Positions 1-64,000 of a stretch of DNA of 64,000 bases are shown here, piece by piece. The stretch lies in NCBI GenBank assembly GCA_029262995.1, contig JAJCYH010000012.1, forward strand, positions 1 to 64,000, written 5' to 3'. Origin of the DNA: Saprospiraceae bacterium. Its GTDB lineage: Bacteria > Bacteroidota > Bacteroidia > Chitinophagales > Saprospiraceae. The position numbers and the translations under genes are program-made. How positions within the stretch are numbered: position 1 is the stretch's first letter; each line of letters starts with the position of its first letter. The notes beneath the pieces are model-generated. The model made no database searches. It was given only the letters and a program-made list of their open reading frames with translations, and was not told the DNA's origin.

Positions 1-194
1 CAGAAGCTGGTAATGCGACATTGACGCTATACGATGTAACTGGAAAAGTATTGAATTCAGTGAAAGCTAATTACAATAAAGGTTATAACTCAGTAAGAGT
101 AACAAAAGATGATTTAGGTGTTTCTGGTATGATATATTATAGATTACAAAGTGGAGAACATACAGCTGTACGACATTTAGTTGTTCTTCATTAA
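1..194 (+). CDS. 3' end of a T9SS-secreted protein (C-terminal sorting domain)
   Basis: Only the last 63 codons are in the window (reading frame starts at base 3, stop TAA at 192-194). The peptide has the layout of a type A T9SS C-terminal sorting domain: a strand with LTLYDVTGKV, a central KGYNSVRV strand, then a GMIYYRLQSGEH segment and a short final strand ending RHLVVLH. In this family the domain directs export across the outer membrane by the type IX system and is removed by PorU, which is encoded at 43.2-46.6 kb. The passenger domain lies outside the window, so the protein's activity is unknown. Confidence 0.85.
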   Translation, partial: EAGNATLTLYDVTGKVLNSVKANYNKGYNSVRVTKDDLGVSGMIYYRLQSGEHTAVRHLVVLH

Positions 195-264
195 TCTCTG
201 TTTCAATATATTTGAAACACAATATTAGTTCATAATTGAGTAATCATTTTGGTTTATGAAATTG

Positions 265-293
265 AGGCCGGTAATTTATTACCGGCCTTTTTT
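265..293 (+). terminator. Rho-independent terminator of the T9SS cargo gene
   Basis: A 10-bp perfect stem (265-274 with 279-288, sequence AGGCCGGTAA) with a 4-nt loop is followed by a T run. It lies 70 bp after the stop of the upstream secreted protein. Confidence 0.85.
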
Positions 294-378
294 ATGGCTT
301 TCTCTACATCCATAGGAAATAGTTGTACAGTAGTGGAGTTCTGTAAATGCTTGATTTTTAATAATTGAAGGGATAGAT

Positions 379-1083
379 TTATTTACCGATAAGGAAAATG
401 CAAGGGTATTTGCCAATACTAAATGAACTTAATTTGACCCAATCTTTTATAGCTTTTGTTTTAATAAATTCATTTTTCCCAGTGATATCTTTGGCCACAC
501 ATAATTTGCATTCTTTATTAAGTGAGGATATTAATATTTTAAACATCCTGTCGTTTCGATAAGGGGTTTCAATAAATATTTGAGTTTGATCTTTACGATT
601 AACTATTGTTTCTAGTTTCTTTATTTCCTGTGAGAGCTCATTGTCTTTTATGGGTAAATAACCTCTAAAACAAAAGTTTTGACCATTAAAACCACTTGCA
701 GAAAGTGCTGTAATAATTGAGGAAGGTCCGGTGTGTGGGATAACGGAGATGCCTTTTTGATGAGCTATAGATATGATATCGGACCCAGGATCTGCAACAG
801 ATGGAATTCCTGACTCACTTATGAGACCTACGTTTTTTCCTGAGTGAATCCAATTTAGTACTGTTTCGATGTGCGATAATTGTTTGGCGTTTATTTCAAC
901 CATGGATAGCTCTTCGATCTTATAAGGTGGTTTGGTTAGGCTAATATATCTCCTAGCAGTTCTTGCCCTCTCAACAACGAAATATTTAATCTTATGAATG
1001 GCTTCTATGGTGGCATGGGGAATGCTTGCTAAGTTATTTTCAGATATAAAAGTTGGAAGGATATGTATTTTGCCTTTTATCAC
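379..1083 (-). CDS. RsmI-like SAM-dependent methyltransferase (tetrapyrrole methylase fold)
   Basis: 234 aa. The ISESGIPSVADPGSDII segment (about residues 88-104) and the HTGPSSIITALSASG segment (about 117-131) are the substrate/SAM-binding signatures of the RsmI/YraL family, which 2'-O-methylates C1402 of 16S rRNA. FIETPYRND is also typical. Bacteroidota often carry this short RsmI paralogue besides a canonical one, so the exact target is not certain. The start is a forced GTG: an in-frame stop lies nine codons upstream with no ATG between. It diverges from scpA, with 89 bp between the two start codons. Confidence 0.85.
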   Translation of the reverse strand: MIKGKIHILPTFISENNLASIPHATIEAIHKIKYFVVERARTARRYISLTKPPYKIEELSMVEINAKQLSHIETVLNWIHSGKNVGLISESGIPSVADPGSDIISIAHQKGISVIPHTGPSSIITALSASGFNGQNFCFRGYLPIKDNELSQEIKKLETIVNRKDQTQIFIETPYRNDRMFKILISSLNKECKLCVAKDITGKNEFIKTKAIKDWVKLSSFSIGKYPCIFLIGK

Positions 1084-1140
1084 TGTAGTTATTAATGAAT
1101 TAATATGCTAATTTAATTCCATTTGATGGACTTTAGTCAT

Positions 1141-1148
1141 TACTTTTG
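1141..1148 (+). promoter_or_regulatory. Bacteroidota -7 promoter element for scpA
   Basis: TACTTTTG matches the TAnnTTTG consensus, 25 bp before the scpA ATG at 1173. A TTTG at 1122-1125 is a possible -33 element but the spacing (15 nt) is short. The element covers the upstream in-frame TTG codon at 1146, which argues against that codon being the start. Confidence 0.5.
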
Positions 1149-1172
1149 GCACTTCATTGTCCTAAAATAGAA

Positions 1173-1931
1173 ATGGATACATATACAATACGGATAGCCC
1201 AATTTGAAGGCCCATTTGATCTACTCTTATATTTTATACAGAGAGATGAGTTGGATATTTATGATATTCCAATCGCTAAGATATCTGAAGATTTTCTAAA
1301 ATATATTCAACAGTTGGAAGAGTTGAACATCGATGTAGCTGCAGAATTTATTTTGGTTGCTGCTACTTTGATGAGAATAAAAGCTAAAATATTAATACCG
1401 CGTAAAGAAGTTGACGAAGAAGGAAATGAAATTGATCCTAGAGAAGAACTTGTAAATAGACTTTTGGAATACAAGAGATATAAAGATGTTCTTAATCTTT
1501 TTGAAGAGATGGAGGATGAAAGGTCATTAAAAGTCAGGAGGGGAAATATAAATAATGAGCTAAAGAAAATTTCTGCAAAGGCATTAGTAGATGTAGAACT
1601 TGAAAAGCTTACCAGTTATAATTTATTTAAGGCATTTAAGCTTGTTTTAGAAAGATATAAGAATGTTCAAGACAAGTATATCCACCAAATAGTACAATCG
1701 CCTTATACAGTTAAAGAACAACAGGAATATATCAATGGAATATTAACCGATAAGGATAAAATTGATTTTGAAGAGATTTTTATTGATCTAGAAAACCGAA
1801 TGCATGCTATAGTTACTTTCCTGGCTTTGTTGGAGCTCGTCAATGCACAATTGGTTGAAATAATTGAAGGAGGGTCAATAAATAGTTTTTGGATCAAGCT
1901 GAGACCTCTAATTTCTAGTGAAGAAGAATAA
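1173..1931 (+). CDS. scpA: Segregation and condensation protein A
   Basis: 252 aa from the ATG. ScpA is the kleisin that bridges the SMC ATPase heads and, with ScpB, forms the condensin complex that compacts and segregates the chromosome. The N-terminal signature FEGPFDLLLYFIQRDELDIY is diagnostic, followed by the helical IAAEFILVAATLMRIKAK-type region and the acidic EELVNRLLEYKRYK segment; the C-terminal winged helix contains FLALLELVNAQLVEI. The reading frame is open nine codons further to a TTG at 1146, but that codon overlaps the promoter and family members start just before the FEGPFDLLL motif, so 1173 is preferred. No scpB is adjacent. Confidence 0.93.
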   Translation: MDTYTIRIAQFEGPFDLLLYFIQRDELDIYDIPIAKISEDFLKYIQQLEELNIDVAAEFILVAATLMRIKAKILIPRKEVDEEGNEIDPREELVNRLLEYKRYKDVLNLFEEMEDERSLKVRRGNINNELKKISAKALVDVELEKLTSYNLFKAFKLVLERYKNVQDKYIHQIVQSPYTVKEQQEYINGILTDKDKIDFEEIFIDLENRMHAIVTFLALLELVNAQLVEIIEGGSINSFWIKLRPLISSEEE

Positions 1932-1945
1932 TTATCGATAATAAT

Positions 1946-2128
1946 TTAGAATCTTTTTTGTTGAGCCAGTATTATATCACATAACTTCCTATGGTTCAAT
2001 TTAATATGATTGGGGTATTCTTCTGAAAAACCAGAGGATTTCCGAATTATAACCATTGTTTTTCCGTGCTTGTAAAATCTCGCATTATTATAAAAAAATA
2101 AATCTATAAGCTGCTGTTTTACTGTCAT
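1946..2128 (-). CDS. Small hypothetical protein (60 aa), doubtful
   Basis: An open frame convergent with scpA (14 bp between stops). The product is basic, has no signal peptide or membrane segment, and is not recognised. Its 5' end reaches the atpD promoter region. It is not a shadow of another gene, since nothing else occupies this stretch, but length and lack of any known motif keep confidence low. Confidence 0.3.
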   Translation of the reverse strand: MTVKQQLIDLFFYNNARFYKHGKTMVIIRKSSGFSEEYPNHIKLNHRKLCDIILAQQKRF

Positions 2129-2133
2129 TCTCT

Positions 2134-2141
2134 TATCTTTG
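2134..2141 (+). promoter_or_regulatory. -7 promoter element for atpDC
   Basis: TATCTTTG is a perfect TAnnTTTG match 36 bp before the atpD ATG. No clear TTG -33 element is seen at the expected distance. Confidence 0.5.
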
Positions 2142-2165
2142 CAGCGATTTTAGATACCTCAATAA

Positions 2166-3692
<1,527 letters not shown>

Positions 3693-3702
3693 TTTATATA
3701 CT

Positions 3703-3954
3703 ATGAATTTACTTGCATTAACCCCAGAAAAACAGATCTTTAGCGGTGAGATTAAATCGGTTAAAGTTCCTGGTGCTGGTGGACAATTTGAAATTCTTAA
3801 AGATCACGCACCAATTGTAGCTGCTCTTTCAGAAGGTGAGGTTAGAATAATTAGTGCTGATGGTACTAAAACAACACTAAAGATCCATAAAGGATTTGTT
3901 GAAGTACTGAATAATGAAGTATCCCTATTAATTCAAAATCTAATAGAGGATTAG
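3703..3954 (+). CDS. atpC: F1-ATP synthase subunit epsilon, short form
   Basis: 83 aa. The product is the N-terminal beta-sandwich domain of epsilon (LALTPEKQIFSGEIKSVKVPG, then GQFEILKDHAPIVAALSEGEV), which joins the central stalk to the c-ring. The C-terminal two-helix inhibitory domain of the roughly 130-aa enterobacterial protein is absent, as is usual in Bacteroidota. It follows atpD by 10 bp and is followed by a terminator. Confidence 0.95.
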   Translation: MNLLALTPEKQIFSGEIKSVKVPGAGGQFEILKDHAPIVAALSEGEVRIISADGTKTTLKIHKGFVEVLNNEVSLLIQNLIED

Positions 3955-3978
3955 ATATATAGAAAACCACATATATAG

Positions 3979-4013
3979 ACGGTTCTTATGTTCTCATAGG
4001 AACCGTTTTTTTA
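3979..4013 (+). terminator. Rho-independent terminator of atpDC
   Basis: A 12-bp stem (3979-3990 with 3995-4006, one G-U pair) with TTCT loop and a run of seven Ts, 25 bp after the atpC stop. Confidence 0.88.
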
Positions 4014-4095
4014 TAATAATGTTTTATAAATCCCTATAAATGAATTGGTTAAATTTATAAGGTATAGTTTTTGTTCTTTAGTAGCAAATTGTCAT

Positions 4096-4677
4096 ATGGA
4101 ATATGATAAAATTGATTTAATCGACGCAAAAGCAGAAAAACTGCTGCAACAGTATAAGTTAGATCCAGATATTGGACTGTATACAAATGCCTTTTGGCTA
4201 CTTGTTGTAATCTTCTTTATTGCGTTAACCTTATTGTATGTACTTGATGGTTATCAGCAGTTAACATTTGCTATAGCGCTGTTGTCTTGCATTGCCTACC
4301 GGTTAATAATTAATAAGGCGTCAAAATCTTGTGAAGCATTATCATTATACAATACATTCGAAAATCATAGTAAAGCAGAATATACCCTTTATAAACTTAG
4401 ATACCTTTCTGCCTTAATTGGCTTTAAAGCAAGCAGAATTAGAGCATTACGTTTATTTTATATGGTTTGCTTTCCAGTTTGGTTGGTAATGCTCTCAAAA
4501 TTGGTTTTTTTCAGAGAGACTAATTTTAATACTGTCCTAATTTTGCTTGTTTCTGCATATATTATTGGAGGGGTATTTTGGTATTTTTTCTATGCTAGAT
4601 TTATACAAGATCTCGAATTTAAGCAACAGGATATCATTGAAGTAATTGGCGTGTTGCAACAAGAAAAAAACGGATAA
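4096..4677 (+). CDS. Uncharacterised four-helix membrane protein
   Basis: 194 aa from the ATG at 4096; the frame extends to a TTG at 4045 but those codons look untranslated. Four hydrophobic segments are visible: FWLLVVIFFIALTLLYVL, LTFAIALLSCIAYRLI, LFYMVCFPVWLVMLSKLVF and VLILLVSAYIIGGVFWYFFY, with a soluble helical stretch between the second and third and charged ends. No known family is recognised. It stands alone between the atpDC terminator and the convergent deacetylase gene. Confidence 0.7.
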   Translation: MEYDKIDLIDAKAEKLLQQYKLDPDIGLYTNAFWLLVVIFFIALTLLYVLDGYQQLTFAIALLSCIAYRLIINKASKSCEALSLYNTFENHSKAEYTLYKLRYLSALIGFKASRIRALRLFYMVCFPVWLVMLSKLVFFRETNFNTVLILLVSAYIIGGVFWYFFYARFIQDLEFKQQDIIEVIGVLQQEKNG

Positions 4678-4730
4678 TCTAAGCTTTATTCCAATTCATC
4701 ACTTGTGAATAATTAATGGGCTTCTTGATT

Positions 4731-5339
4731 CTAGGTGGTGAGGTTTTTCAACGAACCAAAGGCTTTATTTTTAAAAGATAACTCTTGCAGATAAGCTTTT
4801 ATTTTGACTAAACAAGTAGGTGTGTCATGAAGGACAATTATGGATCCTGGTCGATAATTCAATTTACCCATTTTGATGATGTTTTGAATGCTTTGCTTCG
4901 AATCAAAATCTCCAGGCATATAGGACCACATAATGATTTTGAATTCATTTTTAATAGATAGGAACTGACTTAGAGTCAATTTACCATATGGTGGTCTGAA
5001 AAGATTATTCTTTAGTAGTAAGGAGGACTTTCTAATATTTTCGATATACTTTTTAGTGTTGGTTTTCCATCCTGAAAGATGATAAAAGCCATGGTTTCCT
5101 ACAACATGTCCACGCTTGATTATATCATTGTAAATTTCAGGGTAGGCTACAATTTTTTCACCTAGGCAAAAGAAAGTTGCCTTTATTCCAAAGGAGTCCA
5201 GCAACTGCAATAATTGTGGTGTTGATTCTGGATTTGGACCATCATCGAAACTCAAAAATATTTTATTAGAGTTTGGCATTTCCCAAATGATATCTTTGGT
5301 AAACAACTGTAGATATTTGGGAATTCTTTTGAGATACAA
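4731..5339 (-). CDS. Polysaccharide deacetylase (NodB homology domain)
   Basis: 202 aa, carbohydrate esterase family 4. Motif 1 FLSFDDGP supplies the catalytic base and metal aspartate, motif 2 GNHGFYH the two metal histidines, motif 3 is RPPYG, and the final motif is IVLHD. Substrate could be peptidoglycan or another N-acetylated glycan. No signal peptide is seen. The start must be TTG at 5339 if the conserved MYLKRIPKYLQLF lead is kept; the first ATG is at 5279, directly before the catalytic domain. It is the last gene of a four-gene leftward operon, 2 bp after the TPR protein gene. Confidence 0.85.
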   Translation of the reverse strand: MYLKRIPKYLQLFTKDIIWEMPNSNKIFLSFDDGPNPESTPQLLQLLDSFGIKATFFCLGEKIVAYPEIYNDIIKRGHVVGNHGFYHLSGWKTNTKKYIENIRKSSLLLKNNLFRPPYGKLTLSQFLSIKNEFKIIMWSYMPGDFDSKQSIQNIIKMGKLNYRPGSIIVLHDTPTCLVKIKAYLQELSFKNKAFGSLKNLTT

Positions 5340-5341
5340 GC

Positions 5342-5962
5342 TTATTTCATTTTAGGTCTTTTCCGTTTTCCACCTGCTCCTCCACGCATCATCTGCATGC
5401 CTTGCTTGCCCATAGATCTGGCAGCTTTCATTTGGCCTTTGTTATTTGTCATTGCTTTCTCGAAATAATCCAGTTGACCTTTGATATCCGATTGCGTGAC
5501 ATTAAGTTTTTTAGCTTGTTTGAAATAATTATTAGCAGCTGTCCAATTGTTTTTTGTAGCCTTGATATTAGCCAATTGCATCAATACCATAGCTTTTTCA
5601 TTATCCGAAGGTAATTTTAGACCTAGCGCAATATTAAAAAAGTCCTCTGCTTCTTTTTGATCTCCAGCTTGAGAAGACAAGGTACCTTTCATAATATAGT
5701 AGAATGCTCTGTTGGTTATATAAAGCACTCGTGGAAATTTGGTCAACCTAAGCCTCCTATCTGCGGATTCAAAATCTCCATCTTGAATAAGTTGAGCTGC
5801 AGACTGAACAGTACCAAGAAAAATGTAACTGGCCAACATGACTACACCTAAAAGCCAAAAAGGAAAGGAATACCAAAATCCCATTGTTAGGCTAAGAATT
5901 AAACCACTAACGAAACCTAATATTATCAAAAAAAACTTAAGATATATATTTATTGAAAACAT
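5342..5962 (-). CDS. TPR-containing membrane protein
   Basis: 206 aa. Two hydrophobic segments at the N-terminus (about residues 8-27 and 32-50) anchor it, followed by a tetratricopeptide-type helical region (ALGLKLPSDNEKAMVLMQLA, NNWTAANNYFKQAKKLN). The C-terminus is a low-complexity basic tail rich in G, M, R and K (residues about 180-206). The role is unknown; TPRs usually mediate protein contacts. It lies in the operon between the SpeE-like methyltransferase and the deacetylase, so a link to cell-envelope work is possible but unproved. Confidence 0.75.
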   Translation of the reverse strand: MFSINIYLKFFLIILGFVSGLILSLTMGFWYSFPFWLLGVVMLASYIFLGTVQSAAQLIQDGDFESADRRLRLTKFPRVLYITNRAFYYIMKGTLSSQAGDQKEAEDFFNIALGLKLPSDNEKAMVLMQLANIKATKNNWTAANNYFKQAKKLNVTQSDIKGQLDYFEKAMTNNKGQMKAARSMGKQGMQMMRGGAGGKRKRPKMK

Positions 5963-5977
5963 GATAATTAGTTTTTG

Positions 5978-6658
5978 TTAATCAAATTTAATGAGATACT
6001 TTCCATTTGAGTAAAACATTAGATTGTCTTTAACCTTCAATGTTTTATAATCAGGAAATATCTTTTGAAAGCTTTGCGCAAAAGCTGTATTTAAAGCCTT
6101 ATCCTCTTTGCTCTCATTCATTCTATTATATAAAAGTAAACCATTTGAAGCCAATTTTGATTTTAGATTTTCAAGAAAATTCAATTGATTAAACTTTTTA
6201 GGCACTTTAGCATTCTGAAATACGTCCATTAGAATCAAATCATATTGATTTTGATCTATTTTGACAAAGGTCTCTGCATCTGTTTGGTAAACACTTATAG
6301 GCGATTCCAAAGTATTCAATGTATATTTATGAGCCAATCTAATAATCTCCGGATCTATTTCAACACAGCTGTAGTCAAACCTTTGTCCGAAGTTTTTCTC
6401 AAGCATTAAAATTACAGAACCAAGACCTAGTCCCAAAAGAAGTATATTTTTAAAAGGAGTCGTTTCCCATTTAATGTTATTAAAACTTTGAAAGAAGTTG
6501 TCATATTTGTCGTCAAACGAATAAATTGCATTTTTCGTTATAAGCTGATGCCTTCCCTTGACTAAAAGAACTTCCAAATATGGGTTATAAGGAGAATTGG
6601 CCTTTTCCAGTGAAATTTCATGAAAGTAGCTAATCATTTTGTTCAGTACGCTTGACAT
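5978..6658 (-). CDS. Spermidine synthase-like methyltransferase-fold protein
   Basis: 226 aa from the ATG at 6658. The nucleotide-binding core shows ILLLGLGLGSVILML (motif I), CVEIDPEIIRLA (acidic residue of motif II) and YDLILMDVFQ (motif IV), the layout of polyamine synthases. The substrate specificity loop differs enough that a true aminopropyltransferase assignment is not safe. Its ATG overlaps the stop of the upstream gene as TAATG, so translation is coupled. Confidence 0.75.
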   Translation of the reverse strand: MSSVLNKMISYFHEISLEKANSPYNPYLEVLLVKGRHQLITKNAIYSFDDKYDNFFQSFNNIKWETTPFKNILLLGLGLGSVILMLEKNFGQRFDYSCVEIDPEIIRLAHKYTLNTLESPISVYQTDAETFVKIDQNQYDLILMDVFQNAKVPKKFNQLNFLENLKSKLASNGLLLYNRMNESKEDKALNTAFAQSFQKIFPDYKTLKVKDNLMFYSNGKYLIKFD

Positions 6659-7866
6659 TATTGGTTTTCCCAAGTTCTGAAGTCACTTGTAGATCTGAAA
6701 ATATGCTCGAGAATGATTTTGTCTTGGGCAGTAAAATCAATTGAACGACGTTTCATAACAATCTCTGCTAATTCTATTGCCTTCTCAAAGTCAAATGTTT
6801 TATACCCAGCTGATCCACCCCAACTATAGGATGGAATATAGTTTCTTGGATAGCCAGAACCAAAAACATTAGCTGAAACACCAACAACTGTCCCGGTATT
6901 AAACATAACATTGATACCACACTTGGAATGATCGCCCATTATAAGACCACAAAACTGTGATCCTGTATTTTCAAACTTCTTAGTGGTGTAATTCCACAAT
7001 TTGACTTCTGCGTAATTGTTTTTAAGATTTGAGGAGTTCGTGCCTGCACCCAGATTACACCATTCACCAATAACGGAATTGCCCAAGTAACCATCATGTG
7101 CTTTATTGGAATATCCTTGGAAGACGGAATTTGATATTTCCCCACCAATTTTGCAATAAGGACCAAAAGAACAATCTTCATAAATTTTTGACCCCATTTT
7201 AACAACACTGGATTCTCCTAAACCAAAAGGTCCTCTTATATGAGAGCCTTCCATAATAGAAGCATTTTTGCCGATGTAGATTGGACCATTTTCAGCATTT
7301 AAGCTGCAATGCTTTAGATCTGCGCCTTCTTCTACAAAAATCCTATATGTACCAAAAGAATTAACTGTAGTTGGCAATGCCGCACTTTTTTTGTCTTTTA
7401 AAATTTTAAAATCGTTAATGATTTCGCTACCATTTAACTTAAAGATATCATCTGGCCTGGAAATCTTACTGAAAGTTTCCTTGGTTTGACCTATATCAAT
7501 ACCTTTTAATTCTTCGATATCTTTATTGTTAACCAAAAGCTGGAATTGACTTTCATCTATTCTAACGGCTACTAGATTATCGCCATCCAAGAGTGCATCA
7601 TTGTAGCCAAGGTTCTTTATTAAGGAAACCAGACGATCATTTGGAAGCCATCTGGAGTTGATAACATAATTGTCTGAAGAAATTTTAATTGGATATTTCT
7701 CAGCTAAATAATCTTTAGTAATGTAACTGCTTTCCCCATTTAGATAATGATCCCACTTTTCACTAATCCTAAACAGACCGACACGTAAATCAGCTACTGG
7801 CCTTGTTAGGCAAAGGGGGAGTAAATCTTTCCAAGATTCGTCATCAAATAGAATAATATTGTTCAT
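6658..7866 (-). CDS. Alternative Bacteroidota GlmU-like UDP-GlcNAc pyrophosphorylase/acetyltransferase
   Basis: 402 aa. The N-terminus (NIILFDDESWKDLLPLCLTR, then PVADLRVG) is the degenerate nucleotidyltransferase lead of the Bacteroidota alternative GlmU family. The C-terminal half (about 190-350) is a left-handed beta-helix of hexapeptide repeats, with NAENGPIYIGKNASIMEGSH and GEWCNLGAGTNSSNLKNNY typical of sugar-1-phosphate acetyltransferases. The likely role is synthesis of UDP-N-acetylglucosamine for peptidoglycan and LPS. It heads the leftward four-gene operon, separated from rpmE2 by a strong terminator. Confidence 0.85.
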   Translation of the reverse strand: MNNIILFDDESWKDLLPLCLTRPVADLRVGLFRISEKWDHYLNGESSYITKDYLAEKYPIKISSDNYVINSRWLPNDRLVSLIKNLGYNDALLDGDNLVAVRIDESQFQLLVNNKDIEELKGIDIGQTKETFSKISRPDDIFKLNGSEIINDFKILKDKKSAALPTTVNSFGTYRIFVEEGADLKHCSLNAENGPIYIGKNASIMEGSHIRGPFGLGESSVVKMGSKIYEDCSFGPYCKIGGEISNSVFQGYSNKAHDGYLGNSVIGEWCNLGAGTNSSNLKNNYAEVKLWNYTTKKFENTGSQFCGLIMGDHSKCGINVMFNTGTVVGVSANVFGSGYPRNYIPSYSWGGSAGYKTFDFEKAIELAEIVMKRRSIDFTAQDKIILEHIFRSTSDFRTWENQ

Positions 7867-7883
7867 CTGATTATAAATTTTAT

Positions 7884-7919
7884 CAAAAAAAAAGCCCCAG
7901 GATTTGGGGCTTTTTTTTT
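7884..7919 (-). terminator. Rho-independent terminator after rpmE2
   Basis: Hairpin 7892-7899 with 7905-7912 (AAGCCCCA stem), flanked by an A run on one side and a T run on the other, so it can act in both directions. It lies directly after the rpmE2 stop and before the GlmU-like gene, isolating the two leftward units. Confidence 0.85.
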
Positions 7920-8205
7920 ATGCTTCTGTTTCTTGCTCTGAATCCTCTGGTTTTTTTGAGAATTTAGCAAATTTCTTTTTGAACTTATCAATTCTTCCAG
8001 CAGTATCAACAAACTTCATTTTACCGGTAAAGAAAGGGTGTGATGCATTAGAAATTTCCACTTTAATCAATGGGTATTCAGTACCATCTTCCCAAACCAC
8101 TGTATCTTTTGTGTTTGCAGCTGATCTTCCTAACCAAGACTCTTCAACAGAGATGTCTTTGAAAACTACTTTTCTATATGTTTCTGGATGAATTCCTTTT
8201 TTCAT
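7918..8205 (-). CDS. rpmE2: 50S ribosomal protein L31 type B
   Basis: 95 aa. L31 sits at the central protuberance and bridges the two ribosomal subunits. The [17 protein letters not shown] start and [20 protein letters not shown] segment are diagnostic, and the absence of the CxxC zinc ligands marks the zinc-independent type B form. The C-terminus carries an acidic extension. A -7-like TATTTTTG on the minus strand (8252-8259) probably drives it. Confidence 0.95.
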
Positions 8206-8290
8206 TTTTTACTTTTTTTGAGTAATTATTGCTCCACTTCTAAATGGGATGCAAAAATAGTTTAAAAATCTATATAAATAAAGGGCTTGG

Positions 8291-8665
8291 TTAAAAAAAT
8301 ACATCCTTAATATGCTTTAACAGTATAGGTCTTTTAAACAGATCCATCTGAATTGAAATAATATCAAATCTAATTGCCCAATCAAAAGAAATATTTTCTA
8401 GGTATCTCTGTGCCGCAAATAGTAGTAACTGTTCTTTTTTATCATTTATTGCTGTTTCTGGTTCGCCAAAGTAAGTACTGGACCTACTTTTTACTTCTAC
8501 AAAAACGATTAATTCATCATATTTTGCAATGATGTCTATTTCTGCTTTTTTATACCTCCAGTTCGTTTCAATAATCTCATAATCATGAGATTTAAGATAT
8601 CTACAGGCATATTCTTCTATGTGTTTGCCTATTTCTGTATTGGAATATGATTTGTCTCTGTTCAC
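8291..8665 (-). CDS. YraN family (UPF0102) endonuclease-fold protein
   Basis: 124 aa. The PD-(D/E)xK core is visible: an early glutamate in the IGKHIEEYACRYL helix, then KKAEIDIIAKYDELIVFVEVK with the D..ExK triad. The family is widespread and resembles Holliday-junction resolvases, but its cellular role is unsettled. The start is a forced GTG, because an in-frame stop lies one codon upstream. It is 85 bp upstream of rpmE2 on the same strand. Confidence 0.88.
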   Translation of the reverse strand: MNRDKSYSNTEIGKHIEEYACRYLKSHDYEIIETNWRYKKAEIDIIAKYDELIVFVEVKSRSSTYFGEPETAINDKKEQLLLFAAQRYLENISFDWAIRFDIISIQMDLFKRPILLKHIKDVFF

Positions 8666-8729
8666 TATTTACTTATTGTAAAATGGACACTTTGTGATCA
8701 TAATTAAACTGAATTAACATTAGTTATAT

Positions 8730-8737
8730 TAACTTTG
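8730..8737 (+). promoter_or_regulatory. -7 promoter element for the Pgi/Pmi gene
   Basis: TAACTTTG matches TAnnTTTG, 25 bp before the ATG at 8763. No confident -33 element. Confidence 0.4.
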
Positions 8738-8762
8738 ATCGCAAAGAATAAACAGAATAAAT

Positions 8763-9752
8763 ATGATGAATGATTTGATAGCTCGATTTCCAGAGCAATT
8801 AGCTGAAGCAATGCATATTGGAGAAAATGCAGTTTTTCACCAACACGATAAACCGATTAACAAAGTTTATGTTGCCGGATTGGGAGGATCTGGAATTGGA
8901 GCAAACTTTGTAGCTGAATTTGTAAGTAAATCTTGTCCAATACCTTACACTATTGGCAAAGCTTACTCTATTCCAAATTATGTAGATGAAAACACTTTGG
9001 CGGTTTGTTCTTCTTATTCTGGCAATACAGAAGAGACACTAAGTGCATTCAATGAAATGCTTGGGAGAGCTTGTAAGATTGTAGTCATTTCATCAGGAGG
9101 CAAATTAATAGAAGAAGCAATAAACAGGGGGTTGGATTATGTAAAAGTGCCCGACAATTGGCCTTCACCAAGAGCATGTTTGGGATATTCTATCGTCCAA
9201 CAATTATATATGCTTAATAAATTGGGTTTTATTAAAGATGATTTTAAAACCCATTTAAAGTCAACTATGGATTTATTAAAGTTCGATGTTGAAGACATTA
9301 AAAAGGCCGCAAAATCTGTGGCAAATAGAATATTTGATAAATTACCCGTAATCTATACAACAGATAGAATGGAGTCGGTAGCCGTAAGGTTACGACAACA
9401 AATCAACGAAAATGCTAAAATGTTGTGCTGGCATCATGTCATTCCTGAGATGAACCATAATGAATTGGTTGGATGGACCGAAGCACATCCAGAAATGGCA
9501 GTCATTTACCTAAGAAATCATGATGACTTTAAAAGAAATAGCAAAAGGATTGAAATCAATCAAGAAATTATTTCCAAGCATTGTCCAACAATCATAGACA
9601 TTTACTCGAAAGGAAATAGCTTGATTGAAAAGTCCTTCTATCTTGTACATCTCGGAGATTGGATTACTTGGTATCTTTCTGAACATAAAAATGTTGATGC
9701 TATTGAAGTAAATGTCATTAATTATCTCAAAAGTAAATTGTCTAAGATCTAG
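8763..9752 (+). CDS. Bifunctional phosphoglucose/phosphomannose isomerase
   Basis: 329 aa. It is the SIS-domain enzyme that interconverts glucose-6-phosphate or mannose-6-phosphate with fructose-6-phosphate. The phosphosugar-binding elements GLGGSGIGANFVAE and CSSYSGNTEETLSA lie in the first 110 residues, and the C-terminal domain shows RLRQQINENAKMLCWHHVIP then EMNHNELVGW, typical of this family. The next gene is a sugar kinase 3 bp away, so the pair probably feeds hexoses into glycolysis. Confidence 0.92.
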   Translation: MMNDLIARFPEQLAEAMHIGENAVFHQHDKPINKVYVAGLGGSGIGANFVAEFVSKSCPIPYTIGKAYSIPNYVDENTLAVCSSYSGNTEETLSAFNEMLGRACKIVVISSGGKLIEEAINRGLDYVKVPDNWPSPRACLGYSIVQQLYMLNKLGFIKDDFKTHLKSTMDLLKFDVEDIKKAAKSVANRIFDKLPVIYTTDRMESVAVRLRQQINENAKMLCWHHVIPEMNHNELVGWTEAHPEMAVIYLRNHDDFKRNSKRIEINQEIISKHCPTIIDIYSKGNSLIEKSFYLVHLGDWITWYLSEHKNVDAIEVNVINYLKSKLSKI

Positions 9753-9755
9753 GAA

Positions 9756-10673
9756 ATGAATCATCGATTTCTATGGGGAATTGATTTAGGTGGAACTAAA
9801 ATTGAAGCTGTTGTATTAGACAGTTCTACTAACTTTTCTATTATTCATAGACAACGTATCGAGACAGAAGCCCATCTGGGCTATGAAAAGGTTTTGGAGA
9901 ATATAAAATTGCTTATTTCCAGCATTGAACATCAATTGGGACATAGGGCAATTAGAATAGGCATTGGAACACCAGGTTCAATTAATCCATACACGGGTAA
10001 GTTGAGAAATTGCAATTCTGTGTACTTGAATGGGCACAAATTTCATGACGACCTTGAAAAGAAGCTAGGGGTTGAGTTTAGAATGACTAACGATGCAAAC
10101 TGTTTTGCACTTTCTGAATACAAACTGGGAGTGATTAATCAAAGTTACCCTGATGCTGGTGTTGTATTTGGTGTGATTATGGGCACTGGTGTTGGCGCGG
10201 GTCTTGTTGTGAATGGACAAATCATAAATGGAAAAAATGGTATTGGAGGAGAATGGGGACACAATTTTCTTGACCATTCAGGAGGACAATGCTATTGTGG
10301 TAAATCTGGTTGCGTAGAGACAATTATTTCAGGTCCATCTTTAGAAAGATACTATCAAGAGAACTCAGGTAATAAATTAAAACTAATAGATATCCTTGCT
10401 CATTATCGAGCAAAGGATGATTCTTTAGCACAAGAAACAATGGAGCGTCTCTTCTATTATTTTCCTATTGCTATTGCAAATGTCATTAATATCATTGACC
10501 CAGATGTCATTGTAATTGGTGGAGGGCTTGGGAATATTGAAGAATTGTATACTAATGGCCTTGAAAAGCTGTCTGATTATGTTTTTAGTGACTATGTCGA
10601 AACTGCTTTTGCTAAACCACTATACGGAGATAGTTCAGGTGTTTTAGGTGCTGCTATGTTATGGTCTTCCTAA
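9756..10673 (+). CDS. ROK family sugar kinase (glucokinase-like)
   Basis: 305 aa. The ATP phosphate loop WGIDLGGTKIEAVVLD is at the N-terminus, the catalytic aspartate lies in TNDANCFALSE, and the ROK signature is GVGAGLVVNGQIINGKNG, then IGGEWGHNFLD. The zinc-binding CYCGKSGCVET motif marks a true kinase rather than a repressor, and there is no N-terminal HTH. Glucose, fructose or N-acetyl-sugars are possible substrates. It overlaps no gene but starts 3 bp after the isomerase, and its stop is 1 bp from the stop of the convergent symporter. Confidence 0.88.
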   Translation: MNHRFLWGIDLGGTKIEAVVLDSSTNFSIIHRQRIETEAHLGYEKVLENIKLLISSIEHQLGHRAIRIGIGTPGSINPYTGKLRNCNSVYLNGHKFHDDLEKKLGVEFRMTNDANCFALSEYKLGVINQSYPDAGVVFGVIMGTGVGAGLVVNGQIINGKNGIGGEWGHNFLDHSGGQCYCGKSGCVETIISGPSLERYYQENSGNKLKLIDILAHYRAKDDSLAQETMERLFYYFPIAIANVINIIDPDVIVIGGGLGNIEELYTNGLEKLSDYVFSDYVETAFAKPLYGDSSGVLGAAMLWSS

Positions 10674-10674
10674 T

Positions 10675-12051
10675 TTAGTCTGATTTATTCAAATTAGAAA
10701 AGTACTTCTTACTCTCTTCAATAACTTTTGGCGCAAGCATAATAGTTGCCAGCATTGTAGGTATAGCCATAAGTGCAAAAAATCCATCTATTAGGTTTAG
10801 AATGATATCAATTGAGGCTGTGGCACCAAGTACAATACTTGCAACGTAAAAGTAATTGTAATACTTCGCTTTGTCATTGCCAAAAATGAATCCCATGCAT
10901 TTTGTGCCGTAGTAGGAATAACTAAGCAAGGATGAGATGCTGAAAATAAAGATACATATGAGGAGCAAATATGAACCAAAGCCTGGCATTGACTCTGAGA
11001 AAGCTGTAGCTGTCAGACTAACCCCATTAGCATCAGTAGATTGCCAAACATTGGTTACAAGAATCGTTAATGCAGTTAAGGTACAAACAATTATTGTATC
11101 TATAAAAGGCCCAAGCATGGCTACAAGTCCTTCACGAACTGCCTCAGAAGTTTTAGCTGCTCCATGAGCCATTGGTGCTGTTCCTATCCCCGCTTCATTT
11201 GAAAATGATCCTCTTCTGATGCCTAGCATTATCAAGCCACCTAATACACCACCAAACAATGGGTCCCCTTTGTAATTATCTGCTGCAAAGGCATCTGTAA
11301 AAATTAGTTTGATATAATAGGGTAGAGCTTCAAAGTTTAATATCAATATTATCATTACAGAAATGAAATATAGAACCACCATTGAAGGGACTAATCTTGC
11401 AGCTGTCTTACTTATTCTTTTTAAACCTCCTAGAATTACAATAGAGGTCAAAATGCATAATACAATTCCAGTTACTAAATTTGTTGAAATGCCTGTTTGT
11501 ATACCGTTAGGTGTTAATAAAATATCTCTTATGGCCTGCGTCAATTGGTTAACATTGAAAACAGGTAATGCGCCAATCAACCCGGCGATACTGAAAAATA
11601 TAGCAAGAGGTTTCCATTTTTGGCCTAAGCCTTCAACAATAAAATACATTGGTCCTCCCTGGATTTGCCCATCAGAATCTTTTCCTCTATACAATATTGA
11701 AAGTGTGCACGTAAAAAATTTGGTACACATACCAATAAAACCACTTACCCACATCCAGAAAATAGCCCCAGGACCTCCAATAGTAATAGCTACTGCAACA
11801 CCTGCTATATTGCCCATGCCAACAGTTGCTGACAAGGCCGTTGTGAGCGCTTCAAAATGGTTGATCTGACCTGGATCATTTGGGTCGTCATATTTGCCTC
11901 TTAACACATCTATGGCGTGAAGAAAATACCGGTATGGAAGAAATTTAGATAATATCAAAAAATAGAAACCACCTCCTATTAACAAAAGTACAAGCCATGG
12001 ACCCCAAGCTAGCCTTGCAAATTCAGAAATTATTGTTTCTATGGTTTCCAT
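10675..12051 (-). CDS. Sodium:alanine/glycine symporter (AGCS family)
   Basis: 458 aa from the ATG at 12051; the frame extends ten codons to a TTG. About ten hydrophobic segments span the protein. The conserved TALSATVGMGNIAGVA segment (about residues 62-77) and GRKGSFSNEAG-like GIRRGSFSNEAGIGTAPMAH segment contribute substrate and Na+ sites in this family. The expected function is Na+-driven uptake of small neutral amino acids. It lies 40 bp downstream of nadB on the same strand and may be cotranscribed. Confidence 0.92.
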   Translation of the reverse strand: METIETIISEFARLAWGPWLVLLLIGGGFYFLILSKFLPYRYFLHAIDVLRGKYDDPNDPGQINHFEALTTALSATVGMGNIAGVAVAITIGGPGAIFWMWVSGFIGMCTKFFTCTLSILYRGKDSDGQIQGGPMYFIVEGLGQKWKPLAIFFSIAGLIGALPVFNVNQLTQAIRDILLTPNGIQTGISTNLVTGIVLCILTSIVILGGLKRISKTAARLVPSMVVLYFISVMIILILNFEALPYYIKLIFTDAFAADNYKGDPLFGGVLGGLIMLGIRRGSFSNEAGIGTAPMAHGAAKTSEAVREGLVAMLGPFIDTIIVCTLTALTILVTNVWQSTDANGVSLTATAFSESMPGFGSYLLLICIFIFSISSLLSYSYYGTKCMGFIFGNDKAKYYNYFYVASIVLGATASIDIILNLIDGFFALMAIPTMLATIMLAPKVIEESKKYFSNLNKSD

Positions 12052-12091
12052 TTTAATTATTCTTCTGTTATTAAATCTCAATAATAAGAGA

Positions 12092-13690
12092 TTACATTAT
12101 TGTATTCTCCAAGTAGTCAAATTTGTCTGGAAAGTCAGTGTTGTAATGCAAGCCTCTGCTTTCTCTTCTCATCTTTGCACTATTAGAAATGAGATATGCA
12201 ACTGTAATTAAATTTCTTAGTTCACATAATTGAGGTGACAATGTTGTTGTATTGTAAAGGTCTTCAGTTTCTTGGTAAAGAATTGATAACCTATCGAGAG
12301 CACGCTTTAATCTTGTGTTGGTCCTTACAATCCCAACATAGTAACTCATTATTTCTTTCAACTCTTTCCATGATTGGGTGATGAGTACCATTTCAGGCGG
12401 TTGCCTTGTTCCTTCTGCGTCCCAATGTGGAATTTCATTGTGTATGCTTAATTTATCAATTATTTCTAAAATTGAAATACCTGTTCGATGCCCAAATACC
12501 AACCCTTCGAGCAATGAATTAGACGCAAGCCTGTTTGCTCCATGAAGTCCAGAGGCCGTACATTCTCCTGCAGCCCATAATCTTGAAATGGAACTTTGCC
12601 CCCATTGATTAACAGTGATGCCACCACATATGTAATGACATGCTGGAGCAACTGGAATCAAATCCTTCATAGGATTTATGCCAATTGAAATACATTTTTC
12701 ATAAATATTAGGAAAGTGATTGATAAAACCTTCTTTGTCTAATTTTGTACAATCTAAATAAACATGATCTTCACCTCTGATTTTCATCTCATTATCTATG
12801 GCTCGTGCTACTATGTCCCTGGGAGCTAGAGAAGCTCTTTTGTCATATTTTAACATAAAGTCTTCGCCATCCTTGGTTCTAAGAATTGCACCATAACCTC
12901 TTACGGCCTCTGAAATTAGAAATGAAGGATTTTCTCTTGTACTAGTATATAAGGAGGTTGGATGAAATTGAACAAATTCCATATTGGACAGTCTTCCTTT
13001 CGCTCTATACACCATTGCTATTCCGTCACCAGTTGCAATTATTGGGTTTGTCGAATTTGCATAAACTTGACCAGCGCCACCACTACACATAACCGTAGCT
13101 TTAGAAAGTATAGTTTCAATTCCATTATTCTCAAGATTCAAAACATAAACACCATAACACTCAATATCGGTATGTAATCTGGTTTTGATTCGTCCCAGAT
13201 GATGCTGAGTGAGAATATTAATGGCAAAATAATTTTCGTGTATCCTAATATTGTCAAAACTATCAGCCTTTAAGATCAGAGTTCTTTGGATTTCCCTACC
13301 TGTAATATCTTTAAAATGAAGTATCCTGTTTGCTGAATGACCTCCTTCTTTTCCAAGATTATAATCTCCACTTTTTTCCTTATCAAACCTAGCTCCCCAA
13401 TCAATCAAATCTCGAACCCTTTGGTGTCCTTCTTCAACAACAATTTTAACGATTTCAGGATCACAAAGACCATCACCGGCAATTAGTGTATCCTCAATAT
13501 GTTTTTTAAAATCGTCAATTGAAAAATCCCAAACAGTAGCAACACCCCCCTGAGCCCAACTAGTATTACTAATTTCCCTTTCTGTTTTGGTAAGCACCAT
13601 TATCGAAAGGTCCGGGCGCTGTTCAGCAACCTGTATTGCCACAGATAATCCAGCTACTCCAGAACCGATAATTAAGACATCTGTTTCCAA
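12092..13690 (-). CDS. nadB: L-aspartate oxidase
   Basis: 532 aa. It oxidises L-aspartate to iminoaspartate, the first step of de novo NAD synthesis. The FAD-binding dinucleotide fold opens the protein (ETDVLIIGSGVAGLSVAIQV), SNTSWAQGGVATVW and AHYICGG-like ACHYICGGITVNQWGQ are active-site segments of the family, and LWAAGECTASGLHGANRLAS closes the FAD domain. The C-terminal helical domain begins near residue 420. The start is a forced TTG, placed exactly where family members begin; an in-frame stop lies eleven codons upstream and no ATG intervenes. nadA and nadC are not nearby. Confidence 0.95.
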   Translation of the reverse strand: METDVLIIGSGVAGLSVAIQVAEQRPDLSIMVLTKTEREISNTSWAQGGVATVWDFSIDDFKKHIEDTLIAGDGLCDPEIVKIVVEEGHQRVRDLIDWGARFDKEKSGDYNLGKEGGHSANRILHFKDITGREIQRTLILKADSFDNIRIHENYFAINILTQHHLGRIKTRLHTDIECYGVYVLNLENNGIETILSKATVMCSGGAGQVYANSTNPIIATGDGIAMVYRAKGRLSNMEFVQFHPTSLYTSTRENPSFLISEAVRGYGAILRTKDGEDFMLKYDKRASLAPRDIVARAIDNEMKIRGEDHVYLDCTKLDKEGFINHFPNIYEKCISIGINPMKDLIPVAPACHYICGGITVNQWGQSSISRLWAAGECTASGLHGANRLASNSLLEGLVFGHRTGISILEIIDKLSIHNEIPHWDAEGTRQPPEMVLITQSWKELKEIMSYYVGIVRTNTRLKRALDRLSILYQETEDLYNTTTLSPQLCELRNLITVAYLISNSAKMRRESRGLHYNTDFPDKFDYLENTIM

Positions 13691-13779
13691 AGGATATTTA
13701 TTTTTATCTAAGGTAAATTTTTAATATTAATCATCTTAAAGAATAGTTATTTACATTCGCAATAAGAATATAGAATGAT

Positions 13780-14907
13780 TTGCTAAAAGTCGCAGTAAAT
13801 ACGAGATTGTTACTACCTGATAGAATGGAAGGAATAGCCCGTTTTATTCATGAAACAACCAGCCGAATGGTCATGAATAATCCTGAAGTTGAATTCCATT
13901 TTTTATTTGATAGAAAATTTGACGATCAATTTGTATACGGAGATAATGTCGTTCCTCATGTATTGAGACCCCCTTCTCGGCATCCTGTATTATGGTATTT
14001 GTGGTTTGAACATTCAGTATACAATTTTCTTAGTAAAAATGAAATTGATGTTTTCTATTCTGGAGACATGTATTTGAGTCTTCGCTCAAAAACGCCTACA
14101 GTTTATGTTAGTCATGATCTTAATTATATACATTACCCCAAAGGACTAAAGATTTCACATCTCCAGTTTTTAAAATATTATTTCCCTAAATACCATAAAA
14201 GAGCAGATAAAATTATAAGTGTCTCAAATTTCACTAAGAAGGATATCATCAAGCAATATGATATTCCAGGAGATAAAATTACTGTAGCCTATAATGATGT
14301 ACCTGAAGGCTTTAAACGATTTAGTAATAAGGAAATTCAGGAAACAAGAAAAAGGATTTCCTCAGGAGCGGCATATTTTATTTATATAGGTTCTTTGCAT
14401 CCCAGAAAAAATTTGGAATCCTTGTTGAAGGCATTCGATAAGTTTAAGGCTAAGGAGGGCGGGGAGATAAAATTATTGATTTACGGACGTATCGCTTTTA
14501 AAGCCTCATCTATTTTTGAAGTTTATAGCAGGATGAATTTCAAAAATCATGTAGTCTTTATTGATAATGAAGTATACAGCGTACAGCAAATATTACCTGC
14601 AGCACATGCCCTTTGCTATCCATCCTTATTTGAAGGTTTTGGGATCCCAATTTTAGAAGCCTATAAATCAGGAGTGCCAGTGTTGACTTCAAATACTTCT
14701 TCTATGCCTGAAGTAGCTGGGCAAGGAGCATTGCTTGTAAATCCTAATAGCGTTGAAGATATCGCAAATGGTATGATGGCATTGATGTCAGATGATTTGT
14801 GTAAGCAGTTAATCTCTAGATCAGAAATTGAGTTAAGTCGATTTTCTTGGGATGACAGTGCCCAAAAGATTTTTAATCAAATTAAAAAGCTAAAACCTAA
14901 GCCCTAA
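13780..14907 (+). CDS. Glycosyltransferase family 4 (GT-B fold)
   Basis: 375 aa. The N-terminal half has the GT-B lead VAVNTRLLLPDRMEGIARFI. The donor-binding half shows FIYIGSLHPRKNLESLLKAF and the nucleotide-sugar motif HALCYPSLFEGFGIPILEA with the EGFGIPILE signature, followed by PVLTSNTSSMPEVAGQGAL. It is likely to add a sugar in envelope polysaccharide synthesis. The start is a TTG: the ATG at 13775 is out of frame and reads into a stop after three codons, and an in-frame TAG lies three codons upstream of the TTG. It diverges from nadB, which also starts with TTG. Confidence 0.88.
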   Translation: MLKVAVNTRLLLPDRMEGIARFIHETTSRMVMNNPEVEFHFLFDRKFDDQFVYGDNVVPHVLRPPSRHPVLWYLWFEHSVYNFLSKNEIDVFYSGDMYLSLRSKTPTVYVSHDLNYIHYPKGLKISHLQFLKYYFPKYHKRADKIISVSNFTKKDIIKQYDIPGDKITVAYNDVPEGFKRFSNKEIQETRKRISSGAAYFIYIGSLHPRKNLESLLKAFDKFKAKEGGEIKLLIYGRIAFKASSIFEVYSRMNFKNHVVFIDNEVYSVQQILPAAHALCYPSLFEGFGIPILEAYKSGVPVLTSNTSSMPEVAGQGALLVNPNSVEDIANGMMALMSDDLCKQLISRSEIELSRFSWDDSAQKIFNQIKKLKPKP

Positions 14908-14912
14908 GGTTG

Positions 14913-16094
14913 TTAAAGATCTGGTATCGTATAGTCAGGCTTATCCTTCTTTGACAAAGCAAACATTCCTATTAGCCCTACGATAACTAAAACGGCAGAT
15001 ATTGTTTGTGACATAGACCATTGAAGACCAAACAAATCATATCTTGGATTGACTCTTATAGTCTCTACAAAATATCTTGCAATTCCACTTAAAACTAAGT
15101 ACAGAAAAAACAATCTGCCTGGGGTCTTAATTTTTGTTCTTAATTTCCAAATGACAAAAAACAAAAAGAAACTTGCAACAACTTCATATATGGGTGTTGG
15201 AAAGACAGGAGGATTTAAATGAGTACAGAAATTGCCTACGCAATCGGCTATTTTTTCACCTCTCTGATAAAAATCTGCTACGTTTCTAGGATAGTCATAG
15301 GCCCATGCCCAATCAGGAAAAATAAACCAATCTGGTTTTGGTGCAGTATTTTCTATTCCCCAATCGCCGTCGCCAGAAAATTGACAACCCATTCTTCCAA
15401 CGCCATAACCAAACAGTAGCGCAGGAGCAGCTACATCCGCCATATGTGCAACACTAAATCCAGACTTTTTCGCATATAAGGCAACACATATTCCAGCGAG
15501 TATCAAGCCTCCATAAATGGTTAATCCACTGCCAGAAAACAACTGGCCCAAAGGGTCCTGTAAAAAACTGTCAAGGTTTTCTAGTATAGATAAAATTCGA
15601 GAACCCAATATTCCTGTTATGGCTGCAATAATAATGATGTTGCCAGCTTTCTCATAAGGTCTCTCATACAATACAGTCCCTTTAGGGAGAGGTGGTTTGT
15701 TTTTAACCGAAAAATAAAAGTAAAAGCCGAAAATGACTGCTAACATTGTTCCTGTAAAACCGTTTCCCTCACTTGAAAAAACATGACTCGCGGGATCGGA
15801 TTTAAAGGTTTCAAAATTTTCATAGATGTAAGGCAACTTAAATCCAAACACAAATCCAATAATACCGTTTATGATGGCTTCTTTGAGGGCTGACCCTGAT
15901 TCATCAATATTTTCAATTTTCTTTTTTTTAAAAATGCCTTCTGCCTCTTTACGGATCAATTCTTTTTTAAGAATATGATAGGCACTTACAAATACCAAGG
16001 CTAGAAAAATGCCAAATGTTTTGAAAATAGATGTCCAGTTGTCAACTGAAGTTCCAAATAGATCGTGAAAAAAGTATGATAAGTCAGGATACAT
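14913..16094 (-). CDS. lgt: Prolipoprotein diacylglyceryl transferase, long form
   Basis: 393 aa against about 290 in E. coli, with an N-terminal extension of roughly 80-100 residues carrying extra membrane and charged segments. Lgt transfers diacylglycerol from phosphatidylglycerol to the lipobox cysteine of prolipoproteins. The signature GRMGCQFSGDGDWG is present (about residues 225-238), as are GLTIYGGLILA and the C-terminal GIARYFVETIRVN segment. Lipoproteins in the same window (GldJ, the 30 and 36 kb proteins) would be substrates. It is convergent with the GT4 gene (5 bp between stops). Confidence 0.93.
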   Translation of the reverse strand: MYPDLSYFFHDLFGTSVDNWTSIFKTFGIFLALVFVSAYHILKKELIRKEAEGIFKKKKIENIDESGSALKEAIINGIIGFVFGFKLPYIYENFETFKSDPASHVFSSEGNGFTGTMLAVIFGFYFYFSVKNKPPLPKGTVLYERPYEKAGNIIIIAAITGILGSRILSILENLDSFLQDPLGQLFSGSGLTIYGGLILAGICVALYAKKSGFSVAHMADVAAPALLFGYGVGRMGCQFSGDGDWGIENTAPKPDWFIFPDWAWAYDYPRNVADFYQRGEKIADCVGNFCTHLNPPVFPTPIYEVVASFFLFFVIWKLRTKIKTPGRLFFLYLVLSGIARYFVETIRVNPRYDLFGLQWSMSQTISAVLVIVGLIGMFALSKKDKPDYTIPDL

Positions 16095-16140
16095 TTTATG
16101 GGGTTAAGTCAACAAAGGTAATATTCCCAACAAAATTACA

Positions 16141-17322
16141 TCAATCATCCACAGAAGAAGTCAAAGTGAGACTAACTTCTTTGATTTCACCGTTTCTTAA
16201 ATATCCAACTTTTACTCGATCATTAGGTTTGTATTTTTCAACGACTTCCATTAAATCAGTACTTGTTTTAATTTCAAAATCATCAATATACTTAATGATA
16301 TCACCAAAGGTAAAATTGCCACTTCTGGTTTTTGCGATGCCTTTTAGTCCTGCTTTTTTGGCTGGTCCATTTGGGTATACATTTTTAATCATAGCTCCTG
16401 ATTCTCTATAGTACCTGTCATCAACCAATGAAATACCCAATAGGGGTCTCTTGACATGACCATAATTAATTAAATCAGGAACAACATTTTTTACTTCATC
16501 AACAGGAATTGAAAAGCCTATTCCTGAATAAGCCCCTGATGGTGAATATATTGCAGTATTCACACCAATTAATTCTCCTGAGGAATTCAAAAGTGGCCCA
16601 CCAGAATTGCCAGGATTTATTGCAGCATCTGTTTGTATTACATCATAGATCTTTCGGTTATTTAGTGCGGTTATTTCCCTTCCAAGGGCACTGATCACAC
16701 CCGTTGTTAATGTTTGGTCAAACCCAAATGGATTACCAATAGCATAAACGGATTGACCCACTTTTAGGTTTTTTGATATTCCGACAGGAAGGCTTTTAAG
16801 TTTTTCCGCTGGAGAGATAATTTTCAATACAGCAAGATCTTTGCTTGGCTCTGCTCCAATTAAAGTCGCTTGGTAACTTGTTTGGTCAGAAAGACTTACA
16901 GTATAACGTTCTCCAGATTCAATCACATGATAGTTTGTAACAATGTGGCCTTGATCATCCCACATAAATCCAGTACCAGAGCCTTTTGGGATTTCCATAA
17001 CATCAAAGGTCCAATATGATTGCTCCAGTCTTGAGGTTGTGATAAATACAACACTTGGTGCTGCATGTTCAAATAGATCGATAACTTTTAACTCATCTGG
17101 GTTTAATCTAGAATCAACGACTTCGTCCTCTTCGTTAATTTGTTTTCCAATTGATCCATCAGAAAATTCATTTTTCACAGCATGATCATTTGCTTTAGAT
17201 ACGTGGTGCACTTTTGGACCATCTTTCTTTAGCAATTTAAATAGTGTATCTGAAAAACCAGTGCCTAGAACGAAACCTGATACAATCAATATTAAGCCTA
17301 GAATAGATTTTGAAATTTTCAT
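16141..17322 (-). CDS. HtrA/DegS-like periplasmic serine protease
   Basis: 393 aa. An N-terminal hydrophobic segment (about residues 6-24) acts as signal peptide or anchor. The chymotrypsin-like triad is visible as NYHVIES (His), KDLAVLKI (Asp) and NPGNSGGPLLN (Ser). One PDZ domain follows (about 290-390: GISLVDDRYYRESGAMIKNV through EKYKPNDRVKVGYLRNGE). A single PDZ resembles DegS more than DegP, but with no RseA homologue in view a general role in envelope protein quality control is the safer call. Confidence 0.9.
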   Translation of the reverse strand: MKISKSILGLILIVSGFVLGTGFSDTLFKLLKKDGPKVHHVSKANDHAVKNEFSDGSIGKQINEEDEVVDSRLNPDELKVIDLFEHAAPSVVFITTSRLEQSYWTFDVMEIPKGSGTGFMWDDQGHIVTNYHVIESGERYTVSLSDQTSYQATLIGAEPSKDLAVLKIISPAEKLKSLPVGISKNLKVGQSVYAIGNPFGFDQTLTTGVISALGREITALNNRKIYDVIQTDAAINPGNSGGPLLNSSGELIGVNTAIYSPSGAYSGIGFSIPVDEVKNVVPDLINYGHVKRPLLGISLVDDRYYRESGAMIKNVYPNGPAKKAGLKGIAKTRSGNFTFGDIIKYIDDFEIKTSTDLMEVVEKYKPNDRVKVGYLRNGEIKEVSLTLTSSVDD

Positions 17323-17336
17323 CTCTTATTTTTTTA

Positions 17337-17366
17337 CAAAAGTAATTAGCAAATTTATCAATTCAA
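17337..17366 (-). promoter_or_regulatory. Promoter of the HtrA-like gene
   Basis: On the minus strand, TTG (17366-17364) is followed after 19 nt by TACTTTTG (17344-17337), 15 bp before the start codon. Both elements and spacing fit the Bacteroidota primary sigma factor consensus. Confidence 0.55.
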
Positions 17367-17448
17367 CGAAATAATTGACGATAACTTATTAATAATAGAC
17401 ATAAAACATATAATAAAAATAAATATGTAACAATGCTATTTTTTTGTC

Positions 17449-17480
17449 TTTGTTAATTGGTGGTTCTCATCTTATCTTTG
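17449..17480 (+). promoter_or_regulatory. Promoter of the structured RNA locus
   Basis: TTTG at 17449-17452, a 20-nt spacer, then TATCTTTG at 17473-17480: the best full match to the TTTG-N19-21-TAnnTTTG consensus in the window. It points into a 200-nt non-coding interval. Confidence 0.75.
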
Positions 17481-17709
17481 AATTGTAATCGAAACAAGGA
17501 CACTGGTGCTAATAAAGTTTAGCATAATTTTAATAAGAGCAAATCACGTTTTCCTTAGGATTTGTTAAAAGAGATTGAGTTTTGTTATATAATTTTTTTT
17601 GAGTTGGTTTTCTAAAAAAATTTTAAACAGTGTCTTTAGTTCGAGCTAAGGATATGTTCATGGGATTATAATTTGCAGATGGTCGCTGGGGAGCGACCAT
17701 TTTTTTTTG
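17481..17709 (+). ncRNA. Candidate structured small RNA, 6S-like
   Basis: About 200-225 nt between a perfect promoter and a strong terminator, with no credible ORF. Two long-range helices are visible: 17481-17490 with 17664-17673 (10 bp, one G-U) and 17496-17505 with 17628-17637 (10 bp, one G-U). They enclose a local hairpin (17508-17512 with 17519-17523), and a 26-nt 3' bulge (17638-17663) faces a 5-nt 5' bulge. A rod with a large internal bubble is the general architecture of 6S RNA, which binds the RNA polymerase holoenzyme; a Bacteroidota 6S family is known. The identification rests on architecture only; it could be a different small RNA. Confidence 0.55.
17679..17709 (+). terminator. Terminator of the structured RNA
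   Basis: Stem ATGGTCGCT (17679-17687) with AGCGACCAT (17692-17700), GGGG loop, followed by a run of nine Ts. It ends the RNA about 95 bp before the next gene. Confidence 0.9.
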
Positions 17710-17803
17710 CCCCTACCCAAACGGCTTTTCAAGTATTTCAGATATCATTACATTTTTCACGATCTATTTTTTTTATATTGTTATTCATTAAATTGGGTAA
17801 CCT

Positions 17804-18655
17804 ATGAAAAGGAGGGATTTTGTTCAATTAGGAATAGCTACGCCCTTTCTTTCTATTCCAAGTTGGTCCAAAGATTCAGGATTAACCAATCACTCAAAAA
17901 ACATAAAGCATTCAATTTGCCAATGGTGTTACAATGATACCCCTTTGGAATTGTTATGCGAAAAAGCAAAGGATCTTGGTATTCAGTCCATAGAGCTATT
18001 GCATGCCAATCAATGGGGAATTGTCCAAAATAAGGGCCTAGAATGTGCAGTTGGGTATGCCAATGATTGGGGACTTACAAAAGGATTTAATGATCCAAAT
18101 AATCATAAGGAATTATTGAAACAATACGTGCTAGCAATAGAGAAGGCTTTTGAAATGGGTATTCCTCAGATTATCTGCTTTTCTGGCAACCGAAATGGAA
18201 TATCTGATGAAGTAGGTTTGGAGAATTGTGCTAAAGGTTTGGATGCTATTGTGGCATTAGGCGAAAAGTATAATGTGATAATTACAATGGAACTGTTAAA
18301 TAGTAAGATTGATCACCCCGACTATCAATGCGATAGTACAAAATGGGGTATAGCTTTGTCGGAAAAGTTGGGATCTACTCACTTCAAATTACTTTATGAC
18401 ATATATCATATGCAAATTATGGAAGGAGACGTCATTCGTACCATAAGTAATAACAAGCATTATATTTCACATTTTCATACCGGTGGTGTTCCAGGAAGAA
18501 ATGAAATAGACGAAACTCAAGAATTAAATTATGCGGCAATTATATCTGCTATTCAATCCTACGGATTTAGTGGCTATGTCGCTCAAGAATTTATCCCGAC
18601 ATGGGAAAACCCTTTTGATGCATTATCAAAGGCAATAAAAATTTGTTCAGTTTAA
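17804..18655 (+). CDS. Secreted TIM-barrel sugar isomerase/epimerase-like protein (hydroxypyruvate isomerase type)
   Basis: 283 aa. The N-terminus MKRRDFVQLGIATPFLS has a twin-arginine pattern (RRDF) and a short hydrophobic stretch, suggesting Tat export. The rest is an AP endonuclease-2/xylose isomerase-like barrel: SICQWCYNDTPLELLCEKAK at the start, GIQSIELL, VIITMELLNSK (metal glutamate), KLLYDIYHMQIMEG, ISHFHTGGVPGR and GYVAQEFIPTW, all matching the hydroxypyruvate isomerase group. The true substrate is uncertain. It opens a four-gene operon with a GMC oxidoreductase and a gluconate dehydrogenase-type small subunit, hinting at oxidation and isomerisation of a sugar acid or cyclitol. Confidence 0.83.
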   Translation: MKRRDFVQLGIATPFLSIPSWSKDSGLTNHSKNIKHSICQWCYNDTPLELLCEKAKDLGIQSIELLHANQWGIVQNKGLECAVGYANDWGLTKGFNDPNNHKELLKQYVLAIEKAFEMGIPQIICFSGNRNGISDEVGLENCAKGLDAIVALGEKYNVIITMELLNSKIDHPDYQCDSTKWGIALSEKLGSTHFKLLYDIYHMQIMEGDVIRTISNNKHYISHFHTGGVPGRNEIDETQELNYAAIISAIQSYGFSGYVAQEFIPTWENPFDALSKAIKICSV

Positions 18656-18672
18656 CTCTAATTTTTACAAAA

Positions 18673-20376
18673 ATGAACTTTATTTCTAAAGGAAAGGAAG
18701 ATGTTAGTTATGATGCCATAGTTGTTGGTACAGGAATCAGCGGTGGTTGGGCTGCCAAGGAACTTACAGAAAAGGGACTCAATACACTTGTATTGGATCG
18801 TGGTAGAGATGTCAAACACGGAGAATACCCAACAGCAAATATGGAATCGTGGGATTTTCCTAGAGGTGGTAGGTTGCCATATGAAGAAATGAAGCATTAT
18901 GAAAAGCAATCGAGGACAGGTTATACTATAAATGAATTTTATAAGCACTGGTGGATTAAAGATACGGACCAACCTTATGAAGAAGTAAAGCCCTTTGATT
19001 GGATTAGAGGCTATCATGTCGGAGGAAGATCTCTAATGTGGGGAAGACAATCTTACCGCTTAAGTGATCTGGACTTTACGGCAAATGCAAAAGATGGAGT
19101 GGCTGTAGATTGGCCCATCAGATATAAAGACATTGCACCTTGGTATGATTATGTGGAAAGTCACATTGGTGTTAGCGGTAAAAATGAGGGATTGTCTCAA
19201 TTGCCTGATGGGAAATTTTTACCTCCGATGGAATTTACTTGTGTAGAACAAGATATTGCGGACCATATTAAGAACAAATACTCCGATCGGATAATGACAA
19301 TTGGAAGAGTTGCCAATCTATCTGTTCCTCATAATGGAAGAGGGCAGTGTCAAAACCGTAACCGTTGTCAAAGAGGATGTCCTTTTGGAGCTTATTTCAG
19401 TTCTCAAGCATCAACACTTCCTGATGCTGAAAAGTCAAGAAATATGACTTTGGTACCTAATGCTATTGTTACAGAAATAATATTCGATGATAAGACACAA
19501 AAAGCTACTGGTGTTAGGGTCAAAAACTCTGAAACACTAGAGGAAAAGCAATACTTCGCAAGAATAATCTTTATGAATGCATCCTGTCTTGGCAGCACTC
19601 AGATTTTAATGCAATCAAAGTCAGAGAGATTCCCTAATGGGATGGGAAATGATTCCGGTGAATTAGGGCATAATATAATGGATCACCACTTTCAATTGGG
19701 AGCAAGAGGGCGTTCAGAGAATTATAGAGATAAGTATTATAAAGGAAGGAGGCCAAATGGTATTTATGTTCCAAGATTTAGAAATCTTGATAAATCAACT
19801 AAAATGAAAGACTTTATTCGAGGTTATGGCTATCAAGGCGGTAGCGGAAGACCTGGCATTGGTCATGAAGTCGCCGAGGCTCAATATGGAGCCAAGTTTA
19901 AAAATCAATTGGCAGTTTTAGGTGATTGGAATTTTAATTTCTCTGGCTTTGGAGAGATCCTGCCGTATCATGAAAACCATGTTAAATTAAATGCTGAAGT
20001 AAAAGATAAGTGGGGAATGCCTACATTAATAATGGATGCTGAGATAAAGGCGAATGAAAAAGCCATGAGAGAAGATATGAAACAGCAAGCAGCTGAAATG
20101 TGCGAAAGAGCTGGGCTTAAAGATGTTTCTACATTTGAAAACAGATACGCAATCGGATTAGGAATTCATGAAATGGGTACTGCTAGAATGGGAAGAGACC
20201 CCAAAACTTCGGTACTAAACCAATGGAATCAAATTCATGCCGTTAAGAATGTCTTTGTAACCGATGGTGCATGTATGACTTCTGCTGGTTGTCAAAATCC
20301 GTCTTTGACTTATATGGCATTAACAGCAAGGGCTGTAGATTATGCAGTACAGGCTTTAAATAATAATGAACTTTAA
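18673..20376 (+). CDS. GMC family FAD-dependent oxidoreductase
   Basis: 567 aa from ATG 18673; the frame is open ten codons further but overlaps the previous gene. The FAD fold is YDAIVVGTGISGGWAAKELT, then GLNTLVLDRG, with GYHVGGRSLMWGRQSYRLS as the second GMC signature. The C-terminal GMC_oxred_C region has GLGIHEMGTARMG (active-site His) and VFVTDGACMTSAGCQNPSLT. A CQNRNRCQRGCPFG cysteine cluster (about residues 222-235) is typical of the gluconate 2-dehydrogenase flavoprotein subset. It oxidises a sugar or polyol alcohol; electrons likely pass on with the help of the downstream small subunit. Confidence 0.9.
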   Translation: MNFISKGKEDVSYDAIVVGTGISGGWAAKELTEKGLNTLVLDRGRDVKHGEYPTANMESWDFPRGGRLPYEEMKHYEKQSRTGYTINEFYKHWWIKDTDQPYEEVKPFDWIRGYHVGGRSLMWGRQSYRLSDLDFTANAKDGVAVDWPIRYKDIAPWYDYVESHIGVSGKNEGLSQLPDGKFLPPMEFTCVEQDIADHIKNKYSDRIMTIGRVANLSVPHNGRGQCQNRNRCQRGCPFGAYFSSQASTLPDAEKSRNMTLVPNAIVTEIIFDDKTQKATGVRVKNSETLEEKQYFARIIFMNASCLGSTQILMQSKSERFPNGMGNDSGELGHNIMDHHFQLGARGRSENYRDKYYKGRRPNGIYVPRFRNLDKSTKMKDFIRGYGYQGGSGRPGIGHEVAEAQYGAKFKNQLAVLGDWNFNFSGFGEILPYHENHVKLNAEVKDKWGMPTLIMDAEIKANEKAMREDMKQQAAEMCERAGLKDVSTFENRYAIGLGIHEMGTARMGRDPKTSVLNQWNQIHAVKNVFVTDGACMTSAGCQNPSLTYMALTARAVDYAVQALNNNEL

Positions 20377-20387
20377 AAAATAGAATA

Positions 20388-20942
20388 ATGAATAGAAGAG
20401 AAGCTCTTAAAACCTCTTCCCTAATCTTGGGATATAGCATTACAGCTGGTACTGCAGCAGCTGTATTAAGTGGATGTAATGCGGACCCTTCATTGGATTG
20501 GACGCCTAATAATTTTTCCACAAAACAGGCCTTCATGGTAGCAGAACTTTCGGAAATGATAATACCCCAAACAGAAACTCCTGGGGCAAAAGAAGCAATG
20601 GTTGATCGATTTATAGATGCAATTATTGACTGTTACCCTCCCGCTGAAAGACAGAAATTTTTAGCTCAACTTGATGCATTTGATTTAAGAATAATAGAAG
20701 ATCACGGAAAGACTTTTAACAAATGCACACTTAAAGAAAAGATTGCAATTATGGATGAGATTTCAAGTGATTCTGCTTCTGAAGATCATGAATTTTTTAT
20801 GAAATTGCGAGAATGGGCTGTAGTTGGGTATTGCACATCAGAAGCAGGAGCTACTCAACATCTGGCATGGGACCCCTTTCCGGGAGCACCTTTTCAAGGG
20901 TGTATTGATTTTTCTGAAGTAGGAAAACGGTGGGCTCTTTAA
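20388..20942 (+). CDS. Gluconate 2-dehydrogenase subunit 3-family protein
   Basis: 184 aa. The N-terminus MNRREALKTSSLILGYSITA carries a twin-arginine pattern, and a cysteine follows in AVLSGC, so Tat export and possibly lipidation are likely. MVAELSEMIIPQTETPGAKEA is the family signature. In gluconate dehydrogenase the small subunit is needed for export and assembly of the flavoprotein, which itself lacks a signal and may be carried across by this partner. It follows the GMC gene by 11 bp. Confidence 0.88.
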   Translation: MNRREALKTSSLILGYSITAGTAAAVLSGCNADPSLDWTPNNFSTKQAFMVAELSEMIIPQTETPGAKEAMVDRFIDAIIDCYPPAERQKFLAQLDAFDLRIIEDHGKTFNKCTLKEKIAIMDEISSDSASEDHEFFMKLREWAVVGYCTSEAGATQHLAWDPFPGAPFQGCIDFSEVGKRWAL

Positions 20943-20973
20943 TATTGATTTTTAACTAATTAAAATTGACAAT

Positions 20974-21417
20974 ATGGAAAATGGTATTAACTGGTTACCA
21001 ATGGTGGTTGCCGCATTTATTCCTTTAGTAATTGGAGCTATTTATTATGGTCCGGTTTTGGGTAAAGCTTGGATGAATTCTCTAGGGTTCACAAAAGAAG
21101 ATTTAAAAGGAGGAAATATGATTGTTATTTACGGTACAAGCCTTGTTCTCGCATTTTTTTTAGCAATGGCAATTAACTTCAATATCGAATTGAATCATAA
21201 AGAGGTCAATGATGCAGGCGAACTTGTGTATGGCAGTTTTCATACATTTAAGCATGGATCACTCCATGGGTTTTTTGGGGGACTTTTTATTGCCATTCCT
21301 GTTTTGGTTACAAACAGTTTGTTTCAGAAAAACAGTTGGAAAAATATAATGATTAATGTTGGCTATTGGCTCCTTACTTTCACTTTGATGGGAGGACTTT
21401 TAGATGCGTGGAATTAA
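20974..21417 (+). CDS. DUF1761 family membrane protein
   Basis: 147 aa with four hydrophobic segments (starting WLPMVVAAFIPLVIGAIYYG, VIYGTSLVLAFFLAMAI, GGLFIAIPVLVTNSLF, GYWLLTFTLMGGLLDAW). The YYGPVLGKAWMNSLGFTKED segment is typical of DUF1761, a family of unknown function. Its closeness (31 bp) to the oxidoreductase genes suggests cotranscription, but not necessarily a shared function. Confidence 0.8.
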   Translation: MENGINWLPMVVAAFIPLVIGAIYYGPVLGKAWMNSLGFTKEDLKGGNMIVIYGTSLVLAFFLAMAINFNIELNHKEVNDAGELVYGSFHTFKHGSLHGFFGGLFIAIPVLVTNSLFQKNSWKNIMINVGYWLLTFTLMGGLLDAWN

Positions 21418-21426
21418 TAATGACAT

Positions 21427-21460
21427 GAGGGAATACTAAAAGGTTTTCCCTCTTATTTCT
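21427..21460 (+). terminator. Possible terminator after the oxidoreductase operon
   Basis: Stem GAGGGAA (21427-21433) with TTCCCTC (21446-21452), followed by a T-rich but interrupted tract. Weaker than the other terminators here. Confidence 0.4.
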
Positions 21461-21470
21461 TTAATTGATA

Positions 21471-23447
21471 TTAATTAACACCGCCGCCACCATTATTGCA
21501 GCCATCAATAAAGGCTTCGAAAATTGCTCCTAACTCAATTTCAAATCCAGGCAATAGTTCAATGGTAGTTGTAGCATCATAGTCTACAATCGCTGTAGAT
21601 TTAATCAACTGATCCGATAGGATTAATCCTGAAGTCTCATAATCTTCAACTCCGGAAATCATCCCACTAAGGTTCCACATATTAGGGCAATTGCTTTCGT
21701 CTGATAAGATTGTACCAACTCCAATACTATCTAGAATGAATGCATTTGATGATATATTTGATAGAATTACGTTGAAGCTTTCATCGGGTTCTTGATTTGT
21801 ATCTCCGTACACAATTACATCAATTGAAGTAGACAATGAACCAGCAAGTATAGTGTCTGTACTCATAGTTAATGGTTGATAATCATTGTCTATTGCTGTT
21901 GCGGTCCCATCTGCTGTATTTATTTCGAAGCTAACGTCATTAGAACTTGTAGATGATAGCATAACAGTAAAAGTAAAACTACTTGTACCTGAATCTCCCT
22001 CATCACTTGAAAAGTCATTTATAGATATTGTAGGCAGACCAGTACCACATACATCGTTGCCCTGACCTGGTGTACCTAAATCGCCATCTCCAAAACTTGA
22101 CGTACTTTCACACCAGTTAAGTCCGTTGTCATTTTCCACTGCGTCTAGATTGTTAGGATTCAGATTCATGCTTGCTCCATCGGGATCAGGAAATGTTATA
22201 CCATTGTCATATTCTACACGGTCAATTTCAACAGAAACGCCATTAAGAGCACAAGTGACTATGATTTCGTCTTCAGAATTACCTAAAGTAATGCCAGAAT
22301 ATTCATAATCAACTGTTAATCCTCCGTTAGTAATTGAATCATCATTTATGCCTATAATTAAATAACTGGTCGCTGGTATCATTAAAGGACTGCCATTGGC
22401 AATCGTATGGTTATTTGATCCATTGTCACTTACCAGCCAGCCTTCAATGTCAATTGCAATATCTGTTTTGTTATATAACTCTATGTATTCACCATCATTG
22501 TCTGATACTGCAGCAGGATTGTTCATTATTTCAGTTATAATAATATCTCCTGTATTTGGGCAATTGGCAAAGTCATCATTAATTATAGTTGAATTGGCAA
22601 TGCTATCTGAAATTGACGCATTGGTGGAAACATTTGAGAGTATTATATTAAATTCTTCATTTGACTCAATTATGGAATCTCCTACTACACTCACCTCAAT
22701 TGTTGTAGATAGATTTCCTGCAGAAATTGTTCCTATCTCTGCAGAAATAGCTATGTAATCATTATCCGAAGTAGTTGCAGTTCCATCTAAAGTATTTATT
22801 TCGAATGTTACATCGTTGGGATCTGTTGCAGAGAGTACAGTAGTAAATATCAAAGTGCTTAAACCAGTATCTCCTTCTTCGATGGTTACATCATCTATTG
22901 TAATTGAAGGCAGTGGTGGAGTATTGGTATCTCCTTTTGTTTCAGGAATCGGTCCATCCCATACCCCCGACACAAGTTGAAGTGATTCTCCAATTGCAGA
23001 ATTATTAGATTCAGACACCATTATGTCAACAGATAAAACACCATTTGCCGGTGTTCCTGCAGCAGCAGTAAAGGTGCCCTCATAGGATAGCAGTTCGCAG
23101 TGTAGACCGTTTTTGGATAATCCAAAGCCATCTGGATCGCCGTTTTGAATACCAACAATTTCCCAGTAATGGTAATCATAGTTTGCATCCGACATGCCAA
23201 TTGTAAAGTTGTCTACATTTTCACTGTTATAGGTAGCTCCTCCTGACCCATTATACAAGTGAACAGTATATTCTGAAAGCGTTAATCCGTTTCCAGTTGG
23301 AATAGCTACTTCAATAAATTCACCAACATCACTTCCTGAATTATCATAATGAATTTCATTTAAGATAATACCGTCACATTGGGACTTGGAAAGAGTTGCA
23401 TATAAAGAGCAACTTATAATCAAACATGCTTGGAGCAATGCCTTCAT
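21471..23447 (-). CDS. Secreted lamin-tail and Calx-beta domain protein
   Basis: 658 aa. A signal peptide (residues 1-22) precedes an N-terminal lamin-tail-like domain (CDGIILNEIHYDNSGSDVGE). Two Calx-beta repeats follow, one at about 180-290 (TIEEGDTGLSTLIFTTVLS) and one at about 475-585 (SSDEGDSGTSSFTFTVMLS), with a second lamin-tail domain between them (GDIIITEIMNNPAAVSDNDG). Both Calx-beta units end in the NTxDGTAT...DNDY pattern. The C-terminus has the LLPGFEIELGAIFEAFIDGC element common in exported Bacteroidota proteins. No typical T9SS sorting domain is seen. Likely an extracellular, calcium-binding adhesion-type protein; the function is unknown. Confidence 0.82.
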   Translation of the reverse strand: MKALLQACLIISCSLYATLSKSQCDGIILNEIHYDNSGSDVGEFIEVAIPTGNGLTLSEYTVHLYNGSGGATYNSENVDNFTIGMSDANYDYHYWEIVGIQNGDPDGFGLSKNGLHCELLSYEGTFTAAAGTPANGVLSVDIMVSESNNSAIGESLQLVSGVWDGPIPETKGDTNTPPLPSITIDDVTIEEGDTGLSTLIFTTVLSATDPNDVTFEINTLDGTATTSDNDYIAISAEIGTISAGNLSTTIEVSVVGDSIIESNEEFNIILSNVSTNASISDSIANSTIINDDFANCPNTGDIIITEIMNNPAAVSDNDGEYIELYNKTDIAIDIEGWLVSDNGSNNHTIANGSPLMIPATSYLIIGINDDSITNGGLTVDYEYSGITLGNSEDEIIVTCALNGVSVEIDRVEYDNGITFPDPDGASMNLNPNNLDAVENDNGLNWCESTSSFGDGDLGTPGQGNDVCGTGLPTISINDFSSDEGDSGTSSFTFTVMLSSTSSNDVSFEINTADGTATAIDNDYQPLTMSTDTILAGSLSTSIDVIVYGDTNQEPDESFNVILSNISSNAFILDSIGVGTILSDESNCPNMWNLSGMISGVEDYETSGLILSDQLIKSTAIVDYDATTTIELLPGFEIELGAIFEAFIDGCNNGGGGVN

Positions 23448-23713
23448 TGATGTGTAATTAATTTAGGATAATGATTCTGTAATTTATGGTGTAGAATACT
23501 AATGCTTAATAATCTTATCTACACAGCTTTTTTACTGTCAATACTTAAATGATTAAATGATAAAATTGTAATCGGTATGATTTGTTTATTTTGAATAAAA
23601 TAAAACATTGATAAAAACGAGGCTACATTATTTCAGGATTTTCAATGATTGCCTGCAAGGATTTTGATTCAGGACAAAGGGCAATAGACAATAGCTTAAA
23701 TACCTTGTAGGTT

Positions 23714-24185
23714 TTAGTTTTTTACAAATTCATTTAAGGCATTTATGTTTCCATTATCCGCTTTTCTTAAAGCAGCAATGTATTCTTTCCTTGTTTCATC
23801 TGCTTTATTCTTATTTGATTGATGCCAGGAAAATATTTCTTTCCCGAAAATAGAGTCCAAAATTTAGTATCATCTAATAGATTCTTTAGTTCTATCCCAA
23901 TTTGAGTCCATTTGATGCCGATATTCCTGTCAGATTTTCTAAAATGGCCGGCCCATTTCCAGACATCACCAAACATTTTTTTGTGTAAGTCTTTCACAAA
24001 TTTCTCTGTTAGTATTCTTTCTGCCTTTAAATTGGTATGTATAGTCCACTCTACTGCCTTTCAATATTTAATTGTTCAAATTCATCCAATTCCCCTTGAT
24101 TGCTTATTGACTTTATCCTTAAACCTTCCTTTTCTTCATTATCTAAAGATGTTTGCCCATCTATATATTTTAATTCTAATCCCAT
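23714..24185 (-). pseudogene. Mobile mystery protein B (Fic/DOC family), broken
   Basis: The start is intact from ATG 24185 (MGLELKYIDGQTSLDNEEKE), but after 43 codons a one-base deletion in an A run (about 24059-24063) shifts the frame into a stop. The second frame resumes with KAVEWTIHTNLKAE, then FVKDLHKKMFGDVWKWAGHF and RKSDRNIGI to about KFWT. There the sequence jumps (about 23850-23856) to a C-terminal piece in another frame (IFGKEIFSWHQSN, then YIAALRKADNGNINALNEF) ending at 23714. The HxFPNGNGR-type Fic catalytic motif that should lie between is absent. So frameshift plus internal deletion have removed activity. Its ATG lies inside the end of the mobA gene, the normal coupled arrangement. 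Confidence 0.85.
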
Positions 24186-24658
24186 AAAGACTTTCTCATC
24201 TCTCTCTTTATTTCATCACTCAATTCCTTTATAGTTTTGTTAATTTTTTCATATCCGATTCCTTGATCTTCTAATTTCATATTCTGATTGGTTCGCATTA
24301 CTATCTTTCGCGCCAATTTTTCAGCTTTAGCGTTGATCAAGTTGTCAATTGTCCCGTCTTTTGGAACAAAGCCATAGACAAATTGCATATCCAATGCATG
24401 ACCGACAGTTTTTAGTTTGTTTATGGTTATTTGGCCAGAAGCTTCTCGACCTTCAATTTTTTGGATTGCCCCCTTTGTCAATCCAAGTTTGTTTCCCAAT
24501 TGGCCCATTGTCATGTTTAGAGAAATTCTAATGGCATTTATCCAACCTTTTTGAGGGACTAGGACCATTGCTGCATGCTTAAACTTATTTAGTTTTTGGT
24601 CCAATTGTTCTATAAGTAGTTTTCTTTTGTTTCTCATTTGCGTTGTATTTTCATACAT
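24176..24658 (-). CDS. Mobile mystery protein A (XRE-type HTH)
   Basis: 160 aa. The N-terminal LLIEQLDQKLNKFK region and the HTH (TMGQLGNKLGLTKGAIQKIE, about residues 51-70) are typical of the family usually found directly before the Fic-type mobile mystery protein B. The arrangement looks like an antitoxin or regulator with a toxin-like Fic partner, though its biology is not established. The gene itself is intact while its partner is broken, and it overlaps the partner's start by 10 bp. Confidence 0.85.
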   Translation of the reverse strand: MYENTTQMRNKRKLLIEQLDQKLNKFKHAAMVLVPQKGWINAIRISLNMTMGQLGNKLGLTKGAIQKIEGREASGQITINKLKTVGHALDMQFVYGFVPKDGTIDNLINAKAEKLARKIVMRTNQNMKLEDQGIGYEKINKTIKELSDEIKREMRKSLWD

Positions 24659-24677
24659 ACAAGTATAAATAATTAAT

Positions 24678-24708
24678 CAAAAGTAGACTAATACATATAC
24701 AAAAACAA
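24678..24708 (-). promoter_or_regulatory. Promoter of the mobA/mobB pair
   Basis: On the minus strand TTG (24708-24706), 20-nt spacer, TACTTTTG (24685-24678), 20 bp before the mobA ATG. Confidence 0.5.
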
Positions 24709-24723
24709 GAAAAAGAATACATA

Positions 24724-24735
24724 AAAGTATACTTT
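24724..24735. promoter_or_regulatory. 12-bp perfect palindrome upstream of mobA, possible operator
   Basis: AAAGTATACTTT is a perfect inverted repeat 16 bp upstream of the -33 element. An XRE protein such as MobA could bind it for autoregulation. AT-rich palindromes of this length can arise by chance. Confidence 0.3.
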
Positions 24736-24818
24736 ATGTCAAAATATGAGTAATTATATCTGCATGAGTTAAGCTAGTATAATCTTGATATTACTATCCA
24801 GATGGATAAAGCAACAAT

Positions 24819-25424
24819 TTACAAAACATCTAAACTTTTGAGATCTGTCTTTAATTTTGAGCTTGACTCAAACCAAATGGATTGAATTCCTAGAGCAAGC
24901 GCTCCTCTAACATTTTGTTTGTTGTCATCAATAAACAGACATTCTTCTGCATTAAGATGATATCTGTCAAGTAGAATCTTGTAGATTTTGGCGTCTGGTT
25001 TAATACATTTTTCCTCTCCAGAAACGACAATACCTTGGAACCACTTGAGAAAATCATACCTATCTAAAGCTACGGGAAATGTTTCTACACTCCAGTTGGT
25101 TAGTGCGAAGAGATTAACTTGATTATTGGTTTTGAGTTGACTTAGGATATCTACTGTTTGGCTAATCGGTCCAATTAACATTTCATCCCAACGACCATAA
25201 TAGGCGGCAATCTGTGAATACCATTCAGGGTGTTTACTTTGTAAGGTTTTAGTGGCTTCCTCTAAGCTTCTTCCGGCATCTTGTTGAACATTCCAATCCA
25301 TAGTGCAAATGTTTTCTAAAAACCACTGCACTTCGGATTCGGATTCAAAAATTGTTTTGAACACTTCCTTAGGATTCCAATCTATCAGGACACCTCCTAA
25401 ATCAAAGATTAGGTTTTTTATCAT
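24819..25424 (-). CDS. HAD family phosphatase
   Basis: 201 aa from ATG 25424. HAD motif I is FDLGGVLIDW (the nucleophile is the Asp; the second Asp position is shifted as in the YihX/haloacid-type subgroup), motif II is ALTNWS, motif III has the lysine of KPDAKIYK and motif IV is CLFIDDNKQNVRGA. YihX-like enzymes dephosphorylate sugar phosphates such as alpha-glucose-1-phosphate; the substrate here is not known. It follows the cyclophilin gene by about 6 bp, so the two form an operon. Confidence 0.9.
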   Translation of the reverse strand: MIKNLIFDLGGVLIDWNPKEVFKTIFESESEVQWFLENICTMDWNVQQDAGRSLEEATKTLQSKHPEWYSQIAAYYGRWDEMLIGPISQTVDILSQLKTNNQVNLFALTNWSVETFPVALDRYDFLKWFQGIVVSGEEKCIKPDAKIYKILLDRYHLNAEECLFIDDNKQNVRGALALGIQSIWFESSSKLKTDLKSLDVL

Positions 25425-25433
25425 CAAGGATAA

Positions 25434-25937
25434 TTAGTCGTGAATTTCCACGGAGATAATCTCATCTCCATTTCTAATATCATTAACTACTTCCATATCT
25501 GAATCATCTATCACTTTTCCAAATACAGTGTGGTTATTGTCAAGCCATGGCGTAGCAATATGTGTGATGAAAAACTGGCTTCCATTGGTATTTGGACCTG
25601 CATTTGCCATTGATAAGACTCCTGGACCGTCATGCTGTAGATCTGGATGAAATTCATCTTCAAAATTATATCCAGGACCTCCGTGACCTCTTCCTAAAGG
25701 ACATCCTCCTTGAACCATAAATTCTGGAATCACTCTGTGAAAAGTGAGATTGTCGTAATATCCAGCTTTGGTTAGTTCGATAAAATTACAAACTGTTTTA
25801 GGCGTTTTGGTAGCAAACAAATTTAGTTTGATATCACCCTTATTTGTGTGAATGGTAAGCTTTATATCTTTATCATAACTCGCATTTTCCATGGCCATAT
25901 TAATCAAAGCGGGATCAATTTTTTCAACTGCTGACAT
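25434..25937 (-). CDS. Cyclophilin-type peptidyl-prolyl isomerase
   Basis: 167 aa from the ATG at 25937. Core motifs are [18 protein letters not shown] (catalytic Arg), [27 protein letters not shown] and [12 protein letters not shown]. The frame continues to an ATG at 26024, but those 29 extra residues resemble neither a signal peptide nor family sequence, and 167 aa is a usual length for cytoplasmic cyclophilins. It catalyses cis-trans isomerisation of prolyl bonds. Confidence 0.9.
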
Positions 25938-26234
25938 TTCTAAATTTTGCTGCAAATCTACATTTATTAATCGATTTATGGATGATCGATTGGGGCTAAC
26001 TGAAATGAAACCAGAAATAGCCATGTCGAGCAAGAAAAAATAAATATTTGCCTGAGTATCATAAAAAGCAAAATGGGGAACATAGATATTAGATTATAGA
26101 TATGTAAGATGCTCTTATACAGTTATTTGCATAATACTTGGAATGGGTTTGGCAATATTTTCTGCTGAGATTTGACGTTTTGGCATCTCTGTTTTTGTAA
26201 GGTAGGCGACATTTCTGAGCAATAAATCAATTCA

Positions 26235-26260
26235 ATGTTTGAACATTAATGTTTAAACAT
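26235..26260. promoter_or_regulatory. 26-bp inverted repeat, probable MarR operator
   Basis: The sequence is palindromic at 12 of 13 base pairs around the centre 26247/26248. It contains two 12-bp palindromes in tandem, ATGTTTGAACAT (one mismatch) and ATGTTTAAACAT (perfect). It ends 13 bp before the MarR start codon, the expected place for autoregulation. Confidence 0.55.
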
Positions 26261-26273
26261 CGTTACTTGTAAT

Positions 26274-26726
26274 GTGAAAATTGAAGAAGCAATAAAGCAA
26301 ACGAAACCTTTTGAAAGCGTATATCAGAAGGCAGGAGTGAATCTTATGTACACCAACGGTTGGTATACAGGAAAGTTAAAAACTTTTTTCAAGTCATTCG
26401 ATTTGACCACCAAGCAGTATAATATCTTAAGAATATTAAAAGGTGCTAAGCAAGCTGTTAGTACATCATTTGTCAGAGAGCGATTGCTTGATAAAATGTC
26501 AGATGTATCAAGAATTGTCGATAGAATGCACGATAAAGCATTGATTACTAAATCGGTCTGTTCTATAGACAAAAGGCTTGTAGATATTGAGCTTAGTGAA
26601 TTGGGATACGAGTTATTGGAAAAAGTAAAAGAACATAGTCAGAGAATGGATAAAATTTTAAATAATCTGACCGTACAAGAAATAGAAACCTTAAATAAGA
26701 TTTTAGATAAACTTAGAGGGAATTAA
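26274..26726 (+). CDS. MarR family transcriptional regulator
   Basis: 150 aa. The winged-helix core is FDLTTKQYNILRILKGAKQA, then VSTSFVRERLLDKMSDVSRI with the recognition helix, and a wing at SVCSIDKRLVDIELSELG. The start is GTG 26274; the ATG two bases earlier is out of frame, and starting at the first in-frame ATG would cut into the N-terminal dimerisation helix. It lies directly upstream of yceI (25 bp), so the pair is probably one regulated unit. Confidence 0.88.
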   Translation: MKIEEAIKQTKPFESVYQKAGVNLMYTNGWYTGKLKTFFKSFDLTTKQYNILRILKGAKQAVSTSFVRERLLDKMSDVSRIVDRMHDKALITKSVCSIDKRLVDIELSELGYELLEKVKEHSQRMDKILNNLTVQEIETLNKILDKLRGN

Positions 26727-26751
26727 TTAATTATTAAAATTATTATTAGAA

Positions 26752-27327
26752 ATGAAGATTTTATTATTATCAGTATTTAGTTTGTTTGCAATCACAGCTA
26801 TTGCATCTACAGAACCTGTTACAGGTGGAGAGATTGATATTGCATCAAGCACAATCAACTGGACAGGCAAAAAAGTAACCGGACAGCATCAAGGAACCAT
26901 TGCTCTTAAGAGTGGTAAGTTGAAGATGGAAAACGGAGAGTTAAAAGGAGGCATGTTTGAAGTGGACATGACTACTATTGAAGTTACAGACTTGCAAGGA
27001 GGACAGGCAAAAAAATTACAAGGACATTTAAGTTCAGATGATTTTTTCGGTGTAGCGACACATCCTGTAGCAAAAATTGAAATTACAAAGGCTAAGAAGA
27101 CTTCAGCTAATACTTATGATATTACTGCTAACGCAACGATCAAAGGAATTACTAATGAAATCAACTTTGTGGCTACAAAAGACGGTGACAGTATATCTGC
27201 AAATATTGTAATTGACAGATCAAAATATGATGTCAAATATGGTTCTGGCTCGTTCTTCGACGGTTTAGGAGATAAAATGATTTATGATGATTTTGAATTA
27301 TCTGTGAATCTTGTAATGAGTAAATAA
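26752..27327 (+). CDS. YceI family periplasmic protein
   Basis: 191 aa. A signal peptide (residues 1-19, MKILLLSVFSLFAITAIAS) precedes the lipocalin-like YceI barrel: DIASSTINWTGKKVTGQHQG, GKLKMENGELKGGMFEVDMT, LQGHLSSDDFFGVATHPVAK and NIVIDRSKYDVKYGSGSF. The family binds isoprenoid-like lipids such as polyprenols or quinones. Control by the adjacent MarR protein is likely. Confidence 0.92.
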   Translation: MKILLLSVFSLFAITAIASTEPVTGGEIDIASSTINWTGKKVTGQHQGTIALKSGKLKMENGELKGGMFEVDMTTIEVTDLQGGQAKKLQGHLSSDDFFGVATHPVAKIEITKAKKTSANTYDITANATIKGITNEINFVATKDGDSISANIVIDRSKYDVKYGSGSFFDGLGDKMIYDDFELSVNLVMSK

Positions 27328-27364
27328 GCATAAAGAAGTAGATTAGAATTGCTATTAATTTACA

Positions 27365-27395
27365 GGGGAGTCTTCATAGAGGACTCCCTTTTTTT
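27365..27395 (+). terminator. Terminator of marR-yceI
   Basis: Stem GGGAGTC (27366-27372) with GACTCCC (27382-27388), then a run of seven Ts, 38 bp after the yceI stop. Confidence 0.85.
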
Positions 27396-27547
27396 ATATG
27401 TAAAAGACCATATTGCCAATGCGGCATAATATTATGAAGCAAAAGCAATATGATCAATAAGAATGTGATAGCAATAATCTTCTGTAAATGAACTTAGTAT
27501 CGAATCGTAAACAGTAAAAAAAATATTTTTTTTATGTTTTTGATTTG

Positions 27548-27555
27548 TATATTTG
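27548..27555 (+). promoter_or_regulatory. -7 promoter element for the sigma factor gene
   Basis: TATATTTG matches TAnnTTTG, 20 bp before the ATG at 27576. Confidence 0.4.
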
Positions 27556-27575
27556 GACTATAGAACAACATTATT

Positions 27576-28139
27576 ATGACTCGCGAAGAATTAATCAATC
27601 TTCGGAAAGATTTTCTGTATCATAATAGTAAAAAACTTAAGGACATTTATCTTACGCATAGAGAGGAGTGCATTAATTTGCTTTGCGCAAAAATGAAAAT
27701 CTCTAATGAGCAAGCGGGAGATATTTTTGTGGATGCCCTGATGGTTTTTAGGCAGAATATTGTTTCCGAAAAAATCCAAAATTTAAGCACTGTAAAAGCT
27801 TATTTGAATTCTACTTGCATTAATATGGTTAGGGAGGGGTGGAATTATGAACGCCGACGAAGAAAAAAAGAAGAAGAAATTCGTTTACTTTTCTATGAGT
27901 ATTCTCATACTAGTATGGAAGAGCGTATTTCGAAAGAAGAAATGCTAAGAATAAGCAATGAAGCTTTTGGAAAGTTGTCAGAAAAATGTCAGGATATTCT
28001 GATTGCCTTTTATGTGTATAAAATTCCGATGAAGGAAATTGCTGAGGAATTTGGTTTTGCAACTGGTGATGTTGCAAAAATGACCAAATCAAGATGTTTT
28101 AAAGCCTGGCGCAAGGAAGTTAATTTGTTAATGAGCTAA
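27576..28139 (+). CDS. ECF-type RNA polymerase sigma factor
   Basis: 187 aa. Region 2 lies at about residues 30-85 (ISNEQAGDIFVDALMVFRQN, then LSTVKAYLNSTCINMVREGW), and region 4 at about 125-180 (FGKLSEKCQDILIAFYVYKI, then PMKEIAEEFGFATGDVAKMT as the HTH). The basic RRRRKKEEE stretch between them is a linker. It probably directs transcription of a small regulon. Its stop overlaps the start of the next small gene as TAATG. Confidence 0.85.
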   Translation: MTREELINLRKDFLYHNSKKLKDIYLTHREECINLLCAKMKISNEQAGDIFVDALMVFRQNIVSEKIQNLSTVKAYLNSTCINMVREGWNYERRRRKKEEEIRLLFYEYSHTSMEERISKEEMLRISNEAFGKLSEKCQDILIAFYVYKIPMKEIAEEFGFATGDVAKMTKSRCFKAWRKEVNLLMS

Positions 28140-28336
28140 TGGAAGATATCAAATATAATGATTTAGCAATTATTGAAAAATACTTCGATGATTGTTTGAA
28201 TAAGGAAGAAAAGTTGTTTTTCAAATTACGAATGAACGATCATGCGTTCAGAAATGAACTGTTGCATTATGCAAGGATGATCGATCATTTGGAAAATATT
28301 GAAAGGGAAAGGCTTAAGCTTTTTCTTAATAGTTAA
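28139..28336 (+). CDS. Small acidic/basic helical protein coupled to the sigma factor
   Basis: 65 aa, predicted mostly helical (IIEKYFDDCLNKEEKLFFKL, then RNELLHYARMIDHLENIERE), with no membrane segment. The opening resembles the N-terminal end of Bacteroidota anti-sigma factors (acidic helix followed by EEK..F...L), but the transmembrane and FecR parts are missing. The TAATG overlap implies coupled, near-equimolar production with the sigma factor, so a soluble anti-sigma or co-regulator role is a reasonable inference. Confidence 0.65.
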   Translation: MEDIKYNDLAIIEKYFDDCLNKEEKLFFKLRMNDHAFRNELLHYARMIDHLENIERERLKLFLNS

Positions 28337-28416
28337 TACGTAACCGTGTAAACGGAGCCGGTTATCGTGCAGATAGGGTGCACTGTGTAGTTTATTTTAG
28401 CTATAAACTTTCTGAT

Positions 28417-29718
28417 ATGGACCCTATCGCTATTTTTGCTCTTGTGTATGTGTTTACATTGATTTGCTGTTATCTGTTTTTTCAAGGTAAAATTAAATTA
28501 TTGCGCTCGCAACTGATTGATCTTAATAGCCAAAACAATACTATATCGATGGAATTGGCAGCAGAGAAATCTAAAACGGATGAACTGAATAGATCGCTTC
28601 AAAGGGTAATTGCAAATCTTTCTGTTGAACAAGAAAGAAGTAGGAATTTATCAGATAAAATCAAGGAATTTGATGCCTTTGAGGATCGTCAAATAAAGCA
28701 ATTTGAGAATCTGGCTAACCGCGTAATCCAAGAGCAAAGCAATCACTTTATCAAGCAGCAAAATAAAGGGATGAGTGATATCCTTTCGCCCCTGAAGGAA
28801 AAAATTAAAAGCTTTGAGGATAGAGTAGAAAAGTCCGCAATTGATTCAGTGAAGCAGCATGAGTCCCTCAAAGAACAAATAAAGTCACTTAGCGATAAGA
28901 GTGAAAAAGTTTCAGCAGATGCCAATAATTTGGCAAAAGCTTTAAAAGGAGACTTTAAAAAACAAGGCCACTGGGGTGAGTTAATTCTAGAATCTATTCT
29001 TAGTAAATCTGGGTTGGAAAAGGGTAGGGAATATTTTACTCAGGTTTCAGAAAAGAGTGATAATGGCAAGATCCAAAGACCAGATGTTATTATTGATCTT
29101 CCTGATGGAAAGGTACTGGTTGTAGATTCCAAAGTATCATTATCTGCATATAGTGATCTTGTAAATTCCAATAGTGAAGAAGAGCAGCAAAATTTCAGAA
29201 AACTGCATTTGACAGCAGTCAAAAATCATATTGATACACTTTCTGCAAAGAGATATCAAGACTTATATAAAATTGAAAGTCCAGATTTTGTATTGATGTT
29301 TATTCCTATCGATACCGCTTTTTCTGTGGCCCTAGAATATGAAACTGATCTTTATAATTATGCATTCGACAAAAATATTGTTATCGTAACATCTTCTACC
29401 TTACTTGCCACACTAAAAACAGTAGAAACAATGTGGCGCAATGCCAAGCAAAATAGATACGCGTTGAATATCGCTTCCGAAGCTGGAAAAATGTATGATA
29501 AATTTGTTGGATTCTTGGAGGATATGAAAAAGCTAGGCAACCAACTAGGAACAATTTCCAATACCTATAATGATACGATGAAGAAATTGTCAACTGGGAC
29601 AGGAAACCTGATTGGTCGAGCTGAAAAAATCAAAGACCTTGGTGCTAAAGCCTCTAAGAAAATATCAAATCCTAAAGGTTCAGGAAATTTAGTTGATTTA
29701 GACCAAGTGCTTGATTGA
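28417..29718 (+). CDS. rmuC: DNA recombination protein RmuC
   Basis: 433 aa from ATG 28417; the frame extends to a GTG at 28378 but the ATG places the N-terminal membrane helix (IAIFALVYVFTLICCYLFFQ) normally. A long coiled coil (about 25-165) precedes the nuclease-like RmuC core: KGDFKKQGHWGELILESIL, QRPDVIIDLPDGKVLVVDSK, FVLMFIPIDTAFSVALEYE and ATLKTVETMWRNAKQNRYA. RmuC limits inversions at short inverted repeats in E. coli; the biochemical activity is not settled. Confidence 0.92.
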   Translation: MDPIAIFALVYVFTLICCYLFFQGKIKLLRSQLIDLNSQNNTISMELAAEKSKTDELNRSLQRVIANLSVEQERSRNLSDKIKEFDAFEDRQIKQFENLANRVIQEQSNHFIKQQNKGMSDILSPLKEKIKSFEDRVEKSAIDSVKQHESLKEQIKSLSDKSEKVSADANNLAKALKGDFKKQGHWGELILESILSKSGLEKGREYFTQVSEKSDNGKIQRPDVIIDLPDGKVLVVDSKVSLSAYSDLVNSNSEEEQQNFRKLHLTAVKNHIDTLSAKRYQDLYKIESPDFVLMFIPIDTAFSVALEYETDLYNYAFDKNIVIVTSSTLLATLKTVETMWRNAKQNRYALNIASEAGKMYDKFVGFLEDMKKLGNQLGTISNTYNDTMKKLSTGTGNLIGRAEKIKDLGAKASKKISNPKGSGNLVDLDQVLD

Positions 29719-29892
29719 AATTCCCAATACATTAATTCTTCTACTATTTCGACTTAGAGCCTTAATTTTTGAGCGTCTGGCAACAAGCAACAAGTTTTTA
29801 CAACTGAACATCAGAATAAACAGGTATAGTAATTTTTCAAGCAATATGTGAACTTGATTGGAGTAATTAAATAATAATCCTCTAATATAGAA

Positions 29893-30165
29893 TTGATGAA
29901 TTATACAATGCCCTCACTCATTTCATTAAGTCTTGCAGCATTTTTCTTGATTTCATGCGCTAAAGACAATGAAGCTTGTTATGATTCCCTTTATGAATTT
30001 CACAAACAATATCTTAGTCCTGAAGAATGCACTTTAAATATAACTTGTGTTTTTAGTAATCGCTATAATGTTTTTTATTGTTTAAATGGAATTGCAAATG
30101 GCTCTTTATATCCTTTGTCAGTAATTCCCAAACCAGTTAACATTATATATTCCCCACTTTTATAA
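29893..30165 (+). CDS. Small putative lipoprotein, probably truncated
   Basis: 90 aa. The N-terminus is a convincing lipoprotein signal with lipobox LISC at about residue 22, and the first 60 residues are cysteine-rich. The last 30 codons run antisense into the 3' end of the convergent lipoprotein gene at 30075, which suggests the original 3' end has been lost. No family recognised. Confidence 0.35.
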   Translation: MMNYTMPSLISLSLAAFFLISCAKDNEACYDSLYEFHKQYLSPEECTLNITCVFSNRYNVFYCLNGIANGSLYPLSVIPKPVNIIYSPLL

Positions 30166-30374
30166 GATTTTAATTGAGCTTCTACATTCTCCATGGATTC
30201 CCATTTTAAATATCCTTCATATTGTAGTTCTGAGACTAATAGATTGAATTGTTTCTTATTTGACAAATCATATTGTTGATTTTCAAAGACTACAGTCATG
30301 TCTTTAATATCACTATTGCATGCCATAATTCCAATTGTAAAGATGCCAATAATCAAGTAGTTAATTTTTTTCAT
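30075..30374 (-). CDS. Small putative lipoprotein
   Basis: 99 aa. The N-terminus MKKINYLIIGIFTIGIMACN is a lipoprotein signal with lipobox ending at Cys19. The mature part is about 80 residues and unrecognised. It overlaps the 3' end of the opposing ORF. It sits alone on the accessory side of rmuC. Confidence 0.55.
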   Translation of the reverse strand: MKKINYLIIGIFTIGIMACNSDIKDMTVVFENQQYDLSNKKQFNLLVSELQYEGYLKWESMENVEAQLKSYKSGEYIMLTGLGITDKGYKEPFAIPFKQ

Positions 30375-30484
30375 AAAGATTGAATTTAATCAGATGACTA
30401 AAAATAGTTTATTTTAAGACACTAGATATTATGGAACTGTTAAATAATTAGTAAAAATGTTAAATGGTATATTAGGAATTTGAT

Positions 30485-30790
30485 GAGAACGAATTGTTTA
30501 TATATCGTGTGACTCAACCACCATAGCCTGCGCCATCGCTAACTTCTTGACACCTAAGCTTTAGTGGTGGCGCAAACTAAGGCTGCACGAAGTTGGTGAA
30601 TGTGGTAGCATGAGCTTATGTCCATTGTATTCATCCGTTAATTCATTCATATCCCTTTGGTAATGTTGGAGCTGAAATTCCATGGTTTTCATTTAATCTT
30701 CTTTTGCCAGAAGTATTTCACTAACTCGACACTAAGATCCAATAATTTTATTCAAATCATTTTTTTATTCTTGGTTGAGCAACTTTATGT
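30485..30790. other. Unassigned intergenic stretch next to an IS remnant
   Basis: No ORF longer than about 43 codons is credible here. The segment 30520-30600 is richer in G and C than its surroundings and contains imperfect inverted repeats around GGTGGCGC. Together with the adjacent transposase fragment it looks like decayed mobile DNA, but no identity can be assigned. Confidence 0.3.
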
Positions 30791-30850
30791 TTTAACCCTT
30801 GTTTTAGCCATTTAAGGAAAGGACATAATTACAACAAAAGTTTAGTAATT

Positions 30851-30970
30851 ATGAGTATGAATATCACAGAAAAAGGAACAAAGAAGTTCACCAAAGAAGA
30901 GAAGTTGGTGATTCTGAAGGCATCTGAAGTCCAAGGTACTAAACTTACAAGACAACAAATTTTTAAATAA
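30851..30970 (+). pseudogene. IS3-type transposase OrfA remnant
   Basis: 39 codons beginning MSMNITEKGTKKFTKEEKLV then ILKASEVQG. The KFTKEEKLVILK segment is the start of the N-terminal HTH of IS3/IS150-family OrfA proteins; the frame stops shortly after where the second helix should lie. No OrfB or complete terminal repeats are visible in the flanks, so only the 5' end of the element survives. Confidence 0.5.
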
Positions 30971-31025
30971 AAAAATAAGAGATGCCAATTATGACATCTC
31001 TTATCATCAAAATAATTTTTGTTTA

Positions 31026-33974
31026 CTATTTAATTGTAAATGCTAATCTTGCAAATACATATCTTCCATTTATACTGAATTGAGGTGATCTTCTTGAGTA
31101 TACAAATCTTCCTGAAGAAGTAAAAGCATCATCTGAAACATCAGGATAAACATCCAATAAATTGTTGGCTCCAACTGTAATTGAGACGCCATCAGATAGA
31201 TTATAACCTAAACTTAAATCTGTTACAATTTTTCCCGAGTAATAAGGATCAATTGAATCGTCTATTTGGTTAAGGTCGGCATCAAAAATTCCGGCTGTTG
31301 TTGCTTCTGTAGTTTCTCCGAAATATGTATTTCTTAGGTAGATATCTAGACTTCCTACAGAAAGGGTATTACCTAAAGTGATTTTAGTTCTAGGAACAGC
31401 TTGTTCAAGATATATTCTAGACTCTTGTCCAAAATACGTATCAACCAATCCTGCATTTCTTAAGATGTCAGAAGCATTAATGCCTGCTTCTTGATCCCAC
31501 TTGGTTTGGGAAAAAGTACCAGCAAGGTCTGTTCTCAATACGACCTCATTAGACAAAGCAGCCGAATGAGAAATTACGATATCCAATCCTTTAGATTTTG
31601 TATCAATGGCGTTGGCAAAAAATGCAGCCTTCGTTGCACCAGACTGTTCAAACAATCTTTGCAATTCAGCATCACTACCTGGATCAAATTGACCGGTAAG
31701 TACTATTCTGTCATCAATATTTACTTGATAAGCATCAATTGTAATCCTTAAATTTGCAGATGGTATTTTTGAAGTGAATCCAAGACTCATGTTTTGTGAA
31801 GTCTCTTCTTTTAGCTCTGGGATACCAAGGATTTTAGCTGCTCTTGAAGTATTGGCAAAAACACCAACTTCCTGAGGAATAGATACACCATCAATCAATG
31901 AAAATATTGTAGATGTTCGACTAAAGTGTATTTGATGCAATGAAGGTGCACGGAATCCTGTACTTAGAGCACCTCTTATTGCAAAGTTATTGTTGACTTT
32001 GTATCTAGCTGTTGCTTTATAATTGAAGGTAGATCCAAAATCTGAATATTCTTCAAATCTTAGTGCTGCACCAACAAGAAAAGCGTCAGTGATATCTGCT
32101 TCAATATCGAAATATGTTGCTATACTTGATCTCCTTGCATCTACTTCATTTGATGGTAGAAATCCAGCAAAACATTGAGATCCTGAAGGTCTTTGTCTTC
32201 CAAGCATATCAGTAGAAAGTAAATTATCGGGTGTGACAGAGGTAACAAGATTGCCGTTAATGTCATAATTACCATAAGATTGTTCTGAACCTGGAATGAC
32301 TTGGAAGTTTTCATATCTGTATTCACCTCCAAACGCAATGTTTAATCCATTAATTCCACTCATACCATCTAAGTATTGAGAGAAATCGATATTGCTTGTA
32401 GTTTGTGCAAAAGAATGTCCCCCTGCGTCAAATTCAACTGGTGAAGAAGAACCTAATGTAGCATTGTGTGTGTCTGTAATCTGAAAGAGAAATTGGTTTG
32501 ATCCAGAAACTATGCTGAAATCACTATTCCAGTTTCCTACCATTCCTCTAATTCCTCCGCCTAGAGATTTGTCACTAATGTTAGAGTTTATTTTTGGAAC
32601 TGTTCCGTTTGGATAGATAGATGTAGTAGTTCTGTTTTGGTTTGGAAGTCTATAAAAACAACCTGATTCACCATTTCTGTAACTTATACCACCAAAGCCA
32701 TAAATTTCTGCATTATTGCCTAGAGGCAAAGACATATTGGCAAATAATTTACCACCTCTTGCAGAAGATTGTCCAACTCTCATGTTAAAGTCAGAACTTT
32801 CCATCCCTCTTGCAGCTAACTCATCTGCCGTTGCATCAAAGGATAATACATCTGACAATCCATCCAATGAGCTTAATTCAGCTAATGCATTTTTGGTGTC
32901 CTGGTTAAAATAAGAAACCATAGATCCATAACTTTGAACTTGAGAAAGGCTTAATGCATTTACATCAAATCCATCCGCTGCTGCTAATCTTTCAACAGCA
33001 TTCATACCATTAAAAATTGATCCTGTGAAATCTTGCATTCTGTTTGTAGGAGCTCTGTAATCCAATTCACCGGTAAGATTTATAAATCCACCATTATCTC
33101 CTAGAGCTAAGCCATAATTGGTTCCAATAACTACATTTTCACCGTCGTAGCTTTTTTTCTCTCCTCCAAATGGTCCTATTTCGCTAGAAAAATGAGCACC
33201 TGTAGTTACGTTAACATTGAAAGTATTTACGGATTCTTTTAGTTTGATATTGATTACACCAGCAATCGCATCGGAACCATATTGTGCTGCAGCACCATCT
33301 CTTAGTACCTCTATTTTGTCTATAGCAGTAGCTGGAATAGCGTTTAAATCGGTTCCTACATTACCTCTACCAAATGTTCCATTAACATTCACTAAAGATG
33401 TGGTATGACGTCTTTTGCCATTGATCAATACCAAAACTTGATCTGGACCGAGTCCTCTCAGAGAAGCGGGGTCAATATGATCTGTTCCATCGGAGATGGT
33501 TTGGGTATTTGAAGAAAACGAAGGCGTTGTAAAATGAAGGATTTGGTTCAGTGACGTCTGAGGCGCAGCCTTCGTTAATTTGCTTACGTTAATAACGTCA
33601 ACAGGTACAGCAGATTCAAGATTAGTCCTGTTAGACGATCTAGTACCTGTTACTACAACTTCATCTACCATAACTCCAGCAGAGAGGTCAAAGTCCAATG
33701 TAAGGTTATCACCAGCCGCTATTGTAACTTTTCTACTTGTCGATGAATAACCAACATAACTTGCAGTTATGGAATAAGATCCTGCCTCAAGCATGAGTTT
33801 GTACATGCCATCTAGGTCCGTAGTTGTACCGTTTGTAGTGCCGTCAACCGAAACAGATACCCCGATTAAAGGAATTCCATCTTCGGTTACAGTACCGCTA
33901 ATACTTTGTGCAGTTAGTGTCTGATAACCTATCAATAGCATTATCAAACAAATGAGATTTGTGAATTTTTTCAT
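31026..33974 (-). CDS. TonB-dependent outer membrane receptor
   Basis: 982 aa. A signal peptide (1-22) precedes a CarboxypepD_reg-like domain (SGTVTEDGIPLIGVSVSVDG, about 25-105), then the plug domain with DEVVVTGTRSSNRTNLESAV, SLRGLGPDQVLVLINGKRRH and KIEVLRDGAAAQYGSDAIAG, and a 22-strand barrel ending YVFARLAFTIK. It imports a substrate using TonB-ExbBD energy. No SusD partner follows, so an iron or cofactor role is as likely as a glycan role. It lies 30 bp downstream of the aminotransferase gene. Confidence 0.92.
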   Translation of the reverse strand: MKKFTNLICLIMLLIGYQTLTAQSISGTVTEDGIPLIGVSVSVDGTTNGTTTDLDGMYKLMLEAGSYSITASYVGYSSTSRKVTIAAGDNLTLDFDLSAGVMVDEVVVTGTRSSNRTNLESAVPVDVINVSKLTKAAPQTSLNQILHFTTPSFSSNTQTISDGTDHIDPASLRGLGPDQVLVLINGKRRHTTSLVNVNGTFGRGNVGTDLNAIPATAIDKIEVLRDGAAAQYGSDAIAGVINIKLKESVNTFNVNVTTGAHFSSEIGPFGGEKKSYDGENVVIGTNYGLALGDNGGFINLTGELDYRAPTNRMQDFTGSIFNGMNAVERLAAADGFDVNALSLSQVQSYGSMVSYFNQDTKNALAELSSLDGLSDVLSFDATADELAARGMESSDFNMRVGQSSARGGKLFANMSLPLGNNAEIYGFGGISYRNGESGCFYRLPNQNRTTTSIYPNGTVPKINSNISDKSLGGGIRGMVGNWNSDFSIVSGSNQFLFQITDTHNATLGSSSPVEFDAGGHSFAQTTSNIDFSQYLDGMSGINGLNIAFGGEYRYENFQVIPGSEQSYGNYDINGNLVTSVTPDNLLSTDMLGRQRPSGSQCFAGFLPSNEVDARRSSIATYFDIEADITDAFLVGAALRFEEYSDFGSTFNYKATARYKVNNNFAIRGALSTGFRAPSLHQIHFSRTSTIFSLIDGVSIPQEVGVFANTSRAAKILGIPELKEETSQNMSLGFTSKIPSANLRITIDAYQVNIDDRIVLTGQFDPGSDAELQRLFEQSGATKAAFFANAIDTKSKGLDIVISHSAALSNEVVLRTDLAGTFSQTKWDQEAGINASDILRNAGLVDTYFGQESRIYLEQAVPRTKITLGNTLSVGSLDIYLRNTYFGETTEATTAGIFDADLNQIDDSIDPYYSGKIVTDLSLGYNLSDGVSITVGANNLLDVYPDVSDDAFTSSGRFVYSRRSPQFSINGRYVFARLAFTIK

Positions 33975-34004
33975 AATATACTTTGTTATTTTGTTGTAAA
34001 ATAT

Positions 34005-35213
34005 TTAGTATTCGTTGATTCTAAATATAGCAGTTTTTATATAATTATAATAATTGTTTGAAAGTGAAGTAACTAAATCAGGGTTTTGAAGGAAATAATT
34101 AAAATCAAGATTAGGAAAATCAACAAACGAAAGTCGTGCAGTTAAGGCCTTATCCGAATACCCAAAACAAGAGCCAGGAAGTAAGGCTACGCCCTCCTTT
34201 TTTAACAATTGATTACACAATTCAAGATCTGTTAAAAAGGCTTGTTTGGGCTTCTTAAATCTAATAAATACATAAAATCCGCCTTTTGCAGGTAAATACT
34301 CAATTTTATTTCTATCTAAATCACTAATCATTCTGTCATGAGTTGCTTTTAAGATTGAGCGACAAACAGTTGTGTAGTTTCTGATTTCTGGTCCATTTTC
34401 AAAAGCCGAAATTGCGGCATATTGAATAGGAGCACTAGCACAGGAGTATGTTTCACTACCAGCCGCAACAATCTTTTGTAATAAGGACTTTTGATGTTCA
34501 TTAAAAATCATATACCCCAGCCGCCAACCTCCTGCACCGCACCATTTACTTAGACCACTGCATATAATCGTTTTTTCAGGACATAATCTGGCTAGGCTAA
34601 AGTGATTGTTGTCAAACTTAAATTCTGCATATATTTCATCTGATATGATTAGGAGATCGTATTTATAGGCAATTTCAGCAATGGCGGCTAACTCTGATTG
34701 ATCGAAAGATTGCCCAGTAGGGTTGTTGGGGTAATTCAGTATCAATAGATATTTTTTGTCTTTACCAGATTTTAGTAGAAATTCTTCCAAATCAGAGGCT
34801 GAAAGATTCCATTTGTTTTCAATTTTGGTTTTGATCCAATGGGTTTGCTTTTTGATTAAGTTTGCTTGCGGTGAATAACTTACCCAATTTGGAGATGGTA
34901 AGATAAGATCGCGATCAGCCATCAATTGCGTAAGGAAAAGCAGTTCTTTACTTCCTGGTCCCACGAGAATTTGATCTTCCTTACTTTCTACTTGAAATCG
35001 CTCTGAATAGTATTGTGCTATCTTTTCTCTTAAAGGAATTAGGCCCTGAGGGTGCAAATAGTCTTTTTGATGTGCATTTTGCCTAAGATTTTCTGTCAAC
35101 AGCTCAGGTACTGGAAATGGAGACTGTCCAAATCCTAGTTTGTATGTTTCCAATCCATTTTGAATTCTTTCTCTAGTGATATTATTTATCAATAGGGTTG
35201 GTGATATTTCCAT
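34005..35213 (-). CDS. PLP-dependent aminotransferase, class I/II
   Basis: 402 aa. LILNYPNNPTGQSFDQSELA holds the substrate-binding Asn, LLIISDEIYAEFKFD the PLP-ring Asp and Tyr, and CSGLSKWCGAGGWRLGYMIF the Schiff-base lysine (SGLSKWCGAGGWR). The C-terminal LSFVDF region has the substrate carboxylate Arg (ARLSFVDF). Aspartate/aromatic-type substrates are likely but not defined. It is followed by the TonB receptor gene on the same strand. Confidence 0.9.
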   Translation of the reverse strand: MEISPTLLINNITRERIQNGLETYKLGFGQSPFPVPELLTENLRQNAHQKDYLHPQGLIPLREKIAQYYSERFQVESKEDQILVGPGSKELLFLTQLMADRDLILPSPNWVSYSPQANLIKKQTHWIKTKIENKWNLSASDLEEFLLKSGKDKKYLLILNYPNNPTGQSFDQSELAAIAEIAYKYDLLIISDEIYAEFKFDNNHFSLARLCPEKTIICSGLSKWCGAGGWRLGYMIFNEHQKSLLQKIVAAGSETYSCASAPIQYAAISAFENGPEIRNYTTVCRSILKATHDRMISDLDRNKIEYLPAKGGFYVFIRFKKPKQAFLTDLELCNQLLKKEGVALLPGSCFGYSDKALTARLSFVDFPNLDFNYFLQNPDLVTSLSNNYYNYIKTAIFRINEY

Positions 35214-35397
35214 CGCTTTTTACTTAAATTTTGAAAATGTAGCATATGAAAGCTGAAAAATGAAAATTGAGTACTATAATTTAAATTAAGAAATTTTTAT
35301 TAGTAATTGATAGATAGGGCTTTATACATATAAAAATACTATTTTAATAATGCTAGATTTCATTTGAAAATAATCCCTTTTTAAGGCAAATTTTACT

Positions 35398-35427
35398 TTT
35401 GAAATTATATAGTTTATTATATCTTTG
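35398..35427 (+). promoter_or_regulatory. Promoter of the tRNA-Ser/tRNA-Pro unit
   Basis: TTTG at 35398-35401, 18-nt spacer, TATCTTTG at 35420-35427, 14 bp before the first tRNA. Confidence 0.65.
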
Positions 35428-35441
35428 TCGCCCGCTTCAAA

Positions 35442-35533
35442 GGTGAGGTGGGTGAGTGGCTGAAACCACCGGTTTGCTAAACCGGCGTACTTGGAAACTG
35501 GTACCGGGGGTTCGAATCCCCCTCTCACCGCCA
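35442..35533 (+). tRNA. tRNA-Ser (anticodon GCT)
   Basis: 92 nt including encoded CCA. Acceptor stem GGTGAGG with TCTCACC (one G-U), discriminator G, T arm GGGGGTTCGAATCCCCC, anticodon stem CCGGTTT..AAACCGG around GCT, and the long variable arm of class II tRNAs. It reads AGC/AGU codons. Confidence 0.97.
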
Positions 35534-35553
35534 CAGTATTAAAAATATATTTT

Positions 35554-36105
<552 letters not shown>

Positions 36106-36178
36106 TAATACCTCGACAAATTTGAGCCATAAAATTTTAAAACTAAATTGTGATTCAAATGAAAAGAACAAGAAGAAA

Positions 36179-36200
36179 ACCTACCTACCGGCAGGCAGGT
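36179..36200. repeat. 22-nt GC-rich inverted-repeat element
   Basis: ACCTACCTACCGGCAGGCAG followed by GT. On the complementary strand it folds into an 11-bp hairpin with two G-U pairs. It stands out against the AT-rich surroundings and resembles short dispersed REP-like elements seen in Bacteroidota genomes. Only one copy is in this window. Confidence 0.45.
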
Positions 36201-36349
36201 TCAGTCTTAATTTAAAACGAAAGTAGCTCTTGAGGCTATAAAAGAGCGTTACACTCTTTCTGAGTGTGTTTGGAATTTAGAATTAATATATAATTATTCG
36301 ATAATTGGACTGCTATAGTAACAGTCCCATTTATGAGAAACTTCCTCTA

Positions 36350-36949
36350 TCAATTTTTAAATTCTTTAAAAGCCCATAATTCCCCTTCAAAATCCCTATA
36401 ACCTACTACACCTATTTCAAGAGAATAATAGATTTCTGAATAGGTTTTGTTCTCTTGAGTCTCATTCAAAATATTCGAATAAACATTTTCGAATGACCTG
36501 CCATTTAAAGTGATTTCAATGTAGTGAGTGTTTAAAAGAGAACCTTGAGGACTTAAGCTTAAAATAGGAATTGGATTACTAGAATTGGCTAATAAAGTAA
36601 CAACGACATTTTTTATTAAACGTCCATTGTCAAAGTAGGGTTCTAATTCAACTTTCATACGCAGATTATTATCATGATTATCACTGTATAAAACACTAAT
36701 AAAATCCGTTACATATAGGATCGAACCGTCATTAACTTGTTTTGTCCCTTTATAAAATTCTAAATCCAATGTTTTATCGATACTTGCAGAATTAACAAAC
36801 ACTACTTCAGAATTGTTTTCTAATACTGATATAGGTATTAATTCCAATACATCATTAAGTCCTATTTGTTGAAGATTATCTTTTTCATTTATTGAGTTGC
36901 ATGAAATACATAATAGTATAACTGCTAACGAATATATTATTTTGTCCAT
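36350..36949 (-). CDS. Hypothetical lipoprotein
   Basis: 199 aa. Signal with lipobox LLCISC at Cys17, then a beta-rich mature domain of about 180 residues with no recognised family. Its neighbours are the tRNA repeat region and a small XRE-like ORF, which marks it as accessory. Confidence 0.65.
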   Translation of the reverse strand: MDKIIYSLAVILLCISCNSINEKDNLQQIGLNDVLELIPISVLENNSEVVFVNSASIDKTLDLEFYKGTKQVNDGSILYVTDFISVLYSDNHDNNLRMKVELEPYFDNGRLIKNVVVTLLANSSNPIPILSLSPQGSLLNTHYIEITLNGRSFENVYSNILNETQENKTYSEIYYSLEIGVVGYRDFEGELWAFKEFKN

Positions 36950-37015
36950 AATCTCTTGTTTTTAGTTAAATAATTAACCTTTATCGAAACATTTAAATTC
37001 TATAAATCTACAACA

Positions 37016-37210
37016 ATGACCATCATCATATTCAACTATCATTTCAATCTGATAACAATAAAACGAAGACATCAATTAAAGATGACCCAAGAAGACATTG
37101 ATTCAAAAATGGGTAATGCAGATAGACTATGTTCCAAATGGGAATGTGGATTCCGAACGCCAACAAGCATTAATTTGTTTTGTTGGGCAGAAACCCTTGA
37201 ATGCCATTGA
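37016..37210 (+). CDS. Small XRE-type helix-turn-helix protein, possibly truncated
   Basis: 64 aa. IKRRHQLKMTQEDIDSKMG followed by ADRLCSKWECGFRTPTSINL follows the pattern of a helix-turn-helix with the recognition helix around LCSKWECG. The N-terminal part is short and hydrophobic, and the protein ends right after the domain. A 23-codon open frame (37250-37321) follows and could be a related remnant. Probably a regulator left from mobile DNA. Confidence 0.45.
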   Translation: MTIIIFNYHFNLITIKRRHQLKMTQEDIDSKMGNADRLCSKWECGFRTPTSINLFCWAETLECH

Positions 37211-37442
37211 AACCTTTTTGTACGTCAAAACGAAACTGAGGAATAGAATATGTTAACCCCAGAAATTCAAAAGATCAATGAGGCTCTTACTGTGACCATA
37301 ACCGCCATTATATGTAATTAATTGAATCTTTTTCCAAAGCTGGTTCGTTTTATAACTAACAAATTTGTTAGTTTTTTACCTACAGTATCAATAAAGTACA
37401 ATCTTTTCAGTGATTGCTTTACTCCTATTAATCTTTAATCGT

Positions 37443-37919
37443 TTAAGACTTGACCCAGTCCTTTCGTTTCTTATAAAACTTTGGATTCACGACCAACAAA
37501 CCAAAAGATTCACAGTCTTCTTTGGTTTGCACCGCATGATGAGCACCATGAGCTCTTAAGACGGCTCTAGAATATTTATTATCCAACTGCCTGAACCATT
37601 TGAATCTTTGGTGGATATATACATCATGAATCAGAAAATAAATCAAACCATAAATGGAAATACCAATACCGACAAACAGTAGTAGATGCATATTGGCATA
37701 AAAACTACCCAGCATATAACATAGAGCAGAAGGTATAGCGAAAACCAAAAAGAAACGATCGTTCTTCTCAAAAAACCCTGTTTTATGCATAGGGTCATGA
37801 TGATCTTCATGCCAAGACCAAAGCAGGCCGTGCATAATATACTTGTGAGCAAACCAAGCCACAAACTCCATAAAAATTACAGTTGCTATAACAACGCCTA
37901 TTTTTATCAAAATATCCAT
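37443..37919 (-). CDS. crtZ: Beta-carotene hydroxylase
   Basis: 158 aa, a membrane di-iron hydroxylase. The histidine clusters HKYIMH, HEDHH, HDVYIHQRF and HGAHH are all present, with three to four hydrophobic segments. It hydroxylates the beta-ionone rings of beta-carotene to give cryptoxanthin and zeaxanthin. Other carotenoid genes are not in the window. Confidence 0.93.
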   Translation of the reverse strand: MDILIKIGVVIATVIFMEFVAWFAHKYIMHGLLWSWHEDHHDPMHKTGFFEKNDRFFLVFAIPSALCYMLGSFYANMHLLLFVGIGISIYGLIYFLIHDVYIHQRFKWFRQLDNKYSRAVLRAHGAHHAVQTKEDCESFGLLVVNPKFYKKRKDWVKS

Positions 37920-37950
37920 AATTCAAATTTCTAATCTCCTAAATAGGAGA

Positions 37951-37958
37951 CAAATATA
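37951..37958 (-). promoter_or_regulatory. -7 promoter element for crtZ
   Basis: Minus-strand TATATTTG, 31 bp before the start codon. A small hairpin (CTCCTA/TAGGAG, 37937-37950) lies in the leader between them. Confidence 0.45.
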
Positions 37959-37970
37959 GAGTAGAAAAGT

Positions 37971-40900
37971 TTAGTCTAAGGTAATCCTTTTGGTACTTTG
38001 ATCGAATTTTTGCCTAATGATATCTAATTCAATGAAAAATGAGGTGCCTAGATCTTCTTGCGATTTGAAATACAATCTACCATTCATGGACTCAATCATG
38101 TTTAAGGCAATAGCCAATCCAAGTCCAGAGCCTGAATCCTTGGTTGTAAATTTGGGTTGAAATACCTTCTCATACATATTCAATGGAATGCCAGCACCAT
38201 TGTCTTTAACCTCAATAATCGCCTTGTTGTTTTCTTTGAGGTACAGTTTTAGAAATATGATTCCTTTCCTTGATTTAGGAATGCTTTCAATAGCATTTTT
38301 TACGAGGTTGTTTAGAATTCGAATCAGTTGATTTTTATCGGCATAAACATGGATAGGATCTATAGGTTCCGATAATTTAATCTCCATATCGTCTCTTTTT
38401 CTAAATAGATTATGCACCAATTCTACGACGGTATTCAATTCTATTTTCTCATTTGCAGAGTGTGGTAATTCTGCGAAATTGCTAAAGGAGTCAGCAATCT
38501 GGGTAAGATTTTCTACTTGCTCCAGTAAAGTTTTAGCAATTTTATTCGAGATCTCGGTAGCTTTTTCTGGGTTTTGCTTAATGGCCTTACTCAAATGTTG
38601 GATATACATTTTCATAGGCGTAAGCGGATTCTTTATTTCGTGAGCTACTTGTTTGGCCATTTCTCTCCAGGCATTGTCTCTTTCGGTTTTTGCTAATAAT
38701 TTAACACTGTTTTCAAGCTCTTTTACCATGTTGTTGTAATTGCTAATTAGCTTACCAACTTCATCCTCACGATCCCAGGATATTAGCTCATTTTGTTTGC
38801 CTAGTTTCAAGGCCGATAATTTCTGATTTAATAAAGACAATGGCTTGGTTATAGATTTTGCAATAAATATTGCCAATACACTAGCGATTAGAAAGAGGAA
38901 CACATAGACATTAAAAATTGAACCCAGAAAATCATACACATTAAACCCTTTTACAGAACGTGAGGCTTCTTTGATTTCAACGTAACCAAGTAGACTATTT
39001 CCATATCTGAAAGGCAGGTAGCTAATATATTCTTCTGAATTCAGATGACTTGAGAATGCTCTTGTATTTGGGTGGTTTTGGAAATAGGCGAACGCAAAAT
39101 AGCTTGAGTGTATTTTTGGAATTTTAAGGTTTATAAAATTAAGTTTGACATCATGCGTTTTTTCAAGAATATCTTGATAGTTCTCCGCAATTGCAAAGGC
39201 TTCCGATCCAGTCTCTGCTACCCTGATTTTTGATTTAATATCTTTGGAAACCGTCTCAATTTTTTCAGAAAGAAATTGACTGTTTTTGGAGTTTATAAAG
39301 CTTTTAAGAAAGGAAGACGTGACTACTGCTATAAGGATAAAGGAAAGTAAAATGACGAGAATTAATGCGGTTTGGATTCTTGAATTTAAGCTTTCAAACT
39401 GACTTAAATGCAATGGCCATTGCTGGGGAAATATATTGAAATACTTGCTTGCCATTCCCAACAGTATGAACATTGCAATTATGCTGGTAAATAGAAATGA
39501 AAATAAGGCGATTGGCTTCACAAGGCTTTCAAATCTCTTTACTGAAAATGCAATTTCATTGTCATTGTTGCGATAACGTATAAAGGTTTTTGAGTTAATG
39601 GTTTTTGTATTGCCTGTCATCGACTTTAGAAATGCAATTTCTTCTTGATCAGGATTATAGGAGAAATTGATAATATTATTATTCTTTATAACCAACAGTG
39701 GGAATTTGTCAATTTGATCTTCTTTGATAACAACACCAGCATAAATTTCAAGGCCGTCAGGAGAAGAACGCTTTGTCCATAGGGCATTTCTGAAATGATC
39801 ATAAATATACCCTTCATTTAGGATGATGCATTGTTCAATTCCGGGAAATGAATTAAATAATGATTCTCCATTTTTTCTAATTACATCAAAAACGACTTTG
39901 GTGGAACCGTACTTTTGATCGATAAAATATTGAATATCTTCTTTATGGTATTGTGCCTCTTCGGGCAAAACCATTAACTCGGTTATATTTTCAACTATGC
40001 TGTCCAGAACGGTTGATTGGATGAGCTTATTGATTTCGGAATTGCCTACATCTTTATAGATATTTTCAAGGAAATCCTGTCTTTGTCTGATCTGTTTCTG
40101 AATATCGTAATTAAAGAATAATGCCGATAGGTACATGCCAAAAAATATACCCCACCAGATAACCCAGGTGACAGACTTTTGCTTTATATCAATGAAAAGA
40201 TCTATGAGAATGAGATAGCAACTTAGGAAAAGTGCTAAATAGACAGCCTGTATCTCAAGATTGAATAAATAAGCTTCGAGAGTACATACAATAATTAAAA
40301 GGATAAATATTAGATAGAGGAGAGAACGCTTTAAATTCTTTTTGACAAATTGCACAAGACTTATGCTGTAAATGAATATACCACTCAATGCAAGAATGAG
40401 AGCCAGAAAGATGCTTATTTCTGGTAGATTTATTGTCGAAATGTCATTGATGGTAATGTTAAAACTTTCGGACAGAGCAACATACTGAACCAGTCTAATA
40501 TGAGAGCATAAGAGCAAGCTCAACAAAACACAATGGCTAATTAAATAAGTGTATTTATTTTTTTGATTTTCACTATATCCGATACCTTTTGAGACTCCCA
40601 GTAATACACAAAATGCCATAAACATATCTATGGACAATAATAAACTGCTATAATCAATAAACTCAAATAAGTCAATGCTCAAACTAGAGTGTGTAAACCT
40701 ATCTTGCCAGGTATTGAAAAAGGTTAGTAAAATACGCCCCAAAAGGAGTAAAGCATATAACCAGATTTTATTGATTGCAAATATTTGCCAGATCAGAACA
40801 AAGATACTTAATAGGTAAGCTATGATCAATAGGTTATTAACCCTGTAGGAACGATAGGGACTGCTTGCTTCAATGGCATTATCATTCCATAATACCTGGG

Positions 40901-41357
40901 AGCTATCACTTACTTCTGAAAGTACCAACTCATGTTCAATGCCATAATTGGTGTAAATCTCATCTTTAAGATGACCGTTATGATCAAAAAATTCAAGACA
41001 TATCTGAATCTTATAATCGGCTTTTTTAAAGCTCTTGCAATTGGGATAATCTTTTTTATTATAAGCCCAAAACAGATACCTTTCATTATCTTTTACAAGT
41101 ACAGTGACACCATCTCTTTTTAGAGACTCCTCTGCATCTTTTATTAAACTTAAATCCGATTTACTTAGCTTGTCCCCTTCAAGGAGGGAAAGGAATGCAT
41201 CATTAAAATATTGATTTCTATAGCTAACAAAGCCTTGGTCAGCAATTTCAACCAGCTTACCAATAGAGTCTTTAGCCGGGCTGCTTTTAAATGTCCAAAG
41301 GTCAAGTAATGCAACCAGAAAAAAACAGGATAGAGATATGTAAAAAGCCTTGGTCAT
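37971..41357 (-). CDS. NtrY-like sensor histidine kinase
   Basis: 1128 aa. The N-terminal half has a signal-anchor helix, a periplasmic segment, then a cluster of about seven membrane helices (residues about 170-410) and a second extracytoplasmic domain. HAMP lies at about 835-890. The phosphorylated histidine is in MAKQVAHEIKNPLTPMKMY (about residue 905), the N box is ILNNLVKNAIESIP, and the G boxes are EVKDNGAGIP and TTKDSGSGLGLAIAL. The KNPLTP H-box is typical of the NtrY group. No response regulator is adjacent; the NtrC-family regulator at 60.1 kb is a candidate partner. Confidence 0.9.
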   Translation of the reverse strand: MTKAFYISLSCFFLVALLDLWTFKSSPAKDSIGKLVEIADQGFVSYRNQYFNDAFLSLLEGDKLSKSDLSLIKDAEESLKRDGVTVLVKDNERYLFWAYNKKDYPNCKSFKKADYKIQICLEFFDHNGHLKDEIYTNYGIEHELVLSEVSDSSQVLWNDNAIEASSPYRSYRVNNLLIIAYLLSIFVLIWQIFAINKIWLYALLLLGRILLTFFNTWQDRFTHSSLSIDLFEFIDYSSLLLSIDMFMAFCVLLGVSKGIGYSENQKNKYTYLISHCVLLSLLLCSHIRLVQYVALSESFNITINDISTINLPEISIFLALILALSGIFIYSISLVQFVKKNLKRSLLYLIFILLIIVCTLEAYLFNLEIQAVYLALFLSCYLILIDLFIDIKQKSVTWVIWWGIFFGMYLSALFFNYDIQKQIRQRQDFLENIYKDVGNSEINKLIQSTVLDSIVENITELMVLPEEAQYHKEDIQYFIDQKYGSTKVVFDVIRKNGESLFNSFPGIEQCIILNEGYIYDHFRNALWTKRSSPDGLEIYAGVVIKEDQIDKFPLLVIKNNNIINFSYNPDQEEIAFLKSMTGNTKTINSKTFIRYRNNDNEIAFSVKRFESLVKPIALFSFLFTSIIAMFILLGMASKYFNIFPQQWPLHLSQFESLNSRIQTALILVILLSFILIAVVTSSFLKSFINSKNSQFLSEKIETVSKDIKSKIRVAETGSEAFAIAENYQDILEKTHDVKLNFINLKIPKIHSSYFAFAYFQNHPNTRAFSSHLNSEEYISYLPFRYGNSLLGYVEIKEASRSVKGFNVYDFLGSIFNVYVFLFLIASVLAIFIAKSITKPLSLLNQKLSALKLGKQNELISWDREDEVGKLISNYNNMVKELENSVKLLAKTERDNAWREMAKQVAHEIKNPLTPMKMYIQHLSKAIKQNPEKATEISNKIAKTLLEQVENLTQIADSFSNFAELPHSANEKIELNTVVELVHNLFRKRDDMEIKLSEPIDPIHVYADKNQLIRILNNLVKNAIESIPKSRKGIIFLKLYLKENNKAIIEVKDNGAGIPLNMYEKVFQPKFTTKDSGSGLGLAIALNMIESMNGRLYFKSQEDLGTSFFIELDIIRQKFDQSTKRITLD

Positions 41358-41465
41358 CAGCTATAAGATCATAAGAATATGCAATTTACATATTATATTT
41401 TACTTTAATATGATTCTTATGGATACTATTAATCTTAAGTACTAACATTTTGTCTTGAAAGACAC

Positions 41466-41473
41466 TAACTTTG
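41466..41473 (+). promoter_or_regulatory. -7 promoter element for rnpB
   Basis: TAACTTTG directly before the RNase P RNA 5' end. A -33 element is not clear. Confidence 0.5.
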
Positions 41474-41474
41474 T

Positions 41475-41853
41475 ATTGTTGCGCTCTATCGCTTCTTTAG
41501 GGAAGAGGAAAGTCCGGACAACGCAGAGCACCGCACCATCTAATAAATGGGCTGTAGGAAGCTGCAGACAGAAAGTGTCTCAGAAAATAACCGCCCTAAA
41601 GTGTAGCGTAAGCATCTGCTTTAGGGTAAGGGTGAAAATGTGAGGTAAGAGCTCACATCTGTAATTGGCAACTTTTATAGAGGACAAACCTTGCGGGTTG
41701 AAATGCCATGTAAACCCTGATTGATTTGACTTTTAGTCAAAACGATAAGGCTGCTCGTTTTATGAAATGTAAATTTCATTAGGGAGGGTAGGCAGAGTAG
41801 ATAAATGATAGAGGATCAACTTGTTGATTACAGAATCCGGCTTATAGCAACAT
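41475..41853 (+). ncRNA. rnpB: RNase P RNA, bacterial type A
   Basis: The catalytic RNA of RNase P, which matures tRNA 5' ends. The 5' conserved region GAGGAAAGTCCGGAC (41504-41518) pairs in P4 with the 3' conserved region ACAGAATCCGGCTTATAG (41830-41847). The P1 stem is TGTTGC (41477-41482) with GCAACA (41847-41852). Internal segments with TGCGGGTTGAAATGCCA and GGGAGGGTAGGCAGA are consistent with the family. A terminator follows. Confidence 0.95.
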
Positions 41854-41864
41854 TTTTTAAAAAA

Positions 41865-41892
41865 AGCCCTGTCACAATTGACAGGGCTTTTT
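41865..41892 (+). terminator. Bidirectional terminator between rnpB and porV
   Basis: Stem AGCCCTGTCA (41865-41874) with TGACAGGGCT (41879-41888), CAAT loop, with an A run before and T run after; it can end rnpB rightward and porV leftward. Confidence 0.88.
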
Positions 41893-41916
41893 CTATTAAT
41901 TGGAAGCTTAATAATC

Positions 41917-43164
41917 TTAATTCGAAGATTCGTAATCTCCGGTTAAAGCTTCAAAGTCAAATTGAAGCGTAAATCTTAGTGTATTATCTAGCGGATTCCT
42001 CCTGTTGTTGGTAGGTACCAAATAAGATATATCAATAGCAAATACATTATATTTTAAACCGGCGCCAACAGTAAGAAACTGTCTGTCCCCTTTGATTGGA
42101 TGTTCGTAATAGTATCCAGTTCTTACGGCAAATTGCTTGGAATACCAGTATTCTACACCAAAGGAAATGTTCCATTCTTTCATTTCTTCACTAAAACCAC
42201 CTTGAGCATCACTGAATGAACCTACAAGTGCTCCAAATGTAGATTGCTCTTTATAATCTGGCTCTCCATTATTGTTCTTATCGTAATCAGGATTCGGGAT
42301 AACATTACCATTTTCATCAAATAAATTTGGTGATTGTGGTGAAGGAACCATAAGCTTGTTCATGTCCAAATGAAAAGAAACGCTATTATAATCATCAAGA
42401 TTCAGTAGAAGACCCGCTCCTAAACCAAGATTGGCAGGAAGAAAATCTCTAAACTCTGATCTTGTGTACGTTACTTTCGATCCAATATTGCTTAATGATC
42501 CAGCAAAAGTCCATTGGCTTCCATATGCTGTAAGATTTCCTGGCTTTATGTAAGTAAATGAAATATCAGCAGCAAAAGCATTAGCTGAAGAAATTGGAAT
42601 GCCACTTACTTGTTGACCAGAAGCCAAATTTGAATAGATGTATTTTGCCGATAATCCAGCAGAGAAATTTTCAGATAATTTCCTGTTATAGGAAACCGCA
42701 AATTCTAGTTCTCTAGGCTTACCAGTACCTGAAGGGTTACCGTCAAAGTCAGTAAAGTTAATTTCTCCCAAAGAAAAGAACCTAAGTCCGAACCCTAGTG
42801 TCTGCAATTCATCTACTTTTTTATAGCCTGACAAGTAGGTTAGATAGACGTCCTGAAGACCAAGATTTCTTAACCATGGCGTATAAGTAGCAGCAAAGCT
42901 CATGTCTTTGTTGACAAAGGCCAGCTTGCTCGAATTATAATGCAAGGAATTGGGATCTGCAGAGCTGGTCAAACCAGTATCTCCCATTGCTCCTCCTCTT
43001 GCATCAGGGACAATTCTTAAAAACGGCATAGCCGAAAGAATTGCATTGGGAAGACACTGTCCGTTGGCATCAATTACGCATCTTTTAATGGGATCGTATT
43101 GTGCATTCATCTGTAAAGTAGCCACAAAGAAGATGGCAAATAAAATTGAAATTGATCGTTTCAT
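41917..43164 (-). CDS. porV: T9SS outer membrane protein PorV
   Basis: 415 aa. Signal peptide (1-21), then a FadL-like barrel. The start of the mature part (AILSAMPFLRIVPDARGGAM, then GDTGLTSSADPNSLHYN) is highly typical. PorV is the shuttle and anchor of the attachment complex that carries C-terminal-domain cargo from the translocon to the PorU sortase. It is encoded directly after porU, with its own TAnnTTTG-like element (minus strand, 43192-43185). Confidence 0.95.
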   Translation of the reverse strand: MKRSISILFAIFFVATLQMNAQYDPIKRCVIDANGQCLPNAILSAMPFLRIVPDARGGAMGDTGLTSSADPNSLHYNSSKLAFVNKDMSFAATYTPWLRNLGLQDVYLTYLSGYKKVDELQTLGFGLRFFSLGEINFTDFDGNPSGTGKPRELEFAVSYNRKLSENFSAGLSAKYIYSNLASGQQVSGIPISSANAFAADISFTYIKPGNLTAYGSQWTFAGSLSNIGSKVTYTRSEFRDFLPANLGLGAGLLLNLDDYNSVSFHLDMNKLMVPSPQSPNLFDENGNVIPNPDYDKNNNGEPDYKEQSTFGALVGSFSDAQGGFSEEMKEWNISFGVEYWYSKQFAVRTGYYYEHPIKGDRQFLTVGAGLKYNVFAIDISYLVPTNNRRNPLDNTLRFTLQFDFEALTGDYESSN

Positions 43165-43202
43165 AGTTTATTTAGAATATGGGGCAAAAATAGTATTATA
43201 TA

Positions 43203-46200
43203 TTATCTTACAATCACAAGTTTCTCAAAATCACTCTCTCGACGCTGATTAAACTCCTTAGAGGATATTTTTATTTTGTAGAAATAGATTCCTTCTGCAA
43301 ATTTTTGACTTGAATAGCTATTCCCGTTCCAAGGAGTTGTTACAATTGTCGAGCCAAAAGAAAACTGACTGTTTTTTATTGTTTCTACCAAAGCACCAGT
43401 CGAATTGTAGATTTCAATCTCATAATCGATATTGGTATTGATAAGGTCATGCTCAAAACTAAATGTTGTTCCTTCATCCCTGTGGAAGGGATTGGGAAAG
43501 TTTTTTATATTATTAATAAATCCTTCATCCCCGTCAACCACAATAAAGCTTGAAGATTCAAACGATGAATTGTTCAAAATATCCCAAGCCTTTATGGTAA
43601 TCGTATGGTTTCCAGGATCTAGATTGGATAAATTATAATTCACAGTGCCCTTACCAATAGCATCTGATGTCGGCGTATAGAATTCATTTAAAACAATAGG
43701 GTTGTTGCTGTTGCCATCTATGATTGCTGTTATATCATGACCGATACTTGTACTGCTCAGGCTTATACCATTGTCATCTTCTAAATCTACGATGAGAATA
43801 GAATTACTTCCTACTTTTCCACCTTCTATAAAGCTACGGTCATTTAAATAGATTGAGATATCAGGTCCCTCATTGTCTGATATTGATTGTCCGGATGTAC
43901 CTCCAATAATGATATTGTCAAAAGCACCACCTGCATCAGCATCCACACCATTTGAGGCGTAGAAATTTAAAAATCCTTTGCCATAATCAAAATTGATGTC
44001 TTTTGGTAGTATAAATTCAATCTCAAACCTACCATTTCGAACAGACGCGCTGCCTTTGTATAATATGTTTTTTCTTGAGTTAAACTCAAAAGTTCTTCCT
44101 ATACCATCATTATCCAGTGTTTTTAATTTGCTGGTCTTGTCAAATACGCTAAGAGATACAGTGCCATTAAAATCATTAATTATGTTATCAGAAAAATCTG
44201 ATATAATCCCTGAGAGCTTAGTTTTTTGGAGTGCACCTATTGTGTCTATCCTTCCAGTGTCAATAGGCATATCATTGAATTGATTGACAATGACCTTGTA
44301 CCTTGGTAAAGCTATTGTCTGTGCAGGATCTCCAAATAACATAAATTTTCTTGTATTACTTGAAATCGTATCACTGGAATTTGCATTTTGTGACATTCTG
44401 ATTATATCACCCAGTCTTAATCTATCGCCTTCGTTTCTTGTAAATATCTTCTTAAAAACTTCTTTTGTAATTCTTTCATTTTGTGATGAATAAACTGCTC
44501 TTACCGTTGAAAATAAAGCTATAGCACCTCCGATTGGATTTAAAAGTGCTAGTTCTCCAGCGGAAACGACGCTTGGTTCATCGAAACCTGTAAATGAGCA
44601 TGTGGCAGTAATAAGAACTGGCAGTTTGTCGAAGTTTTTCAAATTGATAATATCACCTACTTGAAATACTCTTTCCTGTGCCCAACCCTTGGGTCCACCA
44701 TGTCCTAAATAATTTAACACCAATTGACCTTTGAGCAAATTATCATTCAATGCACTATTTGCATCAGGGTATCTCGCTCCACCTGGTGTAGATTCCTGAT
44801 TAAAAGCATCAAAATAAACCTTTTGTTGAATTATTTCAGGATGATTTTCAGCTGTTAATTCAGCAATGCCATCCGCTTGTCTGACATGAGTGTTACTGTC
44901 CTCATCATCTGCAGCAAATCCTATCCTCATCCTCCAATCACCTAAAGCTGTTGGACTGATATCATAATTAATTATCTTATTAACAACGTTATTGGCTTCA
45001 GTTATGGTTTTACATGGGATTCTACCTACGCCGATGTCCAAAGCACCATCTAACGAATCCTCTCCTTCATTATTAGAGAGCAAAGCAAAGAAATCATCGG
45101 AAGGAAAAGCTTCAACCGGGTGTAGAGATTCATTTGTCTCATAGGTCGGAACAAAATTTTGATATTCTAATCCGTTAACCAATCCCCTATAATCATAGCT
45201 TGCATCTCCGAAAAGACACAGATATCTAAAATTAGGATCTCTCTCATAAATCATTTTTACAAAGTCTCGTACGGCAGTTGGGTCCTTTTTACCTCCACCA
45301 AATTCATTATAAATTTGATCTACATCAACTGTGACTGCTACTAATTTATCGTAATTGGTTCTATGTTCGGCCAGGTTAACTGCAGCAGTTTTAAAATCTT
45401 TATAATAAACAATGATCAGGTCGGCTCTATCGATACCATGAAGATTTTGATTTTCTATCTTTGATTCAAATTGTGCTTTATTTGTAATGCTTGATTTGTC
45501 AAAAGCGACAAATACTTTTACTTCACCCTCGGTTTCATATGCAAATTTGATAGAGCTTCCATTCTGCTCAGGCGTAATTTCAAATACATTATTTTGTTTG
45601 GTGATATTCCAAATGCTTAAATTTTGATTGCTTGTAATATCAAATCCAAAGTTGGTTTGTTGTCTAGAGTCTCTTCTGAAAAGATACATTTCTTGTCCAG
45701 AATAATTCAGGTTTTCAATTGAGATCATCTGGATATAATCCAACCATGCCTCGCTGTTACTTGTTTTTGGAAGATATCGTATACTAACATTAGGTTGAGT
45801 ACTGTTTAAATCAATAGATTCTTTAAGGAAACCTATTCTTGCATATACTGCTTCAATATCACCTGTATTGGTTGGTGAAATCGATCTTAAAAATGATTCA
45901 CCGTCGACAGTAACTTCATAATTTGCACTTTGTAGCGATCGGGAAGCAAACCTGACTTCTAATTCAGTAATGGAGCCTGGTCTTAGATTTAAGAATGTAA
46001 AGTCCTTGTCAAAAGTCTGCAAAGGATTGTTGGCGAAGCTTTCTCCAAACCATCTTTTGCCAGATCCTTGTGTGCTACCAAAATTTCCCAATAAGTTTAA
46101 CCTATCGACTTCATGCCTTCTGATGCTTTCAGTGTAGTCAGAATATTCATTTGCGGAAATGGATTTATTGGTAGCGATTCTCTTTCCAGGATTGTTTTCA

Positions 46201-46631
46201 ACTTTTAGAAAGAAAAAATTTTTAAGATCGTAAATGTTTTTTTCAAAAAGAGCCAGTTGATTTTTTACGACAAAACGATCAGCACCTTCAAGGTAGATTA
46301 ATATATAATCTCCAGGATCAAATGAGTTATCTTCCTCTCCTTTAATGTAAATTGAAATTTCAGAAAGGTCATCGATGCGTTCTTCAGCAATGATTTGTGG
46401 TACAAGTCCACCATGTTGACTATAGATATGAATGTTTTTGGGATTGATATTGGATATGTCCAAATCCGAAATTGAACTTAATTGTTCATAATCTATTTTA
46501 TAAATACCTGTATTTTTGACACTAAATTTAAAAATGTCACCTTCAGACAATACAGAGGATTCAAGGTTTTGAGCAAAAATTGTATCATTGAATGATAAAA
46601 GCAAGATCAGCGCAAAAAGGTATTTAGTCAT
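43203..46631 (-). CDS. porU: T9SS sortase PorU
   Basis: 1142 aa from ATG 46631, which gives a proper signal peptide (MTKYLFALILLLSFNDTIFAQ minus the final A-Q cut). The frame is open further to a TTG but the extra residues are not a signal. The C25 gingipain-type peptidase core has LVLNYLGHGGPKGWAQE (catalytic His) and LPVLITATCSFTGFD (catalytic Cys). The C-terminus resembles a sorting domain (FPNPFHRDEGTTFSFE, then FAEGIYFYKIKISS). PorU cleaves cargo C-terminal domains at the cell surface and attaches them to LPS. Confidence 0.95.
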   Translation of the reverse strand: MTKYLFALILLLSFNDTIFAQNLESSVLSEGDIFKFSVKNTGIYKIDYEQLSSISDLDISNINPKNIHIYSQHGGLVPQIIAEERIDDLSEISIYIKGEEDNSFDPGDYILIYLEGADRFVVKNQLALFEKNIYDLKNFFFLKVENNPGKRIATNKSISANEYSDYTESIRRHEVDRLNLLGNFGSTQGSGKRWFGESFANNPLQTFDKDFTFLNLRPGSITELEVRFASRSLQSANYEVTVDGESFLRSISPTNTGDIEAVYARIGFLKESIDLNSTQPNVSIRYLPKTSNSEAWLDYIQMISIENLNYSGQEMYLFRRDSRQQTNFGFDITSNQNLSIWNITKQNNVFEITPEQNGSSIKFAYETEGEVKVFVAFDKSSITNKAQFESKIENQNLHGIDRADLIIVYYKDFKTAAVNLAEHRTNYDKLVAVTVDVDQIYNEFGGGKKDPTAVRDFVKMIYERDPNFRYLCLFGDASYDYRGLVNGLEYQNFVPTYETNESLHPVEAFPSDDFFALLSNNEGEDSLDGALDIGVGRIPCKTITEANNVVNKIINYDISPTALGDWRMRIGFAADDEDSNTHVRQADGIAELTAENHPEIIQQKVYFDAFNQESTPGGARYPDANSALNDNLLKGQLVLNYLGHGGPKGWAQERVFQVGDIINLKNFDKLPVLITATCSFTGFDEPSVVSAGELALLNPIGGAIALFSTVRAVYSSQNERITKEVFKKIFTRNEGDRLRLGDIIRMSQNANSSDTISSNTRKFMLFGDPAQTIALPRYKVIVNQFNDMPIDTGRIDTIGALQKTKLSGIISDFSDNIINDFNGTVSLSVFDKTSKLKTLDNDGIGRTFEFNSRKNILYKGSASVRNGRFEIEFILPKDINFDYGKGFLNFYASNGVDADAGGAFDNIIIGGTSGQSISDNEGPDISIYLNDRSFIEGGKVGSNSILIVDLEDDNGISLSSTSIGHDITAIIDGNSNNPIVLNEFYTPTSDAIGKGTVNYNLSNLDPGNHTITIKAWDILNNSSFESSSFIVVDGDEGFINNIKNFPNPFHRDEGTTFSFEHDLINTNIDYEIEIYNSTGALVETIKNSQFSFGSTIVTTPWNGNSYSSQKFAEGIYFYKIKISSKEFNQRRESDFEKLVIVR

Positions 46632-46707
46632 TGGTATTTTTTCAACAAAATTAATTAGTATTTGAAACGTTAATATAATCCACGTATTGTGATTCAAGCA
46701 AAATCAC

Positions 46708-47757
46708 ATGCAATTATTCATAAGGTACATGCAAAGAAGACATATTGTTTTAAATTTCATCATCTTTTTACTAATGGTCTTTGTCGGCAAAAGCGATATT
46801 ATAGGTCAGGATTTGATATTTAGTCAATACTACAACGCACCTATACACATCAACCCTGCTTTTGCTGGTTTAAAGGCCTATCCAAGTTTTACGATCAATT
46901 ATAGGAACCAGTGGCCTTCGATAAATAATGCCTATCAGACCTATGCATTTACTTATGATCAATATTTCAAAGACTTCAACAGTGGTGTAGGCTTGATATT
47001 ATTAACAGATGATCAAGGAGACGGCATATTAAAAACCACACAGATTGGAGGTATTTATAGTTATAATGTCAGGTTTGAAGATGATTGGCAAATGAGATTT
47101 GGCGTTCAGGCAAGCTATATACAAAATCGATTGGATTGGGATAAGTTGATATTTTTTGATCAAATTGATATTGAAACAGGACCATTTGACTCTGCAGGAC
47201 TACCTTTTCCCACTGGTGAAGTTAGGCCAGCTTCTTTAAATAATGGTTTTTTAGATGTTTCTTTTGGAATGCTATTGTTTAATCCTGATTACTATGTTGG
47301 CTTTAGCCTAGACCATATAAATTCTGCTTATAATGGCTTTTTACAAGATAATGAAGATGGTTCTAGACAAGGATTGCCAGTATTATTTTCTGTAAATGCG
47401 GGTACACAAATAATTATTTCTGAAGACAATAAGGGAAATCCTAGTACGTTTATATCTCCAAATGTTATATTTGCACACCAAAGTGGTTTTACACAGGTAA
47501 ATGCTGGGGCTTATTTACAGTATGACAGTGTTTTTGGAGGCGCGTGGATAAGGCATACTATAGATAATATCGATGCTTTCATTTTTTCTTTTGGGGTAAA
47601 CGTCAAAAATTTGAAAATAGGCTATAGTTTTGATTTAACTTCTTCTAACTTGGGGATTCAAACTGGAGGAAGTCATGAAATAGCTATTTCTACGAGTTTG
47701 AAAGCATTGGAAAAGAAAGAATCAAAATACAACGATTGTTTTGGTTTATTCCGTTAA
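46708..47757 (+). CDS. PorP/SprF family T9SS outer membrane protein
   Basis: 349 aa. A signal peptide (about residues 10-33) precedes DLIFSQYYNAPIHINPAFAG, the diagnostic start of the family, followed by a beta-barrel with NYRNQWPSINNAYQTYAFTY. PorP/SprF proteins work with PorE or bind specific substrate classes such as SprB. It diverges from porU with 76 bp between starts and runs toward gldJ. Confidence 0.92.
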   Translation: MQLFIRYMQRRHIVLNFIIFLLMVFVGKSDIIGQDLIFSQYYNAPIHINPAFAGLKAYPSFTINYRNQWPSINNAYQTYAFTYDQYFKDFNSGVGLILLTDDQGDGILKTTQIGGIYSYNVRFEDDWQMRFGVQASYIQNRLDWDKLIFFDQIDIETGPFDSAGLPFPTGEVRPASLNNGFLDVSFGMLLFNPDYYVGFSLDHINSAYNGFLQDNEDGSRQGLPVLFSVNAGTQIIISEDNKGNPSTFISPNVIFAHQSGFTQVNAGAYLQYDSVFGGAWIRHTIDNIDAFIFSFGVNVKNLKIGYSFDLTSSNLGIQTGGSHEIAISTSLKALEKKESKYNDCFGLFR

Positions 47758-47809
47758 TTTACGGAACTGTTTTTGTATAGATATATTATAAAATAAATCA
47801 GTTATCATA

Positions 47810-49324
47810 ATGACAAAGGGCATAAAATCATTATTGCTTTTAACGGTTGTCGTTTCATTTTTTGCTTCATGCAAAAAAAGCGGTGGCAGTGGCGATCTTT
47901 CGACCTCTACAGGTTGGGAATACAATAATCCAGAATATGGAGGATTTGAAAAACTTGACTATGAAGGTCAAATTAATGGACCAAACTTGGTTTTGGTAGA
48001 AGGTGGCACCTTTTCCATGGGACTAACTCAGGAAGATGTAACATTCGAATGGAATAATGTTCCAAGAAGAGTTACTGTTTCTTCATTTTATATGGATGAA
48101 ACTGAAGTTAGAAACATAGATTGGAGAGAATATGAATTCTGGACAAGAAATACCTACAAAACATATCCTGAAGTTTGGAAAAGCTTACTTCCCGATACTT
48201 TGGTATGGAGGGAGGAATTGGCTTTTAATGAGCCTTTAATACGGGCCTACTACAGACACCCATCTTATGATGATTATCCAGTAGTTGGTGTTTCTTGGAA
48301 TCAAGTACAAGAATTTTGTAAATGGAGATCAAACCGTGTTAACGAGATGATCTTAATTCAAAGAGGAATTTTTAATCCTAATGTGACGGAACAAGTTGAT
48401 AGCGAGTCATTTGACTCTGAAGCTTATTTAGCTGGACAGTACACTGGTAGTGTAAGAAAGAATCTTGAAGATATTGCCACAGGTGGTGAAAGAGCAGTGA
48501 AGTTTGAAGATGGTATATTACTTCCAGAATACAGATTGCCGACGGAAGCTGAATGGGAATATGCTGCACTTGCTCTTCAAGGCAATCAACCTGAAACTGG
48601 TGATGAAAATATAACTGATAAGAGATTTTTCCCTTGGAATGACAACACTGCCAGATATCAAAAGCATAATAAAAACCAAGGTAAGATCATGGCTAACTTT
48701 AAAAGAGGGCGAGGTGATTACATGGGTATGTCAGGAAACCTTAACGATAAAGCTTCAATGCCTGCTCCCGTTGGTACTTATCTTCCAAATGATTATGGAC
48801 TTTATAACATGGCAGGTAATGTTTCAGAGTGGGTACAGGATGTTTATCGTCCAATGACATCTATTGATTTAAGTGATCCTGAAAATCATGACTTGAATCC
48901 TTTCAGAGGGAATATCTATCAAGAGTTGGTTTTGGATGAAGAAGGAAAGCCAGTAGAAAAGGATAGCTTAGGTAGATTAAGAACTCAATTGGTAGCAGAC
49001 GATACCTTAGGTTTAAGAGATAACTATAGAAAAGGCGATGTAAGAGATTATATAGATGGTGATAACAAAGAATTCGTAAACTATGGATATGGTGAATGGA
49101 CACTAATCGCCGATAGTTCAAGAGTATATAAAGGAGGTTCATGGGCAGACAGATTGTATTGGTTGTCTCCAGGAACAAGAAGATTCAAAGAACAGAACAA
49201 ATCTAGCAGTAAGTTGGGATTCCGTTGCGCAATGATCAGAGTTGGTGGTGAAACAGGAAACGAAGATATGGGTGGAATTCAATTCCAAGAAAAAGGAAGA
49301 AACATTAAAAGGAGATACAAATAA
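47810..49324 (+). CDS. gldJ: Gliding motility lipoprotein GldJ (FGE-sulfatase fold)
   Basis: 504 aa. Lipoprotein signal with lipobox ASC at about residue 22. The formylglycine-generating-enzyme-like domain has VEGGTFSMGLTQEDVTFEWN, FYMDETEVRNIDWREYEFW, YPVVGVSWNQVQEFCKWRSN, YRLPTEAEWEYAALALQG, YGLYNMAGNVSEWVQDVY and RVYKGGSWADRLYWLSPGTR. The length and the RNIDWREY variant fit GldJ rather than GldK. GldJ stabilises the gliding motor/T9SS core. It is followed by murF, as in Flavobacterium. Confidence 0.88.
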   Translation: MTKGIKSLLLLTVVVSFFASCKKSGGSGDLSTSTGWEYNNPEYGGFEKLDYEGQINGPNLVLVEGGTFSMGLTQEDVTFEWNNVPRRVTVSSFYMDETEVRNIDWREYEFWTRNTYKTYPEVWKSLLPDTLVWREELAFNEPLIRAYYRHPSYDDYPVVGVSWNQVQEFCKWRSNRVNEMILIQRGIFNPNVTEQVDSESFDSEAYLAGQYTGSVRKNLEDIATGGERAVKFEDGILLPEYRLPTEAEWEYAALALQGNQPETGDENITDKRFFPWNDNTARYQKHNKNQGKIMANFKRGRGDYMGMSGNLNDKASMPAPVGTYLPNDYGLYNMAGNVSEWVQDVYRPMTSIDLSDPENHDLNPFRGNIYQELVLDEEGKPVEKDSLGRLRTQLVADDTLGLRDNYRKGDVRDYIDGDNKEFVNYGYGEWTLIADSSRVYKGGSWADRLYWLSPGTRRFKEQNKSSSKLGFRCAMIRVGGETGNEDMGGIQFQEKGRNIKRRYK

Positions 49325-49343
49325 TACTCCTCATTTAAAATAT

Positions 49344-49380
49344 AAAAGGCTTTTGATATCGATATCAAAAGCCTTTTTTT
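49344..49380 (+). terminator. Terminator after gldJ built from a 34-bp perfect palindrome
   Basis: AAAAGGCTTTTGATATC (49344-49360) and its exact complement (49361-49377) form a perfect palindrome, ending in a run of seven Ts. It ends 12 bp before the murF ATG. Confidence 0.85.
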
Positions 49381-49389
49381 TGTCATAAC

Positions 49390-50673
49390 ATGAAATCAAT
49401 TACTGAAATATATCAAATTTTTCAATCCTGTAATGGAGTTTGTATCGATACGCGCAAACTACAACCAGGACAAATGTTTTTTGCCTTTAAAGGCAAAAAT
49501 ACAGACGGACATAAATATGTAAGGCAAGTATTAGAAACAAAAAATTGCTTTGCCATCATAGAAGATGAAAACTATTACATTGATGACCGAACCATCATGG
49601 TTGACAGCATGCTAGATACCCTCCAGCAGTTGGCAAAACGGCATAGAAGCCAATTTGGTATCCCTGTCATTGGCATAACTGGTTCAAATGGAAAGACAAC
49701 AAGCAAGGAATTAATGCAGGCGGTGTTGTCTCAGAAATATAATGTGCATGTAACTGAGGGGAATTACAATAACCATCTAGGGGTTCCAATTACCTTGCTC
49801 AATACTGATGTTGATACTGATATTCTAATTGTTGAAATGGGTGCTAATAGACTAAAAGACATCGAAGAGTTATGTCAGATTGCTGATCCCAACCATGGGA
49901 TTATAACGAATATTGGAAATGCTCATGTTGAAGGATTCGGTTCTCTTGAAAATATATTAATTGGAAAGACCGAACTATACGAATATATTGCTGATGTTGA
50001 TGGCGTATTATTTGTCAATAAAAATGAAGCTAAACTTATTGACCGTATTCCTGAAAATATTGATCTGCACTTATATCCAAATGAAGATATTTCAATAAAC
50101 ACTAAAGGTTTGTTTCTCAAAATAAAGGATAAAAGCAATAATGTGGAATATTCTACATCTCTTTATGGCAATTATAACGCTCTGAATATACAGGCGGCAC
50201 TATGCATTGGCGATTATTTTATGGTGTCCAGGTATAAAGCATTAATGGCTATTTCAGATTATAAACCCAAAATGAATCGATCTCAGATTATTAATAAAGC
50301 TGGTGTTCATTTTGTTATGGATGCCTATAATGCTAATCCAACCAGCATGAAAGCAAGCTTGGAGAGTCTGTTTGCTTCAGATTTAAAAAACGACAAAGTA
50401 CTTATTTTGGGAGATATGATGGAATTGGGAGACAATGCAATTCTGTGGCACCGTGAAATACTTGATTTTCTTAAAACACAACACTTCAGGCAACTCATCC
50501 TTGTTGGTCCTTTATTTAAAGAAGCAGATGAGATTCATAAGTTTGAGCACTACGACAATGTTAAAGACTTGAAGCGTATTTATAGGTCTAGAATTCACGA
50601 ATTTAAAGATTGTATCATATTGCTTAAGGCATCAAGATCAATACAACTTGAGAGCTTCCTAGAACTATTTTAA
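49390..50673 (+). CDS. murF: UDP-N-acetylmuramoyl-tripeptide--D-alanyl-D-alanine ligase
   Basis: 427 aa. It adds D-Ala-D-Ala to the UDP-MurNAc tripeptide, finishing the cytoplasmic peptidoglycan precursor. The Mur-ligase ATP loop is GITGSNGKTTSKELMQAVLS, followed by TEGNYNNHLGVPITLL, the metal-binding EMGA, and VMDAYNANPTSMKASLESLF in the C-terminal domain. It lies directly behind the gldJ terminator. Its stop overlaps the stop of the convergent gene by 4 bp (shared TTAA). Confidence 0.95.
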   Translation: MKSITEIYQIFQSCNGVCIDTRKLQPGQMFFAFKGKNTDGHKYVRQVLETKNCFAIIEDENYYIDDRTIMVDSMLDTLQQLAKRHRSQFGIPVIGITGSNGKTTSKELMQAVLSQKYNVHVTEGNYNNHLGVPITLLNTDVDTDILIVEMGANRLKDIEELCQIADPNHGIITNIGNAHVEGFGSLENILIGKTELYEYIADVDGVLFVNKNEAKLIDRIPENIDLHLYPNEDISINTKGLFLKIKDKSNNVEYSTSLYGNYNALNIQAALCIGDYFMVSRYKALMAISDYKPKMNRSQIINKAGVHFVMDAYNANPTSMKASLESLFASDLKNDKVLILGDMMELGDNAILWHREILDFLKTQHFRQLILVGPLFKEADEIHKFEHYDNVKDLKRIYRSRIHEFKDCIILLKASRSIQLESFLELF

Positions 50674-51596
50674 GCCACACAAAGATCCAATAGGATGTTT
50701 GGGATCGTTCCCTCCCTTATAGCCAGGTAATCACCTTCAGAGCATGGAATAGATTCCTTAGTCTCTGGATGAATAAACCACCATCGTTTGGTCTGTTGAG
50801 CTTGAATAAAGCTTAGTGGTTTATTGAAAAAGGTACTTTCAACCAAGTAGACTTTGTTTTCTTTATCTTCGACATTATCAATTTCAATTTGATTTTTTCC
50901 TTCGAGATAATACCAGAAATTGGTGGCAATGCACTCCCAGGTTTCTTCACTTAAACTGTGATGGGAAATATTGATGAAAAGAAAATTTTGTGACGCTGAC
51001 ATCGCATAAAACCTTAATAGCTGGCAGGATTCATAAATATCCAAGCCTGTAAGTTTAGAATCTTTATGGAAGCTGTCTTGTCTTCTAATGGCATTCACAT
51101 TAAAGAATAATGCTTGTGTGGATCTTAATGTGCTTTCTGCTTTGCTAAAATCAGTCTTGTACTCTCCTAAGCTTACGGAATGGTGATGGACCTTATCTGT
51201 TAGATGTCTTTGATAAGCGATTGTTTTGGTTTTGTTATCGCAGCTATTTTCGATAAAAGCACATTTGTCTTTGAATATCTTTAAAAAACTTTCTTGCTGA
51301 ATTTGACTACCAAAAAATACAAATGGGTCTTGAATATCAAATTCATTTATGTGCTCTGCATTTAACTCTTTTTCAGTAAGCAAACCAAAACTGATTTCTA
51401 TTTGATTTTGCAAAAGTGAAAAGCGACAGAATTGCTCTATAAAGCTCTTCATAGAGTTTTTGTGGTTGAAGATCATTTTAATCTTGCCTTTGGCGCGTTG
51501 ACCTAAAGATGGAAATCCTGAAGAGCCATTTTGGTTTTCAATATTGATTCCTAATGAAACAAAATCTTCAACGGATTTCAACCAAACTATCTGCAT
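50670..51596 (-). CDS. Arginase/formimidoylglutamase-fold protein without metal ligands
   Basis: 308 aa. The order of segments follows Bacteroidota formimidoylglutamase-like proteins: GQRAKGK near the start, TIAYQRHL, AESTLRSTQALFFNVNAIRR, GLDIYESCQLLRFYAMSASQ, FWYYLEGK and a C-terminal KRWWFIHP..CSEGDYLAIREGTIP. In the enzymes the third segment is DISxxxxxD with metal-binding aspartates; here it reads FFNVNAIRRQD, and no DAHxD motif is seen, so catalysis is unlikely. It is shorter than the usual ~380 aa. Probably a pseudoenzyme whose role is unknown. Confidence 0.7.
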   Translation of the reverse strand: MQIVWLKSVEDFVSLGINIENQNGSSGFPSLGQRAKGKIKMIFNHKNSMKSFIEQFCRFSLLQNQIEISFGLLTEKELNAEHINEFDIQDPFVFFGSQIQQESFLKIFKDKCAFIENSCDNKTKTIAYQRHLTDKVHHHSVSLGEYKTDFSKAESTLRSTQALFFNVNAIRRQDSFHKDSKLTGLDIYESCQLLRFYAMSASQNFLFINISHHSLSEETWECIATNFWYYLEGKNQIEIDNVEDKENKVYLVESTFFNKPLSFIQAQQTKRWWFIHPETKESIPCSEGDYLAIREGTIPNILLDLCVA

Positions 51597-51683
51597 GTGT
51601 TTATTATTTAATTATGATGATTCAAAAATAATACTTACTGAAAATAAATGCATTAAATATTATAAAATTTTATCATATATTGT

Positions 51684-51691
51684 TAATTTTG
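51684..51691 (+). promoter_or_regulatory. Possible -7 promoter element for the OmpA-family gene
   Basis: TAATTTTG matches TAnnTTTG, 70 bp upstream of the start codon. No -33 element is seen. Confidence 0.3.
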
Positions 51692-51761
51692 CATATATAT
51701 CTGTCTGAAAAAGCCTTGTTGGGTGTTTACAAACAGCTATTAGGTCTCTAGAGAATTAAAA

Positions 51762-54671
51762 ATGGATAACTACAATTTACAACTTATGACTAACAAGTTG
51801 AAAATGGCAATTTTGGCCATTACAATGTCTATTAATCTTGCCTCAGCACAAAGCCCAGAGGCAGCTTCCTCCGAAGATACAAGCCCAATTGATTATCAGG
51901 ATACCTGGCAAAGTCCGTATATCACCGATGAAATGACTGTTGATGCAGAGCAGAATAAAAGCTGGAGAATGGGGGATTATAAATTTCCTTCCAAACCGAA
52001 GCATTCTTGGGAGTTTGGTCTACACATGGGACATTTCTTTATCGATGGAGACATTGATAAAAATATGTTAGGTGGTTATGGACTTGGATTGCATTTGCGC
52101 AAAGCAATAAATTATACCTTATCAATTAGAGCATCCATGGTTTATGGGATAGCCACTGGTCTAGAAATACAACCAAGTAGACATAAGAACAACACAGGAT
52201 TAAACGGCTTTGGTGGTGGATTGGTGGAGTCTACATTTGAAATGTATGACCCAATGCGTGGTGGACCAGGGGAATGGTTTCCAGCATACAAAACCAGTTA
52301 TGTTTCAGGTGATCTATCGGCTATATTCAATATAGGTAATTTACTTTTTCATAGAGAAAGAAATAAGTGGAATTTTTTCATAGGTGTAGGTGTAGGATTA
52401 AATACATATAAAACTCGATTAGATTTATTGGATTCAAACGGTCTTCCTTATGATGGTGTGAGAGAGTTGATTGGATGGACGCCTGAGGAATTAGACACCA
52501 AGGCTGGAAGGGGAAGAATTAAAAGCGCATTAGAAGAATTATATGATGGTGACTATGAAACAGTAGGTTATATAAAATCCGGAATATTTGGAATTGGAGA
52601 TGAGATGAACGTATATTTTGTTCTTATTCCAACTGTAGGATTGTCGAGAAAGGTAAATAAGCGTATTAACATAGCTATAGAACATTCTGTCTATCTTTCT
52701 GACAATGACTATCTGGATGGTATCAAATTTAGAACAGCTATAGATCAAACAATTAATAACGATGTAGCTCATTATACAAACCTTAGAATAGGAATAAATA
52801 TTGGAAATTTTAAAAAGGTTACGGAGCCTCTTTATTGGATGAATCCTATTGATCAGGCCTTTAATGATATTGCCAATTTGAAAAGCCAAGAAGATCTTGA
52901 TTTTGCAGATGAGGATAATGACGGTGTTATCGATCTAATAGACCAACAAATAAATACTCCTGAGGATTGTCCTGTAGATACGAGAGGCGTTATTTTAGAC
53001 AGTGATGGAGACGGAATCGTAGATTGCGAAGATAGAGAGCCTTATTCAAGGCCTGGATGTCCTGTTGATGCCTTAGGTATTGCAGAATGTGAAGAAGATG
53101 ATGCTGTAAATGAGGACAGAGTACTTGCTCTTGTGGATAGTAGGCTTGAAGCATTTAAGAATTCTTTAGAATCAGCTAATTTCCTAACACCGAACCAAAC
53201 ATCAAGTCCGATCATTACAAACCCTGATGGATCAAAGAGTTTCGAATCAACATATAGTGATGGCTCTACTGTGAAGACTACACAAAACTCAGATGGATCA
53301 ATTCTCAGTACACGTAAATATGAGGATGGTTCTTATGAAAAACTTCAAAAAGGACTAGATGGTAATATTGATGCAGAAGTAGCTGATAGTGAAGGTAATA
53401 TTACCAATATTAAACGATATGCCGACGGTGCTCAAACGCAAAGAAGAGAGAATCCTGATGGCTCTATTACTAAGAGTAATATAGATCCGGAAGGCAGAAT
53501 TGAAAGTGAAACCAAGTATCTTGATGGTACGACACTTTTGGTTATCAAAGACCTTGATGGCACAATAGTGAGTGACAAACTAGAACTTGACGGTACGAGT
53601 ACAACGACTTCTAAGCGAACAGACGGCGTAGTTAAGTCTCAATCAAGACAACTAGATGGCACTTTAGTGACCCTTGTAAATGATCCTAGTGATAAGATTA
53701 CAAAGACGGTAACAAGTCCAGATGGACAAAGAACAATAACAGAAAAATCAAAAGATGGTGTTCTTACGATGACGACTCGCGATGTCAATGGTACAGAAAC
53801 GACGACAGTTCAAGACACTGATGGAACCATAACGACAGAACATAAATATGTCGATGGTTCTTATGCAAGGACAACACAAAAGCCTAATCATGAAGTTTTA
53901 TATGAGGCATTAGATTCTGAAGGAATCCTGACAAACCTAAAACAGAGATCAGATGGATCACAACGTATTGTTATAAGCAATGACGATTCTATAATTTCTG
54001 ATGAGGAATTATCAAGTGATAATGCAATTAATATTGAACGTTTTGCAGGAGTTGATGATATTGATACACCACAAGTTCCAAGAGAACCTGAAATTCTGCG
54101 TCTAAATAACATTCCAGACTTCCCGAAGCAAGATGTTTCATTGTCAGAAACGGATGAAAATCTTGTTAGAAATGATAAAGAAAGTACAACAGTACTAAAA
54201 ACTACAATAGTGCATTCTGGCTGTGGTAACTGGTTTTTACCAATGATTCATTATGATTTAAATAAATCTAACATTAAGCCTCAATATTACAGTCACTTAC
54301 ATAATGTTGCAGAGGTGATGCGAAAATGCCCAGATATCTGCGTTGTTGCGCAAGGACATACTGACAATCGCCATTCTAATACCTATAATACTATTTTATC
54401 CTATAAAAGAGCAAAGGCAGCTATTGAGTATCTTACAGAAAGGTATGAAATCGATAGGTCAAGACTTAAGCTGATGTATGGAGGTGAGGATTCTCCAATG
54501 GTTTTATCCGCTAGCACAGAGGCACATCACTTTATGAACAGGAGGGTAGAATTCAGAACTTGTGAATCCGCAGATAAAGACATGGATGCACCGGAAGGAT
54601 ATACAGATCAGTTATTTGAAGCTGATAATAGACAAGAATTAATTAAAGGAAATAAGGCTTCGGGATATTAA
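51762..54671 (+). CDS. OmpA family protein with 23 hendecapeptide repeats
   Basis: 969 aa. Signal peptide to about residue 29 (MSINLASAQ). A beta-barrel-like domain (about 60-360) is followed by thrombospondin type 3-like acidic repeats (DEDNDGVIDLIDQQ, DSDGDGIVDCEDREP, about 382-430). From residue 489 to 741 there are 23 consecutive repeats of exactly 11 residues, each starting DG or a variant (EG, NG, NH, SD). The C-terminal OmpA domain (about 815-950: FLPMIHYDLNKSNIKPQYYS, VVAQGHTDNRHSNTYNTILS, RAKAAIEYL, RLKLMYGGEDSP, MNRRVEFRTCE) should bind peptidoglycan. It likely links the outer membrane to the cell wall, with the repeat block as a spacer or rigid stalk. Confidence 0.88.
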   Translation: MDNYNLQLMTNKLKMAILAITMSINLASAQSPEAASSEDTSPIDYQDTWQSPYITDEMTVDAEQNKSWRMGDYKFPSKPKHSWEFGLHMGHFFIDGDIDKNMLGGYGLGLHLRKAINYTLSIRASMVYGIATGLEIQPSRHKNNTGLNGFGGGLVESTFEMYDPMRGGPGEWFPAYKTSYVSGDLSAIFNIGNLLFHRERNKWNFFIGVGVGLNTYKTRLDLLDSNGLPYDGVRELIGWTPEELDTKAGRGRIKSALEELYDGDYETVGYIKSGIFGIGDEMNVYFVLIPTVGLSRKVNKRINIAIEHSVYLSDNDYLDGIKFRTAIDQTINNDVAHYTNLRIGINIGNFKKVTEPLYWMNPIDQAFNDIANLKSQEDLDFADEDNDGVIDLIDQQINTPEDCPVDTRGVILDSDGDGIVDCEDREPYSRPGCPVDALGIAECEEDDAVNEDRVLALVDSRLEAFKNSLESANFLTPNQTSSPIITNPDGSKSFESTYSDGSTVKTTQNSDGSILSTRKYEDGSYEKLQKGLDGNIDAEVADSEGNITNIKRYADGAQTQRRENPDGSITKSNIDPEGRIESETKYLDGTTLLVIKDLDGTIVSDKLELDGTSTTTSKRTDGVVKSQSRQLDGTLVTLVNDPSDKITKTVTSPDGQRTITEKSKDGVLTMTTRDVNGTETTTVQDTDGTITTEHKYVDGSYARTTQKPNHEVLYEALDSEGILTNLKQRSDGSQRIVISNDDSIISDEELSSDNAINIERFAGVDDIDTPQVPREPEILRLNNIPDFPKQDVSLSETDENLVRNDKESTTVLKTTIVHSGCGNWFLPMIHYDLNKSNIKPQYYSHLHNVAEVMRKCPDICVVAQGHTDNRHSNTYNTILSYKRAKAAIEYLTERYEIDRSRLKLMYGGEDSPMVLSASTEAHHFMNRRVEFRTCESADKDMDAPEGYTDQLFEADNRQELIKGNKASGY

Positions 54672-54673
54672 AG

Positions 54674-54710
54674 AAAAAGGCTTAGAAGAAATTCTAAGCC
54701 TTTTTTTTTA
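54674..54710. terminator. Bidirectional terminator between the OmpA gene and pdhC
   Basis: Stem AAAAAGGCTTAGAA (54674-54687) with its complement (54692-54705), GAAA loop, T run on the right and A run on the left. It separates two convergent genes. Confidence 0.85.
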
Positions 54711-54712
54711 TT

Positions 54713-56011
54713 CTAATATAAAATCTTGACCGGATTTTCCAGGAAGGATTTTAAAGTCTGAAGGAATATTGCACCTTTGGCTCCATCAACAATACGGTGA
54801 TCACAAGAAAGCGTTACTTTCATTACATTTCCAATAGCCAATTGACCATTTTTTACAATAGGTTTTTCAACGATTGATCCTACAGCTAAAATGCATGCAT
54901 CAGGTGGATTAATGATCGCGGTAAATTCATCTATATCAAACATCCCAAGATTACTAATCGTAAAGGAGTTGCCAGACATTTCTTCAGGTGCTAATTTTCT
55001 AGACTTTGCTCTGCCTGCCAATTCAACAACTTCACCTTTGATCATAGAAAGAGACTTTAGATCTGCCTTATTGACAACAGGTACCATTAATCCTTCATCA
55101 ATTGCAACCGCAACTCCTATGTTGATATCTTGATGGTAGGTGATTTTATCATCATACCATGAAGCATTGATTTCTGGATGTTTGCGTAAAGCAGCAGCAC
55201 TAGCTTTAATAATCAAGTCATTGAAAGAGATCCTCACTTCAACATCTTCATTAAGTGCATTACGTGCTACAATAGCATTGTCCATATTAATTTCCATGGT
55301 AAGGTAAAAGTGTGGAGAAGTAAACTTACTCTGGCTTAACCTTTTAGCGATCACTTTCCTCATTTGTGAAAGTGGTTTATCTCCATATACATTAGGATCA
55401 ATTATGGAAGGGATGGAAGTCTGAGTGGAAACTTCAGCTGGAATTCCATTTTCCAGGGCATAATCTACATCTCTTTTAATAATTCTTCCATTTTCACCGG
55501 TTCCTTCTATTCTTTCAAGGGCAATACCACTTTCTTCCGCAATTTTTCTCGCAAGGGGAGATGCTTTTAATCTGCCATCTTTAGTAGTGGAACCAGCGGT
55601 TGATTTAGCTGGACTTGCTTTTTTAACTTGTTTTGTGCTTGTGCTTGTGCTTGTGCTTGTGACTGGGGCCGCTTGAACTTGTGCTTGGGCGGTGGCTGTC
55701 TCAGGAGCTGGCTGCGATTTGGCTGGCGCAGTAGATTCATTTTTTACATCTTCGAGGAGCTTTGAGATATCTTCTCCTGAATCACCAATAATAGCAATTA
55801 CACCATCAACAGGGACCGTCCCTGATTCTACTCCAATATAAAGCAGTGTTCCTTCATTGAAACTTTCAAGTTCCATAGTAGCTTTATCAGTTTCCACTTC
55901 AGCCAAGATATCTCCTGGTGAAACCTTATCTCCAACTGCTTTTTGCCAGGATACAATATTACCTTCTTCCATTGTATCACTTAATCTAGGCATTCTAATG
56001 ATTTCAGCCAT
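54713..56011 (-). CDS. Pyruvate dehydrogenase E2 (dihydrolipoyllysine acetyltransferase)
   Basis: 432 aa. One N-terminal lipoyl domain with the lipoylated lysine in VETDKATMELESF, an Ala/Pro/Ser/Thr linker including an STSTSTST run, the E1/E3-binding domain (KASPLARKIAEESGIALERI) and a catalytic domain ending SCDHRIVDGAKGAIFLQTLK with the active-site His. It transfers acetyl groups to CoA. E1 and E3 genes are not adjacent. The linker is encoded in part by four GTGCTT hexanucleotides (55635-55658). Confidence 0.93.
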   Translation of the reverse strand: MAEIIRMPRLSDTMEEGNIVSWQKAVGDKVSPGDILAEVETDKATMELESFNEGTLLYIGVESGTVPVDGVIAIIGDSGEDISKLLEDVKNESTAPAKSQPAPETATAQAQVQAAPVTSTSTSTSTKQVKKASPAKSTAGSTTKDGRLKASPLARKIAEESGIALERIEGTGENGRIIKRDVDYALENGIPAEVSTQTSIPSIIDPNVYGDKPLSQMRKVIAKRLSQSKFTSPHFYLTMEINMDNAIVARNALNEDVEVRISFNDLIIKASAAALRKHPEINASWYDDKITYHQDINIGVAVAIDEGLMVPVVNKADLKSLSMIKGEVVELAGRAKSRKLAPEEMSGNSFTISNLGMFDIDEFTAIINPPDACILAVGSIVEKPIVKNGQLAIGNVMKVTLSCDHRIVDGAKGAIFLQTLKSFLENPVKILY

Positions 56012-56028
56012 TTTATTTTTTTAATGCA

Positions 56029-56036
56029 CAAATGTA
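56029..56036 (-). promoter_or_regulatory. -7 promoter element for the E2 gene
   Basis: Minus-strand TACATTTG, 17 bp before the start codon. Confidence 0.45.
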
Positions 56037-56211
56037 ATCATCATTGTAAAAAAAAGCATTCTTATTAAGAATCTAAAATTTACATCACTATTAACACAGG
56101 ATTCATTGAAAAGATCATTTTCTAAGAGCAGATTACTTCTCATATTAATAAAACTTATAATAAGTCAATAATTCTCCATAGATAAATGTATCAAATAACT
56201 ATTTTTATGCC

Positions 56212-56826
56212 ATGAAATTTTCTTCTAAAACTCTTGAGAAGGCTGTAGAGGCAGTCAGTGCATTGCCTAGTATCGGAAAGAAATCTGCGTTAAGATTGGT
56301 TCTTCATTTGGCAGCAAATAAAGGAGATAAGAAAAAAAGGCTTGTTGAGGCCCTTGAGGCCCTGACCAATGATTTAAAAACATGTCAAAAATGTTATAAT
56401 TATTCTGATACCGAATTATGTGACATTTGCAGTGACATGGTAAGAAATGATAAGCAAATATGTGTGGTAGAATCTGTAAAGGATGTAATGGCAATTGAAA
56501 GTACTCAACAGTATAGTGGGGTATATCATATTTTGGGAGGTGTTATAAGTCCTTTGGAAGGCATCGGTCCTGAAGATTTGAATATTGATAGTTTGATTCA
56601 GAGGCTAAAGGATGAAGAAATCGGAGAATTAATAATGGCCATTAGCCCAACCATTGAAGGCGATACGACGATTTATTATATTTCTAAACTTATTGATACA
56701 GAAATTACCATCTCTACGATTGCAAGAGGCGTATCATTTGGGGGTGAGCTTGAATATGCTGATGAACTCACTCTTGGTCGTTCAATACATAGCCGTACAG
56801 TGTATAATAATTCAGTATCTTCCTAG
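56212..56826 (+). CDS. recR: Recombination mediator RecR
   Basis: 204 aa. The helix-hairpin-helix at the N-terminus (LPSIGKKSALRLVLHL), the C4 zinc finger (CQKCYNYSDTELCDIC) and the Toprim domain (ICVVESVKDVMAIE, GVISPLEGIGPEDL) are all in place. RecR, with RecO and RecF, loads RecA onto SSB-coated DNA. It is followed by the glycosyltransferase gene after 13 bp. Confidence 0.95.
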   Translation: MKFSSKTLEKAVEAVSALPSIGKKSALRLVLHLAANKGDKKKRLVEALEALTNDLKTCQKCYNYSDTELCDICSDMVRNDKQICVVESVKDVMAIESTQQYSGVYHILGGVISPLEGIGPEDLNIDSLIQRLKDEEIGELIMAISPTIEGDTTIYYISKLIDTEITISTIARGVSFGGELEYADELTLGRSIHSRTVYNNSVSS

Positions 56827-56839
56827 TATAATATAGGGA

Positions 56840-58777
56840 ATGCCAAAGATCAGCGTTGTCATCGTCAGTTATAATGTCAAATATTTTTTAAGGCAATGCA
56901 TACAGTCTGTTCTAAATACAAAAGTAAATGCTGAACTTGAGATCATAGTCGTAGACAATGCATCTTCTGATGGATCTGCAGATATGGTGCGAAAGAAATT
57001 TCCACAGCTAATTTGCCTATCAAACAACGAAAATTTGGGCTTTTCCAAGGCCAATAATCAAGGATTTAAAATAGCTACTGGAGATTTCATTCTTATCCTT
57101 AATCCAGACACAATTATCGAGGAAAATACCTTGGCGACCTGTCTAACCTACCTCCTTGACAATACGGGAGTAGCTGCAGTTGGCGTAAGAATGGTTGATG
57201 GCACCGGTAATTACCTTCCCGAATCGAAAAGAGGCTTTCCTTCACCGCTAAATTCATTGTTTAAAATATCAGGATTATCTTCCTTACTTACAAGTTCTAA
57301 ACTGTTTAATGGTTATTATTTAGGCCACTTGGATGAATTTGAAACCAGTGAGATGGACGTCCTAAGTGGTGCATTCATATTTATTGAAAAGCATACGCTT
57401 GACAGAATTTCTGGATTTGATGAAGACTACTTTATGTATGGTGAGGATATTGAGTTAAGTTATCAGATCAAGTCACTTGGTAAAAAAATTGTGTATCTCC
57501 CTACATCAACGATAATACATTTCAAAGGAGAAAGTACTAAGAAATCGAGTTTAAATTACCTAAGACGATTTTATGGAGCAATGCAGATATATTCTTCAAA
57601 AAGACATTCTACCGGTTCTTGGATATGGAATTTGATACTTAATATAGGCATACTATTTGTTGGGATTTCTGGTTTGTTTAAATCTATTTTTACGAAGATA
57701 TTACTGCCACTGATAAGCGTTTTGGCACTATTCGGGTTGACCAAGGTCCTGCAAAAATTTTGGGCAATTTATCACTTTAAAGATGCTTCGTATTATCAAA
57801 ATGCGAATAATGAGATTACAATATGGCTATTATGTTTGGCAATCGTAGCGATCTATTATTTTTGGGGACATTTCGATCGGCAATATTCAATAAGACAATG
57901 GATCTATGCTGCTGTTTCTTCAATACTGCTTCTGTTATCAATGTATGGATTGTTTCCTATGGAATGGAGGTTTTCTAGACTGATATTATTGGTGCTTTTG
58001 TTTCTTTCACCAGTGGTTTTGTTTTTGTTTAGAACTATAGCCAATAAATTCAGAATTAACGAATGGTCCTTTTTGGGAGAGCTAGACAAACGTATATTCG
58101 TAATAGGTTCGGAGTCATCGTTCAATAAAGTAAACTCTATCCTCGAATACTTTTACAGAAAGATAAGTCATTTACAAAAAATTGACATTGAAGAAAATCC
58201 TGGCATTATTGAAGACAAAAATCAATTTGCTAATGTTGTCCAGCTTTATGAGATTAATGAAATAATTTTCTGTACCAGAGATATTGCAACTGAAAGTATA
58301 TTCAAACTAATAGCTTTTCTGGATAAGAACATCTCTTTTAAAATTGCCAATAATGATAATACAAGTATTTTGGGCAGCAGTTCCAGAAACACTCTTGGAG
58401 AGTGGTATACATTGGATTTTGATTTTAAAATAAAAAAAGAGTTTCACAAAAGAACAAAGAGAATTATTGACCTGCTTTTTTGTTTTATCTTGATATTGGT
58501 GTTTCCTGTTATCCTGATTTTAAAAACAGGCAAATTAGCTAGGGTATATTCAAAGCTCATTAAAGTGCTTTTTGGTCAAATGACTTGGATTTCCTATAGT
58601 CTAGAAGATGAAAAGATTGAAAGTCTGCCCATCCTAAAAAAAGGTGTTTTTGCTTTTCAAATGTTTAATATAGAAAACGAACCAAACCAATATCACAAGT
58701 GGAACGTTTACTATGCGCAGAATTATAATATCTGGATGGAATTCGAGCAGATCATTAGGCATATTTGGGCTCTTTAA
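56840..58777 (+). CDS. Fusion: GT2 glycosyltransferase, membrane region, Rossmann domain and degenerate sugar transferase
   Basis: 645 aa. Residues 1-250 are a GT2 rhamnosyltransferase-like domain (SVVIVSYNVKYFLRQCIQSV, VVDNASSDGSADMV, NPDTIIEENTL, YFMYGEDIELSYQI). About five membrane helices follow (260-410). Residues 420-540 look like the Rossmann-type domain found before bacterial sugar transferases (KRIFVIGSESSFNKVNSIL). The C-terminus (IIDLLFCFILILVFPVILIL, then GQMTWIS and LPILKKGVFAFQ) resembles the WcaJ/PglC fold, but the catalytic Asp-Glu pair is missing. Likely membrane-bound, working on envelope glycans. Confidence 0.8.
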   Translation: MPKISVVIVSYNVKYFLRQCIQSVLNTKVNAELEIIVVDNASSDGSADMVRKKFPQLICLSNNENLGFSKANNQGFKIATGDFILILNPDTIIEENTLATCLTYLLDNTGVAAVGVRMVDGTGNYLPESKRGFPSPLNSLFKISGLSSLLTSSKLFNGYYLGHLDEFETSEMDVLSGAFIFIEKHTLDRISGFDEDYFMYGEDIELSYQIKSLGKKIVYLPTSTIIHFKGESTKKSSLNYLRRFYGAMQIYSSKRHSTGSWIWNLILNIGILFVGISGLFKSIFTKILLPLISVLALFGLTKVLQKFWAIYHFKDASYYQNANNEITIWLLCLAIVAIYYFWGHFDRQYSIRQWIYAAVSSILLLLSMYGLFPMEWRFSRLILLVLLFLSPVVLFLFRTIANKFRINEWSFLGELDKRIFVIGSESSFNKVNSILEYFYRKISHLQKIDIEENPGIIEDKNQFANVVQLYEINEIIFCTRDIATESIFKLIAFLDKNISFKIANNDNTSILGSSSRNTLGEWYTLDFDFKIKKEFHKRTKRIIDLLFCFILILVFPVILILKTGKLARVYSKLIKVLFGQMTWISYSLEDEKIESLPILKKGVFAFQMFNIENEPNQYHKWNVYYAQNYNIWMEFEQIIRHIWAL

Positions 58778-58820
58778 TAAGGCGTAAATTATTAACTTCA
58801 TCATCTAATCAAAGGCAATT

Positions 58821-60017
58821 ATGGATTTGATAAAGGAAATAAAATCCAAGGTGAAATCACTATATCCTGAATTATTGACCATCAGGCGTCATATTCATGC
58901 TCACCCTGAACTTTCTTTTAAAGAAGAGCAAACGAGTTTGTTTATTCGTAAACATTTGGATCGTGCTGGCATCATTTACAAAGCTGGTTATTGTAAATAT
59001 GGTATTGTCGCAGAGATTAAAGGCACCAAGAGCTCAAAGCTTGTATACCTCAGGGGTGATATGGATGCATTGCCTATTAAGCAAATAAGTGACAAGGAAT
59101 ATCAGTCAAAGATAAAGGGTGTAATGCATGCATGTGGGCATGATGTACATACTACTTGTGTTTTGGGTTCTGCCTTGGTTTTGAATTCATTGAAGCATCA
59201 AATTGATGGTACCATTAAAATCATCTTCCAGCCTGGAGAGGAGAAACTGCCAGGTGGTGCATCAATTATGATTAAGGAAGGTGCTGTAAAAAAGAGCAAA
59301 ACATCAGTAATTTATGGACAACATGTACATCCACCTCTTGAAGCTGGAAAAGTTGGTTTCTTTCCTGGAGAGTACATGGCATCCGCTGATGAACTGTATA
59401 TAAAGGTTATTGGAAAAGGAGGTCATGCAGCCTTGCCAGAAAACTGCATTGATTCTATTCTCGTAGCTTCGGAAATTGTTAGCACCCTTCATCATGTAGT
59501 CTCAAGATATTCTGATCCCCAAATACCTAGTGTGCTAAGTATCGGAAAAATAAATTCTGTAGGTGGCGCAAGCAATATAATTCCAGATGAAGTCATACTC
59601 GAAGGCACTTTAAGGACAATGGATGAAGCCAATAGGATGAAATTACATAAGTTAATCAAGCAGCTTTGTAAACAGCAAGCTGCAGCTTATGGAGCAAAGG
59701 TAAATGTTAGGATCAAGTATGGTTATCCAACACTTAAAAATGATGAACAACTGGTGCATCAATCTATGAGATATGCAACAGATTTTCTAGGTGCTAAAAA
59801 TGTTGTTTTGCTTCAAAAAAGAATGACCGCAGAAGATTTTTCTTACTATTCACAAATGATGCCTGCTTGTTTTTATCGGCTGGGTACTGGAAATATATCA
59901 AAAGGAATTGTTTCACCTGTTCATACGCCGACTTTTGATATTGATGAAAGTGCCCTGAAAGTTGGTGTTGGGCTAATGTCTTATATGGCAATTCGAAAAT
60001 TAAAAGACAAATCTTAA
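58821..60017 (+). CDS. M20 family amidohydrolase/peptidase
   Basis: 398 aa. The metal-binding site elements are HAHPELSFKEEQ, RGDMDALPI, MHACGHDVHTTCVLG, FQPGEEKLPGGASIMIKEG (Glu base) and the late TAEDFSYYSQMMPACFYRLG. It belongs to the IAA-amino acid hydrolase/hippurate hydrolase/N-acetyl-diaminopimelate deacetylase group; the substrate is not decided by sequence. No signal peptide, so cytoplasmic. It is 43 bp after the glycosyltransferase fusion gene. Confidence 0.9.
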   Translation: MDLIKEIKSKVKSLYPELLTIRRHIHAHPELSFKEEQTSLFIRKHLDRAGIIYKAGYCKYGIVAEIKGTKSSKLVYLRGDMDALPIKQISDKEYQSKIKGVMHACGHDVHTTCVLGSALVLNSLKHQIDGTIKIIFQPGEEKLPGGASIMIKEGAVKKSKTSVIYGQHVHPPLEAGKVGFFPGEYMASADELYIKVIGKGGHAALPENCIDSILVASEIVSTLHHVVSRYSDPQIPSVLSIGKINSVGGASNIIPDEVILEGTLRTMDEANRMKLHKLIKQLCKQQAAAYGAKVNVRIKYGYPTLKNDEQLVHQSMRYATDFLGAKNVVLLQKRMTAEDFSYYSQMMPACFYRLGTGNISKGIVSPVHTPTFDIDESALKVGVGLMSYMAIRKLKDKS

Positions 60018-60126
60018 CGTATTACACAAATTTGTTATTTGTATATATCTTATTATCAAAATATTATATCTTATAAAAAAATATAATGTATCTTAGCTGT
60101 CTATTAACGAAGTAGATAAGAAAATT

Positions 60127-61401
60127 ATGGCTAAGATTTTAATTGTCGATGACGACAAAAGTATTCGCAGAACTTTAAAGGATATTCTTGAATTTGAAAA
60201 ATATCAGGTTGAAGAAGCAGAAGATGGATTAAGCTGCCTTGTAAAAGTCAAGCAAGAAAAGTACGATGTAATTATTTTGGATATCAAAATGCCAAAAATG
60301 GATGGCATGGATGCCATTGACAGATTGCAAGACCTCAGCCCAGATATACCAGTAATTATGATCAGCGGTCACGGGGATATTGATACGGCTGTAGAAGCGG
60401 TTAAGAAAGGTGCATTTGACTTTTTATCCAAGCCACCAGATTTAAACCGATTGCTGATTACAGTAAGGAATGCGCTGGATAAATCCACTTTAATAGTTCA
60501 AAAGAAAACGCTTCAGAGTAAAGTCAGGAAAAAGAAAGTTGCAAAAATCGTTGGTAATTCTTCCGAAATCAATATGATAAAGGAAACGATTGAAAAAGTA
60601 GCCCCGACGGATGCAAGAGTTTTAATTCATGGCCCTAACGGTTCAGGTAAAGAATTGGTAGCCCGATGGCTGCATGAATTGTCTAGTAGAAACGAAGGTC
60701 CGATCGTAGAGGTAAATTGCGCAGCAATTCCTTCAGAACTCATTGAATCTGAGTTGTTTGGGCATGAAAAAGGTTCATTTACTTCTGCTCATAAGCAAAG
60801 AATTGGAAAATTTGAATTGGCAAATAATGGAACACTGTTTCTTGATGAGATTGGGGATATGAGCTTAAGTGCTCAAGCAAAAGTTCTTCGAGTATTACAG
60901 GAGAACAGAATAATGAGAGTCGGTGGTGAGAAACAAATTACTGTCGATGTTAGAGTTGTCGCAGCAACCAATAAAGATCTTAGAAAGGAAATTGCAAAAG
61001 GAAGTTTCAGAGAAGATTTATTTCATAGATTGGCAGTAATCATCCTTAGAGTACCTTCCTTAAATGATAGAAGAGACGATATTCCTTGTTTGGTTGAACA
61101 TTTTAATGCCCAAATCTGTAAAGAATATGGCGTCAACACTAAGAAGATCGATACGGCAGCTGTAAAAGAGCTTCAAAGTATTAATTGGACTGGAAATATC
61201 AGAGAATTAAGAAATGTCGTAGAACGATTAATTATTCTTAGTAAAGATAAGATTACAAAAAAAGATGTGCTTGATTATGCGGTTTCTGTTAGCAATAGAA
61301 GAAACAGCATGCAGGACTTGTTTGATAGATTTAACTCTTTTGCTGATTTAAAGAGTTATCTGGAAAAGGAGTATGAAAAGTATAAACATCTTGTAGTGTA
61401 A
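60127..61401 (+). CDS. NtrC-family response regulator lacking a visible HTH
   Basis: 424 aa. Receiver domain at 1-118 (ILIVDDDKSIRRTL, phosphoacceptor Asp in VIILDIKMPKMDG, Lys in FLSKPPD). AAA+ domain at about 140-370: Walker A GPNGSGKELVARWL, Walker B GTLFLDEIGDMS, arginine region FREDLFHRLAVI. The sigma-54 contact loop reads GSFTSA instead of GAFTGA. It ends SFADLKSYLEKEYEKYKHLVV; the C-terminal Fis-type helix-turn-helix of typical members is not present. It may act without direct DNA binding, or with a partner. The NtrY-like kinase at 38-41 kb is a candidate partner. Confidence 0.88.
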   Translation: MAKILIVDDDKSIRRTLKDILEFEKYQVEEAEDGLSCLVKVKQEKYDVIILDIKMPKMDGMDAIDRLQDLSPDIPVIMISGHGDIDTAVEAVKKGAFDFLSKPPDLNRLLITVRNALDKSTLIVQKKTLQSKVRKKKVAKIVGNSSEINMIKETIEKVAPTDARVLIHGPNGSGKELVARWLHELSSRNEGPIVEVNCAAIPSELIESELFGHEKGSFTSAHKQRIGKFELANNGTLFLDEIGDMSLSAQAKVLRVLQENRIMRVGGEKQITVDVRVVAATNKDLRKEIAKGSFREDLFHRLAVIILRVPSLNDRRDDIPCLVEHFNAQICKEYGVNTKKIDTAAVKELQSINWTGNIRELRNVVERLIILSKDKITKKDVLDYAVSVSNRRNSMQDLFDRFNSFADLKSYLEKEYEKYKHLVV

Positions 61402-61432
61402 TATTTTTTATGCAAAAAGTGTTTAAAGTGTT

Positions 61433-62140
61433 ATGGATACAAGGACGAATAATTTAAAAAAGTGGTCTAAAATGAAAGGAGAGAACTCCTGGACCATGTT
61501 CAAAGTAATTGCAGAATTTGTTGACGGGTTTGAGAAGCTGAATACCTTAGGTCCTTGTGTCTCAATATTTGGTTCGGCAAGAACCAAACCCGATCAGAAA
61601 TATTATCAATTAACAGTTGATATTGCAAGAACCCTTGTTAATGAGGGCTACGGTATTATAAGTGGAGGCGGTCCAGGTATTATGGAAGCTGCAAATAAAG
61701 GCGCATACCTTGAAGATGGGCTTTCGATCGGACTAAATATAGAACTTCCATTCGAGCAATCTGGAAACCAATATATCGATCCAGATAAAAACCTTGAACA
61801 CAGATATTTCTTTGTTAGAAAAGTAATGTTTGTTAAATATTCTCAGGCCTTTATTGTCATGCCTGGAGGATTTGGCACACTCGATGAACTATTTGAGACC
61901 ATAACCTTAATCCAAACAGAAAAAATATCTAAGATTCCAGTGATATTGGTAGGTACAGAATTCTGGTCTGGTTTGAAAAGCTGGATTGTTAGCACGGTAC
62001 TGGAAAATTTCGGAAATATTGCAGCCAAAGATCTTGATTTAATTCCAATAGTAGATACGCCAGAAGAGGTACTGGGTATAATTACTGAGTTTTACGGCGA
62101 TTCCTCAGAGCACAAACTAGAACCGAATTATTCACTTTAG
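61433..62140 (+). CDS. LOG family protein (nucleoside 5'-monophosphate phosphoribohydrolase type)
   Basis: 235 aa. The signature GGGPGIMEAANKGAY and PGGFGTLDELFETITLIQT motif are the PGGxGTxxE pattern of the LOG family (lysine decarboxylase-like name is a misnomer). The enzymes cleave nucleoside monophosphates into base and ribose-5-phosphate. It starts 32 bp after the NtrC-like gene and is probably cotranscribed. Confidence 0.9.
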   Translation: MDTRTNNLKKWSKMKGENSWTMFKVIAEFVDGFEKLNTLGPCVSIFGSARTKPDQKYYQLTVDIARTLVNEGYGIISGGGPGIMEAANKGAYLEDGLSIGLNIELPFEQSGNQYIDPDKNLEHRYFFVRKVMFVKYSQAFIVMPGGFGTLDELFETITLIQTEKISKIPVILVGTEFWSGLKSWIVSTVLENFGNIAAKDLDLIPIVDTPEEVLGIITEFYGDSSEHKLEPNYSL

Positions 62141-62156
62141 ACATAGGGTTAGATTT

Positions 62157-64000
62157 TTAATCTGACAATATCCATCTGACTCCCATTCTGAAGTTGGAAT
62201 CAAATTGTGGGTGGTTGACTATCTGGTAATATACTTTTGGTTTTAGCATGTCTGCAAAATTATCAATCCTGAAAAATATTCTAAACTTTTCTACTTGAAA
62301 AATAGCATACACTTCAGTGATTGGATTATAATCTAGATCCTTTGATCCTGGGTAGAATGCACCATTAACGGGCATAAATGCTAACGAACCGTCATTTTGG
62401 ATATTATAATATTGTATACCTAATCTGCTTAAGAGCCTCCTTTTGAAAAGCCTTGTTTGCAAAAACAAATTATGTCTGCTATAAATGGTAGGCAAACGGT
62501 ATACATTATTACTGAAACTTTGGTAGTTGAATTCGTTTTCAAAACCGAAAAATCTCCAGAAAAAATTATGTTTGATGTTGAATTGAATATATTCAATGGA
62601 TGCATTACTTTGATAGGGTAGAGCTTCATTATTATAGGCAATGGCATTATCAATAATGCCTGATTTGGCAGAAAGATTTAGATTTAATTTCTTAAATTTC
62701 AAACCCGCTTCAATATTGGCTTCTGTTATTTTATTGAAGTCGTTATTAAAAACCATTTGTTCTGTAACAACAAACTGTTTTTGATTTAAAGAGGCATCAT
62801 ATCTATTGGTTGCAAAATCTGCATATAACAATATGCTTTTAGTCAGGTTTAGTTTTAAGTCAGCAGCGATCAGAAAATTTCCAATGTTTTCGCCAACACC
62901 AATTTCAGCTCTGCTATGAATGTCCCCTAGTTTGTTATGTACAAATTTGATGTCTGCAAAAAGGCCTAGGTCATGAATATTATTTGTATTTAAACTATTC
63001 TGAAATTTAAGATATCTGTAATCCAAACCTAAAATCAACTTTAAGCTTCTAAACTTTAGAGCAAAATCCAATGTATTGGACCATCTTGAAAAACGATTCA
63101 CTGCTCTTATTCCACGATCTTTGGTTAAATAAGACTTATACAATGTGCTGTCCTCAGGAGAATCGGTGTCATCATCACTAAATCTAAAATACCCTTGTTC
63201 TAGTCGGGTACTTTGATGCAATTGTACGGAAGACATTTTAAGCTTCCAGAAATTATCAATTGAATAACTGAAGTACTGATGCCTGCTATTGGCATCATCT
63301 GTAAATGTTGCTATAGCAGTCCGATCGGTTCTGAAAATAGGATCTACGTAAGCACTGTCAATATCTAAAGTTGCCCCTCCATTATGCAATTCGTTAAAGT
63401 TATTGGCTATGAATAAAGCATATAATTGATGATTGTCTGATTTCTTGGACAGGCCTATGCCAAATCGGGTAAGTTTGGTCTCTTGGTTTTTATAAAACCC
63501 CTCTTGTTTGATTCTCTCAAAATCAATGGACAGATTAATATTATCAGCTAGATTTCTACTGAATTTTGCGTGAACCATGAAATCCTGTTGCCCGGAAAGT
63601 GGACTAAAGTAAAGATCATTATGAGCTCTGTTAAGCTCGTAAAATTTAAATTTTTGTTTTTCTAAGCTGTAAATGTCGTATTGGTGAAAACCCATGTCTG
63701 TGAAAAGACTATTTCTTTCTTTATATAAAATGGCTTGTGCTGAAGATCCAAGATTTCCTAATATTAAAGCACCATTTTGCATTGACCGATGTGGAGCATA
63801 AATCTCAAAATTATTAAGTGTGGTGTCTTTAAATTCAAACTTCTGGTTAAGGTCCTCCATTTGATAATAATTCACATAGGCTTTTTCTTTTGGAGTTTCT
63901 ATTTGAGCGTCGGAAGAATCGTTGGAATTACCATCTTTGCTAATGGAAGGTCTGGTAGCTTGAGCGGAAAGCTTTTCTGAGCCAAGCATTATCAATGATA
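62157..64000 (-). CDS. Putative beta-barrel porin, 5' end beyond the window
   Basis: At least 612 aa. The frame is open to the right edge. The first residues (SLIMLGSEKLSAQA) look like the end of a signal peptide cut after AQA, so the start codon lies just outside the window. The rest is beta-rich, with the EIYAPHRSMQNGALILGNLG, NLGSSAQAIL and PLSGQQDFMVHAKFSRNLAD segments and a C-terminal FRMGVRWILSD strand of the putative porin family seen widely in Bacteroidota. No ligand is known. It is convergent with the LOG-family gene (16 bp between stops). Confidence 0.85.
   Translation of the reverse strand, partial: SLIMLGSEKLSAQATRPSISKDGNSNDSSDAQIETPKEKAYVNYYQMEDLNQKFEFKDTTLNNFEIYAPHRSMQNGALILGNLGSSAQAILYKERNSLFTDMGFHQYDIYSLEKQKFKFYELNRAHNDLYFSPLSGQQDFMVHAKFSRNLADNINLSIDFERIKQEGFYKNQETKLTRFGIGLSKKSDNHQLYALFIANNFNELHNGGATLDIDSAYVDPIFRTDRTAIATFTDDANSRHQYFSYSIDNFWKLKMSSVQLHQSTRLEQGYFRFSDDDTDSPEDSTLYKSYLTKDRGIRAVNRFSRWSNTLDFALKFRSLKLILGLDYRYLKFQNSLNTNNIHDLGLFADIKFVHNKLGDIHSRAEIGVGENIGNFLIAADLKLNLTKSILLYADFATNRYDASLNQKQFVVTEQMVFNNDFNKITEANIEAGLKFKKLNLNLSAKSGIIDNAIAYNNEALPYQSNASIEYIQFNIKHNFFWRFFGFENEFNYQSFSNNVYRLPTIYSRHNLFLQTRLFKRRLLSRLGIQYYNIQNDGSLAFMPVNGAFYPGSKDLDYNPITEVYAIFQVEKFRIFFRIDNFADMLKPKVYYQIVNHPQFDSNFRMGVRWILSD

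Follow-up and report, generated by a model that had tools for sequence, protein, structure and literature searches.

Positions 17449-17709 of the window (the whole stretch of DNA that was analysed, 64,000 nucleotides from a Saprospiraceae bacterium) hold a stand-alone small RNA (sRNA) gene belonging to an apparently undescribed RNA family of the Saprospiraceae. Comparison with relatives shows a layout of promoter, 5' domain closed by a helix (P1), near-invariant motif of 26 nt and terminator. We hypothesize with moderate confidence that the predicted transcript (17485-17708) is a trans-acting sRNA of a new, Saprospiraceae-wide family, in which the motif would serve as an antisense seed and pair over start codons. 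The parts of the locus are as follows.

17406-17434, plus strand: AT-rich block upstream of the promoter, kept in the ten-locus same-genus alignment; a possible regulator or UP-type site
17449-17480, plus strand: promoter of the Bacteroidota type, read from the sequence; TTTG at 17449-17452, a spacer of 20 and TATCTTTG at 17473-17480
17485-17708, plus strand: predicted sRNA transcript of about 224 nt, with its start from promoter spacing and its end from the terminator, backed by fold and conservation
17496-17505, plus strand: 5' arm of helix P1, AAGGACACTG; two-sided changes at two positions
17506-17525, plus strand: hairpin P2, inside P1; 50 of 50 cells paired over five counted pairs
17540-17564, plus strand: hairpin P3; hairpins with changing stems stand at the same place in the folds of relatives
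17571-17586, plus strand: linear block A, GAGATTGAGTTTTGTT, almost the same throughout the ten sequences of the genus; a similar block occurs in L042 and L035
17601-17612, plus strand: linear block B, GAGTTGGTTTTC, likewise almost the same throughout the ten sequences of the genus
17628-17637, plus strand: 3' arm of helix P1, CAGTGTCTTT, pairing with 17496-17505 in 10 pairs, one of them G-U
17650-17675, plus strand: 26-nt motif, the proposed antisense seed and the sole part conserved outside the genus
17679-17708, plus strand: intrinsic terminator, read from the sequence; stem 17679-17700, T-run 17700-17708

Promoter, 5' domain and terminator within the genus

A DNA search of 60 relatives recovered homologs in nine of 13 same-genus genomes, three of them spanning nearly the whole query; it found none in G001, G004, G008 and G012, the last three of which are less than 80% complete. 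The ten same-genus sequences (the window's own and the nine homologs) share the promoter region, P1, the hairpins and the terminator, and their 3' end, consisting of the 26-nt motif and the terminator, is almost unchanged. An earlier note on this DNA had described a promoter, two long-range helices, a small internal hairpin and a strong terminator, with letters and coordinates that proved correct against the sequence. The promoter region is indeed kept, TTTGTCTTTG being present in all ten loci, with a weaker -7 box in L005 and L009; the start near 17485 was placed by the promoter-to-start spacing in FopS genes. The terminator is likewise present, its stem and loop identical in 10 of 10 sequences. 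No ORF of at least 50 codons lies inside 17449-17709 (one mechanical ORF begins at 17707), in agreement with the note's remark that no ORF fills the interval. The fold of the interval has an energy of -68.4 kcal/mol; the corresponding value for 200 dinucleotide shuffles is -48.8 (sd 4.4), which gives z -4.45, and none of the shuffles folds as low. Other RNA genes in the window are those of RNase P RNA (41473-41860) and two tRNAs (Ser and Pro; 35442-35629).

One of the two long helices, P1, covaries across the ten genomes: 94 of 100 cells are standard pairs, with two-sided changes from C-G to T-A in L009 and from G-C to A-T in L003 and L010, and a swapped-arm control reaches 94 in eight of 1000 draws. 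The small internal hairpin, P2, covaries as well: it is paired throughout, with seven different stems among the ten sequences (swapped arms, 0 of 1000); for both, the arms were chosen by eye from folds, a bias towards pairing which the swap control answers in part. The other long helix, between 17481-17490 (AATTGTAATC) and 17664-17673 (GATTATAATT; 10 pairs, one G-U), is not supported. The -7 box ends at 17480, and with a start near 17485 four of the ten upstream bases would be untranscribed; L003, L006 and L009 each lack one of the other six pairs, and covariation cannot support the helix because the motif side never changes. Pairing of the RNA's 5' end with the motif was discarded on the pair lost in three of ten sequences.

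The 26-nt motif and its arrays in the Saprospiraceae

In other genera the DNA search repeatedly aligned the motif alone, in a few cases with a little of the terminator. When two mismatches at most are allowed, an even sample of the order has the 19-base core in 33 of its 37 Saprospiraceae genomes and in 8 of the 161 others, and those eight are weak, each a single two-mismatch match; the reversed pattern, used as a control, matches in 3 of 198 genomes. Among named genomes the exact 20-mer of the motif is found in at least 118 stretches, and among the 80 matches listed for it one is titled only 'bacterium' and the rest are Bacteroidota, mostly Saprospiraceae.

We collected 271 motif modules in 135 non-redundant loci and profiled 253 of them (the other 18 have incomplete flanks or come from L002-L010). 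The loci hold one module (40 loci), two (63), three (25), four (6) or six (1). Since the loci from the named genomes were found by the exact 20-mer, one module in each carries it by construction; further modules were allowed four mismatches and so are less preselected. Over the 253 modules, core positions 3-11 are conserved at 98-100% and the flanks decay within a few bases. A stable hairpin (z < -2) follows 90% of these modules against 6% of 202 control windows, and the last module of a locus has a T-run of at least six within 70 nt in 99 of 118 cases, an earlier module in 34 of 135. The promoter-like words TTTTCACAA, ATATTTGTA and TTGTCTTTG stand upstream of the arrays on the forward strand of 42, 35 and 28 of about 126 loci, and on the reverse strand of 1, 1 and 0. 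These word counts are clear; a promoter pattern over 119 loci is weak (19 forward, 10 reverse). No Rfam family, at its cut-offs, matched in nine array loci.

In L042 and L035, which belong to other genera, the GATTGAGTTTT block of the window's RNA sits between two array modules, and the form of the RNA found in the window may represent a reduced array. Five viral contigs carry the exact 20-mer too, and in two of these it is followed by a hairpin (L153:6654-6710 and L149:4033-4052). As read from their translations, L153 appears to be a tailed phage, its motif lying directly after an apparent tail tube gene (6236-6643), and L149 a phage replication region. Within the window itself a look-alike of the motif with 4 mismatches in 20 lies directly before a strong terminator (7859-7920), such matches occurring at control level.

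Candidate targets and the OmpA-like gene

If the motif acts as a seed, it would pair over start codons whose target form centers on AATCCCATGAAC, and such pairing would block ribosome entry and lower translation; the hairpins would display the seed and protect it, and a locus with several seeds would supply a higher dose. Help from the genome's single RRM protein, as from RbpB with FopS in Bacteroides, is conceivable by analogy only. As expected of a trans-acting antisense sRNA, the locus has its own promoter and terminator. The best target candidate in the genus is a small secreted OmpA-like protein.

The first ATG was taken as the gene start throughout, except in G005. Across 593 genes of the own genome the seed does not favor starts in general, scoring -8.93 there and -9.43 at internal ATGs, and near-perfect complementary sites elsewhere in the own genome (at most three mismatches in 18) number nine further against eight for the reversed control. 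The motif is predicted to be partly open only (mean 0.44 unpaired). For the two best sites among the 593 own start regions, at -23.5 and -20.0, 4 and 15 of 120 shuffles that keep the core do as well, as do 3 and 5 of 120 full shuffles. The second of them is the start of the OmpA-like gene, which was found in 14 of 14 genus genomes; its product is small and secreted, with a Pfam OmpA match below the cut-off (E 5e-5), and its homologs in the genus share 24-45% identity with the own copy.

At the start of this gene, the own genome and 8 of the 13 others in the genus read CCCATG, and 9 of those 13 read CCATG, counts that include a start in G005 moved by hand to fit a pattern match (otherwise 7 and 8 of 13); among own genes, CCCATG occurs at 1 of 593 starts (the OmpA-like gene itself) and CCATG at 13 of 593. 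TATAATCC, which is complementary to the other half of the motif, lies just upstream of the start in 3 of 13 (G003, G005 and G009), and within 40 nt in 3 of 614 own genes. A pattern for such bipartite targets matched in 75 of 150 family genomes, oftener than its reversed control; of these matches the one in G005 alone was examined. CCATG is present in nine of ten genomes with the sRNA and in one of four in which none was found (Fisher p 0.04, relatedness ignored), the exceptions being G011, with the sRNA and no CCATG, and G012 (53% complete), in which CCATG is present and the sRNA was not found. In a profile search for the OmpA-like gene, 13 of 90 genomes of the family gave matches. Among homologs from other genera, four of nine with a usable start have CCATG (G030, G446, G015 and G029), and G608, G585 and three more do not, against a background of 21 of 519 genes near arrays; this count leaves out L299, which is of the same genus, L302 and L311, whose sequences do not include the start, and L310, an unrelated long ORF. 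CCATG alone proves little, because guaA also has it in two fetched loci.

Duplex energies were also summed. For the 13 genus starts, with the own start left out, none of 300 full shuffles and 13 of 300 core-kept ones equal the sum; for six homologs from other genera (L307-L309 also left out), 0 of 300 full and 22 of 300 core-kept shuffles do as well; and for the four genus genomes without the sRNA the numbers are 24 and 136 of 300. Against shuffles that keep the TTCATGG core, the signal for this predicted target is modest (13-22 of 300), and the OmpA-like homologs are not independent of each other.

Summed over genes that neighbor the motif, duplex energies gave no match in four of five control groups, and these were rejected as targets: core-kept shuffles were as good or better in 196 of 200 cases for subtilisin-like, 167 for cytochrome-c-peroxidase-like, 169 for DegP-like and 121 for TIM-barrel genes. 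In one group of genera, a gene for an Ig-like secreted protein (beginning MNV) lies upstream of the array in L048, L055, L093 and L127 with a start complementary to the motif; 7 of 200 core-kept shuffles are as good, with 6 of 14 starts available. Among genes near arrays (437 in all), 12 reach -16 kcal/mol; core-kept shuffles give 6.3 on average and 14 at most, and the excess is suggestive only.

Alternative readings and related RNAs

CsrB and RsmZ are RNAs that titrate a protein by means of a short GGA motif repeated between hairpins. An RNA of this kind, in which the motif would sequester an RNA-binding protein such as the RRM protein and pair with no mRNA, is a doubtful though credible account of the family. 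It would suit a long, nearly invariant motif present in up to six copies between hairpins, the single RRM_1 protein of the own genome, and a seed with no general start-region preference; here too one motif is repeated between hairpins in one RNA (1-6 per locus). Against it, the window's genus has the motif only once, and the motif has an anti-start-codon core to which the OmpA-like gene keeps a complementary start; moreover, at 20-26 nt the motif is unlike the short GGA. An antisense seed remains the reading that we prefer.

The cited accounts describe FopS and GibS of Bacteroides thetaiotaomicron (RF04319) as sRNAs that base-pair with the start-codon regions of their targets, which they repress (PMC11697453, PMC7366714), a mode of action that we propose here. 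The window's RNA resembles them in its intergenic location, promoter type, intrinsic terminator and the shared UUCAUGG-AUUA, CAT (the complement of the start codon) lying within UUCAUGGGAUUA in our motif, where the FopS consensus has UUCAUGGUAUUA; both also have many paralogs (there per genome, here per family) and copies in phages. That it is a diverged true member of the FopS/GibS family is nevertheless quite improbable. The FopS model matches it weakly (23.8 bits, E 0.24, against a cut-off of 56) and finds nothing in the six Saprospiraceae genomes shown. Whereas the R1 seed of FopS lies in the single-stranded 5' end, the related motif here lies about 165 nt from the inferred 5' end, near the 3' end and behind a structured 5' domain, and other genera have tandem modules within one locus (the own genome has a single copy). 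Nor were SusC-like genes, the targets of FopS, matched by the seed: in the 28 loci evaluated (30 were fetched) their start regions average -8.8 kcal/mol, compared with -9.8 in 61 other genes, a test in which only 5 of 31 matches stood above the SusC cut-off and some first-ATG starts are doubtful. Membership was rejected on the score, the layout and the SusC-like genes. Weak FopS-like matches in two other Bacteroidota families (L167, 43.9 bits, in G153; L168, 36.4 bits, in G149) are a point in favor of membership.

Very improbable, too, is that the interval is an untranslated leader or an element acting as DNA (a repeat or protein-binding site) rather than as an RNA in its own right. The sRNA is on the same strand as the gene at 17804, a TIM-barrel gene, and the motif forms direct tandem copies elsewhere; yet the terminator is unchanged in the genus while the downstream gene varies, and the hairpins are retained despite changing stems. 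The sRNA is not simply the leader of the 17804 gene, because a homolog of that gene follows in just five of nine same-genus loci, while a homolog of the divergent DegP/HtrA-like protease gene beside it (16141-17322) is upstream in nine of nine (in L003 as the second gene). The earlier note had named transcription into the 17804 gene, as an ordinary leader, as the outcome that would speak against its proposal, and synteny reveals no constant downstream gene; a leader of this gene was therefore dismissed. No neighbor gene is common to the 148 loci compared, which counts against a leader or DNA element and removes a single shared neighbor as a cis target. The note's wording "new small RNA" accords with these results: the RNA has its own promoter, covarying structure, an invariant terminator and no constant downstream gene.

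Its other suggestion, 6S RNA (RF01685 for 6S-Flavo), a rod-shaped RNA that binds RNA polymerase by imitating an open promoter, is extremely improbable, for although the length of about 224 nt (both are stand-alone RNAs of some 200 nt), the closing helix, the large internal loop and the lack of another 6S found in the own genome would suit it, the conserved core is a linear 26-nt motif repeated in related genera. The proposed Rfam covariance searches (6S and 6S-Flavo) produced no match: no 6S family appears among Rfam matches up to E = 10 in 17300-17850 or at gathering level in the window, and 6S-Flavo, a model of limited reach that matches 3 of 119 genomes of the class, all under the cut-off, has no match anywhere in the own genome. 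With that reach checked, 6S RNA was rejected. The 6S rod has a closing stem and a central bubble; here the closing helix P1 covaries, but inside it lie two hairpins and two linear blocks. We know of no 6S RNA with a repeated conserved motif.

MicA and RybB of enterobacteria are sRNAs that repress OmpA-type surface proteins at the start codon. The proposed repression of an OmpA-type protein at its start would be alike, with the sRNA gene here standing beside a DegP-like protease gene in the genus; unlike MicA and RybB, the window's RNA has an unrelated sequence, belongs to another phylum and has a predicted target only, and an Hfq link is not part of the picture. A bolder version of our reading, tentative and rather unlikely as a whole, is that a family-wide multi-seed sRNA, which phages carry as well, silences surface-protein mRNAs at their start codons, and in the genus would form an envelope circuit with the adjacent DegP-like protease and the OmpA-like target. 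Such a circuit would be an independent parallel to the sigma-E/MicA/RybB logic of enterobacteria.

Among the papers listed on small RNAs of Saprospiraceae or Haliscomenobacter and on Bacteroidetes RNA motifs, none deals with an RNA of this kind. Weinberg et al. 2010 (PMC2864571) list Bacteroidetes motifs including 6S-Flavo, and none of those deposited in Rfam matches the window's RNA. The mechanism that we propose belongs to a known type; the family, its tandem-seed layout and its 5' domain are absent from the literature and Rfam searched. To our knowledge, what has been worked out about sRNA regulation in Bacteroidota comes mainly from gut Bacteroides. If our reading is true, an environmentally abundant family would gain a conserved sRNA with a partly FopS-like seed and a multi-seed layout, which would allow tests of whether start-codon-antisense sRNAs are a principle of the whole phylum, and of why the same seed occurs in phages.
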